A DNA stretch of 32,075 nt from the NCBI GenBank assembly GCA_946414345.1, contig CAMKOB010000012.1, forward strand, positions 1 through 32,075, given 5' to 3'. Of this stretch, positions 1 through 32,075 are shown one piece after another. Under the pieces are notes generated by a model. That model saw only the letters and a program-made list of their open reading frames with translations. It had not been told where the DNA came from and did no database searches. Origin of the DNA: an uncultured Candidatus Saccharibacteria bacterium. GTDB lineage: Bacteria; Patescibacteriota; Saccharimonadia; Saccharimonadales; Saccharimonadaceae. The position numbers and the translations under genes were made by a program. Within the stretch, counting starts at the first letter, position 1; each line of letters opens with the position of its first letter.

Positions 1-2
1 GA

Positions 3-185
3 AAATTCTTTGATATTGGCCCAGCTCCAAAAAATAATCCTCCTGCCCAAGGTGGTGATAATTCCAACAATCCTCCTGCCCAAGGTGGCAATGACTCCAA
101 CAATCCTCCTGCCCAGGGTGGCAATGACTCCAACAATCCTCCTGCCCAAGGTGGTGATAATTCCAATGATGGTGGTGGGATGTAA
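3..185 (+). CDS. C-terminal end of an unrecognised protein with 11-residue tandem repeats (5' truncated)
   Basis: An open frame enters from the left edge and stops at TAA 183-185, leaving about 60 residues. After a short KFFDIGPAPK stretch it consists of four near-identical 11-residue units of the type NNPPAQGGNDS, ending in NDGGGM. Codon-level identity between units is high. Such Gly/Asn/Pro/Gln tails are usually flexible linkers or surface tails. The function cannot be told because the body of the protein lies outside the window. This frame is preferred to the overlapping frame that begins with an ATT-type codon at 10, because it is open to the edge and the repeat is in phase with it. Confidence 0.7.
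   Translation, partial: KFFDIGPAPKNNPPAQGGDNSNNPPAQGGNDSNNPPAQGGNDSNNPPAQGGDNSNDGGGM
33..164 (+). repeat. Four tandem copies of a 33-bp coding repeat
   Basis: Units at 33-65, 66-98, 99-131 and 132-164 differ by only a few bases. The outer two carry GGTGATAAT where the inner two carry GGCAATGAC. The 33-bp period keeps the reading frame, so copy number can change without breaking the protein. This is a likely polymorphic site between strains. Confidence 0.9.
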
Positions 186-226
186 TGACTATTAGATAAG
201 TTATTATTGTCTGTGGCGTTGTATGA

Positions 227-249
227 TATAATTGACTAAAGGAGTTTTT
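227..249 (+). promoter_or_regulatory. -10 box and Shine-Dalgarno of ackA
   Basis: TATAAT at 227-232 is followed by AAAGGAG at 238-244, five bases before ATG 250. No good -35 is seen. The TTG at 232 lies inside the -10 box, so it cannot be the start codon. Confidence 0.6.
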
Positions 250-1446
250 ATGTCAACAAACATTACAAAAATATTTTTAGTGCTTAATTCAGGTTCTTCG
301 AGTGAGAAATTTTCACTTTATGAAGGAGAGGATGAGGTCTGTTCGCTTTATTTTGAAGGTGTGGAGATTGATGGCAAGAAGAAGTTTATTTGTACAGTAA
401 CTAAAGCCGATGGCTCGGAATATCAAGTTGATAAGAAGTGGGATAATCTCAACGATGCATTCAAAGAGGCAAAGGCAATTTTCGAAAAAGAAGGTTTCAT
501 CAACGAAGCGCATCCGCTTGATGGTATATTAGTCCGCGTAGTGGCGGCAGGAAAATATTTTTCGCAGCACCATATTGTGGATGAAAAGACGATGGAGGAG
601 CTTGAAAAAGTTCGTGTAACTAATCCACTGCATGTACCTGGGACTGAACGGGGAATTAAGAATGCCAAGGAGACTTTTGAGGGTGTGCCGGTGCTCGTTA
701 TGTCTGATGCGGAGGCTTTATCTCGAGATAGCCGCAAAGATACAGAATATGCATTGCCGAAAGAACTTATTGAGGAGTTTAACCTTGGACGTTGGGGCGC
801 ACATGGTTCATCTTATGGTTATATAATGGGCAGAATTAAAGAACTTGGAATATTAGAAAAGAAAATGATTGTTTGCCATTTAGGTTCTGGCTGTTCTGTG
901 ACTGGATTGATGGATGGGGAACCAGCTTATACTTCGATGGGCGAGACACCACTAGAGGGCTTAATGTCTTCTACGCGTACTGGCTCAATTGACCCAACGA
1001 TTGGAGCTTTACTTGGCGAAAAATTGGGCGCGGCAGAAGCAATTAAGGTGATGAACAAAGAATCTGGATTGGTGGCATTGGCTGGTTCGTCTGACATGCG
1101 TGAAATTATTGCCGGTGCAGAGGAGGGGCACGATGATGCAGTGCTTGCTTATAATTTATTTATAGATGGCGTAGTGGGAAAGATTGGTGAATTTGCGGCG
1201 AAAATGGGTGGAGTGGATGCGATTGTATTCACCGCTACGATTGGTGAGCGCTCGATACCGGTGCGTACTTCTATTATGTCTCATCTAGATTTTATGGGTT
1301 TTAAGATTAAGGCTGAAGCGCCAATGCAAAAAGGTGTTGGATTTACTAATGTGGCAGAGGAAGGTTCTAAGCCGATTTATATTATTCCAACAAATGAAGC
1401 GGCCTATATGATTAAGAAGGCTAGCGAGCTGATTGATGCACAGTAA
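250..1446 (+). CDS. ackA: Acetate kinase family protein, divergent
   Basis: This is an ASKHA-fold kinase of 398 residues, the usual length for acetate kinase, which interconverts acetyl phosphate plus ADP and acetate plus ATP in the cytoplasm. The N-terminal NSGSSS motif, the Arg of RVV, the His of PLHVP, the His of AHGSS, the HLGSG phosphate loop, the TRTGSIDP segment and a C-terminal TNEA with Glu are all visible. Several usually invariant stretches differ: RVVHGG is RVVAAG, LHNPAN is LHVPGT, FDTAFH is replaced by a SDAEAL-type segment, and FTGGIGEN is FTATIGER. Acetate kinase or a close carboxylate kinase fits best, but the substrate is not certain. No phosphotransacetylase gene adjoins it. 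The ATG at 250 was chosen for its ribosome binding site; the frame also extends to a TTG at 232. Confidence 0.85.
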   Translation: MSTNITKIFLVLNSGSSSEKFSLYEGEDEVCSLYFEGVEIDGKKKFICTVTKADGSEYQVDKKWDNLNDAFKEAKAIFEKEGFINEAHPLDGILVRVVAAGKYFSQHHIVDEKTMEELEKVRVTNPLHVPGTERGIKNAKETFEGVPVLVMSDAEALSRDSRKDTEYALPKELIEEFNLGRWGAHGSSYGYIMGRIKELGILEKKMIVCHLGSGCSVTGLMDGEPAYTSMGETPLEGLMSSTRTGSIDPTIGALLGEKLGAAEAIKVMNKESGLVALAGSSDMREIIAGAEEGHDDAVLAYNLFIDGVVGKIGEFAAKMGGVDAIVFTATIGERSIPVRTSIMSHLDFMGFKIKAEAPMQKGVGFTNVAEEGSKPIYIIPTNEAAYMIKKASELIDAQ

Positions 1447-1462
1447 TAATTAAAAGACAAAA

Positions 1463-1504
1463 TTAGCACTCGGGGGTTGCAAGTGCTAATTTTTGTGCTA
1501 TAAT
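1463..1504 (+). promoter_or_regulatory. CIRCE operator and promoter of groES-groEL
   Basis: TTAGCACTC at 1463-1471 and AAGTGCTAA at 1481-1489 are separated by nine bases. This matches the CIRCE consensus TTAGCACTC-N9-GAGTGCTAA with one mismatch. A -35-like TTGCAA at 1477-1482 lies inside the operator, and TATAAT follows at 1499-1504 after a 16-bp spacer. HrcA bound here would block RNA polymerase directly. No hrcA is in the window. Confidence 0.93.
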
Positions 1505-1531
1505 GAGAGCAGAAAAGGAGTTGAAATAAAT

Positions 1532-1786
1532 ATGGCATTAAAACCATTAAAAGATAGAATTGTAGCAGTAGTGGAGAAGCCACTAGAGAAGACCGCTTCG
1601 GGGATTTTGCTAGGGGAAGCAAAGGAAAAACCAGCCTACGCAGTAGTAGAATCGGTGGGGCCAGAAGTCAAGGGGGTGAAGAAAGGGGATAAGATTGTCT
1701 ACAAAGAATACTCTACAACAGATATCAAGATGGATGAAAAAGATTATATTATCTTGAAAGAGGAAGACGTCTTGGCTACGATGTAG
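1532..1786 (+). CDS. groES: Co-chaperonin GroES (10 kDa)
   Basis: The product has 84 residues, shorter than the usual 94-97. It starts MALKPLKDRI and contains the mobile-loop region EKTASGILLGEAKEKP, which contacts GroEL. It then has the beta-barrel pattern VGPEVKGVKKGDKIVYKEY and a C-terminal DYIILKEEDVLATM. It caps the GroEL cavity during folding in the cytoplasm. The start is fixed by AAAGGAG at 1514-1520 and by homology; the upstream in-frame extension to 1493 would run through the -10 box. It is the first gene of the CIRCE-controlled pair, with groEL 54 bp downstream. Confidence 0.97.
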   Translation: MALKPLKDRIVAVVEKPLEKTASGILLGEAKEKPAYAVVESVGPEVKGVKKGDKIVYKEYSTTDIKMDEKDYIILKEEDVLATM

Positions 1787-1798
1787 TCTATGATTTGC

Positions 1799-1820
1799 TT
1801 GTGGAAAACTTGTGGAAAAC
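1799..1820 (+). repeat. Tandem 11-mer in the groES-groEL gap
   Basis: TTGTGGAAAAC occurs twice without a gap (1799-1809 and 1810-1820). On the minus strand each copy contains TTTTCCACA, one base from the DnaA box TTATCCACA. It lies in the 54-bp intergenic space before the groEL ribosome binding site at 1830-1835. Confidence 0.7.
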
Positions 1821-1840
1821 TTTAAAAATAAGGAGTAAAA

Positions 1841-3457
1841 ATGGCAAAGAAGATATTTTATGAAGCAGAAGCACGTGAAAAGGTGCTGTCTGGCGCAAAA
1901 CAATTATATGATGCTGTCAAAGTGACCTTTGGTCCGAAGGGTAAAAATGTTATTATAGAAAAAGAATACGGTGCGCCGGTAATCACGCATGATGGCGTAA
2001 CGGTGGCAGAAGCGGTTGAACTTCCCTCCAAGGATGAGTCGTTAGGAGAGGCTGTAGGTGCAAAACTGATTAAAACTGCCGCGCAAAAGCTTAATAAGGT
2101 GGCGGGTGATGGCACTACGACTGTTACGGTTTTGACTTATAATATATTAGCTGAAGCGAATAAACTGATTGCGGCGGGCGTAAACCCTATGGAGCTTCGA
2201 CGTGGAATAGAAAAAGCAGGTGCCGAGATTGTAAAAGAAATTGAAAAAACTGCTGAAAAAATCGAAGGTGATTCTAAGAAGGTGGCAGAGGTAGCGACGA
2301 TTTCGGCGGGTGATGCTGAGATTGGTAAATTGATTGCGGAAGTGATTTCAAAAATAGGTAAAGATGGTGTAGTAACGGTCGAAGCTGGGCAAGGTCTCGA
2401 GATGGAGTCTGATATTGTGGAAGGTTTTTCTTATGATAAGGGCTATGCATCAGCATTCTTTGTTACTGATGTAAACCGTCAGGAAGCTGTATTTGAGAAG
2501 CCTTTGGTACTCGTGACGGACAAGAAAATCTCGGCAGCAGCAGATATTCTACCACTTCTAGAAAAATGTGCCCAAGCAGGACGAAAAGATCTTGTAATTA
2601 TCGCTGAGGAAGTAGAAGGCGAAGCTCTTTCCTTGCTCGTGCTTAATAAATTGAAGGGCGTGTTTAATTCCCTTGTTCTTAAAGCTCCTTCTTTTGGTGA
2701 CAGGCGCAAAGAAATTATGGAAGATATTGCGATTTTGACCGATGCGACTGTAGTGTCTGCGGATAAAGGTTTGAAGCTTGAGGAAGTGGGTATGGAGGTG
2801 CTCGGTTCGGCGGCTAAAGTGATTGCGGAGAAAGATTCCACTACTATTATCAAGGGTGCTGGTGATGCAAAAGCAGTAGCGCAACGAATTAAACTAATTA
2901 ATGCTTTGGCGGAGAATGCGAAGTCTGATTATGAACGTGGAGAATTTGAGAAACGGGCGGCGGCACTTTCCGGCAAAGTGGCAGTAATCAAAGTTGGTGG
3001 GGCGACTGAAACCGAGATTGATGAAAAGAAATTCCGCGTGGATGATGCGGTGGCGGCAACTAAGGCAGCATTGGCCGAGGGCATTGTTGCTGGTGGTGGT
3101 GTAACACTAGTGAACATGGCTACGAAGCTGTCCGGTGATGATGCTGGTGCAAGAATTGTACGGGAGGCTTTGAAAACTCCTTTTGTACATATTATGGAGA
3201 ACGCTGGCCTTAATGCACAGGCGCTTTTGGCAATGGTGGAAGCATCTTCCAAGATTGGCTACGGTATTAATGTTATGGCGCCAGATAAGGGTTTAATTGA
3301 TCTTAAGAAGGCTGGCGTAGTAGATCCGGCTAAAGTAACAGTGGAGGCAGTTAAAAATGCAGTTTCTATTGCGGCGACAGCTATCACGATGGGAGCACTA
3401 ATTTGTGAGATCCCGGAGGAGAAGCCCACTACTCCAGACATGGGCGGAATGTATTAA
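1841..3457 (+). CDS. groEL: Chaperonin GroEL (60 kDa)
   Basis: The product has 538 residues, full length for the family. It forms the double heptameric ATP-driven folding chamber with GroES. Visible landmarks are the N-terminal AKKIFYEAEAREK, the ATP site VAGDGTTTVTVL with its catalytic Asp, the apical-domain segment beginning EGFSYDKGY, and AEGIVAGGGVTLV in the equatorial domain. The end is MGGMY, a minimal form of the Gly-Met tail. The ribosome binding site AAGGAG lies at 1830-1835. It is co-transcribed with groES from the CIRCE promoter and ends at the terminator that follows immediately. Confidence 0.98.
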   Translation: MAKKIFYEAEAREKVLSGAKQLYDAVKVTFGPKGKNVIIEKEYGAPVITHDGVTVAEAVELPSKDESLGEAVGAKLIKTAAQKLNKVAGDGTTTVTVLTYNILAEANKLIAAGVNPMELRRGIEKAGAEIVKEIEKTAEKIEGDSKKVAEVATISAGDAEIGKLIAEVISKIGKDGVVTVEAGQGLEMESDIVEGFSYDKGYASAFFVTDVNRQEAVFEKPLVLVTDKKISAAADILPLLEKCAQAGRKDLVIIAEEVEGEALSLLVLNKLKGVFNSLVLKAPSFGDRRKEIMEDIAILTDATVVSADKGLKLEEVGMEVLGSAAKVIAEKDSTTIIKGAGDAKAVAQRIKLINALAENAKSDYERGEFEKRAAALSGKVAVIKVGGATETEIDEKKFRVDDAVAATKAALAEGIVAGGGVTLVNMATKLSGDDAGARIVREALKTPFVHIMENAGLNAQALLAMVEASSKIGYGINVMAPDKGLIDLKKAGVVDPAKVTVEAVKNAVSIAATAITMGALICEIPEEKPTTPDMGGMY

Positions 3458-3488
3458 AAAATAGCCCCTATCAAGGGGCTATTTTTTT
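3458..3488 (+). terminator. Rho-independent terminator after groEL
   Basis: The stem ATAGCCCC (3461-3468) pairs with GGGGCTAT (3475-3482) and is followed by seven T. Upstream A residues make it usable in the other direction too, for the minus-strand gene ending at 3493. Confidence 0.9.
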
Positions 3489-3492
3489 AAGG

Positions 3493-4020
3493 CTATTTTA
3501 ATGAATCGTATAAATAGAGAAGTGCGTCGGCACGCTCGCCGTCATCTTCAATATCTTTTGAAACTTCGTAAGCGGAGGCGATGACTGAGTCGTCATGTAA
3601 CTCTTCGCGAATGTTTTTATAGATATCAAATTTCTTTTTGGCATCAATATTAAGTTCGTTTACCATTGGAGCTAAATCACGAAGTACAGATTCACGCACA
3701 TCACTAAATTCGCCTTGTGTTGGTTGTGGCGCATCTTCTTCTGGTTTAGGCGCTGGAGCGATGGGCGCTGGCTTTGGGGCTTGTGGCCTTGGGGCTGGTC
3801 TGAAGGACGGGGCCTTTGGTGGCTTTGGCGCAGGTGGCATACCTACTTCTGGAAAGGAGGCTGCTGGTCTGGGCGCTGGACTTGTCGGCTTTGGTGCCGA
3901 GGTTGTAATTGGTTCTGGAATTGCGATGGTGTCATCAAAAACAGGATCATTGTTGGTATTATTTGTTATGTCATCGATTGCTTTTTGCAGATCGTCGTCA
4001 GTTGTTGGATTTGGATTCAT
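3493..4020 (-). CDS. Unrecognised protein with a Pro/Ala/Lys-rich linker
   Basis: The product has 175 residues. The N-terminus is acidic and Asp/Asn-rich (about residues 1-35). A long Pro-Ala-Lys linker of PAPKP/APRP type follows (about 40-105), then a compact predicted helical C-terminal domain (about 108-175) ending DALLYLYDSLK. There is no signal peptide or membrane segment, so it is probably cytoplasmic. AGGTGG lies just upstream of its ATG on the minus strand, with TACAAT further up. The plus-strand reading over the linker is a Gly/Leu/Trp-rich shadow. I do not recognise the family. The C-terminal helical domain on a disordered tether suggests a binding or adaptor role, but that is a guess. 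Confidence 0.75.
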   Translation of the reverse strand: MNPNPTTDDDLQKAIDDITNNTNNDPVFDDTIAIPEPITTSAPKPTSPAPRPAASFPEVGMPPAPKPPKAPSFRPAPRPQAPKPAPIAPAPKPEEDAPQPTQGEFSDVRESVLRDLAPMVNELNIDAKKKFDIYKNIREELHDDSVIASAYEVSKDIEDDGERADALLYLYDSLK

Positions 4021-4077
4021 TTTTGCCCACCTAGCTTTTAAAATTATTATGGTTTCTTCTATTGTAGCACAGTATTT

Positions 4078-4548
4078 TTAAATGCGCAATAGGTTTACGA
4101 GTTTGTCGAGCAAATCTGGTTTTACTTCTTCCATGGGGAGATGATTGCCAAGCTGGTCGACGATGGGTTCGCCGCTCCCTTCTGGAAAATATATTTTAAC
4201 TTGGAGGCCAAAACGTTTTTTAGGAATAAGGACAGCTGAATAATGCTCACCTTCTTTTAGGATACCAAAAGCACGGAAATTTCCGTAGGGATGAAAGGTG
4301 TTGCCTTCCTTGATTCCCTTATTGTCGATATGATATTTGATGGTGCGTGGTGGGCGATTGATGTAGATGACGATGGAAATTACGCTGAGGATTATTAGAA
4401 TAAGAAAAGTCCAGCCTTGTAACCAGATAGCTAAGGCGCTAAGAGCTAAAGCGACAACGGCAAGACCAATGTACCAACCGGTATTGTGATCTCTGATAAT
4501 ATATTCTTGTGCTTGCCAGGAAACTGGCTGAAGTTGTGTCTTAGTCAT
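4078..4548 (-). CDS. Two-helix membrane protein with a C-terminal soluble (possibly PH-like) domain
   Basis: The product has 156 residues. It begins with a short cytoplasmic stretch. Two hydrophobic segments follow around residues 24-60 (GWYIGLAVVALALSALAIWL and TFLILIILSVISIVIYI). A positively charged NRPPRTIKYH then leads into a beta-rich tail of about 85 residues. This layout resembles small bacterial membrane proteins with a PH-like domain, but no diagnostic motif is visible. Its promoter appears leaderless (TATAAT six bases before the ATG). It is transcribed away from the tRNA-Ser gene. Confidence 0.7.
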   Translation of the reverse strand: MTKTQLQPVSWQAQEYIIRDHNTGWYIGLAVVALALSALAIWLQGWTFLILIILSVISIVIYINRPPRTIKYHIDNKGIKEGNTFHPYGNFRAFGILKEGEHYSAVLIPKKRFGLQVKIYFPEGSGEPIVDQLGNHLPMEEVKPDLLDKLVNLLRI

Positions 4549-4560
4549 AACCTTATTATA
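4549..4560 (-). promoter_or_regulatory. Leaderless-type promoter of the 156-residue membrane protein
   Basis: On the minus strand TATAAT (complement of 4555-4560) is followed by AAGGTT and then ATG. The six-base gap places the expected transcription start at or next to the A of the start codon, leaving no room for a ribosome binding site. Confidence 0.6.
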
Positions 4561-4617
4561 ACATTTTTTGGAAAAATAGTATAATTTTAGGTCAAAATAT
4601 GATAAAATGAGAATGCC

Positions 4618-4710
4618 GGAGGGATACCCAAGTGGCTGAAGGGGACGGTTTGCTAAATCGTTAGTCTGGGGCGACCTGGAGCGGGAGTTCGAATCTCCCT
4701 CCCTCCGCCA
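4618..4710 (+). tRNA. tRNA-Ser, anticodon GCU
   Basis: The gene is 93 nt with an encoded CCA end. The acceptor stem is GGAGGGA (4618-4624) pairing with TCCCTCC (4700-4706), with G as discriminator. The anticodon stem ACGGT/ATCGT encloses the loop TTGCTAA, giving anticodon GCT for AGC/AGU codons. The long variable arm is the class II type expected of tRNA-Ser. The T stem GGGAG/CTCCC holds the loop TTCGAAT. TAAAAT at 4603-4608 is a reasonable -10 box. Its 3' end is repeated downstream. Confidence 0.97.
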
Positions 4711-4790
4711 TGCTTTTTAAAAAAGCACGTTAAAAAGCGAGATATCGGTTTTCGCTTTGCTCAAAGCGAATCTCCCTCCCTCCGCCATGC
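4690..4790 (+). repeat. Direct repeat of the tRNA-Ser 3' end (possible attachment-site footprint)
   Basis: A 24-base sequence covering the tRNA T loop, acceptor and CCA plus TGC occurs at 4690-4713 and exactly again at 4767-4790. The 53 bp between the copies include a palindrome at 4711-4727 and a perfect hairpin, TTCGCTTT (4751-4758), loop GCTC, AAAGCGAA (4763-4770), which runs into the second copy. Duplication of a tRNA 3' end is the classic trace of tyrosine-recombinase integration, but no integrase or element lies between the copies. Confidence 0.8.
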
Positions 4791-4825
4791 AAAGGTGGGG
4801 TATGGTCAAAATTTTAAAAATGTGA

Positions 4826-4837
4826 TATAATTGAGCT
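4826..4837 (+). promoter_or_regulatory. Leaderless-type promoter of the first pilin gene
   Basis: TATAAT at 4826-4831 is followed by TGAGCT and ATG 4838. The six-base spacing and the lack of any Shine-Dalgarno imply that transcription starts at the start codon. Confidence 0.65.
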
Positions 4838-5230
4838 ATGAAAAATATTATAAAATTGTTTATACCAGTTTTGGTGTGTGGGATAGTAATGATTGCAAGC
4901 ATTGTTAACACTGCCAGTGCTACAGCTGTTGCTTATCATCCTAATTTGGAAGTGGTCCAATGTGATGGTTGTCCAGAGGATCTTTTTGGCGATCGGGGGG
5001 CGTTTAAGACAATAACAAACACAGTGCTTTATATTGTGGGTGTTCTCGCCGTAGTGATGTTAATTATTGGTGGTATAAGATATGTAGTTTCGGGTGGCGA
5101 CTCGAAGAAGGTTACTGATGCAAAGAACACCATTCTTTATGCTATCATTGGTTTGATTATCTGTTTCCTTGCTTATGCAATTGTCAATTTTGTGATCGCA
5201 GCTTTGCCAAGTTCTACAAATCCTGCTTAA
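4838..5230 (+). CDS. T4SS-type pilin (VirB2/TrbC-like small membrane protein)
   Basis: The product has 130 residues. A signal peptide ends near residue 29 (TASATA), followed by a short extracytoplasmic region with a CDGC motif (residues about 42-45). Two hydrophobic helices lie near residues 63-84 and 100-121. The loop between them reads SGGDSKKVTDAKNTILYAIIGL, a pattern shared with the three other pilin proteins in this window. The family is the pilin-like subunit group of CPR-type secretion loci, presumed to form an envelope-spanning filament. The last codons overlap the convergent comF gene by 4 bp. Confidence 0.88.
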   Translation: MKNIIKLFIPVLVCGIVMIASIVNTASATAVAYHPNLEVVQCDGCPEDLFGDRGAFKTITNTVLYIVGVLAVVMLIIGGIRYVVSGGDSKKVTDAKNTILYAIIGLIICFLAYAIVNFVIAALPSSTNPA

Positions 5231-5892
5231 TTTTTCAGCATACTAATACTCAGTTCAGCAATAATGATGTGCTTCGCGCCAATGGCGCGAAGTTTTTTTA
5301 TGGCAGCAAGCATACTAGCGCCTGTGGTCCAGACGTCGTCTAAAAGAAGATATGTTGCATTGCTGTCTATTTGCGTCTTATCTTTGACTTTAAAAGCCTG
5401 GTCGGCTTGAAGAATGCGAGTGTTTTTATTAGAGCCAACTTGAACAGTGTTTTTTTCTCGGACTAGGAGTGGTTTGACTTTGAGTTTGTGATTAATTTTT
5501 GCTAGGTGGTGGGCTATGAAGAGAATGTGATCGAAGCCTCGCTCGCGAATATGTTTAGTGGAAGTTGGGATTGGGACAATATAGGTGTTTGGTGGAAGTT
5601 TGTGGGGGAGTTTTTCGTTAATGAGTTCCGCTAATTTGATGCCGATAGCGCGTGTGGAATTGTATTTATAATCATAGATAAGTTTAGCGAGTAGCCCGTC
5701 GCGATTACCAACGGTGTAGAATGGTGGAAGTTCTTTGATGCCTGGCTGATTGTTGTAATTATTACTGTTTACAATGTATTTTTTACAACATTCGCATAAT
5801 GTGGTTCCAAGCTTGCCGCAACCCCTACAAGAATGTGGTGCGATGAGGTCTAAGAGTCTGGGTAACGTTGTGTTTTTCACATTTTTGGGCAT
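5227..5892 (-). CDS. comF: ComF-family phosphoribosyltransferase-like protein
   Basis: The product has 221 residues, about the family's normal size. An N-terminal zinc-ribbon has cysteines at 22, 25, 33 and 35/36. The type I phosphoribosyltransferase fold ends in the PRPP-binding loop LLLDDVWTTGAS near residue 185, followed by KHIIIAELSIS. ComF proteins act in the cytoplasm during natural DNA uptake, probably handling incoming single-stranded DNA. It is convergent with, and overlaps, a pilin gene. With that neighbour, a role in DNA import through the adjacent machinery is plausible but unproven. On the minus strand TAAAAT lies nine bases before the ATG. Confidence 0.92.
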   Translation of the reverse strand: MPKNVKNTTLPRLLDLIAPHSCRGCGKLGTTLCECCKKYIVNSNNYNNQPGIKELPPFYTVGNRDGLLAKLIYDYKYNSTRAIGIKLAELINEKLPHKLPPNTYIVPIPTSTKHIRERGFDHILFIAHHLAKINHKLKVKPLLVREKNTVQVGSNKNTRILQADQAFKVKDKTQIDSNATYLLLDDVWTTGASMLAAIKKLRAIGAKHIIIAELSISMLKN

Positions 5893-5898
5893 ATTCTC

Positions 5899-5927
5899 TT
5901 GATTTTACTATAGAAGTGGTATATAAT
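5899..5927 (+). promoter_or_regulatory. Sigma-70-type promoter of hsp20
   Basis: TTGATT (5899-5904), a 17-bp spacer, and TATAAT (5922-5927) precede a GTGGAGG ribosome binding site at 5945-5951. No CIRCE is present, so this heat-shock gene is regulated differently from groES and dnaJ. Confidence 0.75.
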
Positions 5928-5955
5928 AAAGCATAACAATATAAGTGGAGGAAAT

Positions 5956-6456
5956 ATGGCACGTACAAACAGTGACGATTTGCTGATGGAGGATGATCTC
6001 GCCGCTGCATTCCTTGGTGAGTCTGACACAACAGAGGCTCCTAAGGAAGTAATTGCAGAGGAAGAGGCTGTTCCTGAGCCAGCTGAATCGACAGAAGATG
6101 AGTGGGCAAGTGAAACCGACGATTTTCCTGGACAACTCGCTGTAGATGTCTACGAAACCGCCGATAAATTAGTTGTTAAAGCGAGAACAGCTGGTATTTC
6201 GAAGTCTGACCTCGATGTAAGTATTTCGGACAATATCCTAACGATTTCTGGCGTACTTTCTGGTGGTGAGGATGAACAAACTACTAGATGGCACATCCAA
6301 GAATGCTACTGGGGTGAGTTCTCACGTACTATTGCTCTTCCTGTGCAAGTGCGCGAGGATGAAAATAGCGTGAAGGCTGAGCTTAAAGATGGTGTACTAA
6401 CTATTACCTTTGAAAAAGAGAAAACGGAAGCACCAAAGAGGATTGCGATTCAGTAA
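5956..6456 (+). CDS. Small heat-shock protein, Hsp20/alpha-crystallin family
   Basis: The product has 166 residues. An acidic, Glu-rich N-terminal arm (about residues 1-58) is followed by the alpha-crystallin domain (about 62-155). The domain includes LAVDVYETADKLVVKARTAG, the strand LTISG, and the family signature LKDGVLTITF near its end. The C-terminal RIAIQ resembles the I-x-I tail that links subunits. It is an ATP-independent holdase that keeps denatured proteins soluble in the cytoplasm. It lies between comF and the pilin cluster with its own promoter and a double terminator. Confidence 0.95.
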   Translation: MARTNSDDLLMEDDLAAAFLGESDTTEAPKEVIAEEEAVPEPAESTEDEWASETDDFPGQLAVDVYETADKLVVKARTAGISKSDLDVSISDNILTISGVLSGGEDEQTTRWHIQECYWGEFSRTIALPVQVREDENSVKAELKDGVLTITFEKEKTEAPKRIAIQ

Positions 6457-6482
6457 ATCTGCGGGTGGGGTTTTTCAGGTCG

Positions 6483-6519
6483 AAAAAGGCTACTTCCTGT
6501 TGTGAAGTAGCCATTTTTA
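6483..6519 (+). terminator. Terminator after hsp20
   Basis: GGCTACTT (6488-6495) pairs with AAGTAGCC (6505-6512) around a nine-base loop, flanked by A5 and T5. Confidence 0.85.
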
Positions 6520-6536
6520 TTTACTAGGTAGTTGAT

Positions 6537-6567
6537 AAAAAAATACCCCTTGGAGGGGTATTTTTTT
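6537..6567. terminator. Bidirectional terminator between hsp20 and the convergent pilin gene
   Basis: A perfect 14-bp stem (A7 TACCCCT with AGGGGTA T7) has the loop TGG. The A and T tracts make it work on both strands. It ends the pilin gene stopping at 6576 and backs up the hsp20 terminator. Confidence 0.9.
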
Positions 6568-6575
6568 ATGAAAGA

Positions 6576-6923
6576 TTATTCACCGCTTCCTAAAAGCCTT
6601 ACGACAACGAAGTTGACGATAGTGGCAGCAAGAGCACAAACTATAAGGCCGATAACAGCATAAAGGATGGTGTCTTTGGCTTTTTTGACTTTACCAGCAT
6701 CACCAGCGGAGGTCATGTATTGAATACCACCCATCACGATAACTACAACACAGACGACGGCAATGACACCGAGAACAGAATTTAAGATAGTGATAATGCT
6801 GCCAGTAAGATCAACGTCAGTATCTCCGCCTGGGACTGGTTTTATTGTGCCGTATGCGGAATCTTTTCCTTCTGTTCCACTAGGCGTTGTTGAATCTGCG
6901 AATATTTTAATGATATCTTTCAT
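6576..6923 (-). CDS. T4SS-type pilin without a clear signal peptide
   Basis: The product has 115 residues. The N-terminal 40 residues are polar (SGTEGKDSAYG, then DTDVDLTGS), with no obvious cleavable signal. Two hydrophobic helices (about 42-66 and 84-110) flank the shared loop TSAGDAGKVKKAKDTILYAVIGL. AAAGGA stands before the ATG on the minus strand. It is the last gene of the minus-strand pilin group, 75 bp from the next. Lacking a signal peptide, it may insert by its first hydrophobic segment. Its exact role among the paralogues is unknown. Confidence 0.85.
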   Translation of the reverse strand: MKDIIKIFADSTTPSGTEGKDSAYGTIKPVPGGDTDVDLTGSIITILNSVLGVIAVVCVVVIVMGGIQYMTSAGDAGKVKKAKDTILYAVIGLIVCALAATIVNFVVVRLLGSGE

Positions 6924-6998
6924 TGGTTTATTCCTTTTGTATTATTTGCTTACATTGTATAACAGTTTAAAATAAAATGCAATAGGGAAAAGCATAGT

Positions 6999-7391
6999 TT
7001 ATTGTGTGATGGTTGTAATGACAAAATTGACGATAACGGCGGCGAGAGCAGCAATGACGAGCCCGATGCTTGCATAGAGAATAGCATCTTTGCCTTTTTT
7101 GACTTTACCAGTGTCACCAGCGGAGGTCATGATTCGTATGCCTGCGATTAGTATGACGGCTACTGCTGCTATGGATATGAAGCCGAGAATTCCATTGATG
7201 ATGTTGATAATTACTTTATCGGAAGTGTCGCCGGCTTTTCCTGGCTCGCAGCCAGAAGCGATTCTAACTTCTTCGGGGATTTCTTGGCAGTTGCAGGGGT
7301 CTGTGCAGGCGGCAAAGGCCGGAACAGATACAACGGTAAGCCCTACTATGGTAACAATTGTGATAAAGAGATTAATGATTCTATTTTTCAT
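6999..7391 (-). CDS. T4SS-type pilin with signal peptide and cysteine-rich N-terminus
   Basis: The product has 130 residues. A clear signal peptide ends VPAFA (about residue 27), then come CTDPCNCQEIPEE and another Cys, giving four cysteines that could form disulfides outside the membrane. Two hydrophobic helices surround TSAGDTGKVKKGKDAILYASIGL, nearly the same loop as in the 6576-6923 protein. Its start overlaps the end of the upstream double-pilin gene by 11 bp, which shows translational coupling. Confidence 0.88.
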   Translation of the reverse strand: MKNRIINLFITIVTIVGLTVVSVPAFAACTDPCNCQEIPEEVRIASGCEPGKAGDTSDKVIINIINGILGFISIAAVAVILIAGIRIMTSAGDTGKVKKGKDAILYASIGLVIAALAAVIVNFVITTITQ

Positions 7392-8172
7392 ATGGGAGCT
7401 CCTTTGCTATTGTGGTTTGTTCGATAAAACTAGCTTCTTTCTTGGCGTTTTGAACTAGGTTGGAAACAAAACCGGCGATAGCAAATGATAATGCAACGAT
7501 AGCTAGACCGATGAATGCGTAAAGAAGCGTGTTTTTGGCTTTTTGAAGCTTTTGGGAATCACCTGATGATGTGATATAGCCGATTGCTCCGATAATTACA
7601 AAGATTACGCATATGATACCTGAAATACCGATTGCCCAGTTGATGCCGTTGAAGAAGACGCTTTCAGCGTCAAAGTTTCTAAAGTTTTCAAAGGAGCCAT
7701 TTTGAATGAGTGCGAAGCGAATAGTGTTTAAGATGATATTGGAGAGCATGACGATTGCAAAGCCAATGAATGCACGGAGTAGGACCTTACGGCTGTTAAG
7801 TGCTTTTCCACTATCACCCGAGGAAAACATATGCAGATAGCCACCGTAGACAATGAAGCCTAGTAGTAAATAAATCGCGGCTGTGGTGATACCCTCAAAA
7901 ACATTGGAAACTATTATAACGATGTTAGCCGTGAGTTCGTCTTGGCCGTGGGGGTTTGGTTTAATTCCGCAGTCCCACGATTTAATATTGAGGAAGGTGC
8001 GGCAGGAGCCAAGTTCTTCTGTGCTTGAACTGCTGCTACCGCCCGCGTCATCGGTAAGTGTAATGGTGGCGTTTTTTGTGGCGTAAGTTGTTGGTGCGGT
8101 AAGGCTAAATGCTATAGCAGTAGATAGCATGATTGCTAGAATTATAAAAGTTTTTTTAAAGACATTTTTCAT
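7381..8172 (-). CDS. Tandem double T4SS-type pilin
   Basis: The product has 263 residues, twice the pilin length. A signal peptide (to about residue 31, TTYA) and a Ser/Gly-rich segment precede two copies of the pilin module. The first, about residues 85-155, carries FSSGDSGKALNSRKVLLRAFIGF. The second, about 178-245, carries TSSGDSQKLQKAKNTLLYAFIGL. Each copy has two hydrophobic helices around this loop, so four membrane spans are expected. The second copy keeps the AKNTLLYA form of the single pilins, while the first has diverged. It heads the minus-strand operon and could be a specialised tip, base or adaptor subunit; that is inference. Confidence 0.87.
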   Translation of the reverse strand: MKNVFKKTFIILAIMLSTAIAFSLTAPTTYATKNATITLTDDAGGSSSSSTEELGSCRTFLNIKSWDCGIKPNPHGQDELTANIVIIVSNVFEGITTAAIYLLLGFIVYGGYLHMFSSGDSGKALNSRKVLLRAFIGFAIVMLSNIILNTIRFALIQNGSFENFRNFDAESVFFNGINWAIGISGIICVIFVIIGAIGYITSSGDSQKLQKAKNTLLYAFIGLAIVALSFAIAGFVSNLVQNAKKEASFIEQTTIAKELPYEK

Positions 8173-8233
8173 GATAATTCCATTTATTATTTATTTAATA
8201 ATAGCATAGGCTCAAGAAATTGTGAAGATACCC

Positions 8234-8262
8234 TTGACAAAACCGCTTATGCGTGCTATAAT
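8234..8262 (+). promoter_or_regulatory. Consensus sigma-70 promoter of the VirB6-like gene
   Basis: TTGACA (8234-8239), a 17-bp spacer and TATAAT (8257-8262) form a perfect consensus promoter. The expected start near 8269 gives a leader of about 50 nt before ATG 8318. This rules out the GTG at 8222 as start codon. Confidence 0.9.
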
Positions 8263-8270
8263 TGAAGCAT

Positions 8271-8293
8271 GCCTTGTTAGGGAGGCAATTTTT
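8271..8293 (+). promoter_or_regulatory. Small hairpin with T tract in the VirB6-like leader
   Basis: GCCTT (8271-8275) can pair with GGAGGC-type bases up to 8286 around a six-base loop, followed by AATTTTT. The stem contains the only Shine-Dalgarno-like sequence, GGGAGG, which is about 32 bases from the ATG and so not in place for initiation. A weak attenuator is possible. Confidence 0.35.
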
Positions 8294-8317
8294 AATATTT
8301 ATTATAACGCTAATGTT

Positions 8318-11300
8318 ATGATGGTAAAAAGATTCTCAAAAAATAAGATAGGAAAAGCCATTTTTGGTTGTCTTTTTGGTATTATAATGTTGTTTTCTGT
8401 GGCAATGGTAGGTTTATCAACGCCGGTTTTTGCTATTGAAGGTGACAACTCCTCTGTTCAAGAGGAACAAGTAGAGTCGGATTCGGATAATCAATCGGGA
8501 GAAACAGAAGAGGGTGAGCAAGAGAGCGAAGAGCCAGCTACTCACGAAGTAGCGCATTCTAGTAGGCCGCAGGCTTCGTGCGAAAATAGTTTAGGCGCGA
8601 TTGGCTGGTTAGTTTGCCCAACAACCGGTAAGCTTGCGGAGGCGGTAGACTGGCTGTATGGTAAGATTGAAGAGTTTTTGATCATCAACCCTGTTGAAAT
8701 TAAAGATGGCTCGCCGATCTATGAGATTTGGAAATACATGCGCGGGATTACAAATATAGTATTTATTATATTCTTATTGATAGTAGTTTACTCGCAAATC
8801 ACTGGTCTTGGAATAACGAATTATGGCATAAAGAAGGTATTGCCAAAGCTAATTGTGGCAGCAGTCTTAATGAATCTTAGCTTTATTGTCTGTTCGTTGG
8901 CGGTGGACTTGTCAAACGTAATAGGTTCGAGTCTTAGGGGTGTATTTACTGCTGTGGAGGAATCGACGATTGGTACGATGGCAATTGGCGGTAATGAAAA
9001 TGGAATGTATGTGACGATGGCTGAAGCATATTCTTCGCTTGCGGCTGGGACGGCGTTGGGTATTGGTGGGGGGCTAGTTGCTTTTGAGACTGGCGCAATT
9101 TGGATGGCAATACCAGCGGCGCTTGGTGCGATTGTGGCAGTGGTGGTGGGCGTACTTACGATTGCGCTTCGCCAAGCAGTAGTGGCGCTTTTAATAATGA
9201 TTTCACCGCTTGCTATTGTGGCATATATGTTACCAAATACTGAAGAGTGGTTTACTAAATGGAAGAAATTACTGATTAGAATGTTGGTGTTTTATCCAGT
9301 ATTTTCGTTATTGTTCGGCGCTTCGTCGCTCGCGGGATTTGCGCTTATTGCTTCGGCCGTTGCAAAATCGGATGGATTCATGTTGATTGTGGGTCTTGTG
9401 GTGCAAATTTTCCCATTATTCTTCGCTTGGAGCTTGATGAAGATGAGTGGTACAGTGCTTGGAACTATCAATACGAAATTGCGTGGTCTTATGGCAAAGC
9501 CGCTTGCCTCGACAAAGAGCTGGGCAGAATCGCGTCGTGAATCCACAAAGATGAAACATCTAGCATCTAACAATGTCTATACTCCGTCATTGTATCTGAG
9601 GCAATATTTAAATGATAGAAAAATCCATCGCGAAGAGGAATTAAAGGAGAACGCTGAAACTGTTAAAAATAGAGGTTTAGCATATAGTGTAAAAAGGCAT
9701 TATAAAGATTTTGATAAAAGCGTGCTAAATGAAGAGGGTAAGACTGCGTATGCCGATCAGGCGAGAAATGCACAATATCAGAACGTGATGATTCGTCATA
9801 AAGCCAATATGAATAAAGGCTTTAGTTGGGCACTTGAAGCTGGTTCAGCGGAGTGGAGGCAAGTGAGCGAGATTGATAAGGCAAACGTTAAAGCGTTTGA
9901 CAGAATGAAGCAGGAGCAGGCACGTGCTGAGAAAATTGACTTAGAAAATGCCAAAGGTTATCGCAATCGTATGGAAGCAGCAATGAATGCCCATATGGAT
10001 GATTTGCATTGGGATAAAGTCAACAAGGAAGGGAAACTTGATTACGAACGACATTTTACATCGCGAGATAGTGTTGCTTTTAAAGAAGCTAAAGAAAGAT
10101 ACGATGCGGCAGGCGAAGTGATGGATAATAATGTGTCGGATATTCAATATGCAGCTGCGTATGCGGCACACGCGTATGATACGCAGAATAAAATTATTCA
10201 AAATAAATTCCAGAAGTATTTTGAATTAATTCCTCCAACGAGAGATGTAAGATATAGGCTCGAAGAGCTTTCGAAGCTGACCGAAATGAATCTTGATGGC
10301 ACATTCAAGACTAAGGCGGTGGATAATATTGACACGATTATTTCTGGTTTGAGAATACTAAATCAGCGTGGCGATACAGATTTTATAAAGGATATTCTAG
10401 ATGATGTTTGGGATCCGAAATATGGTGGCTTGGAACTTGGTACGCATGCTTCGCAGGCTTTGGCGAGTTTCTTGATGTTTGATGTAAAAGACAATGATCC
10501 GTATCTCAGAAGATTTGGCAAGTATATTAATTTGGAGACGGCTAGAAGATTTGACCACAATGAGCGCCAGAAAGAGACCGTAGATTATGATGAATATGTG
10601 AAGGGTTATCATGTTGAGCCCGACGGTAATATTATGTATGCGAAAAAGGATATCGTAAAGTTGATGGAAGGTACTTCGTTAGATGGAGTTGAACGAACGG
10701 CTTTTGATAATTATGACAATAGTCTCAGAAAGGTATACACAGATTCCGAAGGAAAGGTCGATATAGAAGCATATGAGGCAAGGCGTAAGGAAATAGATAA
10801 AGCGACTGGTCCACAATTTATTTCGGCAAATTTGAAATACTTATCTGGTAGCGAACAGATTGTGAGTGCAGTAAAATCTAAGACAGGTTTTGCAGCGGTG
10901 CAAGATAAGACGACCGGCAAGTATAAGATGGTGCCTATTTGGGATGATCCAAAGGAAGATGAAAAACTTTTCAAGAATCTTACTGATACTGAAAAGGTTA
11001 ATGCTAAGAAGGGTTTGAAAGAATTCTATCGTGTACAAACTTTGCAATATTTGAAAGACCAAACTCCGGCACAAATCTTGGGACTTCGTTCAGATTTTAA
11101 AGAACCAATGCTAGAACACTTATCTGCGTCTTATCTTCTGGATGAAGATGGTAATTTGGATGCAGAGAAATATGGTATACATGAGCAAGCGCTGTTCGAA
11201 ATTGATAATGATGATTATGGTGAAACTGATCCTCGAGAAATTGCCAAGAAAAGAACGGCGGCTAAAGAGGCGCTTAGAATGTATGAAGCGCGTGAGGAAT

Positions 11301-12007
11301 TTTTGGAGCTCTTGTATAGAATGGGTAAACTTGAACAGATTGATAAATCTAAGCGATCTGGTGCTGGTAATAACGCCAAAGACTGGGTACGTGAGCTATT
11401 GTTGCTTGATAGCAATACTGGACTTAGGGAATGGATTACTAGACGCAATCTAAGAGAGAGTCAGACTGCTCAGACTGCTGGTGGCAATACAGAGGTGTCT
11501 GCAACGACGGAAGCGTCAACACATTTTGCAAGTCCAGAAACTCAAAATAATCAAAATATAACCCAGGAAGTTGATATCCAAAAAAAAACGATGACGCCTG
11601 ATCAGCTTGCGCAGGAAAAGCAACGTAGTGTTGAACAGCAAGTTAAGAGAGAACAGCAGAGAGAACAGCTGAGAAAAATGCTGAAGGAGCTTAAGGAGCA
11701 ACAACGGCGTGAGGCTGACCCGAATATATCACCGGATAAACAAAACTTGTCAGTTTACACATCAGCTGACATCGCAGATTTTACTACACATATTGATGAC
11801 TTGTGGTATGATATGCGGGATAATGACGATGCGGATGGGCAAGAAGAGTTCTTTGAAGCGACGCGCGATTACGTGGCGAATGCTATTGGTAGCGAAAGCT
11901 ACGTGGTGAAGATGTACGAGAAATATTACAATGACAATCCAGATGGTGATATGTATGAGTTGTATAAATTCTTGATAGAATTAGTAGAATCTTTGCTTGA
12001 TGAATAG
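8318..12007 (+). CDS. VirB6/TrbL-like polytopic membrane protein with a giant soluble C-terminal region
   Basis: The product is about 1229 residues from ATG 8318 (ATG 8321 is an alternative). A signal peptide ends STPVFA, followed by an acidic Glu/Ser region. Then come hydrophobic helices: NIVFIIFLLIVVY, a KLIVAAVLMNLSFIV segment, a long stretch ending VALLIMISPLAIVAYML, and two more up to about 9450. This is the TrbL/VirB6 layout, the inner-membrane channel of type IV secretion. From about 9500 onward some 830 residues are soluble, charged and predicted helical, with Gln/Glu/Arg coiled coil near 11600-11710. VirB6 proteins are usually near 300 residues, so the tail is exceptional. It is divergent from the pilin operon. 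Confidence 0.85.
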   Translation: MMVKRFSKNKIGKAIFGCLFGIIMLFSVAMVGLSTPVFAIEGDNSSVQEEQVESDSDNQSGETEEGEQESEEPATHEVAHSSRPQASCENSLGAIGWLVCPTTGKLAEAVDWLYGKIEEFLIINPVEIKDGSPIYEIWKYMRGITNIVFIIFLLIVVYSQITGLGITNYGIKKVLPKLIVAAVLMNLSFIVCSLAVDLSNVIGSSLRGVFTAVEESTIGTMAIGGNENGMYVTMAEAYSSLAAGTALGIGGGLVAFETGAIWMAIPAALGAIVAVVVGVLTIALRQAVVALLIMISPLAIVAYMLPNTEEWFTKWKKLLIRMLVFYPVFSLLFGASSLAGFALIASAVAKSDGFMLIVGLVVQIFPLFFAWSLMKMSGTVLGTINTKLRGLMAKPLASTKSWAESRRESTKMKHLASNNVYTPSLYLRQYLNDRKIHREEELKENAETVKNRGLAYSVKRHYKDFDKSVLNEEGKTAYADQARNAQYQNVMIRHKANMNKGFSWALEAGSAEWRQVSEIDKANVKAFDRMKQEQARAEKIDLENAKGYRNRMEAAMNAHMDDLHWDKVNKEGKLDYERHFTSRDSVAFKEAKERYDAAGEVMDNNVSDIQYAAAYAAHAYDTQNKIIQNKFQKYFELIPPTRDVRYRLEELSKLTEMNLDGTFKTKAVDNIDTIISGLRILNQRGDTDFIKDILDDVWDPKYGGLELGTHASQALASFLMFDVKDNDPYLRRFGKYINLETARRFDHNERQKETVDYDEYVKGYHVEPDGNIMYAKKDIVKLMEGTSLDGVERTAFDNYDNSLRKVYTDSEGKVDIEAYEARRKEIDKATGPQFISANLKYLSGSEQIVSAVKSKTGFAAVQDKTTGKYKMVPIWDDPKEDEKLFKNLTDTEKVNAKKGLKEFYRVQTLQYLKDQTPAQILGLRSDFKEPMLEHLSASYLLDEDGNLDAEKYGIHEQALFEIDNDDYGETDPREIAKKRTAAKEALRMYEAREEFLELLYRMGKLEQIDKSKRSGAGNNAKDWVRELLLLDSNTGLREWITRRNLRESQTAQTAGGNTEVSATTEASTHFASPETQNNQNITQEVDIQKKTMTPDQLAQEKQRSVEQQVKREQQREQLRKMLKELKEQQRREADPNISPDKQNLSVYTSADIADFTTHIDDLWYDMRDNDDADGQEEFFEATRDYVANAIGSESYVVKMYEKYYNDNPDGDMYELYKFLIELVESLLDE

Positions 12008-12068
12008 TTAATACTGTTTTGGGATGAGTGGAATAGCTTTTTGTTTATGCCTAAAAGTATTATTATGA

Positions 12069-12080
12069 TATAATATATTT
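12069..12080 (+). promoter_or_regulatory. Leaderless-type promoter of the PrgI-family gene
   Basis: TATAAT at 12069-12074 is followed by six bases (ATATTT) and ATG 12081. No ribosome binding site fits between them. Confidence 0.65.
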
Positions 12081-13133
12081 ATGGCACAATACAAGGTGCC
12101 TCAAGATGTTGAGGCAGAAGACAAACTCATCGGGCCGTTTAGTTTTCGGCAGTTTGTTTATCTTTTAATTGCGGGTGGATGCATCGCTACGACGGTGGGA
12201 TTATTTCAATTGTTCCCGATACTTGCAATAATACCGATTGCTCCGGCGTTGTTGTTTTTGGTATTAGCTTTACCTTTAAAGAAGGATCAACCAATGGAGA
12301 CATATCTTGCGGCGATTGTTTCTTATTATCTAAAGCCTCGAACAAAGAAATGGACACCGGGGCAGCGCGAATCAACTATTTTGATTACGGCTCCAAAAAT
12401 CGTCGAGGATGTTAGGACGCGTGATTTGTCTGAAGAAGAGGCAACACATAGATTGTCTTTTCTGGCCAACGTTGTAGATACTCAGGGTTATTCCGTAAAG
12501 GGGGCGACTGGTTCGTCGATGCGGGAGGATTTGGTGGCGGAGGCAAATGCGACGCAAGATATGTTTGATGTCTACAAAACGTCAAATTTGAATCAAGCGA
12601 TTCAGGACGATGCGATGGAGAGACGAAAGGAAGCAATTAATAATATGCGTGAAGCAATTAAGCGTAGTGAAACTGCAAATATGGGTAATATGGCTGATTA
12701 TGATCGTGAACTTAGCCATGGAAAGGTTTTGGCGCCAGAGCCTAGTAAGACACAGCCGCCTGTAATAGAAACAATTCCGGAGATGCCAATGGTGACATCA
12801 GCATCGAATGCACCTTCAATTGTAGATACGGCGGTGGTGCCAAATTTGGCATCGGCGCCGAATCCGACGTCGAAGCCAGAAGAGAGCGTTGTTATAATGC
12901 CGGATGCAAATACATATCGGCAGGTCGAGCAATTAGCGCAACAGCCTGAGCAAGAAGAGGCGGTACAGGAAGCGTCGGTGCAGGGGACTACGCAAGACGA
13001 CGAGACAAAACCGCTAAAGCCTGCTATAATGGAATTAGCAAATAATAATGATTTTTCGGTTGCGACTATCGCGAAAGAAGCTAATAGGATAAACGGAAAG
13101 GAAGCTGGAGAAGTATTCGTCTCTTTGCATTAA
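12081..13133 (+). CDS. PrgI-family type IV secretion membrane protein
   Basis: The product has 350 residues. The first 100 match the PrgI family: YKVPQDVEAEDKLIGPFSFRQF, then two adjacent hydrophobic helices (about 24-70, with GGCIATTVGL and ILAIIPIAPALLFLVLAL), then an amphipathic ETYLAAIVSYYLKPR. PrgI proteins sit next to VirB4 in Gram-positive and CPR type IV secretion loci and probably do the job of VirB3, docking the ATPase to the membrane. Residues 110-350 are an unusually long, low-complexity Pro/Glu/Gln/Ala tail, probably disordered. It begins a run of five same-strand genes with small gaps or overlaps. Confidence 0.9.
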   Translation: MAQYKVPQDVEAEDKLIGPFSFRQFVYLLIAGGCIATTVGLFQLFPILAIIPIAPALLFLVLALPLKKDQPMETYLAAIVSYYLKPRTKKWTPGQRESTILITAPKIVEDVRTRDLSEEEATHRLSFLANVVDTQGYSVKGATGSSMREDLVAEANATQDMFDVYKTSNLNQAIQDDAMERRKEAINNMREAIKRSETANMGNMADYDRELSHGKVLAPEPSKTQPPVIETIPEMPMVTSASNAPSIVDTAVVPNLASAPNPTSKPEESVVIMPDANTYRQVEQLAQQPEQEEAVQEASVQGTTQDDETKPLKPAIMELANNNDFSVATIAKEANRINGKEAGEVFVSLH

Positions 13134-13137
13134 AAAT

Positions 13138-13956
13138 ATGGATTCACAACAACCTCAACAAATTTTACCAAATCAAAATCCACAAATGCAACCGCAGATG
13201 CAGAATATGGGTGCGGTGGCAATGGGTGCCGCGGCGGCGATGCCGGTGTCGCCAAATCGTGATTTGCCAACATCGACGCAGTCATCACTTTTGATTTCGG
13301 AAATTCGTGATAACGTGGTGATTATGAAGGATGGTTCTTTCCGCGCGGTAGTGGCCTGTAAATCAATTAACTTTGATCTTATGAGTGATGTGGAGCGTGA
13401 ATCAGTGGAGTATTCGTATCAAAACTTCTTAAATTCGCTTAGATTTACGACGCAGATTTTGATTAGGTCGCAAAGGGTTGATATTGGGCCATATATTGAA
13501 CGATTAATGGAAGTGCGTCGAAATAACGATAATATGTTACTTGGTGTTTTGATGGATGATTACATTAACTTTATTGATGTTTTGTCGCAAGAAGCTAATA
13601 TTATGGATAAATCATTCTTTATAATAATACCTTATTATACGTCTCCAGATGCAGAAAAAGTAATACAGCAGACAAAGAATTTCTTTAAGTCTTTTACGAA
13701 AGCTAAAGAAGTCGAGGTGACTAGGATTGATAGGACAACTTATGATAAGGCAATGACGGAAATTAATAACCGTGTTGATTCAGTGATGTCTGGCTTGTTC
13801 CAAATCGGCATCCAGTCTGTAAGATTAAAGACGAGGGAGCTTGCAGAGCTTTATTATAATTTCAATAATCCAGATACAGCGGTAAGGGAACCGTTGGTGG
13901 ATTTTTCAAAAATGGCGACATTGTATGTGAAGAAGGGAGAAAAAGAAGATGAGTAA
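13138..13956 (+). CDS. TraC/VirB4 N-terminal-domain-like protein
   Basis: The product has 272 residues. A Gln/Pro/Met-rich N-terminus (1-50) is followed by a domain starting LLISEIRDNVVIMKDGSFRAVV. It continues through RFTTQILIRSQRVDIGPYIERL and ends SGLFQIGIQSVRLKTRELAELYYNFNNP. This matches the N-terminal, non-ATPase part of TraC/VirB4 proteins, including the typical ELAELYYNFNNP close. There is no Walker A. Only 4 bp separate it from the PrgI gene, and its last 8 bp overlap the VirB4 ATPase gene (ATGAGTAA), so a stoichiometric complex is likely. It could anchor the ATPase to the channel. Confidence 0.8.
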   Translation: MDSQQPQQILPNQNPQMQPQMQNMGAVAMGAAAAMPVSPNRDLPTSTQSSLLISEIRDNVVIMKDGSFRAVVACKSINFDLMSDVERESVEYSYQNFLNSLRFTTQILIRSQRVDIGPYIERLMEVRRNNDNMLLGVLMDDYINFIDVLSQEANIMDKSFFIIIPYYTSPDAEKVIQQTKNFFKSFTKAKEVEVTRIDRTTYDKAMTEINNRVDSVMSGLFQIGIQSVRLKTRELAELYYNFNNPDTAVREPLVDFSKMATLYVKKGEKEDE

Positions 13957-15784
13957 GAAAAAGAGGCAATTGACGCCAGCTGAGATTGCAGCGCAAGCTG
14001 AAGCGGCAGAAATGGCGGAGATACAAAAGATTTTTGAACAGGGGACAAATACTCTACGTGATTTAATTTCTCCATCAGCAATTGAAATTCATTCGGATTA
14101 TTTTAGGCTTGGAACTAAATATGGCCGAACTTTGTATGTGTATGGATATCCACGTACGTTATATACTGGGTGGTTGTCGCCGATCATCAATATGGATGAA
14201 GTTATAGATGTATCAATGTATATTTATCCTGTTGAATCTGCGGTAGTGATGAAGAACTTACGTACGAAAGTAACACAGCTTGAGGCGTCATTAAACCTTA
14301 ATGCAGAAAAAGGCAAGGTGCGTGATCCAGAACTAGAGGCGGCGATTACTGATGCTGAGGAATTGCGTGATAAATTGCAGGTGGGCGCAGAAAGATTCTT
14401 TAGGTTTGGATTGTATATTTCTCTTTGGGCAGATTCTTTGGATGAGTTGAAGTTTGTACAACAAAAAGTTGAGACGATTTTCGGTCAGCAGATGGTGTTC
14501 TCGAAGGTGGCATCGTCACAGCAGGAACAAGGCTTGAACTCGGTTATGCCACAATGTATGGATCAGTTGCAAATTCGACGTAATATGAATACGGGCGCAA
14601 TTTCGACTTCATTCCCGTTCACTTCGGCTGATTTGACACAGGATAAAGGTATATTGTATGGTATCAATATGCATAACAATGGGTTAGTGATTTTTGATAG
14701 GTTCTCACTTGAAAATGCCAACATGGTGGTGTTTGCAAAGTCTGGTGCCGGTAAATCTTTCACAGTGAAGCTTGAAGCTTTGCGTTCGATGATGGTGGGG
14801 TCGGAGATTTTGATTATCGATCCAGAAAATGAATACCAGAGGCTATGTGACGCAGTAGGCGGTGCGTATATACGTTTGTCATTAAACTCGGATGTAAGAA
14901 TTAATCCGTTTGATTTGCCAAAGGTGGTAGATTCGGAAGATGCAAATGATGCTTTGCGCGCTAATTTAGTGACGTTACATGGTTTGTTTAGATTAATGCT
15001 TGGTGGGGCTTCTCAGTCTGCTAGTGGCGGTACGCAAGCGGCACCGGTTTTGACGGCTAATGAAGAGGCGGATCTTGACCAAGCTCTAATTGATACTTAT
15101 GCAAGAGCGGGTATTACTTCTGACCCATTAACTCATCAGTCAATGCCACCAACGATTATGAATTTGTATGATACTTTACTTCATATGGAGGGGACGGGTC
15201 CGGCTTTAGCACAGAGGCTTCGAAAGTATACTAGTGGTACATTTGCAGGTATTTTCTCTCAGCAATCTAACGTAGACATTAATAATCAAATGGTGGTATT
15301 TAATATTCGTGACCTTGAAGATGAACTTCGTCCGGTGGCGATGTATATCGTGTTGTCGCATATCTGGAATATTGTGCGCGCAAATAAGAAAAAACGCATT
15401 CTGATTGTGGATGAGGCGTGGCAATTGATGCAATATGAGGATTCAGCGAATTTCTTGTTCTCGCTTGCGAAGCGTGCACGTAAATATTATCTTGGTCTTA
15501 CAACAATTACCCAGGATGTGGAAGATTTTATGGGTCAGAAATTAGGACGTGCAATTGTGGCAAACTCGTCGATGCAGCTATTATTAAAACAGTCTTCCTC
15601 GGCGGTGGATGTGTTGTCCGATGTGTTTAAATTGACAGAAGAAGAGAAACGAAGGTTAGCGAACTTCCCGGTGGGGCAGGGTCTATTCTTTGCGGGGCCA
15701 AACCATGTACATATTCAGATTATCGCTTCGGAAACTGAGGAAGGTTTGATTACGACTAACCCGGCTGATAAAAGTAAAGTTTAA
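13949..15784 (+). CDS. VirB4-like type IV secretion ATPase
   Basis: The product has 611 residues. A VirB4 N-terminal domain covers about 1-230. A RecA-like ATPase domain follows with Walker A KSGAGKSFTVK at about residues 264-274, IIDPENEYQRL shortly after, Walker B ILIVDEAWQLM at about 484-494, and the sensor region GLTTITQDVEDF. VirB4 enzymes power substrate transfer and pilus assembly at the inner membrane. The protein is shorter than the usual 750-850 residues, and the missing N-terminal part may be supplied by the preceding gene, whose end it overlaps. It ends 20 bp before the cell-wall hydrolase gene. Confidence 0.95.
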   Translation: MSKKKRQLTPAEIAAQAEAAEMAEIQKIFEQGTNTLRDLISPSAIEIHSDYFRLGTKYGRTLYVYGYPRTLYTGWLSPIINMDEVIDVSMYIYPVESAVVMKNLRTKVTQLEASLNLNAEKGKVRDPELEAAITDAEELRDKLQVGAERFFRFGLYISLWADSLDELKFVQQKVETIFGQQMVFSKVASSQQEQGLNSVMPQCMDQLQIRRNMNTGAISTSFPFTSADLTQDKGILYGINMHNNGLVIFDRFSLENANMVVFAKSGAGKSFTVKLEALRSMMVGSEILIIDPENEYQRLCDAVGGAYIRLSLNSDVRINPFDLPKVVDSEDANDALRANLVTLHGLFRLMLGGASQSASGGTQAAPVLTANEEADLDQALIDTYARAGITSDPLTHQSMPPTIMNLYDTLLHMEGTGPALAQRLRKYTSGTFAGIFSQQSNVDINNQMVVFNIRDLEDELRPVAMYIVLSHIWNIVRANKKKRILIVDEAWQLMQYEDSANFLFSLAKRARKYYLGLTTITQDVEDFMGQKLGRAIVANSSMQLLLKQSSSAVDVLSDVFKLTEEEKRRLANFPVGQGLFFAGPNHVHIQIIASETEEGLITTNPADKSKV

Positions 15785-15791
15785 TATATGA

Positions 15792-15803
15792 TATAATATA
15801 TAT
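15792..15803 (+). promoter_or_regulatory. Leaderless-type promoter of the cell-wall hydrolase gene
   Basis: TATAAT at 15792-15797 and a six-base ATATAT stretch lead straight to ATG 15804. The box begins right after the stop of the ATPase gene. Confidence 0.65.
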
Positions 15804-17630
15804 ATGAAATTCCTGAAGAGATTTTTGTTAGGTTTGGCGGTGGCAGTAATTTGTTTAGTAGCGCCAACTTCGACTTGTCTTGCAGCAAAGCAACTTTCAG
15901 AAAACGACTTGTATTTTTATGGCTTGAATGGAATTTATTACTTCTTCCCAGGTAAAGAGCGGGGCTGCTACTCATCCACTAATTTGAGCGGTGATACTGT
16001 GATGGCGAAGGTGGTAAATTATCTTTCTGGTAACAATGAAAGAGGTTTTGTTCTTTCTCAAAATGGTATTGCGGGTATTTTGGCAAACTTTGAGGGTGAG
16101 TCTGGGTTTAATCCTTTTAGATTTGAAAACGATGAGAAAACTGGCCCGGGATATGGTATAGCACAGTTTACTGGTAGCGGTGGCATTAATGGTTCTCCTA
16201 TACTTGGGCCGTTACGTTCTGACTCAAGGACGTCAAATTACTTTAATGAATATTTTGATGAAAAGTATACTGCATACGATCCAGAAACTGGTTTTCCTAA
16301 AAAGGAAGTACCAACTGAGGTGCTCGATGCTTGGTTAGCAGTGCAGCTTGATTATTTCTTTGGTCCGTCTAGCCAGTTTGAGACTATTAAAGTTGGCTCA
16401 TATCGTGATATGGGCGGTACTATGGGGCTTAATTATATTTCTGATAATATGACACCTCACGAGGCTATGGATGCGGCGAAAACACCGGAGGATGCGGCAC
16501 GGATATTTGTCTGGATTATGGAGAGGCCTAGCGATAAGAGTTTGGCTTCTAGTAAGCGTGGTGAGCGTGCAAGCTATTGGGCGGACTATGTTGACTCGAT
16601 TCTCGGGAATTCTCTTAGCCCAACTAGTACAAGTAGTTCAAATGATGGCAGCGATGTGACTGTTATTGGGGATTCTATCACGGTTGGGAGTCAAGAGGAA
16701 ATACTTGAGTTAATGCCCCAGGCAGATATACATGCCCAAGTTAGCAAGCAGTTCTATACTGGTAGTTCGGAAAATCCTGGTGGGTTTACGATTTTGCAGG
16801 AGTTGGCTGAAAGTGATAGTTTAAGGGGGACGGTAGTTTATGCTTTGGGGACTAATAGCAGCGTAACGGCAGCTCAAGTTGATGAGGTGGTTAAAACTGC
16901 TGGTGAGTCAAGGAAAGTAGTTTTTGTTACTAATTATTCGACTTCGAATGATTTCTTGGGCAATAATAATAATTATTCTAAAGCAAAGAATAGCTACTCG
17001 AATGTCTCGATTGCCGATTGGAAGGCAAGAGTTCAATCTCAGCCTAGCGAGTACTTAGGTGTTGATGGGGTTCATCCGAATGCTAAAGGCCAGGAGACTT
17101 TTGCGAGAATTATTACTGGTGCTGCAAGTGGGGCCGAGACAATCGTTTCTGTCTGTAAAATTGGTACTGTAGATGGTGGGTTGACTGAAGAACAGGCGCA
17201 AAGGTTGGCGGATTATTACAATGGTCCTGCCGTGGACGGGTCTTTGCTTGCCGTGGGAACAAAGCTTAATTGCGTGTCGTTTTCGCAGTGGTTTACAACA
17301 TTCTTCACCAATTTATCATGGGTGTTGGGTGATGGTAAGGATGTTGCACATGCACTTTCTGTGAGGTATGGCTTACAGCGTGGTGATGTGCCTCGACCAT
17401 TTGCTGTATTTTCTGTTACTGGTGGTGAACATGGTCATACTGGGGTGGTTGTGGCGGTTAATGGTGATGACATTATAACAATCGAGGCTGCATATCAAAA
17501 ACATGATGCATGGGTTGTGCACCATAAAATGAGTAATAATGAATTTGTGAATGGACAATATGGAGGACCTTTTGTATATTTGGATTCGTTAGTTGACCTA
17601 GGAAAACTAGCTGAAATAGTGGGGGATTAG
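15804..17630 (+). CDS. Secreted three-module cell-wall hydrolase: lysozyme-like, SGNH and CHAP domains
   Basis: The product has 608 residues. A signal peptide (about 1-28) precedes a phage-tail-lysozyme-like domain (about 60-270) with FEGESGFNP and the likely catalytic Glu99. A Ser/Thr linker (280-288) leads to an SGNH/GDSL-type hydrolase (about 285-440). That module has IGDSIT (Ser291 as nucleophile), GTN at 349-351 and DGVH with Asp421/His424. A C-terminal CHAP/NlpC-like cysteine peptidase (about 465-600) has LNC (Cys490) and GHTGVVVAV (His545). Together these could cut peptidoglycan glycan strands, remove O-acyl groups and cleave stem peptides. In a type IV secretion operon this is the VirB1-like place. 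It may open the bacterium's own wall or that of a host cell. Confidence 0.88.
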   Translation: MKFLKRFLLGLAVAVICLVAPTSTCLAAKQLSENDLYFYGLNGIYYFFPGKERGCYSSTNLSGDTVMAKVVNYLSGNNERGFVLSQNGIAGILANFEGESGFNPFRFENDEKTGPGYGIAQFTGSGGINGSPILGPLRSDSRTSNYFNEYFDEKYTAYDPETGFPKKEVPTEVLDAWLAVQLDYFFGPSSQFETIKVGSYRDMGGTMGLNYISDNMTPHEAMDAAKTPEDAARIFVWIMERPSDKSLASSKRGERASYWADYVDSILGNSLSPTSTSSSNDGSDVTVIGDSITVGSQEEILELMPQADIHAQVSKQFYTGSSENPGGFTILQELAESDSLRGTVVYALGTNSSVTAAQVDEVVKTAGESRKVVFVTNYSTSNDFLGNNNNYSKAKNSYSNVSIADWKARVQSQPSEYLGVDGVHPNAKGQETFARIITGAASGAETIVSVCKIGTVDGGLTEEQAQRLADYYNGPAVDGSLLAVGTKLNCVSFSQWFTTFFTNLSWVLGDGKDVAHALSVRYGLQRGDVPRPFAVFSVTGGEHGHTGVVVAVNGDDIITIEAAYQKHDAWVVHHKMSNNEFVNGQYGGPFVYLDSLVDLGKLAEIVGD

Positions 17631-17640
17631 AGGAGTACAA

Positions 17641-18552
17641 ATGAACAACATTAATGGTATTATTGCTGAGATAAAGAAGAGGCCAAGGGTAGTTATAGGG
17701 GTGATTGGTGGCATTATCATAATTATATTGGGCTTTATATTGGCTGGGCTTTTGAGAACCAATCCATATGGTAAGGAAATTAGAATTGATAATTTATCAT
17801 CTGTTTATACCAATATGCCGCAGAGTCAAAAGGATAGTATTTATAGTGGACTTTATAATGTTGTGAAGTTAAATGTACCGGAGGGGTATGAGATTCCGGA
17901 ATCGGGGGCTGTTGTGAGAAATGGAACAAGCAAGCAGGAATTTGATGAAGAAACAAATATTTACACTGGTGAATTTATTGTTGACATAGCAAGTATTAAA
18001 CAGTCATATCGTGTGTGGTTTGAATGGTCTCCTTACGAAAAAAATCCATACCTCGGTGGTTATGCTGTCGTGGTTACTTGTCTGCCACAAGATCTTCAAA
18101 TTTATAATAGTTGGACTTGTAAGAATTTGATTGGAGCTGATCCTGAGTGGGAAAATTCTTATCAACTGGATTACACTTTTGGGGCTAAAACGTCATTAGT
18201 AGTAGTGGATACTTTGTCTAGTTTTCTAGTATCGGAATACCCAGAAAGTGGCGTGTATAATATTACGATTGACGAGGCTTCCTTAAGAAGGAATTACGAG
18301 CAGCCGGATTTGACGTACTTCTTTAAAATAGCGTTAAATCAGGAGGAGTTCTTTGATGTGACTGTAAGAATGGATAATTCTTATGGCAGTGATTATGTGG
18401 CAATTTATGTAAGCGGGGATGATGTCCAAAAAGGTTTCGTATTGACGAAAAATGGCGATCCAATGGCGAGCTTATCCGAGTGGCTAGTGAATGTATCTGG
18501 CAATGGGCAGCTATCAATTGAGAATCTTTCTTTGGACGCGGCAATTGAGTAA
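17641..18552 (+). CDS. Unrecognised single-pass membrane protein of the secretion operon
   Basis: The product has 303 residues. A short basic cytoplasmic N-terminus is followed by one transmembrane helix (about residues 17-38) and a beta-rich extracytoplasmic region of about 260 residues with two Cys (TCLPQ and WTCKN) that could pair. AGGAG stands just before the ATG, and the gene follows the cell-wall hydrolase by 10 bp. Single-pass proteins with an outside domain in such loci often do the work of VirB8 or a pilus adaptor, but no family motif is visible. The next CIRCE promoter closes the operon. Confidence 0.75.
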   Translation: MNNINGIIAEIKKRPRVVIGVIGGIIIIILGFILAGLLRTNPYGKEIRIDNLSSVYTNMPQSQKDSIYSGLYNVVKLNVPEGYEIPESGAVVRNGTSKQEFDEETNIYTGEFIVDIASIKQSYRVWFEWSPYEKNPYLGGYAVVVTCLPQDLQIYNSWTCKNLIGADPEWENSYQLDYTFGAKTSLVVVDTLSSFLVSEYPESGVYNITIDEASLRRNYEQPDLTYFFKIALNQEEFFDVTVRMDNSYGSDYVAIYVSGDDVQKGFVLTKNGDPMASLSEWLVNVSGNGQLSIENLSLDAAIE

Positions 18553-18562
18553 AACGAGTTAA

Positions 18563-18600
18563 TTAGCACTCTTGCAATTTGAGTGCTAATTGTGTATAAT
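18563..18600 (+). promoter_or_regulatory. CIRCE operator and promoter of dnaJ
   Basis: A perfect CIRCE, TTAGCACTC (18563-18571), nine bases, GAGTGCTAA (18581-18589), contains a -35-like TTGCAA (18572-18577). TATAAT follows at 18595-18600 after a 17-bp spacer. The arrangement copies that of groES. Confidence 0.95.
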
Positions 18601-18634
18601 ATACTGTATATTATATATGGTTAGGATGAGATAA

Positions 18635-19558
18635 ATGGCAGAAAAACGAGATTATTATGAAGTTTTAGGCGTAAGTAAAAATGCGTCTGATGATGAAATA
18701 AAGAAAGCTTATCGTAAGCTTGCTGTTAAATATCATCCAGACAAAAATCCTGGTGATAAAGAAGCTGAGGCAAAATTTAAAGAAATATCAGAGGCGCACG
18801 AGGTTTTAAGTGATAAACAAAAACGAGCACGTTATGATCAATTTGGACATGCGGGCGTGGGCGGTGCCGGAGGGGGTGGCGGATTTTCTGGCAATCCATT
18901 TGCGCAAGGTGGAGCATTTAACTTTGGTGGACAATCATTTAGATTTGACTTTGGTGGTAATGGTGGGGGTGGAATATTTGATGATATTTTGGGAAATATG
19001 TTCGGCTTTGGTGGTGCATCTAGAAGAGCACGAAGGGGCGCTGATTATCAGACGTCAGTAACATTGGCATTTGAAGAAGCGGTATTTGGTACAACGAAGA
19101 GCGTAGTGGTAGAAGGTAAGGACTTGAAGGTTAAGATTCCGGCAGGAATTGATGATGGACAAGCAATAAGGTTATCTGGTAAGGGTGGCCCAGCTCCAGC
19201 TGAGGGCGGTGAACCTGGTGATTTGTATGTGCGAGTTAGAGTGCGACCACATAAGAATTTGACACGTGAGGGCGCAATTATACTTAGCGAAGAGACGATC
19301 AGCATGGTGGATGCAGCGCTTGGTTGTGAAATCGATGTGCAGACTGTGGATGGAACGGTACGAATGAAGGTGCCAGCTGGTACTCAGAGCGGAACGCCAT
19401 TTAAATTGTCTGGCCACGGGGTACCATTTAGGGCAGATGGGGATAGGGGTCCGCATATTGTGACGGTAATTGTAGAGACACCGAAGAACTTATCTAAAAA
19501 ACAAAAAGAATTGCTTGAAGAATTTCGTGGTGCAAAAAAGCGCGGAATATTTGGATAG
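18635..19558 (+). CDS. dnaJ: DnaJ-family co-chaperone without zinc finger (CbpA-like)
   Basis: The product has 307 residues. The J domain (1-70) has the HPD motif near 33-35 ([10 protein letters not shown]). A Gly/Phe-rich linker (about 75-130) is followed directly by the two C-terminal substrate-binding beta domains. The four CxxCxGxG repeats of classical DnaJ are absent, so this is a type II J-protein like CbpA, shorter than the 370-380 residues of DnaJ. It stimulates the ATPase of DnaK and delivers clients. Neither dnaK nor grpE is in the window, though the perfect CIRCE ties it to the heat-shock regulon. Confidence 0.95.
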
Positions 19559-19665
19559 ATTTTAAGTATTGTGGGCGAAATTTGTTGCTAGTGCTTGCAT
19601 TTTGATGCAGGCTGCGATATATTTGAAAAAATGTGTTTAAAAAAGTAGGTTAAAAAGGAGGTAAA

Positions 19666-19896
19666 ATGGGGTATCTTGAAGAGATGCTAATAAGAAATGG
19701 GGTAATATATCATGCTCCAGATGGAAGTTCGTCGTACATTGAAGGAAGCTTGGTTTCTAATTCGTTAGTGGTAAGGAATTCATCTGGTTGGGTGACACAC
19801 CGAGTGGAGCGTGCGTGCAATGGTGTAGATTTGGTAGTACGAAATGTTTCTACTGGTTGCGTGGAAATGCGAATCGCCGCTTCGTCAATTATTTAA
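19666..19896 (+). CDS. Small unrecognised protein
   Basis: The product has 76 residues, preceded by a very strong ribosome binding site (AAAGGAGG) and closed by its own terminator. It is rich in Val, Ser and Arg with alternating hydrophobic residues, suggesting a small beta-rich fold. It has two Cys and no signal or membrane segment. The strong translation signals support a real gene. Function unknown. Confidence 0.7.
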   Translation: MGYLEEMLIRNGVIYHAPDGSSSYIEGSLVSNSLVVRNSSGWVTHRVERACNGVDLVVRNVSTGCVEMRIAASSII

Positions 19897-19927
19897 AAAA
19901 AGCACTCATTAAATGGGTGCTTTTTTG
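19897..19927. terminator. Bidirectional terminator between the 76-residue gene and the FISUMP gene
   Basis: AGCACTCATT (19901-19910) pairs with AATGGGTGCT (19912-19921), with one G-T pair, flanked by A and T tracts. It can serve both convergent genes. Confidence 0.85.
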
Positions 19928-19941
19928 TAGTTGTAAGATAA

Positions 19942-21831
19942 TTATTTGCGGAAGCGATTGCGAGTGAGACCGCGTTTGGCTGAATAGAATACTAGATAAA
20001 GTAGTCCTGTACCAATAGTTGCTATTCCGACATAGATGATGGCTGTAATGCTATCTTGTTGGCCGGTAAAAGAGCCAGTATCTGGAACTAATAGGTCGCT
20101 AACTTTGCTTAGATCGCCATTAGAAAGACGGCAAGTAAGTCCAGTAAAACCTTTTGCGGCTTCGTCGGTGAAGACACTACATTCTGGGATGTCTTGGAAG
20201 CTTCCAAAGTAAATCCATTCTGAGGAAGGGTCTTTGCGATAGAATAAGCCATTCTCGCCATTTATTTTGACAATTGTATATTGATATGGCTCATGATCGC
20301 TGTCTATTATTGATGGAGTATTCTCGCTTATAACATCTTCATCGATTACTGGGTATTCCTTGGTTACCTTGTAAAATGCTTCGCCAATACCGGCAATAAA
20401 ATCTTTCCATTCATCTGTAATGGTTTGCCAATTGGTGTGTCCGCAGGATGAGCCGATTTTGGAAACTATGCAGATTACACCAGTTTCGGTGTTGAGGTAT
20501 TGTTCGGCTTTGTTTGAGAGAGTAGGCCCATATGCCGTGAAACCTAGTGCAGTGAGTGTTTCGAAGATTGGTGCAGTTTCTAGGACTGGTGCTGGCTGAT
20601 TGTCTTTTGTTGTAGTGATTATTAGCTTAGAAATTTTGTTAAGTTGGATATATCCTTTAACTGACTCTGGTTTAAAATGTGGATTATAATCATCAAATAG
20701 GGATGATTCTTCTTCTGTAGGGTTGGTGGATTTAAGAACGCACCTGATTGAATTTGCACCCTCACGATAGGCACTTTTGCGAATTTCTATATTATTTGCG
20801 TATGCACGTAGATACCACATACTGTGGTCGTCGCTACGTGTGGATGACCAAATATCGCCTCTTGTGTTAGCATCTTGTACCGAGCCATCAAAGAAATATC
20901 CGGAAAGAGGGATTGATAACTGATACTGGAGGCTAGATGGACTTGTAGCGTCCATCTCTTTTACAATACCTTCTCCGATTGGGCATTCTTCATTTCCGAT
21001 TAAGGAACATAGTTTTAGAAAATTATCTGAGGCGCTTTGGTTGCCAGTGGGTAGACGCCAGCCTGCTGGACAAATGTCCTCAGTAGCGTTACCGGTTGAT
21101 GTAGCTTGTTCTGTTTCGTTACCAAAGCAGTAGGTGCCAGCAGAAGCGGCGCAGAAATTATAATAAATGCCGTATTTATGTGAACCGTTGCCCCATTGTT
21201 CGTTGGCTGGACCGGTAATATTTATGCTGTTCTTATTGATCATTGGTATGCTGTAATAGTTTTGCTCGGCGCTGGTCCAAGTGGAACTAACTCCTGCAGT
21301 GGCATATTTACCGTTTGGATCGGTTTCTGGGTCGCGTGAAGTGGTTCCAAGTAGGTAACCTAGGGAAGTATCGGAAGCATTGGTGTTTGTGGAATTTAAT
21401 ACGCTGCCGTTTGTGATGAGGTCGAGAGCTAAATTATCAAGCATCCATACGTTACCATCTGCGAGTTTTGCTACGGTATAGGTAGTATTGTCTCGATTAT
21501 CTTTAAGCTTAATAAATGAATTGTCGCATACTTTTGAGATATCAACGGAGCCAAGTGTGTAGGTTTGCATAATACCCGAGTTGGTAGGTAACATAATGCA
21601 ACCATTATCGTCGGACGAGTATAGCTGTATGGTTTCATTTGGATGAGCTGTGTTGTAGGTATTTATCATTGATTGATATTTGGTGGTTAAAGCATCAATC
21701 ACGCTCATTACGGCTGCATCTTCATTAGTGTCGGCGTAGGTGTTTTGGGTTGTTGCAGTTTTGATTATGCCGAAACAAGAGCATAACACTGCCCCGATGG
21801 CCAGCGACACCTTTGCTTTTGTTCTTTTCAT
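19942..21831 (-). CDS. Surface protein with FISUMP-type domain and VPDTG wall-sorting tail
   Basis: The product has 629 residues. A signal peptide covers about 1-34. The N-terminal half carries the pattern of the Fibrobacter major paralogous (FISUMP) domain: TVAKLADGNVWMLDNLALDL, CPAGWRLPTG, a WSSTRSDD segment and SIRCVL. The second half is a less characterised extracytoplasmic region. The C-terminus has VPDTG at about residue 582, then a hydrophobic helix and a basic end (AKRGLTRNRFRK), which is the layout of sortase substrates. It is thus probably anchored on the cell surface and may mediate adhesion. AAAGG precedes the ATG. It lies 58 bp downstream of the FAD oxidase gene on the same strand. 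Confidence 0.87.
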   Translation of the reverse strand: MKRTKAKVSLAIGAVLCSCFGIIKTATTQNTYADTNEDAAVMSVIDALTTKYQSMINTYNTAHPNETIQLYSSDDNGCIMLPTNSGIMQTYTLGSVDISKVCDNSFIKLKDNRDNTTYTVAKLADGNVWMLDNLALDLITNGSVLNSTNTNASDTSLGYLLGTTSRDPETDPNGKYATAGVSSTWTSAEQNYYSIPMINKNSINITGPANEQWGNGSHKYGIYYNFCAASAGTYCFGNETEQATSTGNATEDICPAGWRLPTGNQSASDNFLKLCSLIGNEECPIGEGIVKEMDATSPSSLQYQLSIPLSGYFFDGSVQDANTRGDIWSSTRSDDHSMWYLRAYANNIEIRKSAYREGANSIRCVLKSTNPTEEESSLFDDYNPHFKPESVKGYIQLNKISKLIITTTKDNQPAPVLETAPIFETLTALGFTAYGPTLSNKAEQYLNTETGVICIVSKIGSSCGHTNWQTITDEWKDFIAGIGEAFYKVTKEYPVIDEDVISENTPSIIDSDHEPYQYTIVKINGENGLFYRKDPSSEWIYFGSFQDIPECSVFTDEAAKGFTGLTCRLSNGDLSKVSDLLVPDTGSFTGQQDSITAIIYVGIATIGTGLLYLVFYSAKRGLTRNRFRK

Positions 21832-21889
21832 TTTGTATGACCTTTCGATTTATAGTGTTTATGTATAAAGATTTGTTTATATTATATGG

Positions 21890-23452
21890 CTATATTGAAA
21901 TCTTGTCAATAGCAAAGTCTGAGGAGGCGCCGAGCTTGGCACTGGGGTTTAGCATATCTTTTGGATCAAAAACATGTTTAAGCGCAAGGTAGAGCTCGCG
22001 TTCGTCGGCGGAGAGATTGGCGTTGGTGATAGGCGCTTTAGTGCGGCCTTCTGGTGTGCCGCCGGCGATGGAGCCGCCCTCGCGTTCAATAAATGATAAG
22101 AATCCTTTGTAGAATGTTTTAATACTTTGTGGCGTGATGGTGGATGCGTCGTCGAAATTTGGGATGATGTGGTAATTAGAAGTAGAATAAGAACCGTAGA
22201 AGATTAAATCAAGCTTGAGAACATCTTCGATGAGGCTTATGTCGTTGATAAAGCTGGAAAGGTTCCAGGCAGGGATGAAAATATCTTTAATGGGTGGTAT
22301 GGGAGTGGTGTTTGATATGGAGATCAAATTACCATTGATAAGCTGTTCGATATCGTCCAGATAAGACTTGTTATTGGGTGATTCAATGAAGAGTTGAGCG
22401 GTGCTTGGCAGTTTGGGGGATAATTTGCGAATTTTTTGAAGTTTGATGCGGCGATGCTCATCAAATTCTGCGTAGATAACGTAGCCTTTTTGAATCGCAT
22501 TAATAACGCCAGAAGTTTTTTTGCCGGTGGATTCGGCAGTATGGATGAATTTGTTATCGTAGATTTCGAGACGGCGGGGGCGAAGCGAAGAGAGTGTGTC
22601 TAAGAAATGCTTCGCAGTGTGAAGTTCGTGAAAGGTGACAACGACACGGCTGCGCTTTTTCTGCTTGGGGACAACTTTGAGGGTAATTTCATCAATGATG
22701 CCTAGAGTACCTTCGGCACCAAAGAAAAGTGGCGTGAGATTGAGGCTGCGCTTGTTGGCTACTTTGGTAATATTGGGATATCCGGCCATGCCAATATGGT
22801 CGCGGGAGATTTTGTTGATAGTGTTACTATAAGTAGAGAGGAGTCCTTTGATATTGCGATAAAGAATACCTTCGGTTGTTTTGGAAGAGATTTTGCGTTC
22901 AACGGCGCGATGACGAATGCAGCGAGTTTTGATTGTGGTCCCATCTGGTAAAATGACCTCAAGTTTTCTGACGTATTTAACGATACCGTGATATTTACCG
23001 GAATATGGATCTACTGGGGCGGTAGAAATAAGTCCGCCAATAGTATCGTCGTCGTGGCCATAGATTGGTATGCATAATCCATTTACGGCGAGAATTTTGT
23101 TAAGTTCTTTAATAGTGAGGCCTGGTTGAACACGAACTAGACGCTCACGGGCGTCGATGTCGAGGAGTTTGTCAAGTTTGGCGGTGGAAATGACGATACC
23201 CTCGCTGAGGGCTGCTCCAGTGGTGCCTTGGCCAGAACCGCGGACGGTGACGGGAATGGATTTTCTTTGGTCGTTTTTGGCGACGGCGAAATTAAGGATT
23301 TTTTTAATATCATCGACAGATTCTGGGAAAACGACAAGTACGGGCGGAATGGTAAGAGGTGAAGCATCTTTGGAGTATTTTTTGAGAATTTTTGGAGAAT
23401 CAAAAGCATTACCAGTAATCAACTCATTTAAGTGTTTTACCGCAATGCCCAT
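21890..23452 (-). CDS. FAD-linked oxidase of the GlcD / D-lactate dehydrogenase family
   Basis: The product has 520 residues. The N-terminal PCMH-type FAD-binding domain shows PVTVRGSGQGTTGAALSEGIVIST and later IYGHDDDTIGGLISTAPVDPYSGKYHG. LFFGAEGTLGIIDEITLKVVP marks its end, and a C-terminal FAD-oxidase domain ends DPKDMLNPSAK. The family oxidises 2-hydroxy acids such as glycolate or D-lactate, passing electrons to an acceptor. Given the fermentative context, lactate is a reasonable but unproven substrate. The likely -10 box lies in an inverted repeat shared with the divergent rny gene, ten bases before the ATG. Confidence 0.9.
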   Translation of the reverse strand: MGIAVKHLNELITGNAFDSPKILKKYSKDASPLTIPPVLVVFPESVDDIKKILNFAVAKNDQRKSIPVTVRGSGQGTTGAALSEGIVISTAKLDKLLDIDARERLVRVQPGLTIKELNKILAVNGLCIPIYGHDDDTIGGLISTAPVDPYSGKYHGIVKYVRKLEVILPDGTTIKTRCIRHRAVERKISSKTTEGILYRNIKGLLSTYSNTINKISRDHIGMAGYPNITKVANKRSLNLTPLFFGAEGTLGIIDEITLKVVPKQKKRSRVVVTFHELHTAKHFLDTLSSLRPRRLEIYDNKFIHTAESTGKKTSGVINAIQKGYVIYAEFDEHRRIKLQKIRKLSPKLPSTAQLFIESPNNKSYLDDIEQLINGNLISISNTTPIPPIKDIFIPAWNLSSFINDISLIEDVLKLDLIFYGSYSTSNYHIIPNFDDASTITPQSIKTFYKGFLSFIEREGGSIAGGTPEGRTKAPITNANLSADERELYLALKHVFDPKDMLNPSAKLGASSDFAIDKISI

Positions 23453-23462
23453 CTTGCTTATG

Positions 23463-23508
23463 ATTATACCATAAAAGACGCCGATTTTTTGGCTTTTTAT
23501 GGTATAAT
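23463..23508. promoter_or_regulatory. Divergent promoters inside a 14-bp inverted repeat
   Basis: ATTATACCATAAAA (23463-23476) and its exact complement TTTTATGGTATAAT (23495-23508) are 18 bases apart. Each arm ends in a -10 box: TATAAT on the minus strand for the FAD oxidase and on the plus strand for rny. The symmetry would suit a dimeric regulator acting on both genes. Confidence 0.75.
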
Positions 23509-23602
23509 TGATAGGTAAAGTTTAAAATTTATTAATTTGATATTTATTTGTTAATCCGTTGGTATAAGAAAAATATCGACAAAAACAAGTAGAAAGGGAA
23601 AT

Positions 23603-25120
23603 ATGGAAATAATAATCCCAATTATTGCCGCCATCGTTGGCGTTGGTGTTGGTGCGGGCGGAATTTTTGCTTACAATAAGAGTAAGGAAAACGGTGGGAA
23701 AAGTAAAGCTGAGGATTTGGTTAGAAAGGCTAAGCGTGAGGCACAAGATATTGTGTCGGCGGCAAAAAAGGAAGCTGCTGATGTGGCGGACCGCAATCAA
23801 GCAGAAGAGAATGAACGTCGTAAGGAATGGAAAAAGACTGAAAATCGTTTGGCGGAACGAGAAACTGTGCTTGATTCAAAGTTGGACCAACTCGAGAAGA
23901 AGACTGAAAAACTGAATCGTGAAGAAAAAGAAATTGAGTCTTTAAAGGGTGAGATTCGCGAGATTCGTGAAAAGCAACATGAGAAGTTGGAAAAAATCGC
24001 TGGTCTTTCAAAGATGGAAGCACGCGAAAAACTCATGAAGATGACCGAAAACGACATCAAACAAGATTTGGTGGGGTTGGTCACAAAAGAGCAAAAAGAA
24101 ATTAAACACGATGTGGATGAGGCGGCACAGGCGTTGCTTTTGACCGCGATGGAACGGATGTCTTCTGAAGTGACGGCCGATAGAACTGTGACGGCTTTGA
24201 AGCTACCGGATGATGATATGAAAGGTCGGATTATTGGTAAGGAAGGTCGCAATATTCAGGCCCTGCAGCGAGCGACTGGCGTTGACATTATGGTTGATGA
24301 TACGCCGGGGATGGTGGTGCTATCGTCGTTTGACCCGATTCGTCGTCAGGTGGCGCGATATGCTTTGGAACGTTTGATGAAAGATGGGCGTATTAACCCA
24401 GCTTCGATTGAAGAAGCGGTAGCGAAGGGTGAGAAGGAAATTGAAAAAGAAGTTGTGCGAGCTGGCGAAGATGCAGTACGCGAGGTAGGTTTGGTGGGGA
24501 TTCCGCGCGAATTGGTGCACTTACTCGGCGAACTTAAATTCCGTACTTCTTATGGGCAGAATGTGCTTTTACACTCAATCGAAATGGCACATGTGGCCGG
24601 TATGATTGCGGAAGAGATTGGTGCTGATAAAAGAGTGGCCAAGACGGCGGCCTTACTTCATGATGTAGGCAAAGCTGTGACACATAAGATCGAGGGTAAA
24701 CATGCTGAGATTGGGGCGGAGCTTGCAAAGAAATATGGTATGCCAGAAGAAGTTGTGCACGCAATGGCAGCGCACCATGATGATATTGAGCCAACAACAC
24801 CAGAAGCGATTATTGTAAAGATTTGTGATGCAATGAGTGCGGCACGACCTGGTGCACGCAATATTTCGGCAGAGAACTTTGCAGAAAGAATGCGTGATCT
24901 TGAAAACATTGCAACTTCATTCCCTGGTATTGACAAGGCCTATGCGATTTCGGCTGGGCGTGAAGTCAGAGTAATTGTGGAACCGAAAACCATTGATGAT
25001 TTGTCTGCTTTGAAACTGGCACGTGATATTGCAAATAAGATTGAAGCTACAATGAGCTACCCTGGCGTTATCAAGGTGAATGTGATCCGCGAAACTCGCG
25101 CTGTAGAGTATGCCAAATAA
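23603..25120 (+). CDS. rny: Ribonuclease Y
   Basis: The product has 505 residues, usual for RNase Y. A single N-terminal membrane anchor (about 3-25) is followed by a long Lys/Glu coiled coil (about 30-190). A KH RNA-binding domain contains MKGRIIGKEGRNIQAL near residue 204. The HD phosphohydrolase domain has HSIEMAHVAGMIAEE and the catalytic ALLHDVGK near residue 350, and the C-terminus reads EVRVIVEPK. It starts endonucleolytic decay of mRNA at the membrane. The leader of roughly 90 nt from the shared divergent promoter is longer than most here. It overlaps the next gene by 11 bp. Confidence 0.97.
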   Translation: MEIIIPIIAAIVGVGVGAGGIFAYNKSKENGGKSKAEDLVRKAKREAQDIVSAAKKEAADVADRNQAEENERRKEWKKTENRLAERETVLDSKLDQLEKKTEKLNREEKEIESLKGEIREIREKQHEKLEKIAGLSKMEAREKLMKMTENDIKQDLVGLVTKEQKEIKHDVDEAAQALLLTAMERMSSEVTADRTVTALKLPDDDMKGRIIGKEGRNIQALQRATGVDIMVDDTPGMVVLSSFDPIRRQVARYALERLMKDGRINPASIEEAVAKGEKEIEKEVVRAGEDAVREVGLVGIPRELVHLLGELKFRTSYGQNVLLHSIEMAHVAGMIAEEIGADKRVAKTAALLHDVGKAVTHKIEGKHAEIGAELAKKYGMPEEVVHAMAAHHDDIEPTTPEAIIVKICDAMSAARPGARNISAENFAERMRDLENIATSFPGIDKAYAISAGREVRVIVEPKTIDDLSALKLARDIANKIEATMSYPGVIKVNVIRETRAVEYAK

Positions 25121-25313
25121 ATTTACTAGTGGCGCTTACGAGCCGAAGAAGTGCTGGGTGGGGGATAGTCAGAAGATTTGTTTTGATACGCGCGAAGAAG
25201 CAGAGATGGCAGCGAAAGTGGCAGAATATGACCATGGTATTTCTGGATTGTCTGTATATAAGTGTGAATATGGTGACCATTGGCATTTGACGGGTGGGAA
25301 GTCCGACGGCTAA
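25110..25313 (+). CDS. Small cysteine/histidine-containing protein translationally coupled to rny
   Basis: The product has 67 residues. ATGCCAAATAA shares the end of rny, so ribosomes can restart. The protein contains KKCWVGDSQKICFDTREEAEMAA, then VYKCEYGDHWHLTGG. The Cys-x-Tyr-Gly-Asp-His-Trp-His end resembles the C-terminus of small zinc-ribbon proteins in which CxxCxxWHLT is common. Here one Cys is replaced, so zinc binding would use Cys and His. It may act with RNase Y or bind nucleic acid, but function is unknown. Confidence 0.65.
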   Translation: MPNKFTSGAYEPKKCWVGDSQKICFDTREEAEMAAKVAEYDHGISGLSVYKCEYGDHWHLTGGKSDG

Positions 25314-25318
25314 TTTGA

Positions 25319-25339
25319 TATAATGGGATTAGAAGGAGG
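25319..25339 (+). promoter_or_regulatory. -10 box and ribosome binding site for the small-enzyme cluster
   Basis: TATAAT at 25319-25324 and AGAAGGAGG ending near 25339 precede ATG 25343. This is the only clear promoter ahead of the four-gene cluster that follows. Confidence 0.6.
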
Positions 25340-25342
25340 ACT

Positions 25343-25915
25343 ATGAAAATCGAATATTTGGGGCACTCATGTTTTAGGCTCGATGACTGTTTGGTGATTG
25401 ATCCATATAAGGATGGAAGTGTGCCGGGGTTGCCGGTGCTTAGGACGTCGGGGGCTAAAGTGATTTGCACGCATGAACATGCAGATCATAGTGGACGAGA
25501 GTGCGTGGAGATTGATGGCTCGCGCGGTTGTAATTTTGACGTGGTGGAAGTGCCGAGCTTTCATGATGATGTTGGTGGGGCGCTTAGGGGGCCCAATACG
25601 ATTTTTGTGATTACTGGTCCTGATGATGAGAAGCTGGTGCATCTCGGAGATTTGGGGCATTTTCCGGATGGTTCACAACTAGCGGCGATTTCGGATGCGG
25701 ACTATTTGTTGATTCCGGTGGGCGGACATTATACGATTGATGCCAGGGTGGCAGTGAAGATTTGTGAAGCGGCTCAGCCAAAATGGATTATTCCGATGCA
25801 TTATCGGACGGATGTGAGCGGATACCCGGAAATTGCGACAGTGGATGAGTTTTTGAGTTTGTGCGAGGAGGCAGGGCTTGGTGATAAAGTGAAGGTGATG
25901 GAGAAAAATGAATAG
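25343..25915 (+). CDS. Metallo-beta-lactamase-fold hydrolase (UlaG-like)
   Basis: The product has 190 residues. It begins MKIEYLGHSCFRLDD, typical of the UlaG/YtnP-type branch. The metal-binding THEHADH lies at about 43-49, with HLGDLGH, PVGGHYT and PMHYR further on supplying the other ligands. It is short for the fold (usually 210-230), with a compact middle part. The branch includes lactonases and phosphodiesterases; the substrate cannot be told. It overlaps the CYTH gene by 8 bp (ATGAATAG). Confidence 0.9.
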   Translation: MKIEYLGHSCFRLDDCLVIDPYKDGSVPGLPVLRTSGAKVICTHEHADHSGRECVEIDGSRGCNFDVVEVPSFHDDVGGALRGPNTIFVITGPDDEKLVHLGDLGHFPDGSQLAAISDADYLLIPVGGHYTIDARVAVKICEAAQPKWIIPMHYRTDVSGYPEIATVDEFLSLCEEAGLGDKVKVMEKNE

Positions 25916-26441
25916 TTTAGAATTAGAACGGACTTACCTAGCTAAAGAGTTATCCAAAGAAATCGATGGGGCGGATTATGTGGAGATTGTGGATATTTAT
26001 ATCCCGGATGGAATAGATTTCGCAAATTTGAGGTTAAGAAAGAAGGGGGATGAGTATTTTATGACGAAGAAAACGGTGGTGTCTGACGATGCTTCGGAGC
26101 AGGTGGAACAAACAATTGAGCTTAGTTTGCGCGAATATGAAGCGCTTTCTTCGTGCAGTAAGAAACGGGTGGAAAAGAGAAGATATTATGCAAAGATTGA
26201 TGGGCATGATGCGGAGGTGGACGTGTTTTATGGTGATTTGGCTGGGTTAGTGTTGGTGGAGTTTGAGTTTGCGAATGCCAGAGAGAAGGATGAGTTTGCG
26301 ACGCCGGAGAGTATGCTAGCGGACGTGACGTCGGAAGAATTTATTGCTGGTGGGATGCTGGCGGGGAAAAAGTATGAGGATATTGAGGGGGAGCTTGAGG
26401 GATTTGGGTATAGGAGAATTAATGTTGATGGTATTAAGTGA
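25908..26441 (+). CDS. CYTH (triphosphate tunnel) family protein
   Basis: The product has 177 residues. The N-terminal LELERTYL corresponds to the ExExK motif, but the Lys is Thr. LRLRKKGDEYFMTKK, EKRRYYAK, AEVDVFYGDLAGLVLVEFEF and FIAGGMLAGKKYED follow the CYTH beta-tunnel pattern with alternating charged residues. Members hydrolyse tripolyphosphate or thiamine triphosphate, or make cAMP. The lost Lys leaves the activity open. Overlap with the upstream hydrolase gene indicates joint expression. Confidence 0.88.
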   Translation: MNSLELERTYLAKELSKEIDGADYVEIVDIYIPDGIDFANLRLRKKGDEYFMTKKTVVSDDASEQVEQTIELSLREYEALSSCSKKRVEKRRYYAKIDGHDAEVDVFYGDLAGLVLVEFEFANAREKDEFATPESMLADVTSEEFIAGGMLAGKKYEDIEGELEGFGYRRINVDGIK

Positions 26442-26471
26442 TTTCTAGAATGATTTGTAGGGCGAAAAACG

Positions 26472-27005
26472 ATGAGCGTTGAGATTAAAGAGTATAACAT
26501 AGAACTAAAAGAACGATTTAATGCGGAGGCGAAGAGGCTACGTGAAATTCTAGGGTCCGATGTAGTGATTGAACATGTGGGGAGTTCGGCGGTAGGAATT
26601 GGCGGAAAAAATATCGTGGATATTTTGGTTGGTGTTGGTTCTACGGATAGGATGGCGGTGGTCCGTGATTTGCTAGTGTCGGCCGGATATCGTGAAGGGC
26701 ATGATACGCATCCGGATAGGATTTTTATGGCTTTTCGTATTGATGATGATGGCGTTGATAGGGAAACTGGGGAGGGAGATTTTCATGTGCATATTGTGGT
26801 GGTTGGCTCGGAGGAGTATTCAAACATGTTGAGGTTGCGTGATTATTTGAGGGCGTATCCGGAGGAGGCCTTGGAATATTTTAGGATGAAATCGGAGTTT
26901 GCGCGCGAGGCGGGATATGATAGGAAGAAGTATAAGGCACTAAAAAGTGTGTATGTGAAAGAGTTGCTTGAGGGAGCAAAGGAAAGAAAATCCAGCGAGA
27001 AGTGA
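26472..27005 (+). CDS. GrpB family (UPF0157) nucleotidyltransferase-fold protein
   Basis: The product has 177 residues. VVIEHVGSSAVGIGGKNIVDILVGV matches the HIGSTAVPGLxAKPIIDI signature of the GrpB family, and FHVHIVVVGSEEYSNMLRLRDYLRAYPEEALEY matches the conserved second half. The fold belongs to the nucleotidyltransferase superfamily; the substrate is unknown. It starts 30 bp after the CYTH gene with only a weak ribosome binding site and ends in TGA. Confidence 0.9.
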   Translation: MSVEIKEYNIELKERFNAEAKRLREILGSDVVIEHVGSSAVGIGGKNIVDILVGVGSTDRMAVVRDLLVSAGYREGHDTHPDRIFMAFRIDDDGVDRETGEGDFHVHIVVVGSEEYSNMLRLRDYLRAYPEEALEYFRMKSEFAREAGYDRKKYKALKSVYVKELLEGAKERKSSEK

Positions 27006-27013
27006 ATTGAAAT

Positions 27014-27436
27014 ATGGAAAAGGTTGATAAAATTTATTTAGATATTGATGGGGTTATTAGGGGCGTGGCTTCGCCAAAGGAAGATATAGTGACACTGCTT
27101 CGATATTGTTTGGATAATTATCCCGGGGCGGTTTATTGGTTGACGACGCATTGTCGTGGCGGAGAGAATCATGTGGCCGCTGCGCTAAGAGGTGAGTTTG
27201 ATGATGAATTTGTGAATGAGCTGTGTAGCGAGGTTCTACCAACAGAATGGGGAGCATTGAAAACTGAAGCGATAGATATGGATTCGGACTTTGTGTGGTT
27301 TGATGATAATTTGTTTGAGTCTGAGAAGATGGTGTTAGAACGGAATTATGTACTAGATGGGTTTTTCTTGATGAATCCGAGAGATCCGGAGATGGCGAAG
27401 AAGGCGTTGGAATTTTTGAAGGGATTCAAAAAGTAG
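27014..27436 (+). CDS. HAD-like hydrolase, small
   Basis: The product has 140 residues. Motif I is YLDIDGVI with Asp10 and Asp12. A motif II-like WLTTHCRGG follows at about 43, a Lys in ALKTEAID at about 86, and motif IV DFVWFDDN at about 92-99. There is no large cap domain, so the active site is open, as in phosphatases acting on large or polymeric substrates. It is the last gene of the cluster, 8 bp after GrpB, and ends about 40 bp before the convergent DUF262 gene. Confidence 0.82.
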   Translation: MEKVDKIYLDIDGVIRGVASPKEDIVTLLRYCLDNYPGAVYWLTTHCRGGENHVAAALRGEFDDEFVNELCSEVLPTEWGALKTEAIDMDSDFVWFDDNLFESEKMVLERNYVLDGFFLMNPRDPEMAKKALEFLKGFKK

Positions 27437-27477
27437 TTTTTTGAGCTATAAGGTGGCTAAAAGATTTGATGGAGATG

Positions 27478-29652
27478 CTAAGCGTCTAGTGTTTCTTTGA
27501 GTTTTCGCTCATATTCTGGGATTATTTCAGATAAGATTTCTTTTAGTTTCTCTTCATCGTCGCTTTCGTCTTCTGCCGTATTGTCCCAACGCATGGCTTT
27601 AAAGTATTGCCAATTTTCTCTCGGTTTATTGCTGGACATTTCAATAATGGTATTCTGCGTGCGTAAAGCTTCGTTGGCCATTAAGTCTTTTTTATGGCTA
27701 CACAAAGTTAGGTTTACATGGTCCCAGCGAATGCCGTCTTCGAGTACTATTGAATAGCAATAGACATTATCTGTGTTCATTCCATACAAATCATTTAGGG
27801 CTTCAGTGTGAAAATTGAAATAGCAAGCATTTCGTTCTTGGTTTTGGTATGGAATGATATTTGGTAGCGAGAAGTTTTTTACGGTATTTAGGAGTTTTAT
27901 CATATTTTCATTTTGTTTGTTCTTGTTGACCGCTTCAATATCACGTGTGCGCTCGAGTGGACTACTCCAAATCTTGACTGCTTTCTTGGCCATTGCTTCG
28001 CCACGTCTTTTGATAGACTCAATTGTCCAATCATCGCCAGTTTTATAATTCAATGCTTCTCTAGTTAGAAGCCAATCCGATATTGTGAGGTTTTTGGCTT
28101 TTTCTTCTATTCCGTTGTTGGAGTTGTCCGAGTTGTCGCTTTGGTTCATTGGTACAAGGTTGCCAATCGTGTTAACCCAAATTGCGTGGTCGGCTACGGT
28201 GACATTTGGCCACTTTTGCGGGTCTAATGTTTGTGGCAAAATATGTTCAATGCTTTCGAACATGATATGCTTGTCGTTGCCGGATTCTTGCGCTAGTTTT
28301 TCTTGAACGTAACGTCCGTAGTTTTTGTAGAAATTGTATTTGATGAATGCATCAATGAATTGCTCGTCCGTAGCATAAATATCGTGTGCTCTGTAATTTG
28401 ATAATTCAAATTTCAAATAATCACTGTAGCTTGTGTCGTCATCTGGCTTGTTTTCTAGTAAATCTAGGATTTTTGTGGTTAAGATTTCGCCTACTTCACC
28501 AGTGTTGATAATGTTGGTTACCCTGGCCCTGAATGACCAATCCATGATGACTTTTAGTGTTTTGTTAAATTCGGTGAATTCGATTTCGTTGGTTTGGACT
28601 TTTTCTAGCAACCACATTAAAGTCGGTGTAGCTGGGACTAAGCGTAGTAAATCGGCTTCGCGTAAAAGTGTTGCGGTTTTGGGTGCGGTTTTTACTAGGG
28701 TTTCAGGTTGTTTAATCCACTGGTAGAATTCTGAATATTTGGTGAGTTCGTGCATTGCACTTTCGGCGTCGGTGAAGAAATTTTCGTAATTTCTCTTAAA
28801 GGTTCTGTATTCGGTTCCGCTTTTAACGTCTCTGTGCAAACGAAGTGTAAGGTATCGTCTTAGAAAGTCTGAGATATTGGAGTTACCGATGTTTTGCTCA
28901 ATTTTTAGCCAATAGTCGTTGTAGTAGGTCTCTTGCTTTGCTGCGCCGATTTCAAATAGTAAATAGTTCCTGAGGAGGTCGGCGTCGCTCAGTGGTTTGC
29001 CGGTTGCGTTAATACTTTCAAAAATAACCTGTGCTGATTCTGCACCTGGGAGTTTGGACTGTAAGTCAATGACGATGACGTTTAGTGCTCTTAGACCTAG
29101 CATTAAATCTTTTGATGAGATACCATCTTTTTCTTTGGCGTTTTTAATAAGGGTGCGGAATCTGTCATAGTTTTTGTATACAGCTGAACTTTTGTTGACA
29201 TTTTCAAAATCACGATTGATGATTTTGACATAAGTCTCGCGGTCCATTTCGATTTGTTTGAGTTTGACTTTGGAATCTTCTGGCGCGTCTTGATTTTTGA
29301 GATAAGTCACATCGATGCCGTCTTTTAACGTATCGTCTTCCTCTTCATCGCGTATTGCTGCGAGGAAAAGCATCGTAGAGGTGATTCTTTGCTGGCCATC
29401 GATTAGGATGTATTGGATATAGCCGGTGAAAGGATCATGTTCGGACTCATCGTAAACGATATTGCCGAAGTAGTGGAACTTTACTGGCTCTCCGGGCTTC
29501 GGGATGCTGTTTTTGACGTCATCGAATAGTTGGTCGCAATCATCTTTGTCCCAAGAATAATTACGTTGATAAACTGGGATAACGAAGGTGAGTTTTCCGT
29601 TACCGCCTGAAGTGATAAAATCTACAATCGGGTTTGGTTGAGTGACTCTCAT
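27478..29652 (-). CDS. GmrSD-like DUF262/DUF1524 restriction protein
   Basis: The product has 724 residues. The N-terminal DUF262 domain has PVYQRNYSWDKDD (about 26-38) and the ParB/Srx-like nucleotide motif IDGQQRITS (84-92). A DUF1524 His-Asn-His nuclease domain follows, with IEHILPQ at about 467-473, NTIGNLVP near 497 and the closing IKRRGEAMAKKAVKIW. An extra C-terminal domain of about 130 residues is not recognised. GmrSD enzymes cut modified (for example glucosylated hydroxymethylcytosine) phage DNA using NTPs; single-chain forms are common. It has its own promoter (TATAAT, complement of 29674-29679) and AAAGGAG site. It probably gives defence against phage. Confidence 0.92.
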   Translation of the reverse strand: MRVTQPNPIVDFITSGGNGKLTFVIPVYQRNYSWDKDDCDQLFDDVKNSIPKPGEPVKFHYFGNIVYDESEHDPFTGYIQYILIDGQQRITSTMLFLAAIRDEEEDDTLKDGIDVTYLKNQDAPEDSKVKLKQIEMDRETYVKIINRDFENVNKSSAVYKNYDRFRTLIKNAKEKDGISSKDLMLGLRALNVIVIDLQSKLPGAESAQVIFESINATGKPLSDADLLRNYLLFEIGAAKQETYYNDYWLKIEQNIGNSNISDFLRRYLTLRLHRDVKSGTEYRTFKRNYENFFTDAESAMHELTKYSEFYQWIKQPETLVKTAPKTATLLREADLLRLVPATPTLMWLLEKVQTNEIEFTEFNKTLKVIMDWSFRARVTNIINTGEVGEILTTKILDLLENKPDDDTSYSDYLKFELSNYRAHDIYATDEQFIDAFIKYNFYKNYGRYVQEKLAQESGNDKHIMFESIEHILPQTLDPQKWPNVTVADHAIWVNTIGNLVPMNQSDNSDNSNNGIEEKAKNLTISDWLLTREALNYKTGDDWTIESIKRRGEAMAKKAVKIWSSPLERTRDIEAVNKNKQNENMIKLLNTVKNFSLPNIIPYQNQERNACYFNFHTEALNDLYGMNTDNVYCYSIVLEDGIRWDHVNLTLCSHKKDLMANEALRTQNTIIEMSSNKPRENWQYFKAMRWDNTAEDESDDEEKLKEILSEIIPEYERKLKETLDA

Positions 29653-29787
29653 ATTGTTGTCTCCTTTGATATTATTATACTCTATGTGGTGAGAATGTGG
29701 TATGGGTGGTTTGTGTAGCGGTGTGAATGGTGTGATTTGGGAGATTGGGCTTACTTGGGTTTGCGATAGGTTTGATTTGACGCTGGA

Positions 29788-30072
29788 ATGTATTCGGCGG
29801 TATTATGCGGGGTTTCTAGTCCGCTGTATAAGGTGTTTTGTTCCGATAGCGCGTTTTTTGATTTGTTTGGGGATTTTAGAGGATGTGTGGAGTTTTTCTT
29901 GTTGCAGGATTTGGTGAGTGAGGATTATTCTGCCGTGAGGTTTTGGGATGGGTGGAAGGATTTTTCGGACAATCCGATTCCGCAGACGGTGGAGTGGTAT
30001 TTGGAGTTTTTGGAGAGGGAAGTGGAGTTTGTGGGGAGGAGGAATGAGCGAATTAAAAAAATGATGATTTAA
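29788..30072 (+). CDS. Possible small gene or frameshifted 5' part of a gene
   Basis: The product has 94 residues, from ATG 29788 to TAA at 30070-30072. The Asp/Glu/Phe/Trp-rich composition (FDLFGDFRGCVEFFLLQDL, FWDGWKDFSDNP) and the T/G-ending codons look like real coding DNA of this genome. There is no good ribosome binding site, and the frame upstream is closed by several stops. Close to its end a run of seven A (30055-30061) could shift it into the frame of the next fragment. I do not recognise it. Confidence 0.4.
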   Translation: MYSAVLCGVSSPLYKVFCSDSAFFDLFGDFRGCVEFFLLQDLVSEDYSAVRFWDGWKDFSDNPIPQTVEWYLEFLEREVEFVGRRNERIKKMMI

Positions 30073-30221
30073 GATACTCTTCATTTGGTGAGGGGCGAGT
30101 AGACGTTGTTGCTCGGTTTTGCATGGTTGTGGACTGGTGCATCGACCACCCCGAATACACTGCAAAGATCAAGGTTATACCTAAAAAGGATTACCCTATT
30201 CTGATGCCCTGTGAGTTCTGA
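30057..30221 (+). pseudogene. Start-less coding-looking remnant
   Basis: A frame open from 30057 to TGA 30219-30221 reads DDLRYSSFGEGRVDVVARF, then VVDWCIDHPEYTAKIKVIPKKD. Its balanced composition suggests a true protein fragment. Its only ATGs are deep inside. It either continues the preceding ORF after loss of one A in the A7 run or is a leftover of another gene, since its codons are more often C-ending. Confidence 0.4.
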
Positions 30222-30371
30222 GGTATACATATACAGGCAAAGAGATTCGAACTTTTAAGAAAATATAGCCTTATTGGAACCGTAGAGGTCTAAAACAATG
30301 ACAATGGAGAAAATAAAAGAAATACAATGTCAATGGTATAATTAAATATAACATTAATTATGTAGACGCTT
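30222..30371. other. 150-bp gene-free gap with a promoter-like box
   Basis: No gene is seen. TATAAT at 30337-30342 is the likely -10 for the following gene, 29 bases before its ATG. GATTCGAAC near 30246 resembles the T-loop end of a tRNA on the minus strand, but no complete tRNA can be folded around it. Confidence 0.5.
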
Positions 30372-31646
30372 ATGAGCTATCCACCAATCAAACTGCCAAT
30401 TAGCTATATAGAAGAATTTAGGAGGTGCGTTAACAATAATGACCACCTCATTTTGAATAATAAACCCTATCGTCAGACTTGGAATATCTTATGCGCCTGT
30501 ATGGATAGAATTGAGGACACGGCAAAATACCTAAACTCAAAAGTTCTTGGAGAAAAACACGACTATGGTTGCGCCTTTGATTTAATGGAATTCTTATCAC
30601 ACTCGGCTTCAATGTTAGATTGTATAGATACTATTATCGAAACACTTAAAGCCGAAGATAAAATTGAGAGGCCGGCAATCATTTTTAAGGGAAAAGAGAT
30701 CACTAATCAAGACAAGCTCGACGAACGATTGTCTAAAACTAAGGATAAAAAACCATACAAAAATGAAGACGATTTGTATTTTGAGTATATAAGATCAATA
30801 GGCGTAATACATCCAAACAATACTTATCGTCATTCATACTTTCAGCAATACAAAAAAGAAGTTAGTCCATTTTTAATTTGGAATGGCCTAATTGGGCTAA
30901 CCGGTGGAGATATATCGCTTCATGTATACGACTCAAACGGCGAAGACGACGGTATACGTAGCCTTAAGTTGCAACTAGCAGAAATATACGCATATATTAT
31001 TAATCGCTACAATAGAATTCCAGTTTTAAAAGATGTTTTCTGCTCTCAAATTGATAGCTTAACGAGGGAGTTAAAAACACAGAAAATACTATCTGAAAAA
31101 GATTTCGACAATTACGGTAAATACTTATCATATCTAAAGGCTGAAGCCCACAAACGAAATGAATACACGGAGTATTGCGTTGATGAAACTATGGAAATGA
31201 TTGGACTGGATGATATGCCTAAAGCAATCAATGAAAAGTACTTGAAGTATTGCAATGCTCTAAAATACGCTATGCGTAATCTTAGAGATATACTACAGGC
31301 GCCGATATTCAACGACGATTTTAATGAAGATATATTAGCACAAGAGCTGCATTTACCAAATCTTTTACGCGAAGACGAGAGTAATGGAGTCGGCTATTGT
31401 TACGAGAAGACAAGTAAGCTATATGATTCAGATAGATACGGAAAAGATGATATTGATTGGGCTAGAACCCAAGCAAAAAATCTTTACAAAATAGTAAAAG
31501 AGTATGCTTTGATAGACGATGACGTCCTAGACAAACTCGGTAATCTTCAGTTACTGGCGACACTGAATACCGCATTATATTTTTATTCGCTGAATCACGA
31601 CACATTTATCAATAAGAAGATACCTAGGACGAATACATACCGATAA
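30372..31646 (+). CDS. Orphan protein of 424 residues, function unknown
   Basis: The protein is hydrophilic, predicted mostly helical and without signal or membrane segments. Landmarks are IEEFRRCVNNNDHLILNN at the start, ETLKAEDKIERPAIIFKGKE, YRHSYFQQYKKEVSPFLIWNGL, a Lys/Glu/Tyr-rich helical middle and ALYFYSLNHDTF near the end. Codons favour A-ending forms (ATA, AAA) and include AT-rich stretches, unlike the T/G-ending genes to the left, which suggests separate ancestry. No ribosome binding site stands before ATG 30372. Position beside a restriction gene makes a defence or mobile-element role possible, but there is no motif to support it. Confidence 0.7.
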   Translation: MSYPPIKLPISYIEEFRRCVNNNDHLILNNKPYRQTWNILCACMDRIEDTAKYLNSKVLGEKHDYGCAFDLMEFLSHSASMLDCIDTIIETLKAEDKIERPAIIFKGKEITNQDKLDERLSKTKDKKPYKNEDDLYFEYIRSIGVIHPNNTYRHSYFQQYKKEVSPFLIWNGLIGLTGGDISLHVYDSNGEDDGIRSLKLQLAEIYAYIINRYNRIPVLKDVFCSQIDSLTRELKTQKILSEKDFDNYGKYLSYLKAEAHKRNEYTEYCVDETMEMIGLDDMPKAINEKYLKYCNALKYAMRNLRDILQAPIFNDDFNEDILAQELHLPNLLREDESNGVGYCYEKTSKLYDSDRYGKDDIDWARTQAKNLYKIVKEYALIDDDVLDKLGNLQLLATLNTALYFYSLNHDTFINKKIPRTNTYR

Positions 31647-31692
31647 GCATATACCGCTCTACGAAGCGCACCCCTGATCGAAAAGAAGCATT

Positions 31693-32075
31693 ATGGCAAA
31701 ACGCCACCCATTCAAGAAAACAAAGCCCGGCGAGCCAATACCGGTTACCGCTCGGCAACTTGAAAGCTTTATGCTCGAACATAACGGCAAATTTAATTCG
31801 CGCGGTTACGATAAATTTGAGCGCATGGAGCTAATGGAATCGCCCGTCCGCGACGCATTCATGAATTAAAGACTTATTCCATAGAAACACTAGCACAGCG
31901 CTTTGACGTGCGCCTTTTGGGGCGCGGTAAACGCGTTTTTGCGCGGTTAGATACCGAAGACGACAATTGTACTACTTTTCCCTCGCATACATTCCACGCG
32001 CGCTAAATAACCGCGACGTAAATGACGCGATAGTTCAGATGTTCTTCATTGGCAAGTGGCGCGTCCACAAGCTTT
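31693..32075 (+). pseudogene. Apparently frameshifted gene running off the right edge
   Basis: Three frames in series each look coding. First, ATG 31693 to TAA 31867-31869 (58 residues, MAKRHPFKKTKPGEPIPVTA). Second, the frame through 31857-31968, HELKTYSIETLAQRFDVRLLG, open from 31821 to 32004. Third, the frame from 31970, YYFSLAYIPRALNNRDVNDA, open to the edge. Each step is the same direction, as if one base were missing at about 31845-31860 and again at about 31966-31972. The first part alone could be an intact small gene. The family is not recognised. Confidence 0.45.

Follow-up and report, generated by a model that had tools for sequence, protein, structure and literature searches.

TraG of pIP501 and VirB1-89K of S. 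suis are T4SS wall hydrolases that combine a glycosidase with a CHAP domain, as does the protein described here; they are set apart from it by what, to our knowledge, has been described of them, namely an SLT-type glycosidase, no SGNH domain, and no swapping of cargo. PrgK of the Enterococcus plasmid pCF10 (PMC11323569) is encoded in a T4SS operon and, like the present protein, contains a muramidase of the phi29 gp13 type and a C-terminal CHAP domain. Its layout (LytM-MUR-CHAP) differs in including a degenerate LytM domain and lacking an SGNH domain, and its operon lies on a conjugative plasmid. PrgK owes its activity to the gp13-type muramidase, and the CHAP domain, for which no activity was detectable, may be regulatory (PMC11323569).

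According to the available portions of two reports, Patescibacterial T4SSs are related to monoderm conjugation machines, with relaxases mostly missing (PMC12102498), and the T4SS is essential for epibiotic growth of Southlakia epibionticum (PMC10633639). The same portions place peptidase and lysozyme homologues of S. epibionticum ML1, also essential for epibiotic growth, just downstream of virB4 (as cited in PMC12102498; PMC10633639), which is the slot occupied by the protein studied here. These portions mention neither an SGNH domain nor the N-terminal tag described below, and the likeness drawn here is one of genomic slot. Saccharibacteria probably use the T4SS to live on other bacteria.

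The SGNH catalytic domains of the peptidoglycan O-acetyltransferase OatA carry the signatures GDS, (V/I)(G/S)(R/V), G(T/V)N, and Dx(I/V)H, and in isolation these domains have weak esterase activity, lower than that of Ape by a factor of 45-252 (PMC5697884). O-acetyl groups often block muramidases (PMC11323569), and the Neisseria de-O-acetylase Ape1 forms a complex with the lytic transglycosylase LtgA and stimulates it (PMC7083599). The Ape1-LtgA pair would resemble the present protein in bringing a de-O-acetylase together with a glycan-cutting enzyme, and differs from it in being two separate proteins that serve turnover of the own wall.

Results

A hydrolase gene in a chromosomal T4SS operon

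The stretch of DNA that was analyzed (the window; 32,075 nucleotides) is a whole contig of the 861-kb genome (98.8% complete) of a rumen-type Saccharibacterium. It carries a chromosomal T4SS operon with the following features.

4838-5230, + strand: T4SS pilin (PF18895)
6576-6923, - strand: T4SS pilin (PF18895)
6999-7391, - strand: T4SS pilin (PF18895)
7381-8172, - strand: T4SS pilin (PF18895)
8222-12007, + strand: VirB6/TrbL-like protein, 1261 aa (weak Pfam match; position conserved in relatives)
12081-13133, + strand: PrgI (VirB3-like)
13138-13956, + strand: VirB4 N-terminal ORF, 272 aa, separate, overlapping
13949-15784, + strand: VirB4 C-terminal ATPase ORF, 611 aa, 80-99% identical across relatives
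15804-17630, + strand: T4SS wall hydrolase, LYZ-SGNH-CHAP, 608 aa (ORF, profiles, orthologues)
17641-18552, + strand: partner gene, one N-terminal TM helix and an outside domain of ~260 aa

The order of the operon is pilins, VirB6, PrgI, VirB4, hydrolase, partner, and DnaJ. With VirB4, PrgI, VirB6, and four pilins upstream, the hydrolase has the T4SS setting of VirB1/PrgK-like enzymes. Two ORFs that overlap (272 and 611 aa) together encode VirB4, and the same split occurs in the relatives examined. Searches of the genome with PF02534 and PF03432 found neither a T4SS-DNA_transf coupling protein nor a relaxase of the MobA/VirD2 type, which sets the system apart from conjugative T4SSs and agrees with the published view of Patescibacterial T4SSs (PMC12102498).

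The ORF at 15804-17630 is complete, starts with ATG 20 nt after VirB4, and encodes 608 residues in one chain with an N-terminal signal, which bears out the description, in an earlier note on this DNA, of one secreted protein directly after VirB4. Its closest named relative, from a Candidatus Saccharibacteria genome of water-buffalo abomasum, is 76% identical over the full length, and other full-length orthologues, from at least five further species of the genus, are 51-59% identical. Comparison of the window with locus L034 indicated purifying selection across the whole gene (dN/dS about 0.10), with the SGNH module most constrained (about 0.03), followed by LYZ (0.09) and CHAP (0.19); dS is high, near saturation, and these ratios are rough. 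Relatives were absent from scans of viral contigs and from phages, so a recent phage origin is unsupported.

Three catalytic modules in one chain

The chain is divided as follows.

15804-15887, + strand: signal peptide, residues ~1-28 (N-terminal hydrophobic stretch, likewise in orthologues)
15885-15968, + strand: conserved N-terminal tag, residues ~28-55, consensus FAQNNIxFYDPxxx..C, here FYGLNGIYYFFPGKERGC
15981-16598, + strand: muramidase of the phi29 gp13/PF18013 type, residues ~60-265, catalytic Glu E99 at 16098-16100 (profile, alignment)
16644-17156, + strand: SGNH module of the OatA catalytic-domain type, residues 281-451, with S291 (16674), D421 (17064), and H424 (17073) (profile, alignment)
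17166-17621, + strand: CHAP peptidase, residues 455-606, with C490 (17271) and H545 (17436) (Pfam, orthologue alignment)

The muramidase matches PF18013 (Phage_lysozyme2; E 5e-18, above the Pfam cut-off), and a profile made from the family alignment matches phi29 gp13 at 3.5e-18. E99 aligns with E45 of gp13, and this Glu is invariant in the diverse family. The CHAP module matches PF05257 (E 1.3e-7, above the cut-off) and, weakly, solved structures (PDB profile match, 0.015). In seven full-length orthologues with 50-77% identity, C490 and H545 of the CHAP module, as well as S291, N351, D421, and H424 of the SGNH module, are invariant. Catalytic residues for three chemistries are thus present in a single protein, as the earlier note had seen, and they are preserved among homologues, where that note had named mutation as grounds for refutation: Ser and His of the SGNH module are kept together in 83 of 95 aligned copies.

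Peptidoglycan hydrolysis by the 608-aa protein is predicted from these catalytic residues. Judged from sequence, the protein has the combination of glycosidase and CHAP/peptidase that characterizes VirB1/PrgK-like T4SS wall hydrolases, and the earlier note was right about the three modules, the secretion, the T4SS setting, and the likeness to the VirB1-like lysozyme-CHAP proteins of Gram-positive conjugation systems. Because the CHAP domain of PrgK showed no detectable activity, the one described here may be regulatory. The folds of the three modules rest on sequence profiles; an AF2 model of the full chain from a two-sequence alignment had a pLDDT of 31.

The SGNH module resembles the catalytic domain of OatA

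The Pfam match of the SGNH module is weak (PF00657, 6e-4, under the cut-off). In a profile search against solved structures, the module matched the SGNH domains of S. aureus OatA (PDB 6vjp, E 1.4e-13) and S. pneumoniae OatA (5ug1, 5e-11), whereas the best acetyl esterase in the same search scored 0.005. The residues that define the SGNH superfamily are in place, with Ser in block I, Asn in block III, and Asp/His in block V. The blocks read GDS, VSK, GTN, and DGVH, which fits the OatA signatures except that block II ends in K, not R/V. By sequence, the module is thus closest to the catalytic domain of OatA, with which it shares the catalytic triad, the block signatures, and the best profile match. 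It differs from OatA in being fused to hydrolases and in the absence of the AT3 membrane donor domain (no PF01757 was found by Pfam in the 608-aa protein).

The earlier note had called this module an esterase. The SGNH assignment holds; the esterase activity is not established, given that the nearest solved relatives are O-acetyltransferases and that the OatA signatures are matched. Since the module stands without OatA's membrane donor domain, function as a peptidoglycan O-acetylesterase is plausible. A Val that promotes transfer is present in the window SGNH and is kept in 34 of 95 family members; most of the family has S, G, D, or N instead. This Val was rejected as a deciding criterion, as a protein of the same genome with AT3 and SGNH domains has Gly at the aligned position. 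That full AT3-SGNH (OatA-like) protein is encoded at L051:7181-9124, and a second, stand-alone AT3 protein is encoded at G000:C4:54668-55600.

Wall hydrolases in Corynebacterium MOBF plasmids (L220:8365-10512, L221:8368-10509, and L222:6368-8509) also contain an OatA-like SGNH domain, with an intact triad, inside a T4SS-linked enzyme encoded in a conjugation operon. They differ from the window protein in module order (M23-SGNH-SLT-like-NlpC/P60, the SLT-like region being read by eye), in lacking the tag, and in belonging to actinobacterial conjugative plasmids.

An N-terminal tag shared by the hydrolases

Directly after the signal peptide, nearly all hydrolases of the family share a tag of ~30 aa. 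The tag profile was seeded with ten hydrolases and then iterated on hydrolases. Of the 157 hydrolase-like ORFs in the fetched loci it matched 127, as against 3 of the 1373 ORFs of other kinds, and many of the remaining hydrolases have a weaker form. Because of the way in which the profile was built, two checks were added. A scan of the whole genome gave exactly one match, the window protein. In 20 further regions, chosen by tag match alone and mostly from other genera, 21 proteins bear the tag, and all but one of them have recognized wall-hydrolase domains; in most of those regions that come from outside the genus, the tagged hydrolase closely follows VirB4. Across the class, the tag profile matched in 158 of 393 genomes, representing 20 genera, and it leads to such hydrolases in about 150 of the 393.

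Pfam scans gave no family at the tag position, and the profile did not match the OatA-like protein or the Corynebacterium hydrolases. A description of the tag was not found in the open-licence literature, which was searched with queries other than the tag itself. The tag appears to be a new feature: a short, constant N-terminal element joined to freely swapped wall-cutting enzymes.

The attached modules are exchanged repeatedly

Of 108 good genomes of the genus, 104 have VirB4, whose copies are 80-99% identical, and the cargo turns over while VirB4 stays this similar. In about 60 fetched loci, the space between VirB4 and DnaJ either contains no wall hydrolase or is filled by wall hydrolases that differ widely in architecture; these join a muramidase or a glucosaminidase, some including SGNH and some not, to CHAP, NlpC/P60, C39, M15, or M23 (modules outside Pfam were labeled with our own profiles, built from Pfam-located seeds). 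We collected more than 80 related proteins that bear SGNH, and nearly all relatives found in the class fall in one family. When mapped onto a tree of 85 SGNH modules, the type of attached peptidase requires at least 22 changes, compared with 40 when shuffled; the types are clustered on this tree yet have been swapped repeatedly. Rather than a one-off insertion, the SGNH module is an accessory that is widespread in the lineage. Its description as unusual therefore stands in relation to characterized VirB1-like proteins and fails within its own bacterial family, in which hydrolases often carry it.

The idea that SGNH is tied to muramidases alone was ruled out by proteins that combine it with a glucosaminidase (L045 and L116). 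In some otherwise intact hydrolases (L042:8071-10188, L118:5097-7646, L121:7833-9458, and L047:9590-13894), catalytic residues of the SGNH module are lost, and these modules look dead.

The partner gene

Relatives of the partner gene follow many hydrolases, including those in multi-copy clusters (L047 and L048), and the partner is missing or unrecognizable behind many others. An AF2 model from a two-sequence alignment (pLDDT 50) was of low confidence and has a helix-plus-sheet arrangement twice. Foldseek with this model found nothing significant; among its hits, at E 0.2-1.1, were cystatin-, NTF2-, and TraM/VirB8-like folds, and the loose likeness to NTF2/VirB8 or cystatin folds is only a lead. 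In one genome, three giant hydrolases (1032-1434 aa) are clustered at L047:4218-18530, with small partner-like genes nearby.

Discussion

We consider it fairly probable that the protein is a dedicated PrgK/VirB1-like T4SS peptidoglycan hydrolase, marked by the tag and carrying exchangeable cargo tuned to host walls. From the modules, triads, operon, tag, and swapping, all of them read in sequence, we infer the activities, acetyl direction, target wall, and tag role that follow. Sec would export the hydrolase, and the tag may dock it to the T4SS, to its partner protein, or to the surface; that the tag stays the same as the cargo changes points to the machine as the docking site. By analogy with PrgK, the muramidase would cut glycan strands and the CHAP module would cut stem peptides or cross-bridges, or sense peptide. 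The substrates of the OatA-type SGNH module would be muramic acid acetyl esters, which it most likely takes off to clear the way for the muramidase. Removal ahead of the muramidase is the simplest reading because O-acetyl groups block such enzymes and because Ape1-LtgA provides a precedent; the OatA-like fold and the transfer-promoting Val keep acetyl transfer possible. With tag and T4SS constant, swapping of glycosidase, SGNH, and peptidase could tune the enzyme to different walls, and the turnover of cargo suggests adaptation to those of hosts. Attack on the wall of another bacterium, as the earlier note had proposed, is compatible with an epibiotic lifestyle and with peptidase swapping.

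Several observations count against this reading and shape its rivals. The OatA-type SGNH is a transferase fold whose isolated domains are weak esterases, and it also occurs beside glucosaminidases and has lost catalytic residues in some proteins. The module could instead acetylate muramic acid around the breach, in the own or the host wall, and so limit lysis, with a separate AT3 protein or O-acetylated peptidoglycan as donor. The closest solved structures, the matched signatures including the Val, and the two AT3 proteins of the genome, one full and one stand-alone, speak for such a transferase, but the T4SS operon has no AT3 gene, the Val is exchanged in most of the family, and glycan protection fused to a muramidase would oppose itself unless spatially separated; we regard it as unlikely. 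We are about equally skeptical of a module that binds carbohydrate or removes acyl groups other than MurNAc acetyl: the versatility of the fold and the loss of catalytic residues in some members would allow it, but the module specifically resembles OatA domains that act on peptidoglycan, and most members keep the triad.

The preferred reading of a host-directed hydrolase must also be weighed against one in which the enzyme acts only on the epibiont's own wall during channel assembly, the classical VirB1 role. VirB1, TraG, and PrgK have this function in conjugation (PMC12102498; PMC11323569), and an OatA-type SGNH in a T4SS hydrolase needs no predation, because Corynebacterium conjugation systems also have one. 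Repeated peptidase swaps within a genus whose VirB4 is at least 80% identical argue against it, as the chemistry of the own wall would be expected to vary less than this within a genus, although other forces could do the same, and we hold it to be possible but doubtful. If the hydrolase were an antibacterial effector for secretion and the partner encoded downstream its immunity protein, the repeated gene pairs in the multi-copy clusters would be explained; the partner, however, has an N-terminal TM helix and no recognized inhibitor fold, and is so often missing or unrecognizable that we think this quite improbable.

If the hydrolase reading is extended to the family, the FAQNNIxFYDPxxx..C tag might define a polymorphic system of Saccharibacteria: wall-cutting and de-O-acetylating enzymes would be interchangeable cargo, docked to the T4SS by the tag and swapped to match the wall chemistry of each bacterial host. 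We offer this tentatively, as conjecture; if true, cargo would predict host range. It yields the testable idea that wall-cutting cargo tracks host wall chemistry, and the findings point to a defined, purifiable set of enzymes in the Saccharibacterial T4SS.

Other genes

Locus L054 encodes, at 11626-18219, a 2197-aa protein with seven Fib_succ_major-like repeats, and a single relative lies in the window at 19942-21831. A GmrSD-type restriction enzyme is encoded on the same contig at 27478-29652.
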